Assembly: GCF_025567045.1 (NCBI RefSeq)
Contig: NZ_JAOQJK010000003.1
Span: forward strand, 310,001-374,000
Reading direction: 5' to 3'
DNA length: 64,000 nt
From: Barnesiella propionica
Lineage (GTDB): Bacteria; Bacteroidota; Bacteroidia; Bacteroidales; Barnesiellaceae
Below the pieces are notes generated by a model. The model was not told the DNA's origin. It saw only the letters and a list, made by a program, of their open reading frames with translations, and did no database searches. This document shows positions 1 to 64,000 of the stretch, piece after piece (positions within the stretch are counted from its first letter, which is position 1; the number at the start of each line of letters is the position of its first letter). The translations under genes and the position numbers were made by a program.

Positions 1-744
1 CAAACTGTTGGCCGATATGGAACTGTATTTAAAATCCCTTTTCTGCAGAACGTTCCACAAAGCGTACACTTGATTCTGCACAGCATTCGGGCGCTGGGAT
101 TGATATCCCGAAAATCGGTTCACAATACGTGTATTTAAAGCTTCGCGTAATATTTTATCGATCTGCGGATTTTCTTCATTTACGTACGCAGCAAACATAA
201 TACTTGTTTCCTTGAACTTCCCGTTCCTGTCATTATACCCTATGATACAGTCGTTAATGCTTCTCATCATCATGGTATGCACCTCTTGTTGCAACTCTTT
301 CCCATCCAACGATACACCCACGGTAACACTGACGGGAATAGGCTGTACGTTATTTTTCAGTTCTTCAAAATTCCAGGCCATATTGGGGTATAAAAGATAA
401 GATTTCTTTGCCTGAGGAAGAAAAAACTCTGTTTCGGTACGGGAAAAGAACGGTGTCGCTTCAACCGTAACTTTCACACGGCTATTAGAATGTTTAGGAG
501 TAATACGTATCCCGATATACGATTTAGGATTTCCAAGATAAAGTGTATCGCTCGGCTGAATCAACAATGTATCGTTATTCGCGAGCGAGAGGATAAGAGA
601 AGGAAAAAAATTTCCGTCCAGATCATCGGCAACCTCATAGCTGCCTACAAAAATATCATTACGGAAAATATAAAATACGGGACCACCCACAAGAATCAAC
701 AACAATACGACAAATCCTATCCACTTTCCTAACCTGCTTTTCAT
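1..744 (-). CDS. Membrane-anchored periplasmic protein, 5' part only (possible transglutaminase-like family)
   Basis: An open frame of 248 codons runs from an ATG at 742-744 (MKSRLGKWIGFVV...) off the left edge with no stop, so the protein is incomplete. Residues about 7-26 form one hydrophobic segment after basic residues, giving an N-in membrane anchor or uncleaved signal; the rest is soluble and should face the periplasm. The last visible residues (ALWNVLQKRDFKYSSIS) resemble, from memory, the stretch just before the transglutaminase-like core of a family common in Bacteroidetes. That core lies outside the window, so the family is an inference. A TAnnTTTG promoter element sits about 20 bp upstream. 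The suf operon terminator separates it from sufS, so it is probably its own unit. Confidence 0.6.
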   Translation of the reverse strand, partial: MKSRLGKWIGFVVLLLILVGGPVFYIFRNDIFVGSYEVADDLDGNFFPSLILSLANNDTLLIQPSDTLYLGNPKSYIGIRITPKHSNSRVKVTVEATPFFSRTETEFFLPQAKKSYLLYPNMAWNFEELKNNVQPIPVSVTVGVSLDGKELQQEVHTMMMRSINDCIIGYNDRNGKFKETSIMFAAYVNEENPQIDKILREALNTRIVNRFSGYQSQRPNAVQNQVYALWNVLQKRDFKYSSISANSL

Positions 745-765
745 TTCAGCTATTTTTATCTATCA

Positions 766-773
766 CAAATATA
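766..773 (-). promoter_or_regulatory. Probable -7 promoter element for the membrane-anchored protein
   Basis: Read on the minus strand the bases are TATATTTG, a perfect match to the Bacteroidetes -7 consensus TAnnTTTG, 21 bp upstream of the start codon at 744. No convincing -33 TTTG is present at the usual distance. Confidence 0.45.
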
Positions 774-839
774 CATGATTTTTTTCCGAATGCTATCTAA
801 CAGCAAGCAAAGATTTTATATTTGATTATTGTTAAAAAC

Positions 840-874
840 AAAGTATCCCATCTGCATTGAAGACGGGATACTTT
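840..874 (-). terminator. Terminator after sufS
   Basis: AAAGTATCCC and GGGATACTTT form a 10-bp stem (extended inward by three pairs after one mismatch). On the minus strand it is followed by TTTGTTTTTAAC. It lies 20 bp past the sufS stop and should end the suf operon transcript. Confidence 0.75.
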
Positions 875-893
875 ATTTCCAAAAAACTCTATT

Positions 894-2111
894 TTACTTA
901 AACATCTTCACCACTTTTTCCACCGCAGTGATAAAAGCGTCGGCTTCCGCCTGGGTATTATAAACAGCAAACGAAGCCCGTACCGTACCTTCGATACCTA
1001 AAGATGTCATCAAAGGCTGCGCACAATGATGTCCGGTACGGACAGCTATTCCCAGCTTATCCAGCAACATCCCCATATCGTAATGGTGAATTCCGTCTAC
1101 CAGAAAAGATATGACGGAGCTTTTCTCAGGAGCCGTGCCGAAAATACGCATCCCTTCTATTTTCATTAATCGTTCTGTCGTATATTTCATCAGACCGGCT
1201 TCATGAGAAGCGATGTTCTCAAGCCCTATACGATCGACATAATCCAGAGCTGAAGCGAACGCCGTAGTACCCACATAATCCGGAGTGCCGGCCTCAAACT
1301 TAAAAGGGAGGTTTCCGAACGTAGTCTTTTCAAAATCCACATGAGCGATCATTTCGCCTCCACCCTGATACGGAGGCATCTCATTCAGCCATTTCTCCTT
1401 ACCGTACAATACTCCTATTCCGGTAGGGCCATATACTTTATGAGCAGACAGCACATAAAAGTCGGCATCCAGATCTTGCACGTCTATCCGGAGATGAGGT
1501 GCGGCCTGAGCTCCGTCAATAAGAACAGGAACACCTTTTTCATGGGCATACCTGATCATTTCTTTTACCGGATTCACCGTACCCAGTACATTAGAAACAT
1601 GAGACAAACTGACAAACCGCGTACGCTCATTAAATAATGACCGATAAACTTCCTGATCGAGTACCCCATGCTCATCTATCGGAACCACACGCAAACCGAT
1701 TTTTTTATCACTTTGCAGCAATTGCCAGGGTACTATATTAGCATGATGCTCCATGACGGTAAGAATAATCTCATCTCCGTCACTCAAGTATTTCTTCCCG
1801 AAAGAAGACGCTACCAGATTTATCGATTCAGTCGTTCCACGAGTAAAAATCACCTCTTCGCTCTTAGGAGCGTTGATAAACTTACGTACTCTTTCACGGG
1901 CACTCTCATGAGCATCGGTAGCTTCCTGGCTTAACGTATGCACTCCCCGGTGAACATTGGCATTAATACGACAATACGTATCCGAGATTCTTTCAAAGAC
2001 ACAAGACGGAGTCTGGGATGTTGCGGCATTATCCAGATAAACCAGCGGTTTCCCACATATTTCCCGGGAAAGGATAGGAAAATCGGCACGTATTTTTTCT
2101 ATATCGAACAT
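894..2111 (-). CDS. sufS: Cysteine desulfurase SufS
   Basis: The 405-residue product is a pyridoxal-phosphate enzyme that takes sulfur from L-cysteine, leaving alanine, and hands persulfide sulfur to the SUF Fe-S scaffold in the cytoplasm. The PLP-binding lysine is K225 in LSAHKVYGPTG. The catalytic cysteine is C363 in RTGHHCAQPLM, the class II (SufS/CsdA) form of the active-site loop. Length matches the family. It is the last gene of the suf operon and starts 20 bp after the sufD stop. No SufE or SufU partner is visible in the window, so the sulfur acceptor must be encoded elsewhere or be SufBCD itself. Confidence 0.96.
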   Translation of the reverse strand: MFDIEKIRADFPILSREICGKPLVYLDNAATSQTPSCVFERISDTYCRINANVHRGVHTLSQEATDAHESARERVRKFINAPKSEEVIFTRGTTESINLVASSFGKKYLSDGDEIILTVMEHHANIVPWQLLQSDKKIGLRVVPIDEHGVLDQEVYRSLFNERTRFVSLSHVSNVLGTVNPVKEMIRYAHEKGVPVLIDGAQAAPHLRIDVQDLDADFYVLSAHKVYGPTGIGVLYGKEKWLNEMPPYQGGGEMIAHVDFEKTTFGNLPFKFEAGTPDYVGTTAFASALDYVDRIGLENIASHEAGLMKYTTERLMKIEGMRIFGTAPEKSSVISFLVDGIHHYDMGMLLDKLGIAVRTGHHCAQPLMTSLGIEGTVRASFAVYNTQAEADAFITAVEKVVKMFK

Positions 2112-2131
2112 AAATACATTTCTTTAAAATT

Positions 2132-3478
2132 TTACTGGCAGATACTACAGCCCGAGCATTTAGCCAGCTCTCCGCGAAAACGTTTTTCCACCAGCTGACG
2201 CAAACGATCTTTTAATGCTTCCAAACGAATATTCTCTATTACGTCGTTGGTAAAAGCAAACATAAGAAGCAGCCGGGCCTCTGCTTCGCTTATACCGCGC
2301 GTACGCATATAGAACAAAGCATTCTGATCCAACTGGCCTATCGTTGCCCCGTGACTGCATTTTACATCATCGGCATAAATTTCCAGTTGGGGCTTGGTGT
2401 ACATATGTGCGTCCGACGATGCACACAAGTTCTTATTGCTCTGATAAGCCTCCGTTTTCTGTGCGTCGGGACGGACCAGGATACGACCGCTGAATGAACC
2501 TTGAGATTTGTCATTCAGCACATATTTGAAAAGTTCGTTACTATGACAGTTGGGAACAGCATGATCGATAAAAGTAAAGTTATCTACCGATTCTCTTTGG
2601 TCGGCAATTGCCATACCGTACAAGTTAGCTTCCGAATGTTCTCCGGCAAAAGTGATACGGTAATTATTACGGGTTATACCATTATGCAACGTTATCCCGT
2701 TCATTAACGTATTCGAACCGGCCTCCTGTTTCATAAAAGCAGAGGCGATACGGGTCGTATTAAGAGAAGATTCTTCCATATCGTAGTAATCGAACACGGC
2801 ATCCTCTCCCACATATATTTCCGTTACCTGCGAAACCAGAAAACGTATTTCGGGATTTTCGGTATGGTCGCACACCAGAAGCTTCGCCTGAGCCCCTTTC
2901 TCTATAACGATGAGCAAACGTCTGTTCACCATAAAATCCACACCGGCACGTAATATATTTACTAACTGTATGGCTTTATCTATAACCACACCTTCCGGAA
3001 CATAAAAGAAAAAGCCATCTTGAGCCAACGCGGTATTCAGGGCAACCGTTCCATCTGTATTTACGTCCGCTAACTTTCCATAGTATCGCTCCACCAGTTC
3101 AGGATGAGTAAGGGCTATCTTCTTAAGACTTCCTATAATCACGCCATCAGGCAATAATCCGTCAGGTATCCGCTTTTCATAGAAAACATCATTTACTAAA
3201 AAATACAACTGTGTACTCAGATTCGGGACATCACAACGAAAAACCTCATAAGGATTGACCGGAACGTCAACCCGGCCGATATTCAAACCGTAATCCGGTT
3301 CGTAAGCCTTTTCTATATCAGTACGTTTATAATCTTCTTCATCAGTCGTAGGAAAACCCGACAATTCCAGTGCGGCCATCGCCTCATCCCGCCGGGCATT
3401 GAGTACAGGAGCCGAATGGGAATCTATCAGACTCCTGTTCTCCTTGAATAAGTCTATATATTGTTTTACTGCGCTCAT
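2132..3478 (-). CDS. sufD: Fe-S assembly scaffold protein SufD
   Basis: The 448-residue product is a SufB/SufD-family beta-helix protein that pairs with SufB and SufC in the SufBC2D complex, which builds Fe-S clusters. I chose the ATG at 3478 (MSAVKQYIDLF) because it has an AAGGA ribosome site and lies 10 bp after the sufC stop; the frame is open further upstream but would overlap sufC. The family C-terminal core is clear (CSHGATIGQLDQNALFYMRT, followed by RGISEAEA). The very end, CSGCSICQ, is Cys-rich; I cannot say whether this has a role. It sits between sufC and sufS in the operon. Confidence 0.94.
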   Translation of the reverse strand: MSAVKQYIDLFKENRSLIDSHSAPVLNARRDEAMAALELSGFPTTDEEDYKRTDIEKAYEPDYGLNIGRVDVPVNPYEVFRCDVPNLSTQLYFLVNDVFYEKRIPDGLLPDGVIIGSLKKIALTHPELVERYYGKLADVNTDGTVALNTALAQDGFFFYVPEGVVIDKAIQLVNILRAGVDFMVNRRLLIVIEKGAQAKLLVCDHTENPEIRFLVSQVTEIYVGEDAVFDYYDMEESSLNTTRIASAFMKQEAGSNTLMNGITLHNGITRNNYRITFAGEHSEANLYGMAIADQRESVDNFTFIDHAVPNCHSNELFKYVLNDKSQGSFSGRILVRPDAQKTEAYQSNKNLCASSDAHMYTKPQLEIYADDVKCSHGATIGQLDQNALFYMRTRGISEAEARLLLMFAFTNDVIENIRLEALKDRLRQLVEKRFRGELAKCSGCSICQ

Positions 3479-3488
3479 AGGTTCCTTA

Positions 3489-4244
3489 TTATAATTCTCC
3501 CAACTCTTTCTTAATCCAGTCATAGCCTTTTTCTTCGAGTTCCAAAGCAAGTGCCGGACCACCCGATTTCACAATTCGTCCTTTATAAAGTACATGTACG
3601 AAATCCGGGGATATATAATCCAACAATCGTTGATAATGAGTAATTACAATAGTAGCATTTTTTTTACTTTTTAATTTATTTACACCTCCGGCTACAATCC
3701 TCAGTGCATCGATATCCAATCCGCTGTCTGTTTCGTCCAGTATTGAAAGACGGGGTTCAAGCATCGCCATCTGGAATATCTCGTTCCGTTTTTTCTCTCC
3801 TCCTGAGAAACCTTCATTCACCGAACGGCTGGCCAGTTTATTATCCAATTCTACAATAGCACGTTTCTCACGCATCATTTTGAGAAAATCGGTAGCGGAG
3901 ATAGGGCTTTCTCCCAAATATTTACGCTTCTCGTTAATAGCGGCACGCATAAAGTTTACCATGCTCACTCCGGGAATTTCCACCGGGTACTGGAAACTGA
4001 GAAATATTCCTTCATGCGCCCTGTCTTCCGGCGAAAGTGACAGTAAATCTTTTCCGTAAAACTCCACCGAACCATCGGTCACCTCAAATGCAGGGTTACC
4101 GGTAAGCACGGATGATAATGTACTTTTACCCGATCCATTAGGGCCCATAATAGCATGAATCTCACCCGGTTTTACTTCCAGGTTTATTCCTTTCAATATT
4201 TCTTTACCGTTAATACCGGCATGAAGGTTTTTAATCTTAAGCAT
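3489..4244 (-). CDS. sufC: Fe-S assembly ATPase SufC
   Basis: A 251-residue ABC-type ATPase that powers conformational change of the SufBC2D scaffold; it is cytoplasmic and has no membrane part. Walker A is GPNGSGKST (residues 34-42), the ABC signature is FSGGEKKRNE, and Walker B is LSILDETDSGLD, with the DETDSGLD wording typical of SufC rather than transport ATPases. Length is normal. In this operon sufC is separated from sufB by a gene for a secreted protein, with an 80-bp gap upstream of sufC, so a secondary promoter or processing site there is possible. Confidence 0.96.
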   Translation of the reverse strand: MLKIKNLHAGINGKEILKGINLEVKPGEIHAIMGPNGSGKSTLSSVLTGNPAFEVTDGSVEFYGKDLLSLSPEDRAHEGIFLSFQYPVEIPGVSMVNFMRAAINEKRKYLGESPISATDFLKMMREKRAIVELDNKLASRSVNEGFSGGEKKRNEIFQMAMLEPRLSILDETDSGLDIDALRIVAGGVNKLKSKKNATIVITHYQRLLDYISPDFVHVLYKGRIVKSGGPALALELEEKGYDWIKKELGEL

Positions 4245-4324
4245 TATATTTCGTTTTTATCTTCAGTTCTATATAAATTATATAACAAATCTTTCCGCCA
4301 ATATTTCAATCGGGATCAAAATTA

Positions 4325-6193
4325 TTACAACTTAACACGCTGTGCCCCGATAATATATATACCCGGCGGAAGATCAAAATGATTTTCCCCACCGGCTACA
4401 GACAATAAACATACTAACTTGCCCTGTATATCATAAACGGCACACCGGCCAGGTTTTGAAGAGACAATAACCAATTTACCGTTCGATCCATATATGCGCT
4501 CATAAGTTGTTGTCATTTTCAAAACCGATGCCGGTTTATCAGTTAAAACCGGATATCCGTCATTTTCATCTGCCCTATATTCCCACAGATTTGCATCTGT
4601 CAGAACCTTTGCATAATCATTCAGTATCTCTGCCAGATTATAATTATTTCCTTTCATTTGTTCAGACGTTAAAGGGGTTCCCTTTTCGTTCAGGTTCTTT
4701 CCGCTAATTTGTATATCTTCGGCATAATAGCTTAAAAAACAATTAGATGTTCCTCCCGTAATACCACCGGAATAAGATTGGAAAGGAGACTTCGCAGTTA
4801 CATTTCCGGTATTATAACTATTACCTACCGAACCTGAATAAACGTTACCGGCAATTCCGCCGGCATTTATTGTCACGTCACATTCTAAAAGTCCGGTTTC
4901 GGCCGAAACAGATCCTCTGTTATAACAATTCATTACAGTATTTTCCATCGCTCCGGCTATACCCCCAATATCTGCAGTAGCCCAGTCCGAACGGTTTTCA
5001 TCTTCCGAATCGTTCACTACGATATTACCAAGATTCCAACAATTAAGTATCCTGTTCCCCGAAAAACCGGCTATACCTCCTATGGACACTCCCATCATAA
5101 AGGTTGGCTTGCATATTATTTCCCCACAATTCCGGCACATCGAAACATACGATAATCCATCGGTAGACCAATAATACGTTCCCACAATCCCGCCTACGTT
5201 CATTTCATAAACAGATGTAGCCGATATTCTACCACTATTGGTGCAATTATTAAAATTGCCTTCACCATACGAACAAATTCCTCCGACCGTTACAAAATCT
5301 CCGGAAGCCGTAATATCACCCCAATTGATACAATCCGTTATCGTACCTCTGTCATCACCAAAAATACCTCCGGCATAAGCTCCGGAGGAAGGACTTATGG
5401 CTGTAATATTACCAAAATTGGTACAAGAAATAATCTCTGTATCATCTATGGTTCCAGCTATTCCTCCACAAACCACCGGTAAATTATCAGCATAATTATT
5501 ATCGTAAATTTCGACTTTTATATTTCCTTTATTAATGCAATTCTCAATTTTTCCCGAACCATCTCCGATTATCCCGCCGGCAATATACGAGATGCTTTCG
5601 GCCGTAGCATACTCTGCTGTTTTTTCTATTGTTATCTCCGCTTCGTTTACACAATTAATATAAGAACCATCCAGGCAACTACCGGAAAAACTCCCGACTC
5701 TAATACCCTTTTCCGACAAATACTTATCGGATATAATCGTTATACGTGACGTAGCGTCAATCGTCAGGTTTTGTATAATTCCATGTCCTACAAGACCGAA
5801 TAAACCGACATAAATAATTCTATCTGCGATATTCTTAGACGCAATATGAATTTTCAGTCCTTTAATAATATGCCCGTTTCCTTCAAATATACCTGAAAAT
5901 CGTGCTAAAGAAACATTTCCTGCCGACATTCCCGTAGGCATCCAGTAATGTTGCGACAAATCGATATCTGCATCCAGAACGACCTTCTGATCTTCGAATG
6001 TATACCCGTTATTTATAACACTGGCTAACGCAGCCAATTCTTCTGCATTCTTAATATGAAATTCTTTTGATGGGTATTGGGAACCGAACCACTCGGCAGA
6101 GTAATTCCCTTCATCGGTCCACAAACCATTTTGCGCATATACGATTACAGCACAAAAAACACAAAAAATAAGCGAGAATATTTTCTTTTTCAT
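4325..6193 (-). CDS. Secreted GLUG-repeat protein with C-terminal sorting-like tail, inserted in the suf operon
   Basis: The 622-residue product begins MKKKIFSLIFCVFCAVIVYAQN, a clear signal peptide likely cut after VYA. I took this ATG, at 6193, because the in-frame extension runs into sufB. The body is a series of about ten Gly/Asn/Cys-rich repeats of the type VGGI.G...-I.NC.N.G.I.A, the GLUG-like pattern of beta-helical surface proteins. The C-terminus (YDIQGKLVCLL... LPPGIYIIGAQRVKL) resembles a type IX secretion sorting domain. It starts 10 bp after the sufB stop and ends 80 bp before sufC, on the same strand. Nothing ties its sequence to Fe-S assembly. I infer a surface or secreted adhesin-like protein that rides on the suf transcript. 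Confidence 0.8.
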   Translation of the reverse strand: MKKKIFSLIFCVFCAVIVYAQNGLWTDEGNYSAEWFGSQYPSKEFHIKNAEELAALASVINNGYTFEDQKVVLDADIDLSQHYWMPTGMSAGNVSLARFSGIFEGNGHIIKGLKIHIASKNIADRIIYVGLFGLVGHGIIQNLTIDATSRITIISDKYLSEKGIRVGSFSGSCLDGSYINCVNEAEITIEKTAEYATAESISYIAGGIIGDGSGKIENCINKGNIKVEIYDNNYADNLPVVCGGIAGTIDDTEIISCTNFGNITAISPSSGAYAGGIFGDDRGTITDCINWGDITASGDFVTVGGICSYGEGNFNNCTNSGRISATSVYEMNVGGIVGTYYWSTDGLSYVSMCRNCGEIICKPTFMMGVSIGGIAGFSGNRILNCWNLGNIVVNDSEDENRSDWATADIGGIAGAMENTVMNCYNRGSVSAETGLLECDVTINAGGIAGNVYSGSVGNSYNTGNVTAKSPFQSYSGGITGGTSNCFLSYYAEDIQISGKNLNEKGTPLTSEQMKGNNYNLAEILNDYAKVLTDANLWEYRADENDGYPVLTDKPASVLKMTTTYERIYGSNGKLVIVSSKPGRCAVYDIQGKLVCLLSVAGGENHFDLPPGIYIIGAQRVKL

Positions 6194-6203
6194 AATTATG
6201 GTT

Positions 6204-7655
6204 TTAGCCGACCGAACCTTCCAACGATATCTGTAATAATTTCTGTGCTTCCACAGCAAATTCCATCGGTAGTTTATTCATTACTTCCTTAGCATATCCG
6301 TTTACAATCAGTCCTATGGCATCTTCGGTAGAAATACCCCGCTGATTGCAATAAAATATCTGGTCTTCATTGATCTTCGAAGTAGTAGCTTCATGCTCGA
6401 TAACGGCTGAATCGTTATTTATATCCATATACGGGAACGTATGAGCTCCGCAATGCGAACTCAGCAATAAACTGTCGCACTGTGTGAAATTACGGGCATT
6501 ATCGGCACGTGAAGTAACTTTCACCAGTCCACGGTAACTATTCTGGCTGTGTCCTGCCGAAATACCCTTAGAAACAATAGTGCTACGGGTATTCTTTCCC
6601 AAATGTATCATTTTTGTTCCTGTATCGGCCTGCTGATAATTATTGGTCACAGCAACCGAATAGAACTCTCCCGTAGAATTATCTCCCGCCAGTATGCAAC
6701 TGGGATACTTCCAGGTAATGGCCGAACCGGTTTCCACTTGCGTCCATGAAACCTTGGAATCATCGCCTTTACACATAGCTCGTTTTGTAACAAAATTATA
6801 TATGCCTCCGTTACCATCCTTGTCCCCCGGATACCAGTTTTGCACGGTAGAATACTTCACTTCCGCACGGTCATGAACCATGATTTCGACAATAGCGGCA
6901 TGTAACTGGTTCTCATCTCTCATGGGAGCCGTACAACCTTCCAGATAGCTTACATAGCTATCGTCATCGGCGACAATGAGAGTTCTCTCAAACTGACCGG
7001 TATTCGCAGCATTTATACGGAAATAGGTAGAAAGTTCCATAGGGCAACGCACTCCCTTAGGTATATAAACAAAGGAACCGTCACTGAATACTGCTGAATT
7101 TAAAGCAGCAAAAAAATTGTCCCGGTAAGAAACGACCGATCCCAAATAACGTTTTACCAAATCGGGATAATCTTTCACAGCCTCGCTGAAAGAACAAAAA
7201 ATAACACCCAGTTCTGCCAGCTTTTCCCGGAAAGTAGTCTTGACGGAAACACTGTCCATCACAGCATCTACGGCTATTCCGCTTAAAGCCATTTGCTCTT
7301 CCAGAGATATACCCAGCTTATTGAACGTCTTTCTTAATTCGGGATCCACTTCATCCAGGCTTTTAGGACCCTCTTTTTTCTTCGGAGCCGCATAATAGCT
7401 GATAGCCTGGTAATCTATCTCGGGAATGTGGAGATGAGCCCAATGCGGCATTGACAAAGTTTTCCAGTGCTCATATGCCTTTAAACGAAAATCAAGCAAC
7501 CATTCCGGTTCCTCTTTCTTGGCAGAAATAAGACGAATCACATCCTCACATAACCCACGGGGTATAACTTCGGTCTCAATGTCGGTAACAAAACCATATT
7601 TATAATCACCAGAGGTGACATCATCTAAAATCTCATTCGAATTATCTTGTTTCAT
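6204..7655 (-). CDS. sufB: Fe-S assembly scaffold protein SufB
   Basis: The 483-residue product is the main scaffold on which SufBC2D assembles Fe-S clusters. Family hallmarks are visible: [20 protein letters not shown] at the start, [20 protein letters not shown], the conserved cysteine in YLEGCTAP, and [20 protein letters not shown] near the end. Length fits the SufB norm of about 480. Its start overlaps the cvpA stop by 4 bp (ATGA), showing translational coupling. Downstream comes the unrelated secreted protein, then sufC. Confidence 0.96.
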
Positions 7656-8242
7656 TTCATATCATTTTTTAAGTTTTCGTGCACTTCCATAAGCACAGAA
7701 AATAAACAAAAACGATTAATATTTAGTTTGTTCGGTTGCTCTGTTTGACACTCCTCGTTCATATTGTCCCGGGCAAATGAAAACAGAGCCGGAGCCATAT
7801 TGAAAACAGGTTTATAATATTGCGACTCCGTACAGATCTCTTTTCTCAGTAAGTGAGAACGGGGATCGACCAAAGCCAACAGATTTAAAACCAGACTAAG
7901 CACAAATAAATAACGGACTACACCGAACACCACTCCTCCAATCCTGTCCATCCATCCCAACTGAATTTTATGAGTAACTTTACGCACCAGACCGATAATA
8001 AAATTGCAAGCCAGATACACCAGTAAGAAGACAATGAAATAGGCCAGAACTTTACAGGCGTAAGAAGGTAGCGAAACGATATGACCGAGAAAATCCATTG
8101 CATTTTGTCCGAAAAGACGCGCACATACTATTCCTAAGAGGAAACCGCCTAAAGCTCCTGCCTGTCGGAGGATCCCTTTGATATACCCTTGTATACAGGC
8201 AATGACAACAATCGTTAGAATAGCAATATCTATGTAATTCAT
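7652..8242 (-). CDS. CvpA family membrane protein
   Basis: The 196-residue product has four hydrophobic stretches in its first about 125 residues ([20 protein letters not shown], then [33 protein letters not shown] and [20 protein letters not shown]) and a soluble tail. The opening and the G-x3-G-x-I pattern match the CvpA (colicin V production) family of inner-membrane proteins. That family is linked to envelope stress and bile or antibiotic tolerance in Gram-negatives; its molecular role is not settled. It is the first gene after the putative suf operon promoter and overlaps sufB by 4 bp. Confidence 0.85.
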
Positions 8243-8295
8243 TCCACAATAACTATAGGATATTATCGGTAGCGGACAATAACCGCAATATCGTA

Positions 8296-8303
8296 CAAAA
8301 ATA
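8296..8303 (-). promoter_or_regulatory. Probable promoter of the cvpA-suf operon
   Basis: The minus strand reads TATTTTTG, a full TAnnTTTG match, 53 bp before the cvpA start. The -33 region is A/T-rich with a TTGG but no TTTG at ideal spacing. No Fe-S regulator site could be recognised. Confidence 0.45.
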
Positions 8304-8351
8304 CGTTTTTTATTCCAATTTCATATATAAATCTCAGTTGTTTACACAACA

Positions 8352-8382
8352 AAAAAGGTGCCTTTGTACAAGACACCTTTTT
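8352..8382 (-). terminator. Terminator after infB
   Basis: AAAAAGGTG pairs with CACCTTTTT around a short internal palindrome (TTGTACAA). It is 20 bp past the infB stop. The A-run/T-run symmetry would allow function on either strand, but only infB reads into it. Confidence 0.7.
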
Positions 8383-8402
8383 CTATTTTCTCCATAAAGC
8401 TT

Positions 8403-11339
8403 TTATAAAGTTTTTTTCACTTCAATTTCTTCATAAGCTTCTACCAGGTCACCAACCTTAATATCATTATAATTGGTTATATTAAGACCGCATTCATAGC
8501 CGGTAGCCACCTCTTTCACATCGTCCTTAAAACGCTTCAAAGAGCCCAGGTCGCCACTATAAATGACTATACCGTCCCGGATAAGACGTATCTTGCTGCT
8601 ACGTCTCAGTTTTCCTTCTTTCACGGCGCAACCGGCAACCGTACCGACCTTGCTGATGTGGTAGGTCTCGCGAACTTCGGCCGTACCGGTAATTTCTTCC
8701 TTAATATCCGGAGATAACATACCTTCCATAGCAGCTTTTACTTCTTCTATTGCATCATAAATAATAGAATAGAGACGTATATCCACACCTTCTTTTTCTG
8801 CCAAACGGCGCGCAGCCATAGAAGGACGAACCTGGAATCCCACAATGATAGCATTGGATGCAGCTGCAAGTGTGATATCCGATTCGGAAATCTGCCCTAC
8901 GGCCTTATGCAATACATTTATCTGTATTTCATCTGTCGATAATTTGATAAGAGAATCTCCTAAAGCTTCTACAGAACCATCCACGTCACCTTTTACGATA
9001 ATATTAAGTTCCTGGAAATTACCTATAGCGATACGACGGCCTATATCATCCAGTGTAAGCAGCTTGTGGGTACGTAAGCCTAACTCACGTTGTAACTGTT
9101 CACGTTTATTGGCGATCTCACGGGCTTCCTGTTCCGTATCCAGAACATGGAAAATATCTCCGGCCTGAGGAGCGCCATTAAGACCGAGAATCTGTACAGG
9201 AGCAGACGGGCCTGCTTCATCAATACGCACATTCCGTTCATTGAACATAGCTTTAACACGTCCGTGATTGGTTCCCGCCAGTACAATATCACCCATTTTC
9301 AATGTACCGTTATGTACTAGTACCGTAGCCACGTAGCCACGGCCTTTATCCAATGTCGATTCAATAATGGAACCCGTCGCTTTACGGTCGGGATTTGCTT
9401 TCAGGTCTAATAACTCGGCTTCCAGCAAAACTTTTTCCATTAGTTCGTGAACACCCTGACCTTTCTTTGCCGATATCTCCTGAGACTGGTACTTACCGCC
9501 CCAATCTTCGACCAGATAATTCATAGCTGCCAGTTCCTCTTTTATTTTTTCAGGATTGGCATTCGGCTTATCAATCTTATTTATAGCAAACACAATAGGC
9601 ACACCGGCTGCAGACGCATGATTAATAGCCTCCACGGTCTGAGGCATTACATTGTCATCGGCCGCTACGATTATAATAGCTATATCGGTCACTTTAGCAC
9701 CACGGGCACGCATTGCCGTAAACGCCTCGTGACCGGGAGTATCGAGGAATGTGATGCGACGGCCGTCTTCGAGTTTTACATTATACGCACCTATATGCTG
9801 GGTAATTCCACCCGCTTCACCGGCAATTACATTAGCATTACGTATATAATCGAGCAACGAAGTTTTTCCATGATCGACATGTCCCATCACGGTTACGATA
9901 GGCGGACGATGTGTAAGATCTTCTTCCCTATCCTCTTCCTCGCTTATGGCCTCTACAACTTCAGCACTCACATATTCGGTCTTAAAGCCGAATTCTTCTG
10001 CAACTATATTAATTGTTTCTGCATCTAATCTCTGGTTGATGGAAACCATCATACCGATACTCATACAGGTGGAAATTACGTTATTGACCGGTACATTCAT
10101 CATTACGGCCAAATCATTTGCCGTAACAAATTCGGTCAGTTTAAGCGTATGGCTTTCAGCCATTTCCTGCTCAGCCATTTCTCTTTCACGGTTAGAGAAT
10201 GCCTCACGTTTTTCTTTCCTCCATTTGGCGCTTTTCTTTTGACCTTTCGTCGTCAGTCTCGCCAAAGTTTCCTTTATCTGTTTCTGAACATCTTCATCAC
10301 TTATCTCGGCTTTGATAACCGGACGTTTAAGGCGGGATTTATTATTACCGCCGCCGTTATTCCTGTTATTACCGTTATTTACGCCATTATTATTCCTGTT
10401 ATTGCCGACATTATTAGGACGAGGCTGATTCTTTTGATCGGAAACGCTTTTTTCTATATCGACCTTTTCTTTGTTTATACGTTTACGTTTACGACGTTCA
10501 CCCTCCGATTGACCAGAAGCATCTCCGGCAACTACAGGCTTTTTCAGATCGGAACGTTGTTTCTCCTTCGCCTCCCGTTCTTTACGTTTTTCTTCTTTGG
10601 TTTTCTTCTTCGGACGTGTTTGCTGATTAAGAGCGTCCAGGTCGATTTTACCTACCACATTAATATTGGTAGACAATGTAGGACGATTTATCATAAACAC
10701 CTCTTCGCTGTTATCTTTTATCTCCGAAGCAGCAGCCGATTTTTCTTTTACTTCTTCCACTTTCTTTATTACCGGTTTTTGATATACGGTCTTTGAAACT
10801 TCCGCCCCAGGGGTTTCAACAACTTTCGGAGTTTCTTCCGCCGCTTCTTTTTCTTTCCCGACAGGTTCCACCTTAGAAACAGGTTCAGCCTCGACTGTCT
10901 TAGGAACTTCCGCTTCAGGCGTTTCGGGAGCAGGCTCTTGTACGGTCTTTTCCTCTTTTACAGGAGCAGGAGCCGCTTGCGGCTTATTTAATTTATCCAA
11001 GTCAATCTGCCCTACGATCTTAGGTTTACGTTCCGAAGGCAACTCCATTTTAATCTCATCAGGTTCCGATATGACAGTATTGTCAGCAGGCACATGACCT
11101 TCGGCAGGTTGTGTAGCTCTGTTCTTTTCTTTGCTGTGACGTTCCAGGCTGATATTATCAGACTCCTGTTTCAGGTTTTTATCTTTGCTAAATTCTTTCA
11201 CGAGCAAAGCATACTGCTCATCTGTGATTTTCGTATTAGGATTAGGTTCCACGGAAAATCCTTTCTTTTGCAGAAACTCGACTGCCGTCTGAATCCCTAC
11301 GTTTAAATCTCTTGCTACTTTATTTAACCTTATTGACAT
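8403..11339 (-). CDS. infB: Translation initiation factor IF-2
   Basis: The 978-residue product is the GTPase that places initiator tRNA on the ribosome. Residues 1-about 60 form the IF2 N-terminal helical domain ([28 protein letters not shown]). A long charged Pro/Glu/Lys-rich linker follows, with an Asn/Gly-rich patch ([20 protein letters not shown]). The G domain then shows G1 GHVDHGKT, G3 DTPGHEAF and G4 NKID, followed by the C-terminal IF2 domains. Length is typical for Bacteroidetes, which carry an extended linker. It is the last gene of rimP-nusA-infB and is followed by a terminator. Confidence 0.97.
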
Positions 11340-11406
11340 ACTTTGTTTTTATCGTTTTACATTGATGAAGAATAATTTCCGGGAGAAATCAGATAGAATA
11401 TAATCT

Positions 11407-12660
11407 TTATTCTTCAAATTCAGCTTTCAAAATATTAATCAGTTCATCGACCGTATCCTCTTCCAAATCAGCTTTTTCGATAAGCTCTTCACGAGGCATA
11501 GCCAGTACGCTCTTCGCTGTCGCGCAGCCTATACCTTTTAAAGCTTCGATCACCCAAGCATCAATTTCATCTTTGAATTCATCCAGATAGATATCCTCTT
11601 CTTCCGATTCGTCCAAATCACGGTATACGTCGATGTTATAGCCGGTAAGCATACAAGCCAGTTTTATATTCAGCCCTCCTTTACCTATAGCCAGAGAAAC
11701 TTCCTCCGGTTTCAGGAACACCTCTGCCTTCTTCTCTTCTTCATTCAAACGAATGGAAGATACTTTGGCAGGACTCAAAGCACGCTGTATAAAAAGAGAG
11801 ACATTACTGGTATAATTAATTACGTCGATATTTTCGTTACGCAACTCCCGTACTATGCCATGAATGCGGGAACCTTTCACTCCCACACAGGCTCCTACCG
11901 GATCTATACGGTCGTCATAAGACTCCACCGCAACCTTGGCACGTTCTCCCGGAATACGTGCAATGGCTCGAATGAGAATTAAACCGTCATGGATCTCAGG
12001 AACTTCAAGTTCAAATAAACGGCGGAGAAAATCATTGGATGTACGCGAAACTATTATCTTGGGATTATTATTTTTGTTATCCACATTTAACACTACCGCA
12101 CGGGCAGTTTCTCCTTTGCGATAAAAATCCGAAGGTATCTGCTCGGTTTTCGGCAGCAACAACTCATTGCCCTCATCGTCTATGAGAAGCATTTCTTTCT
12201 TCCATATCTGATATACCTCGGCACTTACCAACTCGCCGATTCTTTCTTTATACTTGTTATAGATCGCATCCTTTTGCAAATCAAGTATTTTAGAAGCCAA
12301 AGTCTGACGGAGATTTAAAATAGCCCTACGTCCGAATTTTTCAAAGAAAACCTCATCGGTCACTTCCTCGCCCACCTGATAATCACTATCGATTTTCTGA
12401 GCCTCGGACAAAGAAATCTGCAGGTTGCTGTCGGTCACCTGGCCATCTTCCACTACCTCGCGATTTCGCCATATTTCGAAATCCCCCTTTTCAGGATTAA
12501 CGATTACGTCGAAATTCTCATCGGTACCAAACATTTTCGATAAGACGTTACGGAACGACTCTTCCAGCACGCTGATCATTGTCTTTATATCGATGTTCTT
12601 GAGTTCTTTGAATTCCGAGAACGTATCAACCATGCTGATTGTTTCCTCTTTCTTAGCCAT
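11407..12660 (-). CDS. nusA: Transcription termination/antitermination factor NusA
   Basis: The 417-residue product binds RNA polymerase and nascent RNA and modulates pausing and termination. Visible parts are the N-terminal polymerase-binding domain (VDTFSEFKELKNIDIKTMIS), an S1 domain around 135-200, and the two KH domains with VGVKGSRIHGIVRELRNENI and SLAIGKGGLNIKLACMLTGY. A short acidic helix-hairpin-like end (LKGIGCATAKSVLAMPREEL) replaces the longer acidic repeats of E. coli, as is usual in Bacteroidetes. It lies 1 bp after rimP. Its operon leader contains a terminator-like hairpin, a plausible target for NusA autocontrol. Confidence 0.96.
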   Translation of the reverse strand: MAKKEETISMVDTFSEFKELKNIDIKTMISVLEESFRNVLSKMFGTDENFDVIVNPEKGDFEIWRNREVVEDGQVTDSNLQISLSEAQKIDSDYQVGEEVTDEVFFEKFGRRAILNLRQTLASKILDLQKDAIYNKYKERIGELVSAEVYQIWKKEMLLIDDEGNELLLPKTEQIPSDFYRKGETARAVVLNVDNKNNNPKIIVSRTSNDFLRRLFELEVPEIHDGLILIRAIARIPGERAKVAVESYDDRIDPVGACVGVKGSRIHGIVRELRNENIDVINYTSNVSLFIQRALSPAKVSSIRLNEEEKKAEVFLKPEEVSLAIGKGGLNIKLACMLTGYNIDVYRDLDESEEEDIYLDEFKDEIDAWVIEALKGIGCATAKSVLAMPREELIEKADLEEDTVDELINILKAEFEE

Positions 12661-12661
12661 A

Positions 12662-13129
12662 TTATTTAAATCTGATTAGATATTTTGTATATTTTACTTC
12701 ACTATATTCAAACGAAAGGTCTTCCTGAACTTCCACCTTACGCTTACTCGTTTCGGTTTTAATTTTTTTAGTAACAGTCACTACGAAATGGTTCTCTCCG
12801 GCCTCTTTGAGAATACCGTTCAACTTTACACCCGCCTTAGTTAACACTTCAACCTCGTTACCTATATTCTTCCGGTATTGTGCCACTACTTTAAACGGAG
12901 ATGTAATCCCTGCCGATCCCACTTCCAATTCATAATCTTCGACATCCCTGTCCAGTTTCGACTCGATATAACGGTGTAATGCCACGCAACGGTCAATGTC
13001 CACACCTTCTTCGTTGTCAATCTCCACAACGATAGTATTACCAGGCTTCACGACTACATCCACTAAAAAGCAGTCGGTTCCTCCCAGTCCTTCTTCTACC
13101 AATTGTTTTACTGTTCCTTGCTCTATCAT
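12662..13129 (-). CDS. rimP: Ribosome maturation factor RimP
   Basis: The 155-residue product assists 30S subunit assembly. The family core is seen in DCFLVDVVVKPGNTIVVEID, the DRCVALHRYIE segment, and YELEVGSAGITSPFKV, the signature VxSPGxxxPL-type loop in its Bacteroidetes version. Length is typical (about 150). It is the first gene of the rimP-nusA-infB operon, a classic arrangement, and ends 1 bp before nusA. The 5' leader holds a hairpin with a T-run between promoter and start. Confidence 0.93.
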   Translation of the reverse strand: MIEQGTVKQLVEEGLGGTDCFLVDVVVKPGNTIVVEIDNEEGVDIDRCVALHRYIESKLDRDVEDYELEVGSAGITSPFKVVAQYRKNIGNEVEVLTKAGVKLNGILKEAGENHFVVTVTKKIKTETSKRKVEVQEDLSFEYSEVKYTKYLIRFK

Positions 13130-13157
13130 TTATTGATTCAATATTCCGAAAAAAAAC

Positions 13158-13178
13158 GAGGGGACAACTTGCCCCCTC
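13158..13178 (-). terminator. Terminator-like hairpin in the rimP leader (possible attenuator)
   Basis: On the minus strand GAGGGG and CCCCTC form a 6-bp GC-rich stem around GCAAGTTGT, followed by G and eight T residues. It lies between the probable promoter at 13199-13206 and the rimP start at 13129. It could instead be the terminator of the upstream DUF45 gene, but transcripts from the promoter would still have to cross it. Confidence 0.65.
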
Positions 13179-13198
13179 CTACTTCTCCTATTCATGTG

Positions 13199-13206
13199 CA
13201 AATATA
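13199..13206 (-). promoter_or_regulatory. Probable promoter of rimP-nusA-infB
   Basis: The minus strand reads TATATTTG, matching TAnnTTTG. A CTTG lies 20 nt upstream of it, one base off the -33 TTTG. The predicted start of transcription is roughly 60 nt before the rimP ATG. Confidence 0.55.
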
Positions 13207-13306
13207 CAATAATATTATGGAGTTTACAAGTATCGCTGTCTTATTTAGTAAAAGCAAGGGCTTTTAATATATTATTTTACGTTATTTTTTATTTTATTAC
13301 ATTTTA

Positions 13307-14032
13307 TTAATCGATAGGAAAAACAAATTTACGCAATTCCGATCTCCATTTTTTCTCTTTTCCGCCACAATAAACATCACATAATCTGTGAAAAGCTTCA
13401 CTATGATCCATATACGACAAATGCGCGAGTTCATGAAAAATAATATAATCGACTAAATGAAAAGGAAGAAACATTAAGTAAAACGATAATGAGATATCAC
13501 CTTTTCCCGTACAATGCCCTAATTTTCTCCGTCCCCTACCGATAGTAACACGGCCGACTCTTAATCCCAAACGTGCGGCGTTCTCACGCACACGTTCCGG
13601 TAAAAAGTCTTCCGCCGCTTTACGAACCAGGATTTCGATTCCTCGCCGTATACGGTCTTGAATATCTGGATTACCCATATCAACCGATTCATAACAAAGG
13701 ACCGACAAATCATATCCGTTCCGTCCCAGCAACAGCTCACCGGGAAAATGTTTTTGCCTCCCTATATTCAAGGTATATCTCCCGCATAAGATACGCTGTC
13801 CTTCATAGAAAGGCAACGGACTTTTTTTATTTACACGCTCAACAAGGCGACGCAGACCTTCCCGGTTTTCTTCTATTGAACGAATAATATCTTTACGGTT
13901 AAAACAGGGCGGGCATGTCATTTTAAGTATCCCGTCTTTTACCCTAAATATCACTCTTCTGGCACGGTTGTCGATCTTTATTATAACATTGCCGAATTCT
14001 TCATCCTCATATAAGATTTCACTCATTTCCAA
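13307..14032 (-). CDS. YgjP-type zinc metallopeptidase (DUF45)
   Basis: The 241-residue product carries the zinc-binding motif HELAH at residues 200-204, with a following histidine at 210 in YMDHSEAFH, the pattern of the DUF45/YgjP metallopeptidase family related to the WLM/SprT group. The preceding GRGRRKLGHCTGKGDISLSF segment also fits that family. No signal peptide is seen, so it should be cytoplasmic. Substrate is unknown; in some bacteria relatives occur near restriction systems, but none is adjacent here. The start could be the ATG at 14032 or the next one two codons on. It stands alone between rimP and a divergent padR gene. Confidence 0.85.
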   Translation of the reverse strand: MEMSEILYEDEEFGNVIIKIDNRARRVIFRVKDGILKMTCPPCFNRKDIIRSIEENREGLRRLVERVNKKSPLPFYEGQRILCGRYTLNIGRQKHFPGELLLGRNGYDLSVLCYESVDMGNPDIQDRIRRGIEILVRKAAEDFLPERVRENAARLGLRVGRVTIGRGRRKLGHCTGKGDISLSFYLMFLPFHLVDYIIFHELAHLSYMDHSEAFHRLCDVYCGGKEKKWRSELRKFVFPID

Positions 14033-14173
14033 CCCTTGTTTTTCAGATTGTAAATATACAATGAATTGAAAAATATATATTTCAGTTAAACATGAAATAA
14101 ACCAAGTTAGTTAAAAATTATTATTACAATGCATAATTCAGTATCATGTTATACATAGTACCAAATTATTACA

Positions 14174-14181
14174 TAGTTTTG
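14174..14181 (+). promoter_or_regulatory. Probable promoter of the padR-pspC pair
   Basis: TAGTTTTG matches TAnnTTTG and is followed 20 nt later by the padR ATG at 14201, so the 5' leader would be very short. PadR proteins usually repress their own operon, so an operator here is likely, but I see no unambiguous palindrome. Confidence 0.5.
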
Positions 14182-14200
14182 TGCAATAAAAACAACCGAT

Positions 14201-14530
14201 ATGAATTCCGATAATGTAAAATCACAAATGCGAAAAGGTATTCTGGAATACTGTACTCTCCTGATACTAAATAAAAAGAGAGCCTATGTATCCGATATTA
14301 TCAAAGCACTTAAAGATTCCCGATTAATCGTCGTCGAAGGTACACTATACCCGCTCCTGACCCGGTTAAAGAATACAGGACTACTGACATATTCCTGGGA
14401 AGAATCCACCCAGGGGCCTCCCAGAAAATATTACGAAATAACTCCCGAAGGGAATGAATTTCTGCAAGTACTCGACAGCTCCTGGAAAGAGCTGAACCAT
14501 GTTATCAACCATATTAAAGAACAACAATAA
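14201..14530 (+). CDS. PadR family transcriptional regulator
   Basis: The 109-residue product is a small winged-helix DNA-binding protein. The family pattern is clear: KGILEYCTLLILNKKRAYVS followed by DIIKAL, then the wing region EGTLYPLLTRLKNTGLLTYS, WEESTQGPPRKYYEITPEG. It is of the PadR-s2 type with only a short C-terminal dimer helix. It lies 12 bp before a PspC-domain gene, a pair that recurs in Bacteroidetes, and probably represses that operon in response to an unknown envelope or small-molecule signal. Confidence 0.9.
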   Translation: MNSDNVKSQMRKGILEYCTLLILNKKRAYVSDIIKALKDSRLIVVEGTLYPLLTRLKNTGLLTYSWEESTQGPPRKYYEITPEGNEFLQVLDSSWKELNHVINHIKEQQ

Positions 14531-14542
14531 ATTCTTTGTCCG

Positions 14543-15589
14543 ATGAAAAAGACTATCACGATAAATTTAAACAAAATCGTTTTCCATATTGATGAAGACG
14601 CGTGTGACATCCTCGAAAAATATTTGAACAGTATCAAAGCCCATTTTGCTGCGAAAGATGACGGAAAAGAGATTATAGATGATATTGAAGCCCGTATAGC
14701 CGAACTCTTTAAAGAAAGAATCCGCTACGGAACCGAAGTAATAACCCTGGCAGATGTAAACGAAATCATTTCTGTCATGGGACACCCCGAAGATTTCGAA
14801 GCAGTCCCGGAACTGGAAATAGAAAAAGAAGAACCTCGTAAAGAACCGGAAAAGGCAGTAGAACCCAAAAAATTATTTCGGGATCCCGACAATCAGGTAT
14901 TGGGGGGAGTAGCATCGGGCCTGGGATGGTATCTCGGTATAAGCCCTATCGTTCTTCGTATCTTTATGGTTCTTCTGGTCCCGTTCTGGTTTACGTCTGT
15001 TTGGATATATCTTTTGTTATGGATATGCATACCCGAAGCTAAAACCGTAGCCCAGAAACTGCAGATGCAGGGAAAAGCAGCCAATATAGATAACATACAA
15101 AAAGCAATTTATGAAGAAAAGAAGTCACCGGAAAGCGAAGTTTCGAAATTGATAAACAAGTCAAGCAATATATTAGGCGCCATATTTAAAACGATCTTTG
15201 TCATAATAGGCTCTTTCATAGGAATCATTCTTCTAATGCTGGCATTCGGCATGGGAGCATTTATTCTCACATTCCTGGTCGCAGGGCTAAATACAATATC
15301 GTTCCTGCCATTACTTACACCCGAGACGGCAGCGATTTTACAGGCGGTTCACAATCCCATTCCTCTATCCATTTCAATGATACTGACATTCGGCATTCCC
15401 TTGTATTTCGCATTACGGGCTATCCTGGGTGCGCTGTTCCATTGGAGACCCTTATCCAAAACCACATCTGTTACTTTGCTCGTATTATGGATATTAGGCG
15501 TAGGTTTTCTTATCGTATGCAGTACACAATTATTGCCCGAAATAGCCACAAACCTGCATACTTCCCAATACCATATATATCACCAATAA
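14543..15589 (+). CDS. PspC domain membrane protein
   Basis: The 348-residue product starts with a soluble region of about 105 residues (MKKTITINLNKIVFHIDEDA, with DIEARIAELFKERI), then a PspC domain: KKLFRDPDNQVLGGVASGLG, WYLGISPIVLRI and a membrane helix ending WICIPEAKT. Two or three further membrane segments follow (GAIFKTIFVIIGSFIGIILL; GAFILTFLVAGLNTISFLPL; the last near the C-terminus). PspC domains take part in phage-shock/envelope stress responses in other bacteria. Here the partner is the upstream PadR regulator rather than PspA or PspF, so the exact role is inferred only. Confidence 0.88.
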   Translation: MKKTITINLNKIVFHIDEDACDILEKYLNSIKAHFAAKDDGKEIIDDIEARIAELFKERIRYGTEVITLADVNEIISVMGHPEDFEAVPELEIEKEEPRKEPEKAVEPKKLFRDPDNQVLGGVASGLGWYLGISPIVLRIFMVLLVPFWFTSVWIYLLLWICIPEAKTVAQKLQMQGKAANIDNIQKAIYEEKKSPESEVSKLINKSSNILGAIFKTIFVIIGSFIGIILLMLAFGMGAFILTFLVAGLNTISFLPLLTPETAAILQAVHNPIPLSISMILTFGIPLYFALRAILGALFHWRPLSKTTSVTLLVLWILGVGFLIVCSTQLLPEIATNLHTSQYHIYHQ

Positions 15590-16462
15590 TCATTCCCTTT
15601 TATCAGCACCCCACATCAGTTTATTACGTAAAGTATCAGTAAAGTTATGATTGTACCGCTTCACGACACGTATAACAAAAGGAGCCTTACGTATCGTAAC
15701 TTTGCTGCCTGCTTCCAGGACGACGGAACGACCGTCGAGGCTCAACAGAAAATTATTGCTGCGGCTGCGAATCTCCAGAGTTATCACTTCATCGTCATTC
15801 ACGACAAGCGGTCTCACTGTCATGCTATGAGGTGCTACGGGAGACAAAACGAAATTTTTTGCCTGTGGAATAATGACCGGCCCTCCTGCACTTAAAGAAT
15901 ATGCCGTAGAACCTGTGGGCGTAGAGATAATCAGCCCGTCCGCCAAATAAGTATTCAGATAATTCTCCCCCAAAGTGGTATGAATAGATATCATGGAAGA
16001 AGCATCCCGCTTAAGGATAGCAACTTCGTTTAAAGCATACGGATAAAAATCTTCTGTGAGCCGGTCGGATGAAACCTCGAGCAATGTCCGGTCTTCCACT
16101 TTATAATAATTTTTAAAAACCTCGAGCATCACATCTTCTATCTCACGGTCCGAAACATCCGCCAAAAAGCCTAAACGCCCCGTATTGATCCCCAAGATAG
16201 GGACTCCCTTATCCGAAACCCGCTGGGCTGTTTTCAGGAATGTTCCGTCACCACCCACGCTCAACGCAATATCAGCCTGAAAATCATTACCGCTTATTAA
16301 TCCCGTATAAATAGGATCGAGATCCATTTCATGCACCAGAAAATGATAAAAATCATCACAGATATAAACTTCCGCATCGAACTTCTCCAATGTCTGGAAT
16401 AATCTACGGGCTTGTAAAACCTTCTCCGTCTGATACAAACTTCCAAAAACAGCTATTTTCAT
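15590..16462 (-). CDS. nadK: NAD kinase
   Basis: The 290-residue product phosphorylates NAD to NADP in the cytoplasm. The GGDGTFLKTA motif for ATP/NAD binding, the NTGRLGFLADV loop, and NEVAILKRD and TPTGSTAYSLSAGGP are all present. I start it at the ATG at 16462 (MKIAVFGSLYQ); a longer reading would need a TTG start inside the upstream gene's end. That upstream CBS-domain gene stops 7 bp before this start, so the two are one operon. The genes converge with pspC: the stop codons of the two genes abut at 15589/15590. Confidence 0.95.
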   Translation of the reverse strand: MKIAVFGSLYQTEKVLQARRLFQTLEKFDAEVYICDDFYHFLVHEMDLDPIYTGLISGNDFQADIALSVGGDGTFLKTAQRVSDKGVPILGINTGRLGFLADVSDREIEDVMLEVFKNYYKVEDRTLLEVSSDRLTEDFYPYALNEVAILKRDASSMISIHTTLGENYLNTYLADGLIISTPTGSTAYSLSAGGPVIIPQAKNFVLSPVAPHSMTVRPLVVNDDEVITLEIRSRSNNFLLSLDGRSVVLEAGSKVTIRKAPFVIRVVKRYNHNFTDTLRNKLMWGADKRE

Positions 16463-16469
16463 ACACTCG

Positions 16470-17129
16470 TTACATTTCAAGATAATACATCAGTTCCCGG
16501 AAACGGTGCTCTGTCCTTTCATCAATAACATCCTGATGCTGATAACAACGTAAGATACGGTAATTGAACCGTTCCAGGGAACGAAGAACGGAAGACGCAT
16601 CCTCCCGGTCTATCTTAATAGCCACCGTTAGCATACCCGATTCTCCGTCGGGGAAAGAGAAAAGACTCACAACCTTACTGTTATTATCTTCCACCAGACG
16701 GCATATCTCCGTAGCAGAATATTCTTCAGGACGAACGGCTATTTCAATAATAGCGCCGGGCTGGGAGGTATGGCAAAAAGTAGAGAACGGGAATAACAAA
16801 GAGCACATACTCACCGAACCCAGATATTCATTATCGGCCGAAACGACAGGCAATATATCCAATGAAAGCTGAGCCATGCGGTTCAGAACCTCCAGAATAT
16901 GGCTGTCGGCTCTTACCGACGGAGCATACAGGTCCATATCCCCTATCTTATCATCAGGGGCAGATAAAGTCAATAACTCTTTTTCGCAAATAATACCACG
17001 ATACAACCGGTCCGAAACGACAGGCAGGCATTTTAATTTTGCCTCCTCTATACGGGCGATTGCCTCCGAAACTTTCATTTCGGGATAAATGCAAGGTATT
17101 TGGTCTGAAATAATATCTTTTGCCGTCAT
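16470..17129 (-). CDS. CBS domain protein
   Basis: The 219-residue product starts at the ATG at 17129 (MTAKDIISDQIPCIYPEMKV). It contains two CBS motifs (about residues 5-60 and 65-125), which usually bind adenosyl nucleotides such as AMP, ATP or NAD derivatives. A C-terminal ACT-like half follows (IEIAVRPEEYSATEICRLVE, VAIKIDREDASSVLRSLERF). No enzyme domain is attached. It lies directly upstream of NAD kinase and shares its transcript, which suggests a regulatory or sensor role in nucleotide metabolism. That link is an inference from position. Confidence 0.85.
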   Translation of the reverse strand: MTAKDIISDQIPCIYPEMKVSEAIARIEEAKLKCLPVVSDRLYRGIICEKELLTLSAPDDKIGDMDLYAPSVRADSHILEVLNRMAQLSLDILPVVSADNEYLGSVSMCSLLFPFSTFCHTSQPGAIIEIAVRPEEYSATEICRLVEDNNSKVVSLFSFPDGESGMLTVAIKIDREDASSVLRSLERFNYRILRCYQHQDVIDERTEHRFRELMYYLEM

Positions 17130-17228
17130 TTCTTTTCGGGTTGTTTGTAATATTATTATTTTTGCAAGGTTTATAGTACAAATGTACATAAAATATTAAT
17201 AGCGTACCGTTGTACTTTTATTTAAATT

Positions 17229-17275
17229 ATGTGTTATATCCTTTAGTGAAAGATAACCACATTAATATAACACAT
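17229..17275. promoter_or_regulatory. 11-bp inverted repeat upstream of pdxJ
   Basis: ATGTGTTATAT and ATATAACACAT form a perfect 11-bp inverted repeat with a 25-base loop, ending 10 bp before the pdxJ start. It lacks a T-run, so it is more like an operator or leader structure than a terminator. Confidence 0.4.
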
Positions 17276-17285
17276 AAATATTATT

Positions 17286-18011
17286 ATGACAATGACAAAA
17301 TTAAGCGTAAACGTTAATAAGGTAGCAACTCTTCGGAATTCAAGGGGAGGAAATCTTCCCAACGTATTAAAAGTTGCCATGGATTGCGAAGCGTTCGGGG
17401 CCGACGGAATTACCGTTCATCCCAGGCCAGACGAAAGACATATCCGTTATGCCGACGTATACGAAATCAGACCTATGATAAAAACGGAATTCAACATCGA
17501 AGGATATCCGTCAGAAAGATTTATGGATCTGGTTCTCAAAGTGAGACCGGAACAGGTTACCTTGGTTCCCGATTCTCCCGATGCCCTCACTTCCAGTGAA
17601 GGATGGAATACGAAAGAACATTTTGATTTTCTTTCCAAGACAATCGATACTCTTAAAAATGCGGGGATACGTACATCTATCTTTGTGGACCCTGTACTGG
17701 AATTCATCGAAAGCGCAGCGAGAACAGGTACGGACCGGATAGAATTATATACGGGACCTTATGCTGCCGGATATGCAGAAAATCCCGAAGTTGCCGCGGC
17801 CCCTTTTATCTCGGCGGCGGCTTTGGCCCATAAGCTGGGATTAGGAATCAATGCCGGACACGATCTGAGCCTGACCAACTTGAAATATTTTCATGAGCAA
17901 GTCCCTTATATAAGCGAAGTATCTATAGGCCACAGCCTCATCTCGGATGCTTTATACCTGGGCTTGCAAGAAACCATACGGCAATACAAAGAGTGCCTTA
18001 AAAACACATAA
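17286..18011 (+). CDS. pdxJ: Pyridoxine 5'-phosphate synthase PdxJ
   Basis: The 241-residue product condenses 3-amino-2-oxopropyl phosphate with 1-deoxyxylulose 5-phosphate to give pyridoxine 5'-phosphate, the last step of DXP-dependent vitamin B6 synthesis. The TIM-barrel enzyme is recognised by [33 protein letters not shown] with its catalytic His/Arg cluster, and [15 protein letters not shown] near the end. Length is typical. The start may be the ATG at 17286 or the one two codons later. It is followed 19 bp on by exbB, an arrangement I know from other Bacteroidales genomes, though no functional link is evident. Confidence 0.96.
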
Positions 18012-18030
18012 ACAACAAAAATTGAAGAAT

Positions 18031-18741
18031 ATGTTTCCTTTACTTTCTATCTCGGCACAGACCGATACAGCCATGGCATTAACGCCTCCCGATCTCACCC
18101 CTGCCGCATCCGCCATACCCGACCTGAATATGTGGGACCTGGCATTGAAAGGCGGGGTCATGATGATTCCTTTATTATTGCTTTCGATCCTGGCTATCTA
18201 TATTTTCATAGAAAGATTGGTGGTCATACGTAAAGCGGCTAAAAACGACAATACATTCATGGAGCGCATTAAAGATTATATTCATGACGGAGAGATCGAC
18301 ACGGCGATGAACCTGTGCAAAAAGACGAATACCCCTTATTCACGGCTTATCGCCAAAGGTATATCCCGCCTGGGACGTCCCATGAACGACGTATTGGTTG
18401 CGATTGAGAATGTAGGCAACATCGAGATAGCCAAATTGGAAAAAGGATTTTCTTTACTGGCAACGACTGCTGCAGGAGCACCCATGATAGGATTCCTGGG
18501 AACCGTAACCGGTATGGTACGCGCATTTTATAATATGGCGTCAGCCGGCAACAATGCCGATATTACCACTCTTTCGGGCGGTATCTATGAAGCACTGGTA
18601 ACCACCGTCGCCGGTCTTATAGTAGGTATTATCGCAATGTTCGCTTATAACTATCTGGTATCTATGGTAAACGGAGTAGTGAACCAGTTGGAAGCGAAAA
18701 CAATGGAGTTTATGGATTTACTGAACGAACCTGCCGAATAA
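18031..18741 (+). CDS. exbB: MotA/TolQ/ExbB proton channel family protein
   Basis: The 236-residue product starts at the ATG at 18031, just past the pdxJ stop; reading from further upstream would overlap pdxJ. A first membrane helix (MMIPLLLLSILAIYIFIERL) is followed by a cytoplasmic loop and a conserved helix pair with TTAAGAPMIGFLGTVTGMVR and LVTTVAGLIVGIIAMFAYNY. These are the hallmarks of the ExbB/TolQ stator, which forms the proton channel that energises TonB- or TolA-type proteins in the inner membrane. ExbD and a TonB-like protein follow immediately, so this is a complete energy-transduction module. Confidence 0.93.
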   Translation: MFPLLSISAQTDTAMALTPPDLTPAASAIPDLNMWDLALKGGVMMIPLLLLSILAIYIFIERLVVIRKAAKNDNTFMERIKDYIHDGEIDTAMNLCKKTNTPYSRLIAKGISRLGRPMNDVLVAIENVGNIEIAKLEKGFSLLATTAAGAPMIGFLGTVTGMVRAFYNMASAGNNADITTLSGGIYEALVTTVAGLIVGIIAMFAYNYLVSMVNGVVNQLEAKTMEFMDLLNEPAE

Positions 18742-18752
18742 AACCGATAATC

Positions 18753-19172
18753 ATGGCCCTGAAACGAAGACATAAGATAGAATCGAATTTCAGTATGGCA
18801 TCTATGACCGATGTTATTTTTCTGTTACTCATATTTTTCATGGTAACTTCAACGATCGTTTTTCCTAATTCTATAAAAGTAAACCTGCCGCAAAGCAAAC
18901 AACAAACAGCGGCGAAACCCGTAGCACGCATTACGATAGATGAAAATATGAATTATTTCGTCGCTTACGGCAGTGAACGTTCGCAGGAAGTTTCCTATCA
19001 GGAACTGAGCGATTTTCTGACAAACCTGCAGAAAAAAGATCCGGACACGTACGTAGCCCTTTACGCCGATGAAATAATCCCGTACAGAGAAATAGTTAAA
19101 ATACTGAACATAGCCAACGAGAACAAATTAAAAATGGTATTAGCGACACGCCCATTACGTTCCGATAAATAA
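18753..19172 (+). CDS. exbD: ExbD/TolR biopolymer transport protein
   Basis: The 139-residue product has a short cytoplasmic start, one membrane helix with the proton-binding aspartate in MTDVIFLLLIFFMVTSTIVF, and a periplasmic domain. This is the ExbD partner of the preceding ExbB. The start lies 11 bp after the exbB stop. Confidence 0.93.
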   Translation: MALKRRHKIESNFSMASMTDVIFLLLIFFMVTSTIVFPNSIKVNLPQSKQQTAAKPVARITIDENMNYFVAYGSERSQEVSYQELSDFLTNLQKKDPDTYVALYADEIIPYREIVKILNIANENKLKMVLATRPLRSDK

Positions 19173-19192
19173 AAAACACTAATCTGTTTCCC

Positions 19193-19978
19193 GTGAAAGA
19201 ATCTTCACAAAATAATAAAATATACGGTATCATAGGGACAATAATATTTCATGCCCTGTTGCTGCTGCTACTTTGGATGATCACATTCGAACGTCCTGTA
19301 GTTCCTGTGGATACAGGTAGCGGAGTACTCGTACAGTTAGGAAATACGGATGAAGCCAGCGGAATGTTCGAACCGTTCCAACCGGAAGATGTCATTACTC
19401 AGGAAACACAGGATGAAACGGCTCAGGAACCAGACGAGGATATCATATCACAAGAGACAGAAGAAAGCGACGTAACAGCGAAACCAAAAGAAAAAGAGGA
19501 AAAACAGAAAAAAGAAACTACTCAAAAAGAGAAAAAGCCAAAAGAGGATACCCGCATCGACGATAAAATAAAGAATGCCTTCGGAAAAGGAAATTCTGCT
19601 GACGGCAGCCGGGGTACATCTTCCCAGGGCGAGGGAGTACAAGGTAATCCTTTCGGGAATTCCTCTTCAGGAGAGCTTACAGGAGTAGGAGGATACGGAG
19701 GTTACAATCTCGGAGGAAGAGGACTTGTGGGAGGACTACCACGGCCCCAATACGATAGCAGTAACGACGAAGGAACCATCGCCGTTTCCATTACCGTAAA
19801 TCAGCAAGGACGCGTTATCAGTGCTATCGCTACCGTCAAAGGAAGTAAAGGAACGGCATTTTCAAACCCTAACCTGAGAAAATCGGCTGAGAATGCAGCC
19901 CGGAAAGCAGTCTTTGAGACCGGTAACAGTGCAGGAAACCAATCGGGAGTTATTGTATATCATTTCAAACAAAATTAA
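19193..19978 (+). CDS. TonB-like energy transducer
   Basis: The 261-residue product uses a GTG start at 19193, 20 bp after exbD. An N-terminal membrane anchor (IIGTIIFHALLLLLLWMITF) precedes a long Glu/Lys/Gln-rich periplasmic spacer (about 60-130), a Gly-rich stretch, and a C-terminal domain (EGTIAVSITVNQQGRVISAI and the rest to residue 261) in the TonB/TolA C-terminal style. It should carry proton-motive force from the ExbB-ExbD complex to outer-membrane receptors. The acidic-basic spacer differs from the Pro-rich one in E. coli TonB but does the same spanning job. Confidence 0.85.
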   Translation: MKESSQNNKIYGIIGTIIFHALLLLLLWMITFERPVVPVDTGSGVLVQLGNTDEASGMFEPFQPEDVITQETQDETAQEPDEDIISQETEESDVTAKPKEKEEKQKKETTQKEKKPKEDTRIDDKIKNAFGKGNSADGSRGTSSQGEGVQGNPFGNSSSGELTGVGGYGGYNLGGRGLVGGLPRPQYDSSNDEGTIAVSITVNQQGRVISAIATVKGSKGTAFSNPNLRKSAENAARKAVFETGNSAGNQSGVIVYHFKQN

Positions 19979-19995
19979 AATACCCCTTTATAAAC

Positions 19996-20028
19996 AAAAC
20001 AGAGTCCGTTTTTCCCAGGCTCTGTTTT
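19996..20028. terminator. Bidirectional terminator between the tonB-like gene and the convergent secreted protein gene
   Basis: AAAACAGAG and CTCTGTTTT pair across a 15-base loop, with T-rich flanks for both strands. The two flanking genes converge on it. Confidence 0.7.
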
Positions 20029-20044
20029 ATTTCATTTGAATATA

Positions 20045-21022
20045 TTAATAACCCAGCCTGATATTATCTATCCAGAACATATTACCGATACTACCCAGAT
20101 AAGCCGTACCGCATGCCGAGGAAGCCATTACCAGCATATGGGTAACTTCTTCATCTTCCTTTCCCCAGCCGACTTCATGTACAGGAACTATTTTTCCTTT
20201 GCTGTTCTGACAATAATAACATTTATCTTCAGGAATCAGCCCCATATACGGTTTATAAAAAGAATGCTTGGTAATATCGCCATAATAAACAGGCATTACA
20301 TGATTGTTTACCCATCCTGACGTACTATTTACAAATCGTTCCCGTCCTGTACCCACGCGATGCGCATATACATTACCATCGGCATCTTCCCAACGATGCT
20401 GAAGCAATATATATACTTCCGCACTATCTTTTCCGGCAACTTTTTTCATGGAACTGAATCCTGTAGATAGTGTTCTGTAATTATCTCCGGTAGCTTTTAC
20501 TTTATAATCAAATATAAGAGATTTCGGTCTTTTCGTAAAAGGAATTCCCATATCCATTTTACTATATGGATCATTTGTCGAACGTATAGGCTCATGCACC
20601 TTCCCCAGGAAGATACTACCGCTCACCAGCACTTTCAGGTTTACCATACCTATTACCTTACAATTCTCTATAATAGTCTTCATGCAAGCACACCGTCCTC
20701 CCGTTTCACGATCTTCCGGGAAAACCGTATTACTGGTTTTCACGATTCCCATTACATTAGCCATAACATTCGATGAAGCCCAAGGTGAACCACCCATATT
20801 ACTATACGCCTTATTACCCTCTATATGTTTGTTCGGAGCGATAGCATAAACCTGTTTCTTCTTACCGCCTAATAATGCGGATTCGCTTATATCCCGTGTC
20901 ACCCAGTTTTCAAAATCACCGAAAGGAATAAGTTCCGTATGTGACTGAGCCTGTATAAAAGGAACCGTCGATGCGGCCATAAATAATGACAGACACCACA
21001 AATTAATTTTTTTTATTATCAT
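20045..21022 (-). CDS. Secreted hypothetical protein (possible PCMD-type domain)
   Basis: The 325-residue product has a signal peptide ending FIQAQ (about residues 1-25). The mature protein begins with a beta-rich domain (LIPFGDFENWVTRDI). In style it resembles the PCMD putative carbohydrate-binding domain of Bacteroidetes outer-membrane and secreted proteins, but this is from memory and weak. Cysteines occur in pairs (CACMK; CYYC), which fits an oxidising location. It is transcribed away from the steroid-reductase operon on its own promoter and converges with tonB. No function can be stated. Confidence 0.65.
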   Translation of the reverse strand: MIIKKINLWCLSLFMAASTVPFIQAQSHTELIPFGDFENWVTRDISESALLGGKKKQVYAIAPNKHIEGNKAYSNMGGSPWASSNVMANVMGIVKTSNTVFPEDRETGGRCACMKTIIENCKVIGMVNLKVLVSGSIFLGKVHEPIRSTNDPYSKMDMGIPFTKRPKSLIFDYKVKATGDNYRTLSTGFSSMKKVAGKDSAEVYILLQHRWEDADGNVYAHRVGTGRERFVNSTSGWVNNHVMPVYYGDITKHSFYKPYMGLIPEDKCYYCQNSKGKIVPVHEVGWGKEDEEVTHMLVMASSACGTAYLGSIGNMFWIDNIRLGY

Positions 21023-21339
21023 AATCCTTATTTTTCTAATATCAAGATAACCTGTATTGGGTTGTAAAGTTATGGTATAGGATTCTTTTTAAAACATAAT
21101 TAGTCTTTTTTAGTATTAAGCTGAATCTATATCCTTCAGTCCATGGGGGTATTTGCCATATATTAACCGGATAAAGCGGAATATACGTTTATCCGGAAAA
21201 ATATAAAAATTGTATAAATTCATTCTAATAAATAAACTATCTAAAGCTGGCCCAGCCAATCATTTATTTTTAATATCTTTGTAAAAATCCTTAATAGAAG
21301 GATAACTTTTATAACCGGTTAATACAAAAAACACATATA
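21023..21339. promoter_or_regulatory. Divergent control region between the secreted protein gene and the steroid-reductase operon
   Basis: This 317-bp gap holds no gene. A 9-bp inverted repeat (CCGGATAAA at 21167-21175 and TTTATCCGG at 21188-21196) lies in its middle. A perfect 11-nt palindrome, GCTGGCCCAGC, lies at 21246-21256. A TAnnTTTG element (TATCTTTG) sits at 21274-21281, 58 bp before the first operon gene. The palindrome sits just where a -33 element would be, which suggests an operator, but no regulator gene is adjacent. Confidence 0.45.
21274..21281 (+). promoter_or_regulatory. Probable promoter of the steroid-reductase operon
   Basis: TATCTTTG matches TAnnTTTG, 58 bp before the 5-alpha-reductase ATG. 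The -33 zone lacks TTTG and is occupied by the palindrome GCTGGCCCAGC, so an activator or repressor may act here. Confidence 0.5.
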
Positions 21340-22104
21340 ATGGCAGAAATATTTAACACATTCCTGGTGGTTATGGCTCTCGTAGCCCTCGTCGTTTTCA
21401 TAGCTTTATATTTCGTAGAAGCAGGATACGGGATGTTGTTCAATAAAAAATGGGGACTGTCCATTCCAAATCGTTGGGGGTGGATGCTTATGGAAGCCCC
21501 TGTTTTTATAGCCATGGCGGCCCTATGGTATTTTTCAGACCGCCGCACAGAACCCGTCTGTCTGTGTTTTTTTCTTCTTTTCCAGTTGCATTATCTACAA
21601 AGAGCGTTCATATTTCCATTCCTGATAAAAGGAAATAGCCGTATGCCTTTAGGTATTATATCCATGGGAATTTTCTTCAATATACTGAATGCCCTGATGC
21701 AAGGAGGATGGATATTTTATATTTCGTCTCCGGAGCGATACCCTGTAAGCTGGTTCCATTCCCCCCAATTTATTATAGGAACTATACTATTCTTTTGCGG
21801 GATGTTCATCAATATACATTCCGACAAGATTATCAGGGACTTACGTAAGCCAGGAGATAAACGCCATTATATTCCCCGGGGCGGAATGTTCCGTTATGTC
21901 TCATCTGCCAACTATTTCGGTGAGATACTGGAATGGACAGGATTCGCAGTGCTCACCTGGTCGTGGGCAGGCGCTGTATTTGCATGGTGGACATTCGCTA
22001 ATCTCACTCCCCGGTCGGCAGCTCTTTACCGCCGTTATAAAAATGAATTCGGCAATGAATTCACAAAAGAAAAACGAAAACGAATCATACCCTTTATTTA
22101 TTGA
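21340..22104 (+). CDS. Steroid 5-alpha-reductase family membrane enzyme (3-oxo-5-alpha-steroid 4-dehydrogenase)
   Basis: The 254-residue product has about six membrane helices and the C-terminal signature of the SRD5A family: a GGMFRYVSSANYFGEILEW segment that lines up with the NYFGE..EW motif of mammalian 5-alpha-reductases, and an end RRYKNEF....KRKRIIPFIY like the family's A-LIPFIF terminus. Members reduce the C4-C5 double bond of 3-oxo-delta4-steroids with NADPH to give the 5-alpha (flat) A/B ring. Length (about 255) matches human SRD5A1. It heads a tight four-gene operon; the next gene starts 6 bp after its stop. Substrate is inferred: delta4-3-oxo bile acids or steroid hormones. Confidence 0.9.
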   Translation: MAEIFNTFLVVMALVALVVFIALYFVEAGYGMLFNKKWGLSIPNRWGWMLMEAPVFIAMAALWYFSDRRTEPVCLCFFLLFQLHYLQRAFIFPFLIKGNSRMPLGIISMGIFFNILNALMQGGWIFYISSPERYPVSWFHSPQFIIGTILFFCGMFINIHSDKIIRDLRKPGDKRHYIPRGGMFRYVSSANYFGEILEWTGFAVLTWSWAGAVFAWWTFANLTPRSAALYRRYKNEFGNEFTKEKRKRIIPFIY

Positions 22105-22110
22105 CGACTT

Positions 22111-23352
22111 ATGGAATTACCGGAAAACAAAACTTCAGTACTTTTCACTCCTGGAAATATAGGTCCCGTTACCCTCCGCAACCGCACCATACGTGCGGCA
22201 GCTTTCGAAGGGATGTGTGCCGGAAATGCACCCACCGAATTATTATATAATTATCATAAAAGCGTGGCAGCCGGAGGTATAGGAATGACAACCCTAGCCT
22301 ATGCTTCGGTAACACGAAACGGGCTTTCCTTTCCACATCAGCTTTGGATGAGAGAGGAGATAATAAAACCACTCAGAGAGATTACAGATGCGATACATAA
22401 CGAAGGAGCAAAAGCTTCCATACAATTGGGACATTGCGGTAACATGTCTAAAAAAAGTGTGGCAGGACAACTTCCCGTCTCCGCATCGACAGGATTCAAC
22501 CTATACTCACCTACCTTTGTCAGAGGTTTAAGAAAAGACGAGATCAAAAATATAGCCCGTGCTTTCGGTAACGCAGTGAACCTTGCCAGAGACTCGGGAT
22601 TCGATGCGGTGGAAATCCATGCCGGACATGGATATCTTATCAGCCAGTTCCTTTCTCCTTACACAAACCACCGAAAAGACGAATTCGGGGGATCACTGGA
22701 CAACCGCATGAGATTCATGCGTATGGCAATGGAAGAGGTAATGAAAGCCGCAGGTAACGACATGGGTATATTGGTAAAAACCAATATGAGAGACGGATTT
22801 AAAGGCGGCATAGAGATAGAAGAAGCCCTGACTATTGCCCGGGAGCTGGAGAACCTCGGAGCACATGCCCTCATATTAAGCGGCGGATTCGTGAGTAAAG
22901 CGCCCATGTATGTCATGAGAGGAAAGATGCCGATCACTTCCATGACCTATTATATGAAACAACTTTGGTTGAAATATGGAGTACGTATGGCCGGGAGATT
23001 CATGATTCCGAATAAACCTTTCAAAGAAGCCTATTTCCTGGAAGATGCCCTAAAATTCAGGCAAACACTAAAATTACCATTAGTCTATGTCGGCGGGCTC
23101 GTCTCCCGTCCGGTTATCGACCAGGTGCTGGACAGCGGATTCGAGTTCGTTCAGATGGCCCGGGCACTCATCAACGAACCGGATTTCGTAAACCGCATGA
23201 AAAACGAAAATGAACAAAGATGCGGATGCGACCATATGAATTACTGTATAGCACGCATGTATTCCCGGGAAATGGCCTGCCATAAGCACATAGCCGGAGA
23301 ACTGCCCAAATGCATAAGGAAAGAGATAGAACATGAAATGGCAAAGCGATAA
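22111..23352 (+). CDS. Old Yellow Enzyme family NADH:flavin oxidoreductase
   Basis: The 413-residue product is an FMN TIM barrel: LFTPGNIGPVTLRNRTIRAA at the start, QLGHCGN, the active-site HAGHGYLISQFLSPYTNHRK and DEFGGSLDNR motifs, and a C-terminal Cys cluster (RCGCDHMNYCIARMYSREMA then C). It matches the barrel half of BaiCD/BaiH and 2,4-dienoyl-CoA reductase, but the second FAD/NAD half of those 640-residue enzymes is missing. Barrel-only versions occur as 3-oxo-delta4-steroid 5-beta-reductases in gut Bacteroidales. In this operon it would be the 5-beta counterpart of the 5-alpha-reductase. Its end overlaps the next gene by 20 bp. Confidence 0.88.
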   Translation: MELPENKTSVLFTPGNIGPVTLRNRTIRAAAFEGMCAGNAPTELLYNYHKSVAAGGIGMTTLAYASVTRNGLSFPHQLWMREEIIKPLREITDAIHNEGAKASIQLGHCGNMSKKSVAGQLPVSASTGFNLYSPTFVRGLRKDEIKNIARAFGNAVNLARDSGFDAVEIHAGHGYLISQFLSPYTNHRKDEFGGSLDNRMRFMRMAMEEVMKAAGNDMGILVKTNMRDGFKGGIEIEEALTIARELENLGAHALILSGGFVSKAPMYVMRGKMPITSMTYYMKQLWLKYGVRMAGRFMIPNKPFKEAYFLEDALKFRQTLKLPLVYVGGLVSRPVIDQVLDSGFEFVQMARALINEPDFVNRMKNENEQRCGCDHMNYCIARMYSREMACHKHIAGELPKCIRKEIEHEMAKR

Positions 23353-24139
23353 AAATACCCCAAACCGTACGGCGCTCATCACTGGAGCCAGTTCAGGAAT
23401 CGGGCTGGAATACAGCCGGCAACTCGCTGCAAAAGGTTTCGATCTGGTTATGGTTAGTAATGAACCGGAAGAGATCATGAGAACATCCGGAAAAATAGCC
23501 GAAGAATATAAGATCAAAACAATTCCTTATTATATAGACCTGGGCCGCCCCGATGCGGCAAAAGAGCTGTTCGAGTGGACCATATCACGGCAAATTCAGG
23601 TAGACATACTCATAAATAACGCCGGCATATTTATATTTCGTGAAGTTACCGATACTCCTGCCGAACGCATACAAACGCTTATTGACCTGCATATCTCTAC
23701 CGTAACGAAACTTTGCCGGTTATTCGCAGAAGATATGAAAAAAAGAAAAAAAGGATATATCCTGAACATGTCCTCTATGTCCTGCTGGATGCCTATGCCG
23801 GGAATAGCTCTTTATACTGCCAGCAAAGCTTATATACGTGTATTCTCCCGTTCACTCCATTACGAACTGAAAGAAGAAGGTATTACAGTAACCACCGTTT
23901 GTCCCGGCGGTATTGCCACAGGATTATACAATTTACCGGAAAATCTTTTGAAACTGGGCGTCAGGCTGGGTATTCTCATGACACCGCAAAAGATGGTTAA
24001 AAAAGCATTGAAAGCTCTTTTCAATGGCAAACAACAAATCATACCGGGATGGATAAACCGCATGTACATTCCTTTAGTAGCCATCATGCCTGCCCGTATG
24101 CGACTTATTGTAAAACACAAGTTATTGAAAAATGCGTAA
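23333..24139 (+). CDS. Short-chain dehydrogenase/reductase (17-beta-HSD-like)
   Basis: The 268-residue product has the classical SDR features: cofactor motif TGASSGIG near residue 18, NNAG at about 102, catalytic Ser in MSSMS and YxxxK in YTASKAYIR. The arrangement and the CPGG..T..Y tail region resemble 17-beta-hydroxysteroid dehydrogenase type 3/12-like SDRs. No acidic residue typical of NAD preference is obvious after beta-2, so NADP use is possible. The start overlaps the reductase gene by 20 bp, and the end overlaps the next SDR by 8 bp, so all are coupled. A hydroxysteroid dehydrogenase role is inferred from the operon. Confidence 0.85.
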   Translation: MKWQSDKNTPNRTALITGASSGIGLEYSRQLAAKGFDLVMVSNEPEEIMRTSGKIAEEYKIKTIPYYIDLGRPDAAKELFEWTISRQIQVDILINNAGIFIFREVTDTPAERIQTLIDLHISTVTKLCRLFAEDMKKRKKGYILNMSSMSCWMPMPGIALYTASKAYIRVFSRSLHYELKEEGITVTTVCPGGIATGLYNLPENLLKLGVRLGILMTPQKMVKKALKALFNGKQQIIPGWINRMYIPLVAIMPARMRLIVKHKLLKNA

Positions 24140-24962
24140 AAACACGGTTATTGTTACAGGGGCGAGCGGGAGTATAGGAAAAGCGATTACCATAGCTTTG
24201 GTTCAACAAGGATACCCTGTTATAATGGCATGCAGGAACATCGAGAAAGCCGAAAAAACAAAGCAGGAAATCTTGATAAAAAATAAAAGCGGTCTCGCGG
24301 AAGTGTTACCGCTCGACCTTTCTTCTCAAAAGTCAATCCGTCACTTCGGAAAACTGATAACCAGCCGTAAAGAAAGTATCGGTTGTCTCATTAACAACGC
24401 GGGTATCATGTGTAAAGATTATTGCCGGACAGCCGAAGGCATAGAAATGACAATGGGGGTCAACTTCATAGGGACCGCCCTTCTTACAGAAATACTTATC
24501 CCCATGATGCTCCCCGGAAGCCGTATATTATTTACTTCTTCCATCACCCGCAAAACAGGAACGATAGATAACAACATGTTGAATCCGCAAATCGAAAAGT
24601 ACAGACGATTCAAGTCATACGGAAGTTCAAAACTGGCTATTACTATCTATGCATCAGAACTTTCGGAGCGACTGGCCGGAAAAATAAATGTGAACGTTAC
24701 CGATCCCGGTATAGTGGACAGCAACATGATAACCATGCACCAGTGGTTCGACCCTTTGGCCGACATATTATTCCGGCCACTTATAAAAACGCCCGGGCAA
24801 GGGGCCGTGGGAGCTATCTATGCGGCTACGTCGAACGAGGTTTCCGGTATTAGCGGGTACCTTTTTACTGGGCGGAAATACCGACCTCTTTCCAAAAACA
24901 TACGGTTACATCCCCAGCGTTCTTTTATACGGGAAGTCGTTCAGAAATATTCTGCCAGATAA
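24132..24962 (+). CDS. Short-chain dehydrogenase/reductase (retinol-dehydrogenase-like)
   Basis: The 276-residue product shows TGASGSIG near its start, ACRN after the second strand (an NADP-type Arg), NNAGIM, and the catalytic YGSSK motif. The pattern is that of retinol dehydrogenase/WWOX-type SDRs. It is the fourth and last gene of the steroid-reductase operon and overlaps the preceding SDR by 8 bp. Together the two SDRs could oxidise and re-reduce a ring hydroxyl (for example at C3), making and consuming the 3-oxo-delta4 substrate of the reductases. A strong terminator follows. Confidence 0.85.
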   Translation: MRKNTVIVTGASGSIGKAITIALVQQGYPVIMACRNIEKAEKTKQEILIKNKSGLAEVLPLDLSSQKSIRHFGKLITSRKESIGCLINNAGIMCKDYCRTAEGIEMTMGVNFIGTALLTEILIPMMLPGSRILFTSSITRKTGTIDNNMLNPQIEKYRRFKSYGSSKLAITIYASELSERLAGKINVNVTDPGIVDSNMITMHQWFDPLADILFRPLIKTPGQGAVGAIYAATSNEVSGISGYLFTGRKYRPLSKNIRLHPQRSFIREVVQKYSAR

Positions 24963-24978
24963 TCCGGCATTTATTAAA

Positions 24979-25018
24979 AATGAAAAGGGAAACGAGTGTG
25001 CTCGTTTCCCTTTTCATT
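24979..25018. terminator. Strong bidirectional terminator between the SDR gene and fba
   Basis: An 18-bp perfect stem (AATGAAAAGGGAAACGAG with its complement) around TGTG separates the two convergent genes; A/T runs on both sides of the stem serve both directions. Confidence 0.85.
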
Positions 25019-25035
25019 ATATACTAAAATATGTA

Positions 25036-26037
25036 TTAGCAAGAAAGTTTACCGGCAGAGCCCAGTACTTTTTCAATTTTGTGTTTATACAATTTTTTCA
25101 TATTGTCACGAGCCGGACCTAAATATTTACGCGGGTCAAATTCTGCTGGTTTTTCAGCGAACACCTGACGAATAGCGGCTGTCATGGCCAAACGGCTGTC
25201 AGAATCGATATTGATCTTACAAACGGCAGATTTAGCGGCTTTACGAAGCTCTTCTTCAGGAATACCGATAGCATCTTTCAACGCACCACCGAATTTATTA
25301 ATAGTTTCGACTTCTTCCTGAGGAACCGAAGATGAACCGTGAAGAACGATAGGGAATCCCGGAAGTTCTTTTTCTACGCCTTCCAATACATCGAATGCCA
25401 AAGGAGGAGGAACCAGACGACCGTTCGCATCACGGGTACATTGTGCAGGAGTGAATTTATTAGCTCCGTGAGAAGTACCGATAGAGATAGCTAAACTGTC
25501 GCAACCTGTTTTGGTTACAAAGTCCACAACTTCTTCGGGTTTCGTATAAGTATGATGTTCGGCAACAACGTCATCTTCTACACCTGCCAATACACCCAGC
25601 TCTCCTTCCACCGTTACATCGAACTGATGAGCATAGTCAACTACTTTCTTGGTCAATGCGACATTTTCATCGTAAGGAAGATGTGAACCGTCGATCATAA
25701 CAGAAGAGAAACCCATGTCGATACAGGATTTGCAAGTCTCGAATGAATCACCGTGGTCAAGGTGAAGAACTATTTCAGGTTTTTCACAACCTAATTCTTT
25801 TGCATATTCTACAGCGCCTTCTGCCATATAACGCAATAAAGTTTGGTTTGCATACTGGCGAGCACCCTTGGAAACCTGGAGGATAACCGGAGATTTTGTT
25901 TCAACAGCAGCCTGTATAATAGCCTGCAATTGTTCCATATTATTGAAATTAAAGGCGGGGATTGCATATCCTCCTTTAATAGCTTTAGCAAACATTTCTC
26001 TGGTGTTTACTAATCCTAACTCTTTATAACTTACCAT
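25036..26037 (-). CDS. fba: Class II fructose-bisphosphate aldolase
   Basis: The 333-residue product cleaves fructose 1,6-bisphosphate to dihydroxyacetone phosphate and glyceraldehyde 3-phosphate in glycolysis. It is the zinc-dependent class II type: LHLDHGDSFE holds the catalytic Asp and a zinc His, VEGELGVLAG and the HHTYTKPEEV loop follow, and ISIGTSHG with VLHGSSSVPQ form the phosphate site. Length and wording match the long-form enzyme of Bacteroidetes. It stands alone with its own promoter about 40 bp upstream. Confidence 0.96.
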   Translation of the reverse strand: MVSYKELGLVNTREMFAKAIKGGYAIPAFNFNNMEQLQAIIQAAVETKSPVILQVSKGARQYANQTLLRYMAEGAVEYAKELGCEKPEIVLHLDHGDSFETCKSCIDMGFSSVMIDGSHLPYDENVALTKKVVDYAHQFDVTVEGELGVLAGVEDDVVAEHHTYTKPEEVVDFVTKTGCDSLAISIGTSHGANKFTPAQCTRDANGRLVPPPLAFDVLEGVEKELPGFPIVLHGSSSVPQEEVETINKFGGALKDAIGIPEEELRKAAKSAVCKINIDSDSRLAMTAAIRQVFAEKPAEFDPRKYLGPARDNMKKLYKHKIEKVLGSAGKLSC

Positions 26038-26076
26038 TTTTGAATAGAAATTAGCGTTAATAAATTATTATCTGTG

Positions 26077-26084
26077 CAAAGGTA
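26077..26084 (-). promoter_or_regulatory. Probable fba promoter
   Basis: The minus strand reads TACCTTTG, matching TAnnTTTG, 40 bp before the fba start. The -33 area is A/T-rich without a clean TTTG. Confidence 0.5.
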
Positions 26085-26172
26085 CAAATTATTATACAAT
26101 CTTACGGCGGGAAGATGAAAAATTAGAGAATTTATCAGCCATTTTTAATTAAAAAACATTTATCGGGATTCA

Positions 26173-26194
26173 TTTGTAATCCCGGGATTACAAA
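26173..26194. promoter_or_regulatory. 22-bp perfect palindrome between fba and speA
   Basis: TTTGTAATCC and CGGGATTACAAA read as a continuous 22-bp perfect palindrome. Its left half can also pair with CGGGATT at 26164-26170, giving two mutually exclusive hairpins. It lies 89 bp upstream of the fba -7 element and 83 bp upstream of the speA -7 element. No T-run follows, so an operator is more likely than a terminator. Confidence 0.5.
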
Positions 26195-26276
26195 CAGGCC
26201 GCACACCTTTTTCAGCTCTTCACATCCGATGCTTTATTTTAATCGCCTCCGGTTTCCACTATTCAATAATTATATT

Positions 26277-26284
26277 TACTTTTG
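26277..26284 (+). promoter_or_regulatory. Probable speA promoter
   Basis: TACTTTTG matches TAnnTTTG and is followed by a leader of roughly 95 nt before the speA ATG. The leader has no recognisable riboswitch. Confidence 0.5.
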
Positions 26285-26384
26285 CAGTTTTGTGTATTAT
26301 GCGGTATTGGCACCTGATATATCCAGATTGCCTTATTCCGGGAAATATGGATTTACTAACTAATTAAAATCTGTTATACGAATC

Positions 26385-28283
26385 ATGAGAAGATGGCGTA
26401 TAGAAGACTCTGCAGAGTTGTACAATATCAACGGTTGGGGTCTTAAATATTTCTCGATCAACGAGAATGGACATGTAGAAGTAACGCCGCGAGAAGGCAA
26501 CGCATCGGTCGATCTAAAAGAACTGATGGACGAATTGCAAGTCCGTGACGTTACGTCTCCGGTTTTGGTGCGTTTTCCCGATATACTGGATAACCGCATC
26601 GACAAAATATCCAAATGCTTCAAACAAGCAGCCGATGAATACGGATATACATCGAAGAATTTTATTATATATCCTATAAAAGTAAACCAAATGCGTCCCG
26701 TGGTCGAAGAGATCGTAAGCCACGGAAAAAAATACAACATCGGACTGGAAGCAGGTTCCAAACCCGAATTACATGCGGTACTGGCTATCAATATCGATAA
26801 CAACTCTCTCATCATCTGCAACGGATATAAAGACGAGAACTATATCGAACTGGCTTTGCTTGCGCAAAAGATGGGACGACGCATCTATCTGGTAGTGGAA
26901 AAACTGAATGAACTGCGTCTGATTGCCACGATCGCCAAGCGTCTTAAGATACGCCCCAATATAGGTATTCGCATCAAGCTCGCCAGTTCCGGCAGTGGAA
27001 AGTGGGAAGAATCGGGAGGCGACGCCAGCAAATTCGGATTGAATTCCAGCGAGCTGCTGGAAGCACTGGATTTTCTGGAAAAAAATAAAATGAACGACTG
27101 CCTCAAACTTATCCATTTCCATATCGGCAGTCAGATTACCAAAATACGCAGAATTAAAAATGCCTTGAAAGAAGCATCCCAATTCTACGTGCAATTGCAA
27201 CAAATGGGATTTAATGTAGAATTTGTCGATATAGGGGGAGGATTAGGTGTAGATTACGACGGGACCCGTTCTTCTTCCAGTGAAAGTAGTATGAATTATT
27301 CCATACAAGAATATGTCAACGACTCCGTTTCATCCTTGGTAGACGCCTGTGAAAAGAACAACCTTCCCCAGCCGAATATTATTACGGAATCCGGTCGTTC
27401 CCTTACGGCACACCATTCCGTACTTATATTCGAAGTTCTGGAAACGACATCTTTGCCTATTTGGGACGAGACTTCCGAAGTACACGAGGACGACCACGAA
27501 CTTACCCGCGAACTTTATGACATTTGGAATAATATAAACCAGCCCCGGCTACTGGAAAGCTGGCACGATGCCCTGCAAATACGGGAAGAAGCTCTCGACT
27601 TGTTCGGGTTAGGGCTGCTTGACCTCCGCACAAGAGCTCAAATTGAACGTCTGTTCTGGTCGGTAGCCCGGGAGGTAAATGATATCGCCGCTGAAATGAA
27701 ACATGCACCGGAAGAGTTACGTAAGATTGCCAAACTGCTCCCGGACAAATACTTCTGTAATTTCTCACTTTTCCAGTCTTTACCCGACTCATGGGCTATA
27801 GACCAGATATTTCCGATCATGCCTATCAGCCATCTGGAAGACCGTCCCGACCGGACAGCAACCATACAGGACATTACCTGTGATTCCGACGGAAAAATCA
27901 ATAATTTCATTTCATCCCACGGGGCCAACTCCCATCTTCCCATGCACTCACTGAACAACCGGGAGCCTTATTATGTAGGAGTATTCCTCGTAGGAGCTTA
28001 TCAGGAAATTCTAGGAGACATGCACAATCTATTCGGTGATACTAATGCCGTACACGTAAGCGTATATAAAGACCATTACGAAATAGACCAGATTATTGAC
28101 GGAGAAACGGTTGCCGAAGTGCTGGACTACGTACAGTTCACCCCCAAGAAGCTGGTAAGGAGCGTTGAAACCTGGGTAACATCATCTATGAAAGCCGGGA
28201 TCATTACCCCCGAAGAAGGAAGGGAATTCCTGTCAAATTACCGTTCAGGACTTTACGGGTATACCTATCTGGAAAAAGATTGA
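26385..28283 (+). CDS. speA: Biosynthetic arginine decarboxylase
   Basis: The 632-residue product is a PLP-dependent (alanine-racemase-fold) enzyme that converts arginine to agmatine, the first step of the agmatine route to putrescine and spermidine. The PLP lysine is K99 in IIYPIKVNQ. Other family points are [32 protein letters not shown] and the conserved C-terminal [11 protein letters not shown] region. Length matches the SpeA family (about 630-660). It has its own promoter, and its 3' end is followed by a long hairpin before truA. Confidence 0.95.
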
Positions 28284-28299
28284 TTGAATATTATAAGTT

Positions 28300-28333
28300 G
28301 CTTCGTACCGGAATATCGATTCTGGTACGAAGC
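28300..28333. terminator. Hairpin between speA and truA
   Basis: GCTTCGTACC and GGTACGAAGC form a perfect 10-bp stem, extended inward through one wobble pair and GAAT/ATTC to an ATCG loop. No T-run follows, so it may be a 3'-end stabiliser, a processing site or a weak terminator. It ends 22 bp before the truA start. Confidence 0.6.
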
Positions 28334-28354
28334 ATCAAAATCATATACAAGCTT

Positions 28355-29104
28355 ATGCGCTACTTCATATATCTATCATACGACGGAGCCGGATATCACG
28401 GATGGCAGATACAGCCTAACGCCGTATCGGTACAAGAACGTATGGAGAAAGCTCTTTTCACTTTACTGCGAAAACCGGTACCTGTAACCGGAGCAGGAAG
28501 AACCGACACTGGTGTAAACGCACGTTTAATGGTAGCCCATTTCGATATAGACGAACCTATAAGCGACACAATCATTATTGCAGACCGGCTGAACCGTATA
28601 TTGCCGAAGGATATAGCCATATCACGGATCGTACCAGTTCGTCCTGATGCCCATAGCCGCTTCGACGCTATCTCCCGCACATATAAATATTATGTCATTG
28701 GGCACAAGTCCCCGTTTACCGAAGCGTATGCCTGGAGATACAAAGGTATTCTCGACTTTGATAAAATGAACGAAGCAGCCAGGTGCCTGTTCCTATACAC
28801 AGACTTTACCAGTTTCAGCAAACTTCATACGGACGTTAAAACCAACAATTGCCGCATTATGGAAGCACATTGGGATGCCGAAGGAGAAGGACATGTATTT
28901 ACGATTCGTGCCGACCGTTTTTTACGGAACATGGTACGCGCGATAGTGGGAACATTGATCGAAGTTGGTAAAGGAAAACTTTCCATTGAAGCTTTCTGTA
29001 AAATAATAGAAAAGAAAGACCGTTGTTCTGCAGGAACTTCAGTTCCCGGAAATGCACTTTTCCTGCACGATATAGAATATCCGCGAGAAATATTCTTTGA
29101 ATAG
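28355..29104 (+). CDS. truA: tRNA pseudouridine(38-40) synthase TruA
   Basis: The 249-residue product modifies uridines 38-40 in the anticodon arm of tRNAs. The start is the ATG at 28355 ([20 protein letters not shown]), where the family begins; the frame is open further upstream, through the hairpin to the end of speA, but that is unlikely to be translated. The catalytic aspartate is in [10 protein letters not shown]. Also visible are [13 protein letters not shown] and [20 protein letters not shown]. Length is typical. It is the last chromosomal gene before the mobile island. Confidence 0.95.
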
Positions 29105-29835
29105 ATATGCTATTCCCGTTTCCTAAAACAACTCTTCATACCGATTAAAATGCTAACTTTGGAATAATCTAATAATCCACTGAGATTAAATTAGTTGTGC
29201 GGATTGTTAAAAAAACGAGGTAATGAGTTGTCAACCATTCTGATTTCTACATACTTACATAAATTGCGTGATGTATAACTCATCTGAACACAAAGGTATA
29301 ACTTTTTTCTGAACGAGCAAAAATCCATCAATGTTTTCATTACCTCATTAGGATTATTTAGGTTGCAATTCTCCGAATGGGTATTGTTCCAGATTGCATC
29401 AGTCCCTCGTTTCCTATGCTCGTCTGCGAAGGTAGTACAGACCTTCATTGAAAGTTGAAAGGTCAAGCGGCAAGCCGTTTCGGGCAGAAACTTCCTTCTG
29501 CGAAGAGTATTCAACCCGAAAACCTTTTCCCTTTCAGGTCTGTACTCAACAATGCAGACGGCAACGGAAACCAGCGACTGACGGAAAAGAGAAAAACCGA
29601 AAAAGAAACAGCATATAGACAGGTTTAGATTGGATAACCTGTTTATATGCTGTTTCTCTTTTCTATTATGGGAGGGATATTTTTAGAAGGATAATGTAAA
29701 TGGGCAGACGGTAAACTGCGCTCCATACAGAAAAAAGATTTGGTTTATCCGCCACCTTTCATTCGGCTTGCATCCCTATATCCCTGCTGCAACACCTCTG
29801 GCATTACACGCCGCATCAGCAGCAAGCAACGCAGA
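29105..29835. mobile_element. Left, gene-less part of the mobile island
   Basis: No credible protein gene is visible in this stretch. It contains TAACTTTG (29154-29161), a promoter-like element just past truA. GAGGTAATG (29217-29225) is repeated inverted as CATTACCTC (29338-29346). A long terminator-like hairpin lies at 29604-29657. Composition and wording change from the chromosomal style to that of Bacteroides mobilizable elements somewhere between 29,160 and 29,400; I cannot place the exact junction. Confidence 0.5.
29604..29657 (+). terminator. Long hairpin in the left part of the island
   Basis: A 20-bp stem (AAACAGCATATAGACAGGTT against AACCTGTTTATATGCTGTTT, one G-T pair) around a 10-base loop is followed by CTCTTTTCT. 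It would stop transcription entering the mobilization genes from the left. Confidence 0.65.
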
Positions 29836-30047
29836 ATGTCTTTGGAAGAGTATCGCAATACCTTCCTGCAAGTTCCAAAAATTGATGACCGAAAACCCGT
29901 CTTTGTCAGTTGCGATGTAAGGGATAAGCTGGATGAATTTGTCCGCAAGCTCGGAGGACGGAAGATGAGTGTGTCAGGGCTAATTGAGAACATCGCCAGC
30001 ACCTTGAAATCTATGCCGATGACTTCGAGCAGTGGCGAAAACTCTGA
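29836..30047 (+). pseudogene. DUF3408 conjugative-element protein, frameshifted and 5'-truncated
   Basis: From the ATG at 29836 the frame reads MSLEEYRNTFLQVPKIDDRK, then PVFVSCDVRDKLDEFVRKLG and GRKMSVSGLIENIA, the conserved core of the DUF3408 proteins of Bacteroides conjugative and mobilizable elements. After GCCAG at about 29999 one base appears to be missing. The original frame then continues as HLEIYADDFEQWRKL and stops at 30045-30047, while the current frame runs into unrelated residues to 30057. The N-terminal part of the family also seems lost. The gene is probably non-functional. Confidence 0.7.
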
Positions 30048-30148
30048 AACCATGTAAGCAAAGTATGAAAACAATGTTTACTAACAATCAGGCAAAAATC
30101 ACTCCCCAACCACCAAATGCGGAGGGATGGTAGAAACAGCTATCTCAC

Positions 30149-30237
30149 AGTGTAGCGAGGTTATCTTTCGGGCATCCCGAAAACCTCGCTACACTCCCGA
30201 AGAGTGGAGGCAATCTGCTCCCGATGGTCGCAGATTG
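30149..30237. other. Probable origin of transfer (oriT) region
   Basis: Two inverted repeats lie directly upstream of mobC. AGTGTAGCGAGGTT (30149-30162) pairs with AACCTCGCTACACT (30182-30195), with TTTCGGG/CCCGAAA able to pair inside the loop. CAATCTGC (30211-30218) pairs with GCAGATTG (30230-30237). A structured, gene-less stretch just before mobC and the relaxase gene is the usual place for oriT in small Bacteroides mobilizable elements. The nick site cannot be assigned. Confidence 0.55.
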
Positions 30238-30285
30238 TAGAGGGACAGAAAGCAAAAAGAAAAATCATTATCAAGAGCAAACAAC

Positions 30286-30660
30286 ATGGATGATAAAAGA
30301 AAAATCAAGGCGAGAGGCAGACCGAAAGCAAGCAGCCTCCGCAAACTGACGAAGTCGGTAACGATGAAATTCTCCAAGCCCGACTATGAGCAACTTCTCC
30401 GCAGAAGCAGGCAAGCCAACAGAACACTTGCCGAGTACATAAGGAATTCCGCATTTGAAGCCCAAGTCGTAGCCAAGCATTCAACGGAGGAAGCCACCAC
30501 CATGCGTAACCTTGTGGGAATGGCGAACAACCTGAATCAGCTTACCAAACTGTCGCATCAAATGGGATTCTATAGAACGAAGAATGTCATTATGGAACTG
30601 CTTGAGAAACTCAAGTCCATAATGAATGACTATAAAACTAAAGAAAGGAGGGCAAGATGA
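30286..30660 (+). CDS. mobC: Mobilization accessory protein MobC
   Basis: The 124-residue product resembles the MobC relaxosome proteins that bind oriT and help the relaxase. A basic start (KRKIKARGRPKASSLRKL) leads into a ribbon-helix-helix-like segment (SVTMKFSKPDYEQLLRRSRQ), then ANRTLAEYIRNSAFE and the conserved MANNLNQLTKLSHQMGF. It looks intact, unlike the genes around it. Its stop overlaps the relaxase start by 4 bp (ATGA). With the relaxase destroyed it can hardly support transfer unless a relaxase is supplied in trans. Confidence 0.85.
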   Translation: MDDKRKIKARGRPKASSLRKLTKSVTMKFSKPDYEQLLRRSRQANRTLAEYIRNSAFEAQVVAKHSTEEATTMRNLVGMANNLNQLTKLSHQMGFYRTKNVIMELLEKLKSIMNDYKTKERRAR

Positions 30661-30962
30661 TAGGCAAGATTAAGAAGGGGCAGACTTTCGGCGGTTGCAT
30701 ACGCTATGTAATGGGTAAGGGCAATGCTCAATTAAGTTGGAATAAGCCAGAAATGGAGCCGAAATTTGAGCCTAAAAAGCCAAGACAAAAGCAAGCGGAA
30801 TCTCAAATTCAGTCCTATAAACCGTCAGGCAACGACCTAATTGAAGAAGGTTTGGGCTTGTTCACTCCGTCTGAGAGCAATCCGCAGGAAGAGCAGATTC
30901 CTTATGATGAGCTTCTCCGCAGACAGATGAAGAAAAAGAAACGCAAAGGCAGAGGATTATAA
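30657..30962 (+). pseudogene. Relaxase remnant with a large internal deletion
   Basis: The 101-residue frame joins the first about 25 residues of a Bacteroides MobB-type relaxase (MIGKIKKGQTFGGCIRYVMG) directly to a Lys/Pro-rich relaxase C-terminus (LLRRQMKKKKRKGRGL). Relaxases of this family are usually several hundred residues long. The catalytic centre, including the three-His metal motif, should lie in the missing middle. The deletion left the frame open, so a short peptide may still be made, but it cannot nick DNA. Confidence 0.75.
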
Positions 30963-31014
30963 CCCTGCCTACAACAGATTTTGAAATGTATAACAATTTA
31001 AAATATTCAATTAT

Positions 31015-31862
31015 ATGAAAAATGACGATTTCATGGAAAGCATCTTCGGATGCTTGAAGAGAATCGAGGACAAGGTAAACGGACTCTCCACCCCTCAAAT
31101 GGTAAACGGAACTACCGAAGTAGATAACAGTGCAAATGAAGCAGCTTTGCAGGAGGTAAGACAGGATTTGAACAGCGTTAAAACAGCGTTCAATCGTGTT
31201 TATGAGGGTCTTGCGGCAGTTAAGTTTGATACAGCAAAATTGTTGGAAAGAAACTCTATGTCGGGCAAGTTTATGGAAGCCCTGTCCATCTTGAAAAGTG
31301 AACAGCAGGAAAATTATAAGAGACAGAGTGAGTTGCTGGAGCAATTTGCCAACGCAGAGACAGATACGATGCAGAAAATATCGGAGATGATGGAATCACT
31401 TTCCACTTCTGTAAGGAACAGAATGAGCAATCCCGATATTGTTAATCATAAGTATAGTTTCAGCATTGAATCTCCTTACATGTTTGAAGGCTTTCGTGGA
31501 ATATTTGCCCTTATTGTTGTTCTGGCTGTAGCATTATATATTGCCAAACAGCCCGATTATGACCGCATAGACAACGATTTGAAATACCGCTACATCAAAA
31601 TGAAAGGCGAAGCATCGCCAAAATAGATTAGAGAGCTTGAAACCTCTTTGAACTGAATCGTGACAATGTCAAGATTAAGCAGATGGGTGAGAATGTAGAA
31701 GCATACGAAGATGCAGTTCAGAAGCAAGCAGCCCTTGCAGAGCAGGCACGTCTGAAAGAACAGGCTGCAAAGGAGTTGGACAACAAGGCGAAGTCCATAA
31801 AGGGCAAGCCCATTCAAACGGACAAACCAAAAGAAGTGAGCCTATGGCAAGTATCAAAGTAA
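31015..31862 (+). pseudogene. Mobilizable-element membrane protein, broken by a stop and a frameshift
   Basis: An open frame of 203 residues (31015-31626) has a coiled-coil-like N-terminal half and one membrane helix (GIFALIVVLAVALYIAKQ). It stops at TAG after GEASPK. Beyond the stop the same protein continues: IRELET in frame, then, after one missing base near 31648, LFELNRDNVKIKQMGENVEA and QAALAEQARLKEQAAKELDN to a stop at 31860-31862, overlapping the recombinase start. I infer a gene of about 280 codons interrupted by one nonsense change and one single-base deletion. The 203-residue part could still be produced. Function of the family is unknown to me. Confidence 0.7.
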
Positions 31863-33043
31863 AATTTAGACCTTTTACAACCGCAGGCAAGGAAGGTGTA
31901 ATCTATTATCAAATCATACAGAATCATGTAATCCGTCAGTTAAAGACGGATTACCGAATCTTTGAGGATGAATGGAACGTGAAAAATGGAATTGTTATTG
32001 TTTTGCCTAACAACAGAAATAACTATCTACAATCTATCACAGAACGTATTGAATGGGATATAAAGCGTTTGGAATCAATTATATCTCAATTGGAGAATAA
32101 GCGAATCAAGTATTCGGCTGATGATATTGTTTCCTCTTTTCAGAATCAAGCACACGAGCAATCCCTATTCAATTTCATGCGTGGAATTATAGCCCAGTTA
32201 AAGCAGATGGGCAAACATCGCACATCCGAAACTTATCGGGCTACGCTCAAAAGTTTCATGCAGTTCCGAGAGGATAAAGACCTTTTGTTGGATGAAATCA
32301 ATTCAGAAATGATGTTGATGTACGAGGCTTATTTACGGAACAAAGGAATCACAAAGAATAGTAGCTCATTCTATATGCGGATATTGAGAGCCGTATATAA
32401 TAGAGCCGTTGAAAAGGAACTGACAAAACAAAAGTTTCCGTTCAAACATGTATATACAGGGATTGACAAGACTGTAAAGAGAGCAGTATCGTTAAAGGTT
32501 GTCAAAAGGATTAAAGAAATTGATTTGTCGCTTAATCAATCAGCCGACTTTGCAAGAGATATGTTTCTCTTTTCTTTCTACACTCGTGGAATGTCGTTCA
32601 TTGATATGGCATACTTGAAAAAGAAAGACCTTACAAACGGCATACTCATATACCGTCGCCGAAAGACAGGACAGCAACTTTTCATCAAGTGGGAGAAATG
32701 TATGCAGGAAATTGTAGATAAGTATGATACAATGGGTAATATCTATCTGCTTCCAATTATAAAAACCCCCAATGTGAATGAAAGAAAGCAGTATGAAAAT
32801 ACTCTTCGTTTGGTTAATAATAAGCTGAAATTTATAGCAGATATTATTCACTTGCAGATACCATTATCAACCTATGTGGCTCGACATACATGGGCAAGTA
32901 TAGCCAAAAGCATGAACATTCCTATTTCGGTTATCAGTGAGGGAATGGGACATGATTCAGAAACAACAACTCAGATTTATTTATCTTCTTTGGATACTTC
33001 TGCTATTGATAAAGCAAATGAGTTGATATTAAAAGGGCTATAG
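31844..33043 (+). CDS. Tyrosine recombinase (integrase/invertase family)
   Basis: The 399-residue product has an N-terminal arm-type domain (KVKFRPFTTAGKEGVIYYQI), a SAM-like core-binding domain (about 110-210), and a catalytic domain. Catalytic positions can be matched to the first Arg in YTRGMSFIDM, the Lys in YRRRKTGQQ, the second Arg in TYVARHTWAS, the His in GMGHDS, and the Tyr nucleophile in QIYLSS. The usual HxxR is YVAR here, as I recall for Bacteroidetes members. It is intact. It ends 23 bp before a pair of perfect 19-bp inverted repeats, so it may be the enzyme that flips them; alternatively it is the integrase of the decayed mobile element. Confidence 0.92.
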   Translation: MASIKVKFRPFTTAGKEGVIYYQIIQNHVIRQLKTDYRIFEDEWNVKNGIVIVLPNNRNNYLQSITERIEWDIKRLESIISQLENKRIKYSADDIVSSFQNQAHEQSLFNFMRGIIAQLKQMGKHRTSETYRATLKSFMQFREDKDLLLDEINSEMMLMYEAYLRNKGITKNSSSFYMRILRAVYNRAVEKELTKQKFPFKHVYTGIDKTVKRAVSLKVVKRIKEIDLSLNQSADFARDMFLFSFYTRGMSFIDMAYLKKKDLTNGILIYRRRKTGQQLFIKWEKCMQEIVDKYDTMGNIYLLPIIKTPNVNERKQYENTLRLVNNKLKFIADIIHLQIPLSTYVARHTWASIAKSMNIPISVISEGMGHDSETTTQIYLSSLDTSAIDKANELILKGL

Positions 33044-33066
33044 AAAATGTTTAGCGACTATAGCTA

Positions 33067-33256
33067 TCTCTTTGTAAGAGACGGACTTACAAAAGCAAAA
33101 TTATGAAAAATATTTCATTACAAAGAATATTTGGCAAAAAAAACTTTTGTATAGTCTGAAAATAATTTGAGAATGTTTACTTAATCCCCTATTTGCAACA
33201 TCTAAATTCTTGATTATAAACAAACTTTTGAGAATAATCCGTCTCTTACAAAGAGA
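33067..33256. promoter_or_regulatory. Candidate invertible promoter segment (19-bp inverted repeats around 152 bp)
   Basis: The left repeat, TCTCTTTGTAAGAGACGGA (33067-33085), is exactly matched in reverse complement at 33238-33256. Each repeat is itself a dyad (TCTCTT, 3-base centre, AAGAGA), the form of a tyrosine-recombinase core site. On the minus strand the enclosed DNA carries TTTG (33124-33121), a 17-base spacer and TAATTTTG (33103-33096), a full Bacteroidetes promoter pointing away from the downstream peptide gene. Flipping would put TAATTTTG at 33220-33227 on the plus strand, about 90 bp before the peptide start. No comparable plus-strand promoter is seen in the present orientation. 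Confidence 0.7.
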
Positions 33257-33319
33257 CAGATAGGAGATACCCGAAAATCCTATAAACAGAGTAGGGCTTA
33301 ATCTATTCAATATTTTATT

Positions 33320-33454
33320 ATGGAAGATTTATTTTCGTGTAAAATGGTTGGAAAGGGAATTTATGAAACCCTCGAAGAACAGTATGATGTTTACACCGTT
33401 GATGATGATTGGTCACGGAAACATGATGCAAGTCCAAAAATCATCAATGATTAA
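33320..33454 (+). CDS. Candidate RiPP precursor peptide (44 residues)
   Basis: This short gene encodes 44 residues beginning MEDLFSCKMVGKGIYETLEE, followed by QYDVYTVDDDWSRKHDASPK and the end IIND. It lies between the invertible segment and the radical SAM maturase gene on the same strand, and is followed by a hairpin with a T-run. That is the usual layout when a precursor must be made in excess of its modifying enzyme. The C-terminal half is rich in aromatic, Asp, Arg and Lys residues; the WSR triplet is the kind of aromatic-x-x unit that cyclophane-forming SPASM enzymes modify. No GG-type cleavage site is obvious. Assignment rests on position, size and partners, not on homology. Confidence 0.6.
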   Translation: MEDLFSCKMVGKGIYETLEEQYDVYTVDDDWSRKHDASPKIIND

Positions 33455-33464
33455 GGTATCAGAA

Positions 33465-33495
33465 AGGCTGTCTTGAATTTGAGGCAGCCTCTTTT
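33465..33495 (+). terminator. Attenuating terminator after the precursor peptide gene
   Basis: AGGCTGTCT and AGGCAGCCT form a 9-bp stem (one T-G pair) around TGAATTTG, followed by CTTTT. Placed between the peptide and maturase genes, it should give many peptide transcripts and fewer full-length ones. Confidence 0.7.
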
Positions 33496-33542
33496 AAGTA
33501 CATTGATTTTAGATTTATAACTATATTATCAGATATTAAAGA

Positions 33543-34979
33543 ATGGAAGATTTTTCAACTTTGCTTAGAAACGACACCTTGATTCAATCTAATCCGTATA
33601 GAATAATAACATATAATAATAAAAATATAATTGTTATACCTAATAGTGGAGCATGGATTATAGGAGGGCACATAGTATTATCGCTTCTTGATAAATGTAA
33701 AATTCCTATTCCATATATGGATATAAAAAATATTTTTCCTAATGCTAATATTCAAGATATTATAGAAACTTTGTATTATTCTGGAATTATTCTTCTAGAT
33801 GATAAATGTAGTACAGATCAAATTGTAGCTGAAGAAAAATATAAATCTTTAGAGGTTGCACCGCGACTTTTAGTCTTAAAATATACAAATCATTGTAATT
33901 TAAGATGTTCTTATTGTTATGCATATAAGGAAGAAACATTCAATGATAATCTTAACTATAAAGATATAGAAACTGCTGTAAAACTGATATCTGACTCTTA
34001 TGGGAAAAATATAACTGTTGTATTTCATGGGGGAGAGCCACTTTTACGTTTTAAGGACATGAAACACGATGTAATATCATTGTTGGATAAATTCCCAGAT
34101 ATTCAATTTAGTATACAGACAAACGGAACTTTAATGAATGATGAAATATCTGTATTCTTGAAAAAACACAAAATTAGTATAGGTGTCAGTATAGATGGTA
34201 TTGATGAGATAAGTAATAGCCTTAGATGTTTTACTGGAGGATTGACTTCATGTAATAAAACATTAGACGGGATTAAATGCCTTTTTAAACATAATAATCA
34301 ACCAAGTGCAAGTATTGTAATGACAAAGAAAAATAAGGATGATATCCTAATTACGATGCAGAGATTATTCGAAATAGGGATACGCCACTTTGTCGTACTC
34401 GATTATTTTCCAGCGGGTAGAGGGAAAGAGGGGAAAGACCATCTTGCATTAAACTTAGAAGAAAATATTGCGGTTAGGAGAGATATATTATTATTCATTA
34501 ATGATCATAATGCGAAACAAACTGATAGTAAGAATTTAATAACAGAAAGGAGGTCTATTCAACTGATGAAGAAGATTGTATATTGGCGAAGCCTATATAT
34601 GTGTTCAGAATCTCCATGTGGTGCAGGTAGAAGAATGTTGGCTTTAGGAGCAGATGGGAATTTGTATCCTTGCGATGAATTTATCTCTAACGATAAAGAA
34701 TTTGTAATTGATCATGTTTCTAATATCACGAATCTAGCAGATAGTTTAAAAAATAGTAAAGTAGTACAAAAGTGTTACGCTCATAGAATTGAGAATATAT
34801 CAAAATGCTCTAAATGTGTTTGGAGAAATATATGTGAATTCCATTGCGCTGGCAACTCATTTTATTTCAATGGCTCGTTGAATCAGCCATCTTCACTTTG
34901 TGAATATTTTCATAGAATGATTCCAATGACAATGGAGCTATTGTATGAAGAAAGAATAAATCCCAAAAATATTTTATAA
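33543..34979 (+). CDS. Radical SAM/SPASM peptide maturase
   Basis: The 478-residue product has three recognisable parts. Residues about 18-88 resemble a PqqD-like RiPP recognition element (IIVIPNSGAWIIGGHIVLSL, then an Ile/Asp-rich helix region). The radical SAM core has CNLRCSYC with cysteines at 118, 122 and 125, then the GGEPLLR motif and IQTNGTLM. The SPASM domain follows with CGAGRRMLALGADGNLYPC and CSKCVWRNICEFHC, binding auxiliary Fe-S clusters. Such enzymes install carbon-carbon or thioether links in a peptide using SAM. It is A+T-rich compared with the chromosome, suggesting transfer. It starts 88 bp after the candidate precursor and is followed by an exporter. Confidence 0.88.
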   Translation: MEDFSTLLRNDTLIQSNPYRIITYNNKNIIVIPNSGAWIIGGHIVLSLLDKCKIPIPYMDIKNIFPNANIQDIIETLYYSGIILLDDKCSTDQIVAEEKYKSLEVAPRLLVLKYTNHCNLRCSYCYAYKEETFNDNLNYKDIETAVKLISDSYGKNITVVFHGGEPLLRFKDMKHDVISLLDKFPDIQFSIQTNGTLMNDEISVFLKKHKISIGVSIDGIDEISNSLRCFTGGLTSCNKTLDGIKCLFKHNNQPSASIVMTKKNKDDILITMQRLFEIGIRHFVVLDYFPAGRGKEGKDHLALNLEENIAVRRDILLFINDHNAKQTDSKNLITERRSIQLMKKIVYWRSLYMCSESPCGAGRRMLALGADGNLYPCDEFISNDKEFVIDHVSNITNLADSLKNSKVVQKCYAHRIENISKCSKCVWRNICEFHCAGNSFYFNGSLNQPSSLCEYFHRMIPMTMELLYEERINPKNIL

Positions 34980-34982
34980 CAA

Positions 34983-36767
34983 TTGAAACATTTTCTCAAA
35001 ATCCAGTCATGGAAAAATATTTGTCGATTTATATCTTATATATGGGGAATTGATAAGTATCATTTGCTTGGTAATATTGCTATCAGATTAGCATCAATTT
35101 TTGTTCCTATTATTTCTCTATATGTTGGTAAATTAATAATTGACGAGTTAGTATATTCTAAAGATTTTAATAAAATTATATTATACCTTGGCATAGAAGC
35201 AATAATTGTAATATGCTCAAATATACTATCTCGCATATCTTCTTATCTAAATCAAAAATTAAATTATAATTATGAACTATATACATCAACAAAAATAATT
35301 AAGCAATTTAATATGTTGTCGTTACAGCAAATAGAGAATGCCGAAATAAAAAGTAAACTCTACTTGGCTAAAAATGAATCTCATGATGGGAGTTCATTAA
35401 TCAATGAACTATTGGGAGGGACAGAATGTGCGTGTTCCATAATTTCGTTGTCTATGGCAATTATCGCATATAATCATATTGCTATTTTATTTTTTATAAT
35501 AACAGCGTTTATCATTTTTATTAGTGAAACACATTTCTATTCATATATATATAAACTTCAAAGAAAATGGATTCCGGAAAGAAGAAAAACCGACTACTAT
35601 TATGACTTATTAACAACTGATGAATATTATAAAGAAATTAAATTATTGAGATCCCTTTCATTCTTCTCAAAACTATTCTTCAAAAAGAAAAAGAAATTCC
35701 AAGAAGAAAATTTGCGTATTCAAAAGAAACGATTAATAGTAAATATATTGTTGTATACTATAAATCTCGCTGTCTACTATTATATCTATTTTATATTCAT
35801 AAATAATGTATTAATAGGATTGATTACAATAGGAACATTAACTTATATAAGTGGAATATTATTAACATTAAGGAATAGAATAAATACTTTCTTTAATAGT
35901 GTTGCATGGCTAAATGACCGTGCTTCATATTTAAATGATTTTTTTTCTTTTTTTTCATTACATTCAAGGGAAGAAATAATTACAACGAAGGTGGATTGTT
36001 GTATAACCAATGCTGATGGACTTGTATTTTCACATGTCGGATACAAATATGAAAATCAAAATAATTGGGCTGTATATGACTTGTGTTTTCATATAAAAAA
36101 GGGAGAAAGAGTGCTTATTATGGGGCTAAATGGGTCCGGAAAAACTACCATAATCAAGCTTATTTGTAAATTGTATACTCCGACAGAAGGAAAAATATAC
36201 TTAAATGGAGAAAACATAGAGAACATAGAGAACAATTACTATTTTCAACAAATAGGTGCTATTTTTCAAGACTATATTAAATATGAAATGACTGTTGCAG
36301 AAAATATTAGCTTAGGAGACCTAAACCATTTTAATGATCTTTCAAAGATTGAATTCTGTACAAATATGAGTAGAATCGATAATCTAATAGATTCTTTACC
36401 AAATAAATATCAACAACAACTAGGAAAGCTATTTAAGGATGGCATTCAACTATCTGGAGGTGAATGGCAAAAAATAGCCATTGCGAGATTACTATATGGG
36501 GATCATTCAATTTTATTATTAGATGAACCATCTTCTGCTTTAGATGTATTGTCTGAACGAAATTTATATCAAGAGCTATTAAGTAATCAAACAAAGAATG
36601 GCAAAACAGTCATCATTGTATCGCATAGAATTAGCAATTTACGAGATATTAATCATGTAATATTTCTAAAGAAGGGAATAATTATTAAAAATGAAATATT
36701 GGAAGAGCCTATAAAGAATGATAACTTCCATGATGACATATTTAATGCTTATAGTGAAGAACATTGA
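34983..36767 (+). CDS. ABC transporter, fused permease and ATPase
   Basis: The 594-residue product has about six membrane helices in its first 310 residues and an ATPase domain with Walker A GLNGSGKTT (381-389), signature LSGGEWQKIAIARL and Walker B ILLLDEPSSALD. The start must be the TTG at 34983, because a stop lies two codons upstream and no ATG follows until residue 111. There is no C39 peptidase domain, so it exports but does not cleave the peptide. It begins 3 bp after the maturase stop. I infer export of the modified peptide, with the leader removed by a protease encoded elsewhere. Confidence 0.9.
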   Translation: MKHFLKIQSWKNICRFISYIWGIDKYHLLGNIAIRLASIFVPIISLYVGKLIIDELVYSKDFNKIILYLGIEAIIVICSNILSRISSYLNQKLNYNYELYTSTKIIKQFNMLSLQQIENAEIKSKLYLAKNESHDGSSLINELLGGTECACSIISLSMAIIAYNHIAILFFIITAFIIFISETHFYSYIYKLQRKWIPERRKTDYYYDLLTTDEYYKEIKLLRSLSFFSKLFFKKKKKFQEENLRIQKKRLIVNILLYTINLAVYYYIYFIFINNVLIGLITIGTLTYISGILLTLRNRINTFFNSVAWLNDRASYLNDFFSFFSLHSREEIITTKVDCCITNADGLVFSHVGYKYENQNNWAVYDLCFHIKKGERVLIMGLNGSGKTTIIKLICKLYTPTEGKIYLNGENIENIENNYYFQQIGAIFQDYIKYEMTVAENISLGDLNHFNDLSKIEFCTNMSRIDNLIDSLPNKYQQQLGKLFKDGIQLSGGEWQKIAIARLLYGDHSILLLDEPSSALDVLSERNLYQELLSNQTKNGKTVIIVSHRISNLRDINHVIFLKKGIIIKNEILEEPIKNDNFHDDIFNAYSEEH

Positions 36768-37054
36768 TACTCTACATTAATTATATATATACTAACATAT
36801 GATTCCCTCTCCAAGATATTGATTGTCAGTTTTAAAGCTGGTATTGTAGTTGTCGGATAACTTATGTTAACTATAGTTATGAAGATTCAATTATTGCAAC
36901 AGTTGTAACAGTAATTGAATCTTCGTTGAAGTGCCTTGATGCTGTTACATCCTTTATACTCCAAAATCTATTTCTATACCTAAAAAGGTATAAAAGATTT
37001 TCATTACTATCTCAAGTATATGAACTTTTATCTTTTTACTACCTCATTTTCTTC
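36768..37054. other. Gene-less stretch after the exporter, with a 13-bp inverted repeat
   Basis: No coding frame is visible. GAAGATTCAATTA (36881-36893) is matched in reverse complement at 36912-36924 across an 18-base loop; it may be the operon terminator although no strong T-run follows. A smaller hairpin TATACC/GGTATA lies at 36975-36992, downstream of the broken integrase gene on the minus strand. Confidence 0.5.
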
Positions 37055-38276
37055 TTACATTGCCATTGAAATACCATTAAACGATTGATTAAGCTGATTG
37101 CCGAATACCGTCAAATCCTTGTCAATCTTTTCGGTGGTTACTTTAGCATACTTCTGCGTGGTAACAATATTCGTATGACCTAAAATCTTGCTCACACTCT
37201 CAATCGGCATACCCTTACTTTGTGCAAGGGTAGCGAATGAATGACGACTTGAATGGAATGATATGTCTTTCGTAATTCCGCACTCTTTTATCATAGTTTT
37301 CAATGGCTTACAGATATTCCAATAGTTGAGATTGGGGAATATGAACTTATCCTCCTGGAATGGCTCATAACGCTTTATAATCTGCATAGGAATATCCAAC
37401 AGCTTCACTTGAAACGGCACTTTCGTCTTATGTCGTTTCGACAATATCCATTTCTCGCCGTTCACATCCACAATGTCATCGGTAGTCAGTTCCTTAATAT
37501 CCACAAACGACAAGGCAGTAAAACTTGCGAAAACAAACAAATCACGGATATAAGCCAACTTGCTATTCGCAAACTCATGTGTCATTACAGTCTTGATTTC
37601 ATCTTCCGTAAGGTATATACGGTCTTTTATATTCTGATTGACCCTATATTGTGCAAATGGGTTTCTCGGCGTTTGAACATTGTAATGAGCCTTTGAAACA
37701 ATCGTTTTCAGCCACATACAGTTAGCCCATATACTGCCATTATGAAACCCTGCATCCGTTGATAGATAGATTTCATACTCCTTGATAAAATCGGGAGTAA
37801 GTTCGAGCATAGATATATCATTTCGCTTGTGATTCTTCTTGAAGAAGGATGCCAAATGATTTCTTGCCCTTACTCTGACCTGATAGGAACTCAAAGCACG
37901 GTCAATACCGATACGCTTCTTGAAACTTTCGTTATCCTTATCAAATGCACCGAGCAGGGTTTCATACTCCGTTCCGATGCCCTGATAGGCGTTGCGACCA
38001 TATCAGCCGTAACATACGCCTCCTGTCCGACAGGCGCTGATAGTGCTTGATGATTTGAGCCTTGATATCATCCAATGAGAGGTTAATGTCACGAGCCTCT
38101 TTACTCTTGCCTTTGGCTAGATTGCCCTTTGCATCCCAAAGTTCTTTTAGGATAGAACATTTGCAACTGAATTGGGCTACAGAACCGTTGATTGTCACTC
38201 TTCCCATAATGGGGACAACGCCATTTTTCTCCTTGCTTCCGTTCACGTAGAACAGCACCTTAAATGTACTTCGCAT
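37055..38276 (-). pseudogene. Second tyrosine integrase, broken by two frameshifts
   Basis: The gene starts at 38276 (MRSTFKVLFYVNGSKEKNGV), with an arm-binding domain, and reads to about residue 86 (HYQRLSD). There one base seems missing near 38021, and a second near 37996. After both, the reading frame resumes as YQGIGTEYETLLGAFDKDNE, then SFKKRIGIDRALSSYQVRVR, and continues through the core-binding and catalytic domains (HSSRHSFATLAQSKGMPIES, then GHTNIVTTQKYAKV with the Tyr nucleophile) to a stop at 37055. The intact protein would have been about 405 residues. The catalytic half has no good start of its own, so the gene is probably dead. It marks the right side of the island. Confidence 0.85.
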
Positions 38277-38619
38277 AATCTAATTATTTTTGGTTACAAA
38301 ATTAGTTATCTACGAGTTACACACCGCTACGCAAAATAATGCAGAAAATAGAAACATTCTCTAACGACCAAGAAATTCACCCAATCATCGGGTAATAATT
38401 TGGCAACCGTTCCGCTTCATAACCTTGCGTTTCCTTGCATTTTTGACAAGGTGAGTTTGTCTGCGGTTTTCTTCATAAGTCATTGAACAGCAGTGTCGCC
38501 ATCATCATTTCTCCGTTTTCGTGAGATTTTTCCAGAGATAAATAGTATCTTTGCACTCCTAAATAAAAAAAGGATACTTTATTTAATGCTCATTTATCTC
38601 TATACAATTCATCCTCACC
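38277..38619. mobile_element. Right end region of the mobile island and promoter of the EamA gene
   Basis: No gene is visible. The left part (to about 38,500) has the wording of a conjugative-transposon end beside an integrase gene. GTATCTTTGC at 38545-38554 fits the GTAnnTTTGC core used by CTnDOT-type integrases and also contains the TAnnTTTG promoter element (38546-38553) of the EamA gene. It may therefore be the right junction. I could not find a matching copy at the left end. Confidence 0.45.
38546..38553 (+). promoter_or_regulatory. Probable promoter of the EamA transporter gene
   Basis: TATCTTTG fits TAnnTTTG, 66 bp before the start at 38620. No -33 TTTG at standard spacing. Confidence 0.5.
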
Positions 38620-39522
38620 ATGTGGCTATCGCTTGCTTTTTTATCGGCATTATTGCTGGGTATCTACGAGATATTTAAAAAAACCGCACTGAACAATAAC
38701 GCCGTAATCCCGGTATTGTTTCTCAACACTGTATTTTGCAGCCTTTTATTTCTTCCGGCCATCATATTATCTTACGGATTCCCTGAATATATAAAACATA
38801 CTATGTTTTATGTGCCGCATGTACCTTTAAGTACGCATTTCTATATTATCCTCAAATCGGCCATAGTCCTTTCCTCCTGGATATTCGCCTATTTTGCCAC
38901 CAAAAATCTCCCTCTGACGATTGCCGGAACCATACGGGCATCTCAACCAATACTCACCTTATTGGGTGCATTACTCATATTCGGAGAACGCCTTAACCTA
39001 TATCAATGGATAGGAGTAACTCTCGCCATTATATCTTTCTTTCTTCTTTCTTCTGCCGGTAAAAAAGAAGGAATACATTTCAAACACAACAAATGGATAT
39101 TCTTTATTGTACTGGCCACTTTGTTCGGTGCGGCGAGCGGACTATATGATAAATACCTGATGACGCATATCGACCGCATGACCGTACAAGTATGGTACAC
39201 TTGGTACCAAATACCTATCATGGGTGCTATCCTGCTGTTTATCTGGTATCCGAAACGGAAAAACAGCACTCCCTTTCGATGGAAATACAGTATTTTCTTT
39301 ATTTCTTTTTTTCTGGTCATTGCAGATTTCATATATTTTTACGCCCTCAGTTTCCCCGATTCCATGATCTCGATCGTATCTATGGTGCGGCGGAGTAATG
39401 TAATTATCAGTTTTATCGGTGGAGCTATCATTTTCAGGGAAAAGAATATTCGTAATAAAGCGATAGATTTACTGCTCGTGCTTTTGGGAATGTTCTTCCT
39501 GTATTTAGGAACCCGAACATAG
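38620..39522 (+). CDS. EamA/DMT family transporter
   Basis: The 300-residue product has ten predicted membrane helices in two similar halves (starting MWLSLAFLSALLLGIYEIFK and, for the second half, WIFFIVLATLFGAASGLYDK), the two-repeat form of drug/metabolite transporters. The first half carries the typical TIAGTIRASQPILTLLGALL and FGERLNLYQWIGVTLAI segments. Substrate cannot be told from sequence. An earlier in-frame start exists, but the conserved first helix begins at the chosen ATG. It stands just outside the mobile island and has its own promoter. Confidence 0.88.
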   Translation: MWLSLAFLSALLLGIYEIFKKTALNNNAVIPVLFLNTVFCSLLFLPAIILSYGFPEYIKHTMFYVPHVPLSTHFYIILKSAIVLSSWIFAYFATKNLPLTIAGTIRASQPILTLLGALLIFGERLNLYQWIGVTLAIISFFLLSSAGKKEGIHFKHNKWIFFIVLATLFGAASGLYDKYLMTHIDRMTVQVWYTWYQIPIMGAILLFIWYPKRKNSTPFRWKYSIFFISFFLVIADFIYFYALSFPDSMISIVSMVRRSNVIISFIGGAIIFREKNIRNKAIDLLLVLLGMFFLYLGTRT

Positions 39523-39541
39523 TATAAAATATCCTACAACA

Positions 39542-39572
39542 CTTGTGTACGGTCCAATAATATGTATATTTG
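39542..39572 (+). promoter_or_regulatory. Probable promoter of the DUF3256 gene
   Basis: CTTG at 39542-39545, a 19-base spacer and TATATTTG at 39565-39572 give a near-consensus promoter 24 bp before the start. Confidence 0.6.
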
Positions 39573-39596
39573 TAAAAACATACAACGTATATAAAA

Positions 39597-40250
39597 ATGA
39601 TGAAACGACATATATTGATATTTATAACAGTCCTGTTAGCCTGCCCGGTTATGCCGGCAGCGATGGAAAAAGCGGCAACACTATTTGCTATTATGCCGGA
39701 CGAACTGTTAATGTCGGTTGAAGTAAACCGCCGTAAGGACATGATAGACCTGTTCCATTCGGGACAAAAGGCACAAGTAGAAAATAAGCTGAAAGGCAAA
39801 GCGACACTAACCGCCCTGACAGAAAACTTTCTATCTGTCGATCTGTCCGATAACAGCAGCATGCAGATAAAATTATTTCAGGCAGCAGATTCAACCAATA
39901 TCATCGCTGTCATCAACACGGTTTGCGGACCGGCCTGCGACAGCCGCATCGATTTTTACGACCAGAACTGGAAAGCTTTAGAACAAAGATATTTCATTGA
40001 ATTGCCCGACATTAACGATTTTATTACGTTACCGGAAAAATCTTCCGATGAACAAAAATACGATGCCGAAGTTATCGACATGATATTGATGCAATATTCA
40101 TTCGACCCGGAAAACGATACTCTCAGTATTTCTTTCCATCCTAATGAATATATGCTGGATGATATGTATAAGAAAGTGGAACCCTATCTGAACGATCAGC
40201 CTGTACAATTCAGCTGGGACGGCAAGAAATTTATCCGCTTCAAGCCATGA
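39597..40250 (+). CDS. DUF3256 family secreted protein
   Basis: The 217-residue product has a signal peptide ending VMPAA and a mature domain (FAIMPDELLMSVEVNRRKDM, IDLFHSG, then TENFLSVDLSDNSSMQI and CGPACDSRIDFYDQNW) that I recognise as the DUF3256 family, confined to Bacteroidetes and of unknown function. Its place beside asnS may be conserved but the two converge, so there is no operon. A strong shared terminator follows. Confidence 0.8.
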   Translation: MMKRHILIFITVLLACPVMPAAMEKAATLFAIMPDELLMSVEVNRRKDMIDLFHSGQKAQVENKLKGKATLTALTENFLSVDLSDNSSMQIKLFQAADSTNIIAVINTVCGPACDSRIDFYDQNWKALEQRYFIELPDINDFITLPEKSSDEQKYDAEVIDMILMQYSFDPENDTLSISFHPNEYMLDDMYKKVEPYLNDQPVQFSWDGKKFIRFKP

Positions 40251-40270
40251 TAATCTATAATTCCTGAATA

Positions 40271-40309
40271 AAAAGACCGGGCTGCAAAAGTAATGCAGCC
40301 CGGTCTTTT
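40271..40309. terminator. Strong bidirectional terminator between the DUF3256 gene and asnS
   Basis: AAAAGACCGGGCTGC pairs with GCAGCCCGGTCTTTT over 15 bp around a 9-base loop, ending in T-runs on both strands between convergent genes. Confidence 0.9.
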
Positions 40310-40329
40310 TATATCTGATAAGCCGGTTA

Positions 40330-41727
40330 TCAGAACTCGGCATTTTTGGGTGTACGCGGGAAAGGTATCACATCGCGGATATTCGTCATACCAGTTACAA
40401 AAAGAACCAGACGTTCGAAGCCCAATCCGAAACCGGAATGAGGAGCTGAACCAAAACGACGTGTATCCAAATACCACCACATATCTTTCATAGGTATATG
40501 AAGCTCTTCAATGCGTTCCATCAGCTTATCATAATTTTCCTCACGCTGGGAACCGCCTATAATTTCTCCGATCTTCGGAAAAAGTACGTCCATGGCCCTT
40601 ACAGTCTTACCGTCTTCGTTAAGTTTCATATAGAAAGCTTTAATTTCTTTCGGGTAATCGGTAAGGATAACCGGTTTTTTGAAATGTTCCTCTACCAGAT
40701 AACGTTCATGTTCCGACTGCAAATCAGCACCCCAGTAAACCGGATATTCGAATTTATGGCCGGATTCCTCAAGTATCTTCACACCCTCGGTATAAGGCAA
40801 CCGCACAAAGTCGTTTTCAACAATGAATTTAAGACGGTCTATCAGGTCTTTATCATACATTTCGCAAAGGAATTCCAAATCATCCTTACAATGATCCAAA
40901 GCGTATTGTATAAGGTATTTGAGAAAATCCTCCGCCAAATCCATATTTTCTTTTATTTCATTAAAAGCCACTTCAGGTTCGACCATCCAAAATTCAGCCA
41001 AATGACGGGGAGTGTTGGAATTTTCCGCACGGAAAGTAGGCCCGAACGTGTAAATAGCTCCCAGAGCCATAGCCCCCAGTTCGCCTTCGAGCTGGCCCGA
41101 TACGGTGAGACTGGCCTGTTTTCCGAAGAAATCTTGTGTATAATCTATAGCACCTTCCTCGGTACGCGGTAATTTGTTCATATCCAGAGTAGTTACCTGA
41201 AACATTGCTCCGGCTCCTTCACAATCCGAAGCTGTAATCAGTGGCGTATTCAGATAAAAATATCCCCTGTCATTGAAATATTTATGAATAGCATACGCCA
41301 TATTGTGGCGTATACGTAATACGGCTCCGAACGTATTGGTACGCGGGCGCAAATGAGCGATCTCACGGAGAAACTCCAGCGTATGACCTTTTTTCTGCAA
41401 AGGATATACGGTAGGATCGGCTCCCCCATATATTTCGATAGCATCGGCCTGTATTTCAGCTTGCTGACCTTTTCCCTGAGATTCAACCAATGTTCCGGTC
41501 ACGCTTAAGCATGCACCTGTGGTAACAGGTCTCAGAAAATCCTCATCGAATTTCTCAAGATCCACAACTATCTGTATGTTCTTAATGGTAGAACCGTCGT
41601 TCAATGCTATGAAATTGACGTGTTTATTTCCCCTGCGGGTACGCACCCAACCTTTCACATTAATCTTTTTCCCATAAAGAGCGGCGTCAAACGCATCTAC
41701 GACTTTAGTTCTGCTTATTGTTTCCAT
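40330..41727 (-). CDS. asnS: Asparaginyl-tRNA synthetase
   Basis: The 465-residue product charges tRNA-Asn. The N-terminal OB fold ([20 protein letters not shown]) binds the anticodon. The class II catalytic core shows motif 2 ([20 protein letters not shown]) and motif 3 near the end ([13 protein letters not shown]). The residues around the active site fit AsnRS rather than AspRS, and length is as in E. coli (466). It is a single gene. Confidence 0.96.
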
Positions 41728-41808
41728 TGTTATATAATTTACTTATCACTTTATAACAGCAATCTCTGCCGTAGAACCGGCAGAGACCGCGTGATGAATA
41801 TTTCTCAA

Positions 41809-43170
41809 TTATTCGAAAGCCCCCATATGCAACATGTTCACCTCTTGTTGCGTGAGGTAGCGCCAGCGGCCCCGTTGCAGATTTTTCTTGGTAAGACCGG
41901 CAAAATACACACGATCCAGTTTTACGACATGATAACCCATCGCCTCAAAAATACGGCGGACGATACGGTTACGCCCGGAATGGATCTCTATACCTATCTG
42001 ATTTTTGTCGGTGTCGGTAGCATAACTTACCGCATCAGCATGTATAGGTCCGTCTTCCAACTCTATACCGTCGGCAATACGCTGCATATCTTCTTCGCTT
42101 ACATCCTTATCGGTCCATACATGATATATCTTTTTCTTCACAAACTTAGGATGGGTAAGCTTGGAAGCCAAGTCTCCGTCATTAGTAAGCAACAATACTC
42201 CGGTCGTATTCCTGTCAAGGCGTCCCACAGGGTATATACGCTCTGTACAGGCATTCCGTACGATATCCATAACCGTAAGACGCCCCTGAGGATCGTCCGA
42301 GGTAGTCACACAGTCTTTCGGCTTATTCAATAAAACATATATTTTACTTTCCAGCGTCACTACTTTATCCTGATAAGTTACCATATCATTCCGGGTAATC
42401 TTGGTTCCTAATTCCGTAACGACCTCGCCGTTCACCTTCACTAATCCCTGCTGTATATATTCGTCCGCTTCACGACGTGAACATATGCCTGCATTGGCCA
42501 TATATTTATTCAAACGGATCGGAGCATTCATATCCACTTCCGGTTGTTCATATTCTATGCGGCGGGGACGCGGAGTAAAACGGGTTTGTTCATTGTTCCT
42601 GTTAAATCCGCCCCGGTTATTATTATAACCATTACGGTTATTAAATCCTCCGCGGTTGTTATTATACCCGCCCCGGTTATTTCCGGACGGCCGGTTATTG
42701 TAAGGACGGGAACCGCCATTATTATTTCCATAAGAAGATCGGTTGGCAGTATTATAAGGACGGGGGGCATAAGGACGCTCTCCTCCTTCCGTATTACCGT
42801 ACGGCCGGTCGTTATTATAACGTGGTTTATTATAATTCCCCCGGTTGTTGCTATAATCGTTACGGTTATTATTACCATAACTATTATTATTCCGGTTATT
42901 GTTATAAGGACGGTTGGTGGTATTATAATTGCGTTCCCCAACTTCGTTATTATTGTTGTTATAACTGTTATAGTTATTCTGGTTATAGCGGGGCTTGTTA
43001 TAAGAAGGACGTTCGCTATTGTAGTTCACATCTGGTTTCCCATCCATATCTGCTGCATTGTCGTCTCTCCTGTTATACTCTATTTTTTCGTATCTTCCGG
43101 TATTACCTTCACGGCTGACACCCTTGTTCTCTCCAATACGGGGTCGTCTTACTTTTTTTTCGCTTTCCAT
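41809..43170 (-). CDS. rluB: RluB-type pseudouridine synthase with long Asn/Arg/Gly/Tyr-rich N-terminus
   Basis: The 453-residue product has a low-complexity, basic region from about 45 to 205 made of Asn, Arg, Gly and Tyr (for example GGYNNNRGGFNNRNGYNNNR). Then comes an S4 RNA-binding domain (IRLNKYMANAGICSRREADE, from 219) and the pseudouridine synthase core with the catalytic Asp in GRLDRNTTGVLLLTNDGDL. The core is the RluB/RsuA branch, which modifies 23S or 16S rRNA. Typical enzymes have about 240-290 residues, so the N-terminal tail nearly doubles the protein. The tail is RGG-like and could bind RNA; that is an inference. Start choice is supported by the absence of an earlier ATG nearby. 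Confidence 0.9.
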   Translation of the reverse strand: MESEKKVRRPRIGENKGVSREGNTGRYEKIEYNRRDDNAADMDGKPDVNYNSERPSYNKPRYNQNNYNSYNNNNNEVGERNYNTTNRPYNNNRNNNSYGNNNRNDYSNNRGNYNKPRYNNDRPYGNTEGGERPYAPRPYNTANRSSYGNNNGGSRPYNNRPSGNNRGGYNNNRGGFNNRNGYNNNRGGFNRNNEQTRFTPRPRRIEYEQPEVDMNAPIRLNKYMANAGICSRREADEYIQQGLVKVNGEVVTELGTKITRNDMVTYQDKVVTLESKIYVLLNKPKDCVTTSDDPQGRLTVMDIVRNACTERIYPVGRLDRNTTGVLLLTNDGDLASKLTHPKFVKKKIYHVWTDKDVSEEDMQRIADGIELEDGPIHADAVSYATDTDKNQIGIEIHSGRNRIVRRIFEAMGYHVVKLDRVYFAGLTKKNLQRGRWRYLTQQEVNMLHMGAFE

Positions 43171-43542
43171 AGGGAAAAAATTTTAATTGTAATTTACTAT
43201 TTTATATAGCCTCTCGGCTACACCTTAAAAAAATTAATACTCTAAGTATTCGATAATTATCTCGTTGCAAAGATGCTAATATTTTTTTGAATTCCGGCAA
43301 AAAAGAATAAAAAATATGCCATCCTGACAATAAATAAACGGAGATAATACCCATTTGTTTAATGCATACCGCCTTTTTTCCCGACTTTTTCATTCAGCAA
43401 AAGCTATTAGTTTAATTCCCAGCAATATCGGATCGCTCATAAAATATCCGGCACCCGTCGATAACCGTCTTTCCATTTTCAGGAATAAAGAAAAAACGGG
43501 CCCGAATTTACATCCAGACCCGTTCTTTAATATTTGCATCTT
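43171..43542. other. Intergenic region between rluB and purB
   Basis: No gene is visible in these 372 bp. It contains the purB terminator at 43489-43524. A degenerate promoter (CATCTTTG, minus strand, about 43,267-43,274), one or two bases off consensus, may serve rluB. Nothing else stands out. Confidence 0.5.
43489..43524 (-). terminator. Terminator after purB
   Basis: On the minus strand AACGGG and CCCGTT pair across an 18-base loop, followed by a run of T residues, 19 bp past the purB stop. Confidence 0.7.
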
Positions 43543-44886
43543 TCAAAATCCGGTATAAGTATGGGGAGTCAGAGCTCTCAATTCCTCTTTTACCGATTCG
43601 GATATATTCAATGTTTCGATAAACGCATGTATAGATTCGCGATTCACGACCGAATTGGTACGAGTGAGCTCTTTCAAAGTCTCATATGGCTTAGGGTAAC
43701 CTTCCCGGCGCAAAATAGTCTGTATACCTTCGGCTACCACATTCCACATATTATCCAGATCGCTGTAAATAGCAGGCTCGTTCAATAATAATTTATGCAA
43801 ACCTTTCAACGTGCTCTTAAAAGCAATAAGAGTATGAGCCAAAGGGACACCTACATTTCGCAGTACCGTAGAATCCGTAAGATCCCGCTGCAAACGAGAA
43901 ATAGGCAACTTGCCCGACAGGTGCTCGAAAACCGCATTGGCAATACCCAGATTTCCTTCGGAATTTTCATAATCTATAGGATTCACCTTATGAGGCATTG
44001 CAGAGGACCCTATTTCTCCGGCTTTGATCTTCTGCTTAAAATATTCCATAGAAATATATTGCCAGAAATCCCGGTCCAGATCCATCACAATCGTATTGAT
44101 ACGACGAAGGGCATCGAAAAGATCCGCCAGATTATCATAATTGGATATCTGGGTAGTCCACTCTTCCCTCTCGATTCCTAACCGTTTTTTCAAAAAACTG
44201 TTGGCAAATTCCCTCCAGTCGATAACAGGATATGCCAACCGATGCGCATTAAAATTGCCTGTAGCCCCACCGAATTTTCCACTGAGAGGAACTCTCTTCA
44301 GGTGTGCCAGCTGCTGTTCGAGACGATAACCGAAAACCCTCATCTCCTTCCCCAAGCGCGTAGGAGACGCCGGCTGCCCGTGTGTCTTCGCCAGCATAGG
44401 AATATCTTTCCACTCTTCGGCATACCGGTTTATTAAATCGATAAGTTCATCCAATACAGGATAATACGTATTTTCCAACGCTTCCTTTATAGAAAGGGGA
44501 ACCGCCGTATTATTAATATCCTGTGAAGTAAGCCCGAAGTGTATGAACTCTTTATAAGCTTCCAAATGCAACTCGTCAAATTTTTCTTTCAGGAAATATT
44601 CGACAGCCTTCACATCATGATTGGTTATCGACTCTATCGACTTGATTTTTTCGGCATCGGCATCGGTAAAGTTCTTGTAGATATCCCGCAATACAGGAAA
44701 TAACGATCCGTCCACTCCTGCCAGCTGGGGTAAAGGCAGTTCACACAATGCGATAAAATATTCGATCTCTACCCGTACGCGGTAGCGTATCAAGGCAAAT
44801 TCGGAAAAATAAGGGGCCAGATCTTCTACTTTGCTCCGGTAACGTCCGTCAATAGGAGAAATGGCGGTTAATGCGGTTAATTCCAT
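43543..44886 (-). CDS. purB: Adenylosuccinate lyase
   Basis: The 447-residue product catalyses two steps of purine synthesis: SAICAR to AICAR, and adenylosuccinate to AMP, each releasing fumarate. It begins MELTALTAISPIDGRYRSKV, the start of the E. coli-type enzyme, so I use the ATG at 44886. The superfamily signature SSAMPHKVNPIDYENSEGNL is intact, as are the THGQPASPTRLGKE and TSQDINNTA active-site regions. It is a single gene with its own promoter and terminator. Confidence 0.96.
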   Translation of the reverse strand: MELTALTAISPIDGRYRSKVEDLAPYFSEFALIRYRVRVEIEYFIALCELPLPQLAGVDGSLFPVLRDIYKNFTDADAEKIKSIESITNHDVKAVEYFLKEKFDELHLEAYKEFIHFGLTSQDINNTAVPLSIKEALENTYYPVLDELIDLINRYAEEWKDIPMLAKTHGQPASPTRLGKEMRVFGYRLEQQLAHLKRVPLSGKFGGATGNFNAHRLAYPVIDWREFANSFLKKRLGIEREEWTTQISNYDNLADLFDALRRINTIVMDLDRDFWQYISMEYFKQKIKAGEIGSSAMPHKVNPIDYENSEGNLGIANAVFEHLSGKLPISRLQRDLTDSTVLRNVGVPLAHTLIAFKSTLKGLHKLLLNEPAIYSDLDNMWNVVAEGIQTILRREGYPKPYETLKELTRTNSVVNRESIHAFIETLNISESVKEELRALTPHTYTGF

Positions 44887-44909
44887 TGTAAAACGTTTCA
44901 ATTTTCGTA

Positions 44910-44917
44910 CAAAAATA
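44910..44917 (-). promoter_or_regulatory. Probable purB promoter
   Basis: The minus strand reads TATTTTTG, matching TAnnTTTG, 23 bp before the purB ATG. A TTTG lies 24 bp further upstream. Confidence 0.55.
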
Positions 44918-44992
44918 ATGTTTCCTACGGGAATTCTTATACAAAATTTCGCTTTTTTATTTTGAAGATAAAAAAATAGTATTACCTTTGCA

Positions 44993-45000
44993 ACGCTTTA
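44993..45000 (+). promoter_or_regulatory. Probable promoter of the tRNA-Val cluster
   Basis: TACCTTTG matches TAnnTTTG and lies 16 bp before the first tRNA. The next TTTG upstream is 28 bp away, longer than standard. Confidence 0.5.
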
Positions 45001-45016
45001 TCGAAAAGATTCTTTC

Positions 45017-45091
45017 GGGCGTTTAGCTCAGCTGGTTCAGAGCATCTGCCTTACAAGCAGAGGGTCGGCGGTTCGAATCCGTCAACGCCCA
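45017..45091 (+). tRNA. tRNA-Val (anticodon TAC), copy 1
   Basis: The 75-nt sequence folds as a full cloverleaf: acceptor GGGCGTT/AACGCCC, anticodon loop CTTACAA with anticodon TAC, T arm GGCGG-TTCGAAT-CCGTC and discriminator A. CCA is not encoded. It is the first of three identical copies. Confidence 0.97.
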
Positions 45092-45147
45092 CTTCCAAAA
45101 ATTACCGAGCGAGGTAATTGATATAGGACATAGAAAACTGATAAAGA

Positions 45148-45222
45148 GGGCGTTTAGCTCAGCTGGTTCAGAGCATCTGCCTTACAAGCAGAGGGTCGGC
45201 GGTTCGAATCCGTCAACGCCCA
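45148..45222 (+). tRNA. tRNA-Val (anticodon TAC), copy 2
   Basis: Identical in all 75 positions to copy 1. The 56-bp spacer before it is unrelated to the other spacer. Confidence 0.97.
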
Positions 45223-45275
45223 CTTCTTTATTTTAATCTATATATATTTCAGAGTATTTCGGTACTCCTCTTTTC

Positions 45276-45350
45276 GGGCGTTTAGCTCAGCTGGTTCAGA
45301 GCATCTGCCTTACAAGCAGAGGGTCGGCGGTTCGAATCCGTCAACGCCCA
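45276..45350 (+). tRNA. tRNA-Val (anticodon TAC), copy 3
   Basis: Identical in all 75 positions to copies 1 and 2. All three are likely processed from one transcript. Confidence 0.97.
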
Positions 45351-45491
45351 CTTTCGAATGGCACTTGTGATTTTCCGCAGGTGTTTTTTAGTTTATCACC
45401 CCCTCCATTCGAGGCCAGAACCAAAATTACTTCGCTTTTCGCTTATATATAATTTTCTTCTTCGGTTCGGGATAATATTAACAAAGGAACT

Positions 45492-45499
45492 TATCTTTG
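45492..45499 (+). promoter_or_regulatory. Probable promoter of the AsmA-like gene
   Basis: TATCTTTG matches TAnnTTTG, 24 bp before the ATG at 45524. No TTTG is seen at -33. Confidence 0.5.
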
Positions 45500-45523
45500 T
45501 AATCCAATACATTTTTCCGCATT

Positions 45524-48500
45524 ATGACAGAACACAAATTACCTAAAAAGAAAAAACGCTTGCTCAGGATATTGGCTGGAATCCTCTTTGCCATCCTGAC
45601 TTTACTGATCATAGTATTACTTGCCGTGTATATCATACTGACACCCGCAAGACTTACCTCCATAGTGAACAAATGCGCAAATGAATATCTGGATGCACAG
45701 GTAAAACTGGAACATGTAGAACTATCTTTATTCAAAGACTGGCCTGCCGTCTCGCTGGACGTAGCAGGAGGTGAAATCATTTCCCATGCTTTCCACAACG
45801 ACAGCAATCACATCCGGCTGGAAAGTAACGGAAGCGATTCTTTACTTCGGTTCGACAAATTGCATATTTCGGTAAATCTGCACCAAATATTGCAAAATAA
45901 ACTGGTCATTAATTCCATACACATATCCCGGCCCTATATCCATGCCTTTGTTTCTTCATGCGGCAAAGTCAACTGGGATATATTTCCTTCGGATGGAAAC
46001 GACACCGTTCCGCCGTCCACTCCTCTTTTTATACCGGAAATACAGGTTAAAAAAATTATAATAGAGAAACCGGGAGAAGTCATTTATGAAAGCCGTCCCG
46101 ACAGCTTGTGGGCAAAAATAGACCTGGGACGATTCGACTTTACGGGAAACAAATCTTCCTATACGATAGACATACTCACTTCCCTGTCTGCACGTATGGG
46201 AGAACTGGTTTACTGCAGGAACCTTTCCCTGGGAATTCAGGGAGGAATAGACTGGAGCATGAAAAAGCCCGAAGAAATAACATTCAGAAACCTTGCCTTT
46301 TCGGTAGACAGCATGCCTGTAACTTTAGACGGTACACTTATCATGGGAGGCAAAGAGATAAAATCACAACTGGTCTGCCGGGCCGGACAATTATCGGTTC
46401 CGCGTCTCATCCGTCTCGTCCCCAAAGAAATGCTCCCGGCTCTACAAAAAATAAATACCGACTTGTCGGTCGATCTGAAAACGACTATAACCGGAAGCTA
46501 CGAATTTAACAAAGGAACGATCCCTGCCTTTACTATCGATTGCCGGGTCCCGAAAGGACACTTATATTACGGCGACACCAAACTTAAACTGGAAAATTTC
46601 GTCCTGGACGCCTCATTAAAATTCACTCCGCAATCTCCCGATTCCACCTATTTTATTCTACGCAAGCTGGATATACAAGGAACAGGTATAGCACTACAGA
46701 CAAATGGTTCCGTACACAACATTCCGGCAGATCCGGACGTAGAATATCAGGCATCCGGAAACATAGACCTGAATACCCTGTCGGCTTTATATCCCCCTCG
46801 CGACAACATCGTAACCAGAGGAAAGATATCTTTAGACACCCGGGGGAAATTTCTTCTAAGTCAACTAAATATACAACATATCGGAAATACACGCATCCGT
46901 GGAAAAATAAGTTTAAACAAGCTATTTATCAGGATTCCGAACGACTCTCTGGCCCTTTTCGTAAACAACGGTGTCCTGCGTTTCGGTTCAACCGAAAATA
47001 GACGGGATACTACTATCGAAAAAGGACTTGAGATGTTACGTATGTCGGCCCGTATCGACACGGCTTATTTCTTCTATAAAAGAAGAATTATGATAAATAC
47101 TTCCGATGCCCGCATACGGTTGCAATCGGCTGCAGAAGGACTGCAAAAAGACACGACACGCATACATCCGCTGTCGGGCTCCATATCGGCCGGATCTTTC
47201 GAGATGAAAGGAATAGACTCGACACGCATTCGCATCCGGAAAGCACATTGCGGACTCCGGATATTACCGTCAAAAGAGAACGCCCGTATTCCGGTACTGG
47301 ACCTGGATATAGAGGCTAAACGAATTATGGCAAGAAGTACGATAGACCGCTATTCCCTTACAGACGGAAGCATTCGCATAGAAGCGACACTCACTCCGAA
47401 AAGAGGAACAAACAGCCGTTTGGCACATTATCTGGATTCGCTGCAACAAATCTACCCGGGGATACCCCGGGATTCGTTATTACGGCATGCTCATCCCCGC
47501 AAACGTAAAATAGTACAGGATGAACTGGCCGATTCGGATCTGGACCTGAAAGCCGACTCGCAGATAGCCGAATTCATCCGGAAATGGCAAATCCAGGCAA
47601 CTGTAAAAGCCCGCTCGGGAAGATTCGTCACCCCTTATTTTCCACTACGGAACCGACTGGAAAATGTAAATTTCCATGCAGATATGAATGAAGTAGGAAT
47701 CCATAATACTACGCTGAAATCCGGTCGTTCCAACCTTACCCTCAACGGGCACATCTCCAACATAAGAAGGGTTTTACTGGACAGGGGAGCACTGAATATC
47801 GATATCGACCTTAAATCGGACACCCTCGATGCCAACGAACTTATCCGGGCTTTAAATTCGGGCATGTCCTTTGCCGGAAGCTCGGAAGAGAAACAGCAGC
47901 AAATGAAAGACGCGGCCGACGAAACCGAATTACAGGCTCTCATCGAAGAAAACAATACCGATACGGTTTCCCGAGCGCTGGTCATACCGAAAAATATTAA
48001 TCTGCATATCGGGCTGAACGTGGACTACGGAGAATATGCCAACCTGAAACTGTTCGGGTTAAAAGGAGACCTTCTGGCACGTGACCGATGTTTGCAATTA
48101 AAGGAACTGACGGCAGAAACCGACGCCGGACGCATGTCCATGACTGCTTTGTACGCCAACCGCGGTCGGAACGATATTACGGCAGGATTTGATTTGGAAA
48201 TGCACGACATACAGGTAGAACGCCTTATTCAACTCGTTCCTTCGGTAGACTCCCTGATGCCTATGCTAAGATCCATGGAAGGAGAAATAAACTGCCAAAT
48301 TGCAGCGACGACCGAAGTGGACTCTCTGATGAATCTTAAACTGCCGACTCTGCAAGCCGTATGCCGCATTAAAGGCGAAAACCTCGTATTGCTCGATGGA
48401 GAAACCTTTACCGAGATATCCAAAATGCTGCATTTCAAGAACAAGAAACGCAACCTCATCGACAAAGTATCGGTAGAAATGATGGTACATGACAACGAAC

Positions 48501-49015
48501 TCGACATGTTCCCATTCATACTGGAGATGGACCGCTATAAAGTAGCCGTAGGAGGTGTACACAAACTGGATATGTCATTCAACTACCACATATCGGTACT
48601 TAAATCTCCAATCCCGTTCAAACTGGGAATCAACATTTCGGGGACTATGGACAAAATGAAATTCCGTTTAGGTAAAGCAAAGTACAAAGAAAAGAACATA
48701 CCCAGCTATGTAACCCTTATCGACACGACTCGTATCAACCTGAAACAAAGCATCCTGAATGCATTCCGAAGAGGAACCGCGGCAGCTTTAAAACAGGCAA
48801 TACCTACCAAAGCCCTTCCCCGGGATACGTTGCTGCAGCAGGAAACGGAAATGTTATCCGCGTCGGACAGCATTCAACTGATACAAAGCGGAATTATCAG
48901 TACCCCCGAAATAATAGAGGAAAAAGAGATAAAAAAGAAAGAACCTGATAAAAAAGAAATGGTATCTGACCATAAAGCATCTGCCATATTAAGAGAGGAG
49001 AAAAATAAAAAATAA
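45524..49015 (+). CDS. AsmA-like envelope biogenesis protein
   Basis: The 1163-residue product has a short basic cytoplasmic start, one membrane helix (ILAGILFAILTLLIIVLLAV, residues about 16-38) and a long periplasmic body. The body begins with the AsmA N-terminal pattern (CANEYLDAQVKLEHVELSLF, KDWPAVSLDV) and ends with an AsmA C-terminal-type region (GINISGTMDKMKFRLGKAKY). Related proteins form bridge-like tubes thought to move phospholipid between membranes. The extreme C-terminus is a Lys/Glu-rich tail. Length is in the usual range for Bacteroidetes AsmA homologues. It is transcribed alone. Confidence 0.88.
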   Translation: MTEHKLPKKKKRLLRILAGILFAILTLLIIVLLAVYIILTPARLTSIVNKCANEYLDAQVKLEHVELSLFKDWPAVSLDVAGGEIISHAFHNDSNHIRLESNGSDSLLRFDKLHISVNLHQILQNKLVINSIHISRPYIHAFVSSCGKVNWDIFPSDGNDTVPPSTPLFIPEIQVKKIIIEKPGEVIYESRPDSLWAKIDLGRFDFTGNKSSYTIDILTSLSARMGELVYCRNLSLGIQGGIDWSMKKPEEITFRNLAFSVDSMPVTLDGTLIMGGKEIKSQLVCRAGQLSVPRLIRLVPKEMLPALQKINTDLSVDLKTTITGSYEFNKGTIPAFTIDCRVPKGHLYYGDTKLKLENFVLDASLKFTPQSPDSTYFILRKLDIQGTGIALQTNGSVHNIPADPDVEYQASGNIDLNTLSALYPPRDNIVTRGKISLDTRGKFLLSQLNIQHIGNTRIRGKISLNKLFIRIPNDSLALFVNNGVLRFGSTENRRDTTIEKGLEMLRMSARIDTAYFFYKRRIMINTSDARIRLQSAAEGLQKDTTRIHPLSGSISAGSFEMKGIDSTRIRIRKAHCGLRILPSKENARIPVLDLDIEAKRIMARSTIDRYSLTDGSIRIEATLTPKRGTNSRLAHYLDSLQQIYPGIPRDSLLRHAHPRKRKIVQDELADSDLDLKADSQIAEFIRKWQIQATVKARSGRFVTPYFPLRNRLENVNFHADMNEVGIHNTTLKSGRSNLTLNGHISNIRRVLLDRGALNIDIDLKSDTLDANELIRALNSGMSFAGSSEEKQQQMKDAADETELQALIEENNTDTVSRALVIPKNINLHIGLNVDYGEYANLKLFGLKGDLLARDRCLQLKELTAETDAGRMSMTALYANRGRNDITAGFDLEMHDIQVERLIQLVPSVDSLMPMLRSMEGEINCQIAATTEVDSLMNLKLPTLQAVCRIKGENLVLLDGETFTEISKMLHFKNKKRNLIDKVSVEMMVHDNELDMFPFILEMDRYKVAVGGVHKLDMSFNYHISVLKSPIPFKLGINISGTMDKMKFRLGKAKYKEKNIPSYVTLIDTTRINLKQSILNAFRRGTAAALKQAIPTKALPRDTLLQQETEMLSASDSIQLIQSGIISTPEIIEEKEIKKKEPDKKEMVSDHKASAILREEKNKK

Positions 49016-49052
49016 TACAATTCAATTACTTCGCACTCATTTCAAATATAAA

Positions 49053-49085
49053 GACGGGGATGCAGTTGACATCCCCGTCTTTTAT
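49053..49085. terminator. Bidirectional terminator between the AsmA-like gene and the convergent surface-protein gene
   Basis: GACGGGGATG and CATCCCCGTC form a perfect 10-bp stem with a 7-base loop, followed by TTTTTA on the plus strand. Confidence 0.85.
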
Positions 49086-49109
49086 TAGAAAATATTCACC
49101 TGACGTCCA

Positions 49110-52100
49110 TTACTTCCTGACCACAAACTTATGCAAGGCAATCCCTCCTTTATGAGTTATTTTTAACAGATATACACCCTCGTCCAGATTTTCCACATTA
49201 ATAACCGGTTGAGAAATATCATATACTCCAAGAGATGTTCCCGTAATGCTCAAAATTTCTGCTTGATCGTATATCCCCTCAATATGAAGTTTATTCTTTA
49301 CCGGATTAGGATACAAAGTGATATTATTTTCCAAGGGTGATTCCATGCCCAAAGTAGAAACCACAAAATCAATAGTTTCCATTTCCGATTTAGCAGACGA
49401 ATATACCGATCTGACACCAGCCTGATATGTACCGTTTACCAACTCAGTAAATTTATATTCTGTCTCCTGAGTCGTAGTTATCATCTTTCCATTCAGGTAA
49501 ACTTCATATTCAACAGGAATAGCGGGAACTCTTGCTGGCGCATTCCGCCCCGGGATATCAAGTCCTATATAAATATCATCCACCATAAATATGAAACGGT
49601 TTTTAGAAGTACAGTTAATCGTTACATATTTGGCTTCCGCAGGTATGTCGTAACGGAACTGGGTCCAGGCTCCAACCGGAACCTCTACATCATTCGTAAG
49701 CCAAATAAAATCTTCAGCCGCTTTCCCTGTTAACGAATACCCTACGCGGAAGGTTTCCAGTCCGTCATCATCACTATACGTCTGCGCATAGAATGAAATA
49801 ATAAAATCCTTTTTAAAGTTCAATTCTGGAGAAATCAAATAATCGTCATTAGCTCCGGTCCTCGAAACAAAGCTTGCCAGGAATTTGACACCGCTATGCG
49901 CCGGCATAGTACGTTCCAATTCTTCATGGGTAGCGGACGGATTAAACACTATGTATGCCATAGGTTCAAGCATTCCTGGAAACTCTATTCCACCGAAACC
50001 AAAAGTTCTTCCTTCATCTCCATCGATATAACTCCATCCCAAATCGCCCGCAGAATTAACAGCATAATCCGTATGTCCTTCAAAATCTTCAAATAGACCC
50101 GCATTTTTATTCCAAGAGAACAATCGCTCTGAAGGTTCGCCTGTTTCTTGTATTGACAAGTCATAGGGAGGTGTTATAATCTCCTTCAATTCATAAACAT
50201 CGCTGTTATATGAAGCGGCCGATGAGAAATCAACGTCATTCTTTATAAATACCTCATATCCCTCTAATTCTATTTTTATATCATAAATACCTTTCCATAC
50301 TCCATCAAACAAAACTTTATTATCAGTATTCACCGATGCTGTATAAATATGTTTATTATCTTTATGGACAAGAGTTACTATAGCCCCTTCTGCACTCAGA
50401 CCGGTATTTACCGAAGTATTTATACAAACGGAGGTCAACATATCTTTCGCAACTGTATTGGAATAGGTTGCTTCAGAACTTAAATTCCCTGTATAAACTG
50501 CCCTCACGGCATATTTATATACTCCCTGGTTGGTAGTCCCCCATGAATTATCTACTAAATATCTTTCTTTTATCGGTGACGGTGTAAGTAATTCCCAAAG
50601 CTCAGGATTCTCTTCTTCTCCTTCTTTCAGTTTCCAGACATTATAAACAACGGAAGATAAAACATCCGATTTAGCAGAAGGCATGCGAGTCATTACCGGT
50701 GCGGACAGAACACCTTTTTCCAGTGATATGCCATTTTGAGATTTAGGCATCAGCCCGTATTCCGGTAATATCTCTTTCGCAAATTTCATATGAACCGCAT
50801 TCTCTTCTTTGGGAGTTCCTTTAGCACGTATCATAAGATTTCCCGTAACATTGCTATTTTCTATATAGTCATACTCACCCGTCGTATAATCTATAGAAAA
50901 ACAATGAGTATTTGTTACAAAAGGATATTCCGCATCGGTCCCCGTATCTATTCCTATCGAAAGGTATCCGGCTACACTCAAAGCGATCATAAATCCATTA
51001 GGAGCATCGACCGCATCAGGTAAAACATGATTGCACCATTCCATAGGAGTATTCGGAACATCCATAGCCGAATATAAAACCTTGGAAGTCGGTTTTCCGT
51101 TTTTGTCCAGATCCATAATAAACACATTGACTAACTTATTTCTCCTTTCGCTGGTAGTAAACCAACTTACTTCAGACAAAACAGCGGGAGTCTTGTGTAT
51201 AGACCCGATAATCGTATTTACCGTAACGCCTTTCGACAAACCAACCTGACCGGTAACAGTTCCGTCATCATAGCGGAATTCATAATCGCTATACGGAACT
51301 TCCCAAGTAATATTTACCTTTTGATCCTGAACTTCGGCCAAAGCCCATACCGGTGCGGTAATCTTATCTTTCATAGAAATAGTACCGCACGAATAATCCC
51401 CTGTTATATCAATTGTATGAGAAAAAGACTCAAGCCGAGCTTTCGATACTGTCATCGTATAACCTGCAGCCTCATATACATCAGGAATTTCAAATGTACC
51501 ATCCGATGAGCTATGTCCTATATAACTATGATAGCCGCTCAAAACGATCTTTGCGCCGTCTACCGCTTCACCTCTCACATCTATTATTTGTCCCGATACT
51601 TTATAAACGGCAAGTTTTGTCATTTCTATGTTCAAATCCAATGCCTCTTTCTCTGCGATGGTCACCTCCTTATTTATCAGGTGATAACCTAACTTCTCAA
51701 CCTGGTAATTATATGTTCCCGCTTCTATATACGGAACACTGAAGTTTCCATCCTCATCGGACATAGCTTCTGCCACGATATTATCTCCCTGCAGAAAAAC
51801 AACTCTGGCACTTTCCACAGCATTGCCACTTTCCGTTATTTTTCCATTTACTGCACCCGCTGTATTTACAGTTACGGCAACATTGGTCAATTGACAGAAC
51901 TGCCCGATTCCCGTCGGCGTAACAATCTCAAATCCTATATTATAATCCCCTGATTCAACTTCGGGAATGATTAATATAAAATGCTCGAGATCGCTAATTG
52001 AAGCCGTAGTAATAGTTCCCAGTTTTATAGTTTGGTCATCTACCGTATTCCCTTTTCCCATCGTTATATTCAATATCTCAGGAAAACCTTTATACGCGAT

Positions 52101-53870
52101 CATATCGAACGTTAACTTATAAGGAATACCTTTCTCCAATGCTATGGGAGAAGATATCAGCCAATCATCAGCATCGGATATTGCAGCCCAGTATTCCGCA
52201 CCGGTAACTACTATATCATAGAACATAGAACTTGTTCCTGTATTAAATTCCCAGGGATAGGTATCTTTATTCGCGTCAATCACGGTCCAAAGGCTTATCT
52301 CATCGTTATTTGCAAAAGAGCATGTATAAGGAACACTTAAGGAAGGCCCCAGCATTACGACGTTAGAGATCCCGATACCGCCTTTCCCGTCCTCATTGAC
52401 CGCTTCTATCGTATAATAATATTGTTTTAACGTACTGATCGTATTATCGGTATATTCATTTCCGGGAACATTAACTGCAACCGCAACCTCATCGGGATAA
52501 CGGGTGATATTATATTTCAGAGAATTAACATCTATCCATCCTCCGTTTAAACCTACGGCCGGAGCTTTCCAGCTCAACTTACCCGTATTGACTCCATCTT
52601 TTGTCAATACAATATCTGTCACGGCAGCAGGGATATCACGTCCCACAAATTTCATCGAGGACACAGGCATTCCTGCACCTTTGCCGTTTATTGCCAAGAC
52701 TTTATAGATATTAAAGCCGTTTACGGCATTGGCATCGGTCCAATTTTCCCGGGCACCCGCAACGGGAGAATTCACAGTGTGTACCAACAATCCGTTCCTG
52801 TATATTTCAATTTTTGAAATATCCGAGAGAACATCTCCCTTCAGTGTTTTAGAAGGATTTGTCCAGCTGACAGACGCAGTCGTCGAACCGTTCTCTCCGC
52901 TCAAGACTGACATTTCTGTAGGCGCGGCAGGACTTCCATCATCCGGTAATGTGAAAGGAATATACAATCCTACTACTTCGCTATTCCCTCCTAAAGTTCC
53001 TATTTGAGCAGCTTCCCCGTTAGAAACATTTATCCTCATAAACATCGATTTCCCTTGCATATCGCATGCAGCCCAATATAATGTCCCATCGGTATGATCA
53101 AATTCCATCGACTGTAAATAACGGGGAACAAATCCCGTGTCACCGATTTTGGCAACCACACCTGAACTCTTGTCAAGGGCACACAAATATCCTTCTGCAT
53201 TGATTCCATACAACATACCACTATAATCAGCAGCCAAAGTTGCCAACGGTTCACTCATTTTAGCCACTTTCGTATAAGCACCGCTCACCAGGTCTACTTT
53301 TCCCAAAACAGGAGTAGTATTATCCAAAGCAATAACAAACATCGTATTTGTACTGTAATCATAACTCATATCCTGATACTGGGTACTCATATAAGTATAA
53401 TCGGCTATCTCCGAGACAGCTCCCGTATTCAGATCGACTGAAACGAATTTATCAGGACGAGAACCGAACATTGTAACAGTCATCGTGTAAACATAGTATT
53501 TACCGTTTGCATAGGCTCCCGCACAAGCCGACTTATCATTTGGGAAAAGCAGCGATACGTTAGCAGGATTCGAAACATCAAAAGAAGCTAAACCAGATTC
53601 TTCTATAATATCGTCATACACCAGAAAACCGTATGCGAGTTTACCATCTTGCATCGGGATTTTACTAATAGGATTAACTTTAGCAACTGATGTCCGCTCC
53701 TTAGATATTAGCCCCAATTGTTTTCCCCAAACTTTGTTTTGAAAAGGGCTTTCCATAAATTCACGCACCATTTCAGGCGTTACTTTCCGCGCATTGTTTT
53801 CAAGTCCGAATACAGAAAATGTCAGGAAGAAAAACAGAAACACGAAATAGCATTTCAATGTTTTTTTCAT
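49110..53870 (-). CDS. Large secreted multidomain protein with type IX sorting domain
   Basis: The 1586-residue product starts at the ATG at 53870 (MKKTLKCYFVFLFFFLTFSV), a signal peptide; 12 extra in-frame codons upstream are unlikely to be used. Domains in order: a beta-propeller-like N-terminal region (about 60-310), fibronectin type III-like modules (PAAPTEMSVLSGENGSTTAS, PAAVTDIVLTKDGVNTGKLS), a choice-of-anchor/MAM-like domain (CSFANNDEISLWTVIDANKD), two carboxypeptidase-regulatory-like Ig folds (VNGKITESGNAVESARVVFL; VSGQIIDVRGEAVDGAKIVL), more of the same, and a C-terminal type IX sorting domain (NITLYPNPVKNKLHIEGIYD ... GGIALHKFVVRK). It should be exported through the type IX system and stay on the cell surface. 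Ligand unknown. Confidence 0.88.
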   Translation of the reverse strand: MKKTLKCYFVFLFFFLTFSVFGLENNARKVTPEMVREFMESPFQNKVWGKQLGLISKERTSVAKVNPISKIPMQDGKLAYGFLVYDDIIEESGLASFDVSNPANVSLLFPNDKSACAGAYANGKYYVYTMTVTMFGSRPDKFVSVDLNTGAVSEIADYTYMSTQYQDMSYDYSTNTMFVIALDNTTPVLGKVDLVSGAYTKVAKMSEPLATLAADYSGMLYGINAEGYLCALDKSSGVVAKIGDTGFVPRYLQSMEFDHTDGTLYWAACDMQGKSMFMRINVSNGEAAQIGTLGGNSEVVGLYIPFTLPDDGSPAAPTEMSVLSGENGSTTASVSWTNPSKTLKGDVLSDISKIEIYRNGLLVHTVNSPVAGARENWTDANAVNGFNIYKVLAINGKGAGMPVSSMKFVGRDIPAAVTDIVLTKDGVNTGKLSWKAPAVGLNGGWIDVNSLKYNITRYPDEVAVAVNVPGNEYTDNTISTLKQYYYTIEAVNEDGKGGIGISNVVMLGPSLSVPYTCSFANNDEISLWTVIDANKDTYPWEFNTGTSSMFYDIVVTGAEYWAAISDADDWLISSPIALEKGIPYKLTFDMIAYKGFPEILNITMGKGNTVDDQTIKLGTITTASISDLEHFILIIPEVESGDYNIGFEIVTPTGIGQFCQLTNVAVTVNTAGAVNGKITESGNAVESARVVFLQGDNIVAEAMSDEDGNFSVPYIEAGTYNYQVEKLGYHLINKEVTIAEKEALDLNIEMTKLAVYKVSGQIIDVRGEAVDGAKIVLSGYHSYIGHSSSDGTFEIPDVYEAAGYTMTVSKARLESFSHTIDITGDYSCGTISMKDKITAPVWALAEVQDQKVNITWEVPYSDYEFRYDDGTVTGQVGLSKGVTVNTIIGSIHKTPAVLSEVSWFTTSERRNKLVNVFIMDLDKNGKPTSKVLYSAMDVPNTPMEWCNHVLPDAVDAPNGFMIALSVAGYLSIGIDTGTDAEYPFVTNTHCFSIDYTTGEYDYIENSNVTGNLMIRAKGTPKEENAVHMKFAKEILPEYGLMPKSQNGISLEKGVLSAPVMTRMPSAKSDVLSSVVYNVWKLKEGEEENPELWELLTPSPIKERYLVDNSWGTTNQGVYKYAVRAVYTGNLSSEATYSNTVAKDMLTSVCINTSVNTGLSAEGAIVTLVHKDNKHIYTASVNTDNKVLFDGVWKGIYDIKIELEGYEVFIKNDVDFSSAASYNSDVYELKEIITPPYDLSIQETGEPSERLFSWNKNAGLFEDFEGHTDYAVNSAGDLGWSYIDGDEGRTFGFGGIEFPGMLEPMAYIVFNPSATHEELERTMPAHSGVKFLASFVSRTGANDDYLISPELNFKKDFIISFYAQTYSDDDGLETFRVGYSLTGKAAEDFIWLTNDVEVPVGAWTQFRYDIPAEAKYVTINCTSKNRFIFMVDDIYIGLDIPGRNAPARVPAIPVEYEVYLNGKMITTTQETEYKFTELVNGTYQAGVRSVYSSAKSEMETIDFVVSTLGMESPLENNITLYPNPVKNKLHIEGIYDQAEILSITGTSLGVYDISQPVINVENLDEGVYLLKITHKGGIALHKFVVRK

Positions 53871-54211
53871 AAATATTATATTTAAAGGGTAAAAATAAAG
53901 ATACATAGCATTAGATCTTCACTTAGCATAACATCAATACAATAAAAGCAAAAAGTAAAAACATTCAGCACTTCGGCCCCTAATATACATAAAATCTCAT
54001 ATACACAAAAAAAATAACACTAAAAATATCAATTTACAATCCTTTTGATAAAAAAATATTTTCATAGAACGTCCATATAGGAACTTGCAAGCGTGTTATT
54101 CCAAAATTCGGGAGACGACCAATATAGACAAATATCAACAATCTTTTCATCGCAATAAAAAATCCCTGTAGAAACTTATCTGCAGGGATTCAAAAAGATA
54201 TAAATAATATA
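53871..54211. other. Intergenic region between the surface-protein gene and the symporter gene
   Basis: No gene is visible in these 341 bp, which are very A+T-rich. A symporter-operon terminator occupies 54161-54190. Only a degenerate promoter (TATCTTTA on the minus strand, about 20-30 bp before the surface-protein ATG) could be found. Confidence 0.5.
54161..54190 (-). terminator. Terminator after the symporter gene
   Basis: AATCCCTGTAG pairs with CTGCAGGGATT (one T-G pair) around an 8-base loop, followed on the minus strand by a run of T residues, 21 bp past the stop. Confidence 0.8.
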
Positions 54212-55666
54212 TTACTTTTCTTTTTTCGTTAACAAAAGCAAGCCTACGAATGTAAAGAATGCATTTAATATCAACAGTTCAAAACCGAACTGATAACCGT
54301 TAAGCCAGTCTTCCGATTTTTTTTGTAAAATAAAGCACAACACCGGAGACAAAATAGCAACAATAGGAATATAGCGGTCACGTACCTTATTCTTCATAAA
54401 GATACCGAATACGAAGAGTCCCAGAATAGGACCGTAAGTATAACTGGCCAGCGCATATACCGCGTTAATGGCGCTGTCGTTACTCAACATATAGAAAGCA
54501 ACGATCACCAAACCCATGATCACGGCCATACCTACATGCACTTTCTTACGGATGCGCGACACCTCCGCTTCCTCTTTTTTACGGGTACTACCCAAAATAT
54601 CTACGGTAAAGGATGTAGTAAGGGCAGTCAATGCGGAACCGGCAGCCGAATATGCAGCAGCAACCAGTCCCAGTATGAACAATATCCCTACGATGGGAGG
54701 AAAAGAATGGTGCGTGGCGACCAGTGCAAACAACTCGTCTCCTTTTTCAGGTAAAGACAAATCGGGAGTATTTCTTACAAAATTATACATCAGTGTTCCC
54801 AGCAACAGGAATAAAGCAATTACGAAAAATTGCAGGATACTGCTCGTTACCATATTCTTCTGGGAATCGCGGAAATTCTTACAGCTCAAGTTACGCTGCA
54901 TCATATCCTGGTCGAGCCCGGTCGTAGCAATAACCATGAAAATTCCGGCGAGGAACTGCTTGAAGAAATAACGCTTGTCGTTCACATCGTCAAAGAAAAA
55001 GATACGCGACGTATCGCTGTCGGATATGGAACGAACCATCCCTCCGAAATCAAGATGCAAATGAGCCGAGATATAATAAATACACAACCCTACCGAAAGG
55101 ATAAGGCAAAAGGTCTTAAGCGTGTCGGTCCATACCAGCGACTTCACGCCTCCCTGGAACGTATAAAGCCATACCAGCCCCACCGTAAAAATAACATTCA
55201 CCGAAAACGGTAAGCCCAACGGACCGAATACCAGTGGCTGTAAAACGACACATACCACGAAAAAACGCACGGCCGCTCCCAGCATCTTCGAAACGAAAAA
55301 GAACCAAGCTCCGGTCTTATAGGACTTCATCCCGAAACGGTCTTCCAGATAACCGTATATCGAGACCAAGTTCATTTTATAAAACAAGGGAATAAGGACA
55401 AAAGCGACTAGTATCTGCCCTACGACAAATCCCAAAACCATTTGCAGATAAGAGTAAGCACTTCCTTCCACCATTCCGGGAACCGATATAAAAGTCACGC
55501 CCGAGATCGTGGAACCTATCATGGCAAAAGCCACCACATACCACGGAGATTCACGGTTTCCGACGAAAAAGCCCTGATTATCGGCCTTACGGCCCGCGAT
55601 ATATGAAATTAGGAACAACAATATGAAATAACTGGCAATCGTGACCAGAACCAAATACGGACTCAT
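54212..55666 (-). CDS. Sodium:solute symporter family protein
   Basis: The 484-residue product has 12-13 membrane helices and matches the SSS family: LISYIAGRKADNQGFFVGNR at the start, then AFAMIGSTISGVTFISVPGM, WLYTFQGGVKSLVWTDTLKT, and the sodium-site region GLVAAAYSAAGSALTALTTS. Substrate cannot be read from sequence. It starts 27 bp after the NamZ-type muramidase gene and shares its transcript, so uptake of MurNAc or a related cell-wall sugar is a reasonable inference. Confidence 0.9.
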   Translation of the reverse strand: MSPYLVLVTIASYFILLFLISYIAGRKADNQGFFVGNRESPWYVVAFAMIGSTISGVTFISVPGMVEGSAYSYLQMVLGFVVGQILVAFVLIPLFYKMNLVSIYGYLEDRFGMKSYKTGAWFFFVSKMLGAAVRFFVVCVVLQPLVFGPLGLPFSVNVIFTVGLVWLYTFQGGVKSLVWTDTLKTFCLILSVGLCIYYISAHLHLDFGGMVRSISDSDTSRIFFFDDVNDKRYFFKQFLAGIFMVIATTGLDQDMMQRNLSCKNFRDSQKNMVTSSILQFFVIALFLLLGTLMYNFVRNTPDLSLPEKGDELFALVATHHSFPPIVGILFILGLVAAAYSAAGSALTALTTSFTVDILGSTRKKEEAEVSRIRKKVHVGMAVIMGLVIVAFYMLSNDSAINAVYALASYTYGPILGLFVFGIFMKNKVRDRYIPIVAILSPVLCFILQKKSEDWLNGYQFGFELLILNAFFTFVGLLLLTKKEK

Positions 55667-55693
55667 AGGTATTTCTAAATTTAAAGGTTATTA

Positions 55694-56860
55694 TTATTCA
55701 GCATAAAGGAGATAAGGAGCCCGCTGTTTTTTAAATTTCTCCACGTCGTCTTTCCACATGGCTTTTATTTCATCGGCGCTTTTCCCTTCCTTTATCATAC
55801 GGCGTACATAATCCACGCCGATAAGTTTCTCGAAGAACGGACGGAAGAAATGATCTCCCAGGTTAAGGTTCCTGTAAGCGTCTATCACATAGGAAAGATC
55901 AAGACCTTTCTCCCATATTTCCTCATCGCTTTTGCCGCTTAGGTCTACCCCGTGACAAAGCTTATTCAGCAAAGGCGGATTTTTGGCGCCAGGGACACTA
56001 CGGGGAGTGAACGAATAACTGTAACCTGTCATATTGGGATGACCGTACACCTTGAACGGCTTATCTGTTCCTCTTCCCAAGCTTACCGGGGTAGCTTCGA
56101 ACAAACAGGTGGAAGGATACAAATAAATAGATTTCATGTCGGGTAAGTTAGGCGACGGAGCGACAGGCAGCTCATACATTGTGCGATGTGTGTAATTTTT
56201 ACATTTAACAACCGTAACATCGCAGGTACGCGACGCCGTAAGCCAACGCTCCCCATTTACCATCATGGCAATCTCTCCCAGAGTCATACCATGCACAACC
56301 GGAACAGGCAGCCACCCCACCCCCGATTTATATCGCATATCCAGTATCGGGCCGTCCACATAATGTCCGTTGGGATTGGGCCGGTCGAGAATCAGCACTT
56401 TTTTATTGAACTCGGCGCAAGCATCCATCATCTTAACCATCGTTACATAATAAGTGTAGAAACGAAGGCCGACATCCTGTATGTCCACTATTAAAATATC
56501 GAAAGAACCCATTGCCTCGTTTCCCGGGCGGTTGAGTCCTCCTTCATACAAGGAACGAATAGGAATTCCGGTCTTTTCATCCACCGAACTTTTCACATGT
56601 TCGCCGGCATCCGCCGTTCCGCGAAATCCATGTTCAGGGGAAAATATAGCCGTAACGTTATACTTTTCCCGGTGCAACATATCCACCAGATGCTCATTCC
56701 CGATCATACCGGTATGATTGGAAAGGACGGCGATACGTTTATTTTTTAAAATAGGCAAATACACGTTGGTCTGTTCGGCTCCAACAATTACTTTTCCGGT
56801 CTTAGCCTGGCAACAAAACGTTATTGCGAAGCATAAAATAAGGAGTCTTAGCACTTTCAT
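55694..56860 (-). CDS. namZ: NamZ-type exo-beta-N-acetylmuramidase (DUF1343)
   Basis: The 388-residue product begins MKVLRLLILCFAITFCCQAK, a signal peptide with no proper lipobox, so it should be periplasmic or secreted. The DUF1343 core is clear: AVLSNHTGMIG, FSPEHGFRGTADAGEHV, LYEGGLNRP, DIQDVGLRFYTYYVTM, LDRPNPNG, and PVVHGMTLGEIAMMVNGE. NamZ enzymes release N-acetylmuramic acid from the non-reducing end of peptidoglycan fragments. The ATG at 56860 was chosen because the signal peptide starts there. It heads a two-gene operon with a sodium symporter, which suggests a cell-wall sugar scavenging or recycling unit. Confidence 0.88.
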   Translation of the reverse strand: MKVLRLLILCFAITFCCQAKTGKVIVGAEQTNVYLPILKNKRIAVLSNHTGMIGNEHLVDMLHREKYNVTAIFSPEHGFRGTADAGEHVKSSVDEKTGIPIRSLYEGGLNRPGNEAMGSFDILIVDIQDVGLRFYTYYVTMVKMMDACAEFNKKVLILDRPNPNGHYVDGPILDMRYKSGVGWLPVPVVHGMTLGEIAMMVNGERWLTASRTCDVTVVKCKNYTHRTMYELPVAPSPNLPDMKSIYLYPSTCLFEATPVSLGRGTDKPFKVYGHPNMTGYSYSFTPRSVPGAKNPPLLNKLCHGVDLSGKSDEEIWEKGLDLSYVIDAYRNLNLGDHFFRPFFEKLIGVDYVRRMIKEGKSADEIKAMWKDDVEKFKKQRAPYLLYAE

Positions 56861-57031
56861 TAGACAAGATTTGATGATTTTTACAAACATACGGAGAAAA
56901 ACTATAATTACAGTCATTATACTCTAAAAATAGTTTAATATATCTCAAAAAGATAATTTATATGCCACTGACAAATATTTTTATCATGAAAAGAAATACA
57001 AAGGGAAACCGTTTGTGCTGAATCATAAAAA

Positions 57032-57059
57032 GGGCGGATGCCGTTACCGGCACTCGCCC
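57032..57059 (-). terminator. Orphan terminator-like hairpin
   Basis: The stem is interrupted by a symmetric 3-base internal loop and ends in a T-run on the minus strand. It sits between divergent genes, so the transcript it ends is not identified. Confidence 0.5.
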
Positions 57060-57163
57060 CTTCTACTTCTTAAAATCAAACTAAATAACAACACTATAAC
57101 CTATATATTTTACAAACCACTTTCACCATATAGGTAGTAACCGGAGACAAATACCGTTACTCT

Positions 57164-57195
57164 TTTGCTATAAAACAAAATAACTTGTATTTTTG
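57164..57195 (+). promoter_or_regulatory. Promoter of the HpaII-like/rnhB pair
   Basis: TTTG (57164-57167), a 20-base spacer and TATTTTTG (57188-57195) make a consensus Bacteroidetes promoter, one of the best in the window. It lies 26 bp before the ATG. Confidence 0.7.
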
Positions 57196-57221
57196 TTCTG
57201 CAAACGCTAAAAAAACAATTC

Positions 57222-58295
57222 ATGGCACTATCGGGAAACAGTAATGATTGGTCAGGTGTCTACGCCCTTGTCGAGATTTTACATACCGGTTCTTTAATCC
57301 CCGGCGCGCCGAACCTTTCGGCACAAGATACGGAAATGCCTGTAAGCCGTGTTTACCGGGAAGATGTTCAGGGTATCGTAACATACCGGATACAGCCTGA
57401 AAAAATAACGGTAAAATGCGGCGATGCCGAAACAGAGATATGCCGGGAAGAATTGGAACAAGCAGCCAATGTATTATTCAGCCATATCCGGAAAGGACTG
57501 CCGGAAGAAAACGAAATACCGGAAGCAGAAGACATGCTGGAGAAACTTCGGTTCTCGGAATTTCAATCCGTATCGGAAGACAGAAGTGACTTCACCGTTT
57601 TCTATTTCAATACCGGAACCGGCTGCGAACAAAGCTCTCCGGTAACAGTAAAGTCCCTTCCGGCGGGAGTTTTCCTGCTCCCGGCCCACCGGGCCGCCAA
57701 TCTGAAATACGACATCCTGCAGGTAAAATTCTCCAATCCCGAATCGAACAGGATCAACCGGATAGACGGTCCGCAGGAAGTACGAATGGGGCTCATAGAG
57801 ATTATGAGACTGGGAGCTAAATTAAAATATACGGCTCCGGAGAGCAAGATATTCCAAGACAACCTTTCCCTCGTCGACCTGCACTTCCCCAAATTACTGG
57901 CGGAGATCACACGGTTGTTCTTCACGACGGAACTAACTACCGTGGAAACAATCGTCGAAGAGATAAAAGTTACCAACCCGTACAAAATACGGGAAGAACT
58001 CATCATAAAGAACGGTTTTTACGAATACAAAGTAAAACAATTCCTGCATGCCCTGACCGCAGGTATGAAACCGGCCAAGATATACCGGGGATACGGCCGT
58101 CCTCTTTCCCATCTGCTTGTTACCCGGAAAGGCGGATTGCGCTTCTACTCGGCGGACGATCCGGAACCCTTCGACAATTATCTTTTCCGTAACGCCCGTT
58201 TACAAGTAGCGGATTGTGAAAAGCATAAATTCGGTTTCATAGAGAAAGAGAACGGACAATGGCTTATCAAACTGAACACGACCATTTCATTATAA
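57222..58295 (+). CDS. HpaII-family restriction endonuclease, without a companion methyltransferase
   Basis: The 357-residue product matches the HpaII family (CCGG-cutting type II enzyme, about 358 residues) along its length. It has the N-terminal NDWSGVYALVEILHTGSLIP, the central LVDLHFPKLLAEITRLFF, NPYKIREELIIKNGFYEYKV and LVTRKGGLRFY, and the C-terminal DNYLFRNARL and HKFGFIEKENGQWLIKLNTT. No DNA methyltransferase gene is next to it. It is followed 6 bp later by rnhB and shares a strong promoter with it. CCGG sites abound in the surrounding DNA, including within this gene, so the host must be methylated from elsewhere, or the enzyme is inactive, tightly controlled or repurposed. Confidence 0.8.
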   Translation: MALSGNSNDWSGVYALVEILHTGSLIPGAPNLSAQDTEMPVSRVYREDVQGIVTYRIQPEKITVKCGDAETEICREELEQAANVLFSHIRKGLPEENEIPEAEDMLEKLRFSEFQSVSEDRSDFTVFYFNTGTGCEQSSPVTVKSLPAGVFLLPAHRAANLKYDILQVKFSNPESNRINRIDGPQEVRMGLIEIMRLGAKLKYTAPESKIFQDNLSLVDLHFPKLLAEITRLFFTTELTTVETIVEEIKVTNPYKIREELIIKNGFYEYKVKQFLHALTAGMKPAKIYRGYGRPLSHLLVTRKGGLRFYSADDPEPFDNYLFRNARLQVADCEKHKFGFIEKENGQWLIKLNTTISL

Positions 58296-58301
58296 CCGCT
58301 T

Positions 58302-58898
58302 ATGTTACTGCCTTATTTAGAAAAGAACCGTATAGAGGCCGGCTGTGACGAGGCCGGAAGAGGATGTCTCGCAGGAGCCGTTTTTGCGTCTGCCGTCATT
58401 CTGCCGCCGGATTTCCGAAACGAATTACTCAACGATTCCAAACAACTTTCCGAAAAACAACGTTACCGGCTCAGACCCGTCATAGAAAAAGAGGCGGTCG
58501 CCTGGGCCATCGGTATCGTCACCCCGGAAGAGATCGACAAAATAAATATCCTCAACGCCTCTTTCCTCGCCATGCACCGGGCGGTGGAACAGCTCGCACC
58601 AGAACCTGAGCACCTGCTTATCGACGGCAACAGGTTCAAACCATACCCCGGTATAAAACATACCTGTGTGATCAAAGGCGACGGCAAATACCTCTCCATC
58701 GCCGCCGCCTCTGTCCTGGCAAAAACATACCGCGACGACTATATGCAGGAACTGCATAAGCAATTCCCGCAATACAGATGGGACAGGAATAAAGGATATC
58801 CTACAAAAGCGCACCGTACTGCCATACAGGAGACCGGAGCCTCTCCCTACCACCGGATGACATTCCAGTTACTGGAACGCCAGCTTGCCATATTCTGA
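58302..58898 (+). CDS. rnhB: Ribonuclease HII
   Basis: The 198-residue product removes ribonucleotides from DNA and RNA in RNA/DNA hybrids. The acidic catalytic residues are in [11 protein letters not shown] and in LLIDGNRF, with the conserved [20 protein letters not shown] and [20 protein letters not shown]. Length is normal. It starts 6 bp after the HpaII-like gene and is co-transcribed with it. Confidence 0.96.
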
Positions 58899-58991
58899 GG
58901 AATCCCTGAAAAATTCAGCGCACTGATAATAAAATATCTGCCCTAAGTTTTATTACTAATTGAAATAAGCATCACTACAGAAACTTGAAAT

Positions 58992-59207
58992 GTGATGGGA
59001 TATGGTAACTTATATAACATCGTATCAAAACATTGCTGTCCCCGGATAAAAGAGGTGGATATCGACAGGGAAATACCGGAATGGGAACTCCGGGGATATA
59101 ACACAACACGACCGAAGATTTTCAGTCCCGCCTTAGAATATGAAAAAGCAGCCGTGAAAAAAATCCCGATCCGAGAAAAGAATATACAAGATATAGCAAT
59201 ATATTAA
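58992..59207 (+). CDS. Small uncertain ORF
   Basis: A 71-codon frame from a GTG (or the ATG directly after it) encodes a hydrophilic peptide (MGYGNLYNIVSKHCCPRIKE ...). I do not recognise it. It lies between rnhB and a convergent gene with no clear promoter, and may be a chance ORF or a relic. Confidence 0.25.
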   Translation: MMGYGNLYNIVSKHCCPRIKEVDIDREIPEWELRGYNTTRPKIFSPALEYEKAAVKKIPIREKNIQDIAIY

Positions 59208-59311
59208 AATCATTTAAAAACACAAATATATTTCGATATATTTTTATTGAATATCAATAATTATTTATTGATTAAGCATCTAACAATCTTCTACGTCTTT
59301 CATCCTTCCCA

Positions 59312-59360
59312 TATAAGCGAAAGCAGGTTTTCCGTTACGGGAAACCTACTTTCGCTTATA
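59312..59360. terminator. Long hairpin between rnhB and the DUF4831 gene
   Basis: TATAAGCGAAAG pairs with CTTTCGCTTATA (12 bp), then after a mismatch AGGTTT with AAACCT, one wobble and CC with GG, closing on GTTAC. The plus strand continues TTTTAC. It lies 21 bp past the DUF4831 stop and likely serves both directions. Confidence 0.75.
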
Positions 59361-59380
59361 TTTTACTTCGTCTTATTAAT

Positions 59381-60445
59381 CTATTTCCCAATCTCACGGA
59401 TAGCTCCTGTCTCCGGATAAAATATCACATAAGAAGGAGATTTCTTATCGGTGAAAAGAGAGGGGTCTAATCCGAATATCACCCCGAATTGAGCTACCTG
59501 TACCTGTGTTCTGCAATATACCTTATTATTATAAGTTACCGAAACTTCGGCTTTACCAGGAATACAATAAGCTACTCCGTCTTTCGGCATCTTTTTCTCT
59601 TTGCCTTTATTATCCACAGGCAATTCACCTTTCTGCGTTATCTCCACATTAAGATATACCGGAGCCCCACTCACATCTTCTTTACTCACAATGCCATAAA
59701 AATCGGATAAACGGAAAATCACGTCGTTCTTTACATCGCCTGTAGGAACGTATGTGAAATGCTTGACTACGGTTTCTGTCTGGGTAGTACCCATAAATAA
59801 TGCCGTAAGGGCTGCCTCCTGCTCGTCCAGTTGAGTCATTACCAATTTGAACGATTCACCGTCAGCAGGCAGTTTATCCACTTCCCCTGTCACCAGATTG
59901 ACCCGGCTTTCCCGGATACGATAAATCTGCTTGGCTGCGACTTCGGCCATTCGGGAAGTAGAACCGGACATCAGCAGTTCTTCGGACATCACCGAAGCAT
60001 ACTGGTTATTATCCAAGGGAGAGGATTTACGGGCCATAGGTTTGGTCACATTTACACTGTCCAGTACCGGATCGGCATTTATCGAGAGGGGCAATCCTTC
60101 TTTACTCAGGAAAATAAACGGTGTCGTACCCACCTTGCACTGGATAAGATATTGCTCCTCTTTATTAGGTATACCGAAAGGATAAACTTTCACGGCAGTG
60201 AGTTCCCAGCTCTCGCTATTTTCCGTTATCGCTCCTTTCACGCCCATATACTTCTCGGCATATTTATAATAGGGTCCGGCTTTCCGGATGGTCTTCGTAG
60301 CGACGACTTCAATATCCAGCGCCGTTGTCGGCAGAGAATAGATCAGTCCGTATTCATTGTGCTTACCTGCAGTCAGTTTCTGCGTTTCCTGAGCCGAAGC
60401 ACAAAAAACGACCAACGCGCATATCGAAAGTATCCACTTTTTCAT
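59381..60445 (-). CDS. DUF4831 family protein
   Basis: The 354-residue product has a signal peptide (MKKWILSICALVVFCASAQE, likely cut after ASA) and a mature part beginning KHNEYGLIYSLPTTALDIEV, which I recognise as DUF4831, a Bacteroidetes family of unknown function found in the envelope. Other conserved-looking segments are AGPYYKYAEKYMGV and the IFGLDPSLF and YFYPETGAIREIGK-like end. It stands alone. Confidence 0.8.
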   Translation of the reverse strand: MKKWILSICALVVFCASAQETQKLTAGKHNEYGLIYSLPTTALDIEVVATKTIRKAGPYYKYAEKYMGVKGAITENSESWELTAVKVYPFGIPNKEEQYLIQCKVGTTPFIFLSKEGLPLSINADPVLDSVNVTKPMARKSSPLDNNQYASVMSEELLMSGSTSRMAEVAAKQIYRIRESRVNLVTGEVDKLPADGESFKLVMTQLDEQEAALTALFMGTTQTETVVKHFTYVPTGDVKNDVIFRLSDFYGIVSKEDVSGAPVYLNVEITQKGELPVDNKGKEKKMPKDGVAYCIPGKAEVSVTYNNKVYCRTQVQVAQFGVIFGLDPSLFTDKKSPSYVIFYPETGAIREIGK

Positions 60446-60527
60446 AAATCATATTTTTAAAAATGTAATTCTTTTACCGTCATTATACACAAAGATATAA
60501 AAAGTTAACCAAAAACAGACCTCCGGT

Positions 60528-62042
60528 TTATTTTATCTGCCGGTATGCTTTGCCCAAGTAATTAATTATATCATTCGCCGTAATAAACTCTTCCGACTCA
60601 TTTTCGGCTGCCAGGTCTCCGGCCATACCATGCAAAAACACCCCCGTAACAGCCGCCTGAGGAGCAGAAAGTCCCTGAGCCATCAATCCGGTAATCACCC
60701 CGGTAAGGACGTCACCGCTTCCCGCCGTAGCCATACCGGAATTGCCCGAACTATTGAAAAAGACATTTCCTTCCGGTAAAACGGTAGCTGTATAAGCTCC
60801 TTTGAGGACAACGACCAGTTTATAGCGGCGCGCTACCTCTACGGCTTCTTCCAGCCTCTGATAATCGGTCGCATGAATCCCGAACATACGGTCGAACTCT
60901 TTCACATGAGGAGTTATAACAGAATAAGCCGGAAGCTGCGCCAGCAAGTCGGGTTTCTTAGCTATGCAATTAAGGGCATCGGCATCGAAAACAGCAGGAT
61001 AACGTAACTGCCGGAGTAAATCGGCCAAGGCCTTTATGGATGCGTCGTTACAACCGATTCCCGGACCTACGGCAATAGCCTGGTATCTCCGCTTTATCAA
61101 TATTTCAGTCAGTTGTGTCTCATTTTTATCCGGTTCAAAAAGAGCTTCGGGAACGGCCGTCTGCAGAATATCGTATCCGCAACGGGGCGCATGGACGGTG
61201 ACCAGACCGGCTCCGGCATGCATCACCGCCCTGGCCGACAATACAGCAGCTCCCATCATCCCATATTGTCCGGCAATCAACAAGACATGCCCGTAATCCC
61301 GTTTATCGGAGAAACGGGTGCGGACAGGGAGCAACTGGGACACGTCACAACGCTCCACCAGACTGTACGGGGAAGGCCGTTCTTCCAGAATATCGGGATG
61401 CAAACCGGCGTCGATAATCTTAAATTCCCCTACGTACCGGGCGTTTTCGGACATCAGGAAAGCCAGCTTTGGAAATTGGATCGAAAGAGTAAGAACCGCA
61501 CGTATGATATCCCGGGGATTATTCTCCAAATTATTTTCTCCGAAAAGTCCCGAAGGTATATCGATAGAAACGACCTGGGCTCCCGAATCATTAATAAGCC
61601 GTACCAGAGAAACGAATCCTCCCGAAAGAGGCTTATTGAGTCCGGCTCCGAACAATCCGTCTATAACCAAATCGCTGTCCGTTAACTGAGGGGGAATAAA
61701 TTCGTCCTTAATCTCGGTAAACTGCAAGGACTCGCATTCCATCAACCGCTCTTTATTCGTCTGCGTACACGGCGATAATCCTTTTTCAGGACAGGTATTG
61801 AACAAATATACGATGGGGGCGTAACCATGGTCGCATAATATACGGGCTACGGCAAGAGCATCACCCCCGTTATTTCCGGGACCCGCGAACACGTACAGAC
61901 GCGTACTGCGGGGCCAGCGGGACAAGATCTCAAGGGACATAGCGGAAGCTACTCTTTCCATAAGATCTATATGAGATATGGGTTCATGTTCGATCGTATA
62001 TTCATCCAGCGTTCTTATATCATTCGTAGAAAAAATTTTCAT
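60528..62042 (-). CDS. nnr: Bifunctional NAD(P)H-hydrate epimerase/dehydratase
   Basis: The 504-residue product repairs damaged NADH and NADPH hydrates. Residues 1-about 215 are the YjeF_N epimerase (FAGPGNNGGDALAVARIL, DLVIDGLFGAGLNKPLSGGF). The rest is the ADP-dependent dehydratase (GYDILQTAVPEALFEPDKNE, VGPGIGCN, VFDADALNCI, VITPHVKEFDRMFG) with the C-terminal NSGNSGMATAGSGDVLTGVI motif. Length is that of the fused enzyme. It stands alone, with a TAnnTTTG element (TATTTTTG, minus strand) at 62151-62158. Confidence 0.95.
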   Translation of the reverse strand: MKIFSTNDIRTLDEYTIEHEPISHIDLMERVASAMSLEILSRWPRSTRLYVFAGPGNNGGDALAVARILCDHGYAPIVYLFNTCPEKGLSPCTQTNKERLMECESLQFTEIKDEFIPPQLTDSDLVIDGLFGAGLNKPLSGGFVSLVRLINDSGAQVVSIDIPSGLFGENNLENNPRDIIRAVLTLSIQFPKLAFLMSENARYVGEFKIIDAGLHPDILEERPSPYSLVERCDVSQLLPVRTRFSDKRDYGHVLLIAGQYGMMGAAVLSARAVMHAGAGLVTVHAPRCGYDILQTAVPEALFEPDKNETQLTEILIKRRYQAIAVGPGIGCNDASIKALADLLRQLRYPAVFDADALNCIAKKPDLLAQLPAYSVITPHVKEFDRMFGIHATDYQRLEEAVEVARRYKLVVVLKGAYTATVLPEGNVFFNSSGNSGMATAGSGDVLTGVITGLMAQGLSAPQAAVTGVFLHGMAGDLAAENESEEFITANDIINYLGKAYRQIK

Positions 62043-62150
62043 TTTATATCGTTCTGTCGGCTAAGTTATACCTAATATACGTAGAAAAACATAATATACT
62101 GCCTGTATAAAACAAGCGTTTTACTCCTTTTTTGTCAAGTCATCGTGATA

Positions 62151-62158
62151 CAAAAATA
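62151..62158 (-). promoter_or_regulatory. Possible nnr promoter
   Basis: The minus strand reads TATTTTTG, matching TAnnTTTG, but it is over 100 bp from the nnr start and has no nearby -33 element. Confidence 0.3.
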
Positions 62159-62166
62159 ATAGTTTT

Positions 62167-62316
62167 ATGGAGAACCGCATAAAAAAATATACAAAAGGAT
62201 TATATTTATTATTTTTCACCGGAATGCTGACAATCCCGGGATATATATCACTGTACCACAATAAACAACTGACAACTAAATTACATATAACCCGACAGGA
62301 ATTCGCAAAATTCTAA
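62167..62316 (+). CDS. Small ORF encoding a possible 49-residue membrane peptide
   Basis: The frame reads MENRIKKYTKGLYLLFFTGM, then LTIPGYISLYHNKQLTTKLH and a short tail. A basic start precedes a hydrophobic stretch of about 20 residues, as in small membrane proteins. It lies between divergent nnr and hpt. No promoter of its own is clear and I know no homologue, so it may be spurious. Confidence 0.35.
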   Translation: MENRIKKYTKGLYLLFFTGMLTIPGYISLYHNKQLTTKLHITRQEFAKF

Positions 62317-62347
62317 CCCACTATTTTTTCTTTATTCTTATTTATTG

Positions 62348-62355
62348 TAAATTTG
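62348..62355 (+). promoter_or_regulatory. Probable hpt promoter
   Basis: TAAATTTG matches TAnnTTTG, 30 bp before the hpt ATG, with a T-rich -33 region. Confidence 0.55.
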
Positions 62356-62385
62356 CAGCTTAATTCAATTCATATACATTAGCCG

Positions 62386-62922
62386 ATGAGCACAATTCAG
62401 ATCAAGGACCGTCTGTTTAAACCCTATATAGACCGTAGTAGTATTGATTCTGCCGTTAAACGTTTGGCTGCTCAGATGAACAAAGACCTGGCGGGGAAAA
62501 GGCCTCTCTTTCTTTGTGTACTGAACGGAGCTTTCATGTTCGCTGCCGATCTCTTCCGGGAAATAAACGTCGATGCCGAAATAACTTTCATCCGTATGAA
62601 ATCTTATGAAGGCACACAGTCCACAGGTATTATCAAACAGATTTACGGATTGCAGGAAGATATTAAAGACCGCACCGTCGTTATCGTGGAAGACATCGTA
62701 GACACAGGATTCACCATGCAGAACCTGAAAAAGCAACTGGAAGAGAAAAACCCCAAAGAAATAAAGGTAGCGACTCTGCTGTTCAAACCCGATTCGTTAC
62801 AATGCGACGTGAAACTCGATTACGTGGCATTTGAAATTCCGAAAGCATTTATCGTAGGATACGGACTGGATTACGACGAGTTGGGACGTAATCTCAAAGA
62901 CATATATGTAGTTACCGAATAA
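62386..62922 (+). CDS. hpt: Hypoxanthine phosphoribosyltransferase
   Basis: The 178-residue product salvages hypoxanthine (and guanine) to IMP (and GMP) with PRPP. The PRPP-binding motif is VVIVEDIVDTGFTM. The conserved FLCVLNGAFMFAADLFREIN and the C-terminal FIVGYGLDYDELGRNLKDIY are present. It is followed 42 bp later by adk, a purine-linked neighbour, and probably shares its transcript. Confidence 0.95.
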   Translation: MSTIQIKDRLFKPYIDRSSIDSAVKRLAAQMNKDLAGKRPLFLCVLNGAFMFAADLFREINVDAEITFIRMKSYEGTQSTGIIKQIYGLQEDIKDRTVVIVEDIVDTGFTMQNLKKQLEEKNPKEIKVATLLFKPDSLQCDVKLDYVAFEIPKAFIVGYGLDYDELGRNLKDIYVVTE

Positions 62923-62964
62923 GGTATTGCGGTATAAATGGTTATTAATTAAGGAAAAAAGAGG

Positions 62965-63537
62965 ATGTTTAATGTAGTGATTTTTGGTGCTCCGGGCTCC
63001 GGGAAAGGAACACAGAGCGAACGGATTATCTCGGAATATGGATTATTCCATATATCAACGGGTGACGTATTACGTGAGCAGATTGCCAAAGGAACAGAAT
63101 TGGGAAAGATCGCCGATTCTTATATATCGAAAGGGCAGCTTATTCCGGACGAATTGATGATCGACATCTTATCACAGGTACTTGATGCCAACCCCCAAGC
63201 CGGGAAAGGTGTAATTTTTGACGGTTTTCCCCGCACCATCGAACAGGCTAAAGCTTTAAAAAAAATGCTGGCCTTACGCGAGGCCGAAGTAGACGTAGTT
63301 GTAGGACTTGAAGTGGAAGAGGAGGAACTGATCGAACGCTTACTGAAACGCGGACAGGTATCGGGCCGCTCCGACGACAATCTGGACACGATAAAAAAAC
63401 GTCTGCATGTATATCACAACCAGACGAAACCTCTCAAAGATTACTATGTAAAAGAGGGAAAATATAAACAGATCAAAGGAACCGGAACAGTAGAGAATAT
63501 CTTTAATTCAATTAAGGAAACGATTTCCAAACTATAA
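62965..63537 (+). CDS. adk: Adenylate kinase
   Basis: The 190-residue product interconverts ATP+AMP and two ADP. The P-loop is GAPGSGKGTQSE (8-19); IFDGFPRTIEQAKAL and the LID-region Arg residues in KRGQVSGRSDDN are in place. It is the short-LID form. Order hpt-adk-obgE is common in Bacteroidales. Confidence 0.96.
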   Translation: MFNVVIFGAPGSGKGTQSERIISEYGLFHISTGDVLREQIAKGTELGKIADSYISKGQLIPDELMIDILSQVLDANPQAGKGVIFDGFPRTIEQAKALKKMLALREAEVDVVVGLEVEEEELIERLLKRGQVSGRSDDNLDTIKKRLHVYHNQTKPLKDYYVKEGKYKQIKGTGTVENIFNSIKETISKL

Positions 63538-63557
63538 CCGGAAAATCATAACAAGGT

Positions 63558-63598
63558 CGGAAATGCGAATGCCCCGGCATCCCGTTTCCGGCTTTTTT
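63558..63598 (+). terminator. Terminator-like hairpin between adk and obgE
   Basis: CGGAAA/TTTCCG enclose a second stem ATGCC/GGCAT and are followed by GGC and six T residues. It lies 20 bp past adk and would separate adk from obgE. Confidence 0.7.
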
Positions 63599-63669
63599 GT
63601 CACATAAGCGGGAACAAGTTACGAACATTCGTTTGTTATTTATTATATCATCATAAAAACAGCAATAAC

Positions 63670-64000
63670 ATGGCAGGCTCAAACTTTGTAGATTACGTAA
63701 AAATTTATTGCCGATCGGGAAAAGGAGGCGCTGGCGCGATGCATTTATATCGGGCCAAGTATATCACCAAAGGGGGACCGGACGGCGGAGACGGGGGCCG
63801 GGGAGGAAATATCATCCTGCGTGCTAACCGCAATTTGTGGACTTTGCTCCACCTGAAATTCGCCCGCCATGTCTTCGCCGGCAACGGTGGTTCGGGAGGA
63901 CAAAACCGGAGTTTCGGTAAAGACGGGGAAGACCGCGTCATCGAAGTTCCTTGCGGAACAGCCGTATTCGACTCCGAAACCGGAGAGTTCCTGTGCGAAG
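63670..64000 (+). CDS. obgE: GTPase Obg, 5' part only
   Basis: The frame opens at the ATG at 63670 and runs off the right edge after 110 codons. The Gly-rich N-terminal Obg fold is clear: [20 protein letters not shown], then [20 protein letters not shown] and [20 protein letters not shown]. The GTPase domain lies outside the window. Obg is an essential ribosome-associated GTPase involved in 50S assembly and stress control. Confidence 0.95.

Follow-up and report, generated by a model that had tools for sequence, protein, structure and literature searches.

Within a 64,000-nucleotide stretch of the Barnesiella propionica genome (hereafter the window), a tyrosine recombinase gene is followed by a pair of inverted repeats and then by a small operon for a candidate precursor peptide, a radical SAM enzyme and an ABC exporter (Table 1). 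This arrangement raises the question of whether the operon is controlled by a promoter that the recombinase can invert and, if so, whether its product is a RiPP. The repeat pair stands alone in the window: with up to 3 mismatches allowed, the repeat sequence occurs at 2 sites in the whole 64 kb, against 0.01 expected from shuffles, and the pair is the sole exact inverted pair of at least 14 bp with a 60-500 bp spacer. A sequence-only reading of this DNA had described two perfect 19-bp inverted repeats, 152 bp apart and each with an internal dyad, the first lying 23 bp past the stop of an intact tyrosine recombinase gene. Sequence comparison bears out the former point and the coordinates the latter, as the recombinase stop ends at 33043 and the left repeat lies 23 nt further downstream. 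That the right repeat adjoins the precursor gene also held, although the gap to the ORF start at 33320 is 63 nt rather than the 64 bp given in that reading.

Table 1. Features of the switch, the peptide operon and their surroundings in the window
Feature	Position	Strand	Description or evidence
NikA/MobC-like mobilisation gene	30286-30660		upstream of recombinase
Truncated relaxase (MobB-type) piece, 101 aa	30657-30962		upstream of recombinase
Further gene in mobilisation group	31015-31626		upstream of recombinase
Tyrosine recombinase, 399 aa, presumed invertase of the switch	31844-33043	+	Pfam domains, conserved residues, repeats behind relatives
Left inverted repeat (recombination site)	33067-33085	+	TCTCTTTGTAAGAGACGGA
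Invertible segment	33086-33237	.	152 bp separating both repeats
Bacteroidales-type promoter	33124-33096	-	TTTG-17-TAATTTTG, then C; faces recombinase gene (OFF orientation)
Right inverted repeat	33238-33256	-	exact reverse complement of TCTCTTTGTAAGAGACGGA, 19/19
DUF805b RNA motif (RF02914), 5' leader of peptide gene	33261-33297	+	38.1 bits vs gathering 35.6, E 2.9e-9
Candidate precursor peptide gene, 44 aa	33320-33454	+	homologue P0122, DUF805b upstream
Attenuator-like hairpin with T-run, in precursor/maturase gap	33465-33490	+	terminator scan, folds
Radical SAM/SPASM peptide maturase, 478 aa	33543-34979	+	Radical_SAM PF04055, 1.1e-16
ABC exporter, 594 aa	34983-36767	+	Pfam/NCBIfam matches
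Second tyrosine recombinase/integrase, broken across two reading frames	37055-38276	-	Arm domain apart from catalytic part

The sequence-only reading had further placed a full promoter on the minus strand of the enclosed segment, pointing away from the peptide, and had seen no good promoter on the plus strand; both statements stood. The minus-strand promoter ends 10 bp from the left repeat. Counting both strands from 33044 to 33330, an exact TAnnTTTG is found once, in the -7 box of this promoter, and the plus strand contains zero copies. With both strands pooled, the 64 kb contain 5 copies of the full motif (TTTG, 16-20 nt, TAnnTTTG). One of them, at 44961, precedes three tRNA-Val genes (44961-45351), providing a handy positive control for the motif. 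Since the only promoter of the Bacteroidales consensus near the operon points into the recombinase gene, the operon would be without a promoter of its own in the orientation read, the OFF state. A terminator scan of the plus strand from the recombinase to the precursor gene found none, so that read-through from the recombinase could give basal operon expression in either state.

The recombinase gene is full length. Its product matches Phage_int_SAM_5 and Arm-DNA-bind_5 above their gathering scores and Phage_integrase (7.5e-5) slightly below, and R248, K274, R347, H370 and Y379, which we take to be the catalytic residues, are present and are kept in at least 97% of 90 aligned recombinases. A protein that differs from it at 1 of 399 residues (P0123) is named 'MAG: tyrosine-type recombinase/integrase [Barnesiella sp.]'; P0123 is found on 3 contigs versus 24 for P0001, clusters and contigs being counted differently in these figures, so that the gap need not mean operons lacking the recombinase. 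The asnS gene of the window is 75-78% identical to its counterpart in 9 of 9 genomes from the family of Barnesiella sp. An22, compared with 65-73% in the other 20 of 22 genomes that were searched through loci.

With the recombinase as query we collected 89 related loci, 9 from the viral collection and the best 80 of 488 from genomes; 8 of them had too little DNA behind the gene, leaving 81 assessable. Inverted repeats 133-173 bp apart lie directly downstream of the recombinase in 71 of these 81 relatives (73/82 rows before the window itself and L012, an artefact of an N run, were set aside). The 99% point of the repeat-pair score in 410 single-base shuffles was 11, and the 10 loci without qualifying repeats were L008, L009, L012 (the N run), L040, L049, L060, L066, L085, L087 and L088. 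Some of the related loci are near copies of each other, such as L002-L004, and removal of copies at 80% identity left 43 segments, that of the window among them. The majority dyad of the left repeats in this non-redundant set, TCTCTTTGTAAGAGA, is the same as the dyad inside the window repeats (TCTCTT-TGT-AAGAGA), with its three middle bases poorly conserved. Exact TAnnTTTG boxes facing outward 5-16 bp inside a repeat give 7 plus-strand and 32 minus-strand hits across the 43 segments, compared with 0.23 and 0.58, respectively, predicted by bins of the same width in the rest of the segments. In the relatives with repeats, the outward box typically lies 7-15 bp inside a repeat.

When boxes matching at 5 of 6 positions were accepted, a threshold at which shuffles were callable in 24.7%, all 72 segments could be assigned an orientation: 59 were OFF, with the box facing the recombinase, and 13 were ON, near copies counted. 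A later search of 10 further genomes retrieved 14 loci from 6 genomes, 12 of which were assessable. A repeat pair with an outward box was found in 11 of these (9 exact, 2 at 5 of 6), the repeat pair being absent from L116; the boxes faced the recombinase in 11/11, of which 8 loci were new and 3 were repeats of earlier ones. The predominance of OFF segments could mean that the switch rarely turns, and the excess of OFF assemblies may point to a costly ON state or to a biased recombinase.

Homologous segments are inverted among the relatives. Among 2556 segment pairs, the match exceeds 70% in direct orientation for 127 pairs and as reverse complements for 28. The segments of L055 and L056 are 100% identical when one is reverse-complemented, as compared to 61% directly, and L037 matches eight other segments at 91-94% reverse-complemented and 58-60% directly. 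On plasmids, the sole difference between 870-bp stretches from Bacteroides fragilis FDAARGOS_1225 (L100) and B. uniformis CL06T06C18 (L101) is an exact 178-bp inversion between repeats of this type; a near-identity search with this stretch gave L101 as the sole two-piece match among 20 plasmid records listed, H33 having a second place as well. These pMMCAT-type plasmid switches (L099-L101) have a recombinase ~54% identical to that of the window, a similar repeat dyad and spacers of 174-179 bp, but differ in their tandem arrangement of two repeat pairs and in their cargo, a UpxY capsule operon. Two successive inverted-repeat pairs are seen behind the recombinase in L098, L099 and L100, and tandem repeat pairs are reported for one switch class in the accessible part of PMC8748976.

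Searches with the window itself returned little. Megablast found no plasmid match to it, scans of genome_contigs and viral_contigs with the window radical SAM enzyme confirmed no relatives, and in viral_contigs a profile scan yielded 3 matches, all partial, at 25-40% identity. The locus had 0 matches in 393 Bacteroidales genomes at E 1e-30, a result of little weight as this search ran without a positive control; in 399 genomes at 1e-50 it had 1 match, with no switch on the 2.8 kb covered.

The operon consists of the short precursor gene, the rSAM/SPASM maturase gene and the ABC exporter gene, in this order. Ahead of it, the DUF805b motif lies 4 nt behind the right repeat and ends 22 nt before the ATG. 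The 44-aa ORF has a sole other homologue, P0122, in a search of 5.8 billion proteins that requires shared 5-residue words; the two are 82% identical over 44 aa, P0122 carrying a 20-aa N-terminal extension. No Pfam or NCBIfam model matches the 44-aa ORF, and no NCBIfam model matches P0122.

The maturase matches SPASM (PF13186) at 0.0021, below the gathering score, and scores below the cut-offs of all 25 listed of 85 NCBIfam maturase families. Assignment as a CbpB (TIGR04163; 157.3 bits vs a cut-off of 375) or PapB (NF047865; 155.2 bits vs 340) equivalog was rejected, the radical SAM core being similar to theirs and the enzyme falling outside both equivalog families. The AlphaFold model has a pLDDT of 81.8, with two stretches of the C-terminal region (413-424 and 430-451) below 50. 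CteB (5wgg), a structure whose title refers to thioether bond formation in sactipeptides, ranks first both by profile search and by the AlphaFold model. The radical SAM core is alike in sequence and fold in CteB, TigE (8vpo) and ChlB (9gm3), and for CteB and TigE the sequence match extends into part of the N-terminal region, but in the Foldseek rows the window maturase is just 18-22% identical to the three. None of the exporter's 15 Pfam matches is to a peptidase family. The product of the operon is most likely an exported RiPP.

The DUF805b motif is frequent in the order, being above the cut-off in 71 of 149 Bacteroidales genomes and in 0 of 14 controls. In 27 of 30 fetched Bacteroidales loci (L125-L154) it lies 18-26 nt upstream of an ATG, as measured from the reported motif coordinates rather than by the strict text pattern; of the remaining three, two had no ORF by the rule used and one failed the motif check. 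The motif therefore looks like a gene-proximal leader element, and its spacing in the window supports the start codon at 33320 and a control exerted in the leader. The genes behind it elsewhere include outer-membrane-like proteins, and by our own reading of the sequences four of them would encode GG-leader peptides (L136, L142, L146 and L152). Since the motif is non-specific for RiPPs, it gives no support for the RiPP class. The window copy, which scores above the Rfam gathering score, differs from the known motif by the invertible-promoter repeat adjoining it.

We also examined what lies behind the related switches. The first listed ORF (at least 60 aa) points outward from the switch in 70 of 71 loci, at a median of 23 nt from the repeat. 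Of the first ORFs, 42 of 68 were scanned against Pfam, and of the second ones 34 of 56, picked by eye with mainly near copies left out. The scans identified ResIII (13), SNF2-related (10), N6_Mtase (4) and Type ISP (3) among the first, and Eco57I (10), ResIII (5) and N6_Mtase (5) among the second, classes overlapping in both sets. PADLOC assigned cargo to restriction-modification, DISARM- and Zorya-type families, many of these being shared-helicase matches. Restriction-modification or helicase-type defence is the commonest other cargo in close relatives, and phase-variable defence may be widespread, with the recombinase-switch module placed before diverse restriction-modification, DISARM-like and helicase-type cassettes (L011-L089). 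The cargo of L001 (7465-13200) comprises a gene that Pfam does not match, a small one, one whose protein has a weak tubulin-like match, and a long one with no match; the first two ORFs of L044 are 66% and 59% identical to those of L001.

Radical SAM peptide-maturase-like cargo is found, besides the window, in L082, L005 and L003/L004, and the order of DUF805b leader, small Cys-rich ORF, hairpin and radical SAM enzyme recurs in L082 and L003/L004. The motif precedes a 39-aa Cys-rich ORF in L082 (10673-10707, 47.9 bits) and a 28-aa one in L004 (10036-10073, 44.4 bits), and is seen by pattern in L003; the hairpins that stand before the maturase in the window, L082 and L004 fold at -15.5, -30.4 and -26.7 kcal/mol, respectively. 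No small ORF is listed before the L005 enzyme, the contig of L002 stops before the maturase position could show, and L040, one of the loci lacking a repeat pair, has a weaker radical SAM match ~7 kb away. As a point against the reading of a switch ahead of a RiPP operon, the peptide genes of L082 and L003/L004 do not adjoin the switch: the distance from switch to DUF805b is 1213 nt in L082 and 2607 nt in L004, with other genes between, whereas the two adjoin in the window. In a pattern test of 69 loci, the window was the sole case with DUF805b <400 nt from the repeat; distances of 400-3000 nt were seen in L003, L004 and L082 and, weakly, in L089. The intervals between switch and motif in L082 and L004 contain no full-consensus promoter, the one type covered by this test, so that the peptide genes there show no sign of a promoter of their own.

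A quick tree places the recombinases of L005, L082 and L002-L004 in one clade with L089, and that of the window elsewhere, beside L010. On this tree the radical SAM cargo label requires 3 changes, possibly a single gain with two losses. In local alignments the window enzyme is 22-29% identical to those of L082, L005, L003 and L004, as compared to up to 37% between L082 and L004; the window operon is thus at most distantly related to theirs.

Among the matches listed, many relatives have homologues of the mobilisation genes ahead of the recombinase gene. The 101-aa relaxase piece aligns with two parts of the relatives' genes, residues 1-26 and a later stretch, and was apparently shortened, judging by this alignment, through an in-frame internal deletion; the frame-split gene beyond the exporter is perhaps the decayed integrase of the element. 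The G+C content is 25-32% across the operon versus 38-46% outside, and no convincing direct repeats were found at the element ends. Taken as a whole, the region resembles an integrative mobilisable element in decay. The truncated mobilisation gene and the frame-split integrase, like the DUF805b leader and the hairpin behind the precursor, were absent from the sequence-only reading.

That reading had proposed an OFF-state, recombinase-worked switch before a modified-peptide operon, and the comparative evidence from relatives supports it. We consider it likely that the locus is an invertible promoter worked by the recombinase, OFF as read, which controls a putative RiPP operon. The invertible promoter appears genuine and very probably active, of a known kind and with an unusual cargo. 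The recombinase would recombine the 19-bp repeats and flip the 152-bp segment, which would bring the promoter to 33199-33227; the -7 box would end 10 bp ahead of the right repeat, at 93 nt upstream of the ATG at 33320. The ON transcript would cross the repeat and DUF805b before reaching the 44-aa precursor, and the hairpin would probably lower read-through, part of the transcription passing on to the maturase and exporter. The repeats, the promoter, the intact recombinase, the gene order, the leader motif and the hairpin are direct observations, as is the inversion of homologous segments in relatives. We infer the flipping of the window copy and its ON state, following the pattern of the family, and also the chemistry and role of the peptide.

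The promoter might be invertible and the operon still not be a RiPP operon, the radical SAM enzyme having another substrate or the 44-aa ORF being untranslated. The lack of a family model for this ORF, the sub-threshold scores of the maturase against every NCBIfam family listed, and the many non-RiPP cargoes behind related switches would all fit such a case, which we nevertheless hold to be unlikely: the ORF has a homologue at 82% identity, the leader motif ends at a distance from its ATG that falls in the range of the 27 other loci, a hairpin separates it from the maturase, and the model of the latter is closest to CteB. Doubt may also fall on the switch itself, which could be a relic with an inactive recombinase or a locked segment, the operon being driven by weak read-through or another promoter. 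The broken mobile genes on either side (30657-30962 and 37055-38276), the 59 OFF-facing segments among 72 and the missing plus-strand terminator ahead of the operon lean in this direction; against it, the recombinase has kept its full length and conserved residues, and both repeats are perfect 19-mers that match the family consensus, and we judge a relic to be quite improbable.

The 190-bp unit resembles a MITE in size and terminal repeats, and might in principle be such an insertion, unrelated to the recombinase. A single copy in 64 kb, a position behind the recombinase that is fixed in 71 of 81 relatives, a conserved outward promoter box and in-place inversion in relatives make this explanation scarcely credible.

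Switches of this kind have precedents. Promoter inversion by local recombinases, which the sequence-only reading had taken as known in Bacteroides, is well known in Bacteroidales: the accessible part of Yan et al. 2022 (PMC8748976) describes an invertase followed by an invertible promoter and varied cargo on mobile elements. As in the window, the promoter there lies directly downstream of the invertase gene and the repeats are similar across classes; the promoter given in that part, -33 TTTG / -7 TANNTTTGY, is matched by the window's TAATTTTGC. The switches covered there differ in carrying antibiotic resistance and glycan synthesis cargo on conjugative elements, whereas in the window a DUF805b-led rSAM/precursor/exporter operon lies beside an apparently degraded mobilisable element. 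Other sources, as far as their accessible text goes, report inverton profiles in gut strains with UpxY, MobC and hsdS neighbours (PMC11892184), phase-variable Bacteroides genes that control capsule, polysaccharide metabolism and restriction-modification systems (PMC11868660), and, in a mention, invertible promoters for methyltransferases (PMC10333322); PMC10773633 and PMC13172255 have no bearing on the question. The words bacteriocin, RiPP, lantibiotic and radical SAM do not occur in the main text of PMC11892184, and a search of the open-access full-text literature, judged by titles and the starts of abstracts, found no paper in which a Bacteroidales RiPP or radical SAM operon stands behind an invertible promoter. 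The suggestion that no Bacteroidales RiPP operon under such a switch has been described thus survived this search, which is not proof of it. The kind of switch is known, and its placement before a RiPP-like operon appears to be new.

We see about an even chance that phase-variable RiPPs are a recurrent cargo in Bacteroidales, in which case a mobile and often defence-bearing switch would have captured peptide operons apparently more than once (in the window and in the clade of L082, L003, L004 and L005), with production by a minority of cells and with RNA-level control of the precursor through DUF805b and an attenuator. The window suggests a possible role of DUF805b leaders for small peptide genes. 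If the proposed switch operates, the peptide production of a culture would depend on the direction of the segment, and a negative product screen may just mean that the switch is OFF; in ON-state cells the product would come to light. RiPPs would then join restriction-modification and capsules as population-hedged traits.
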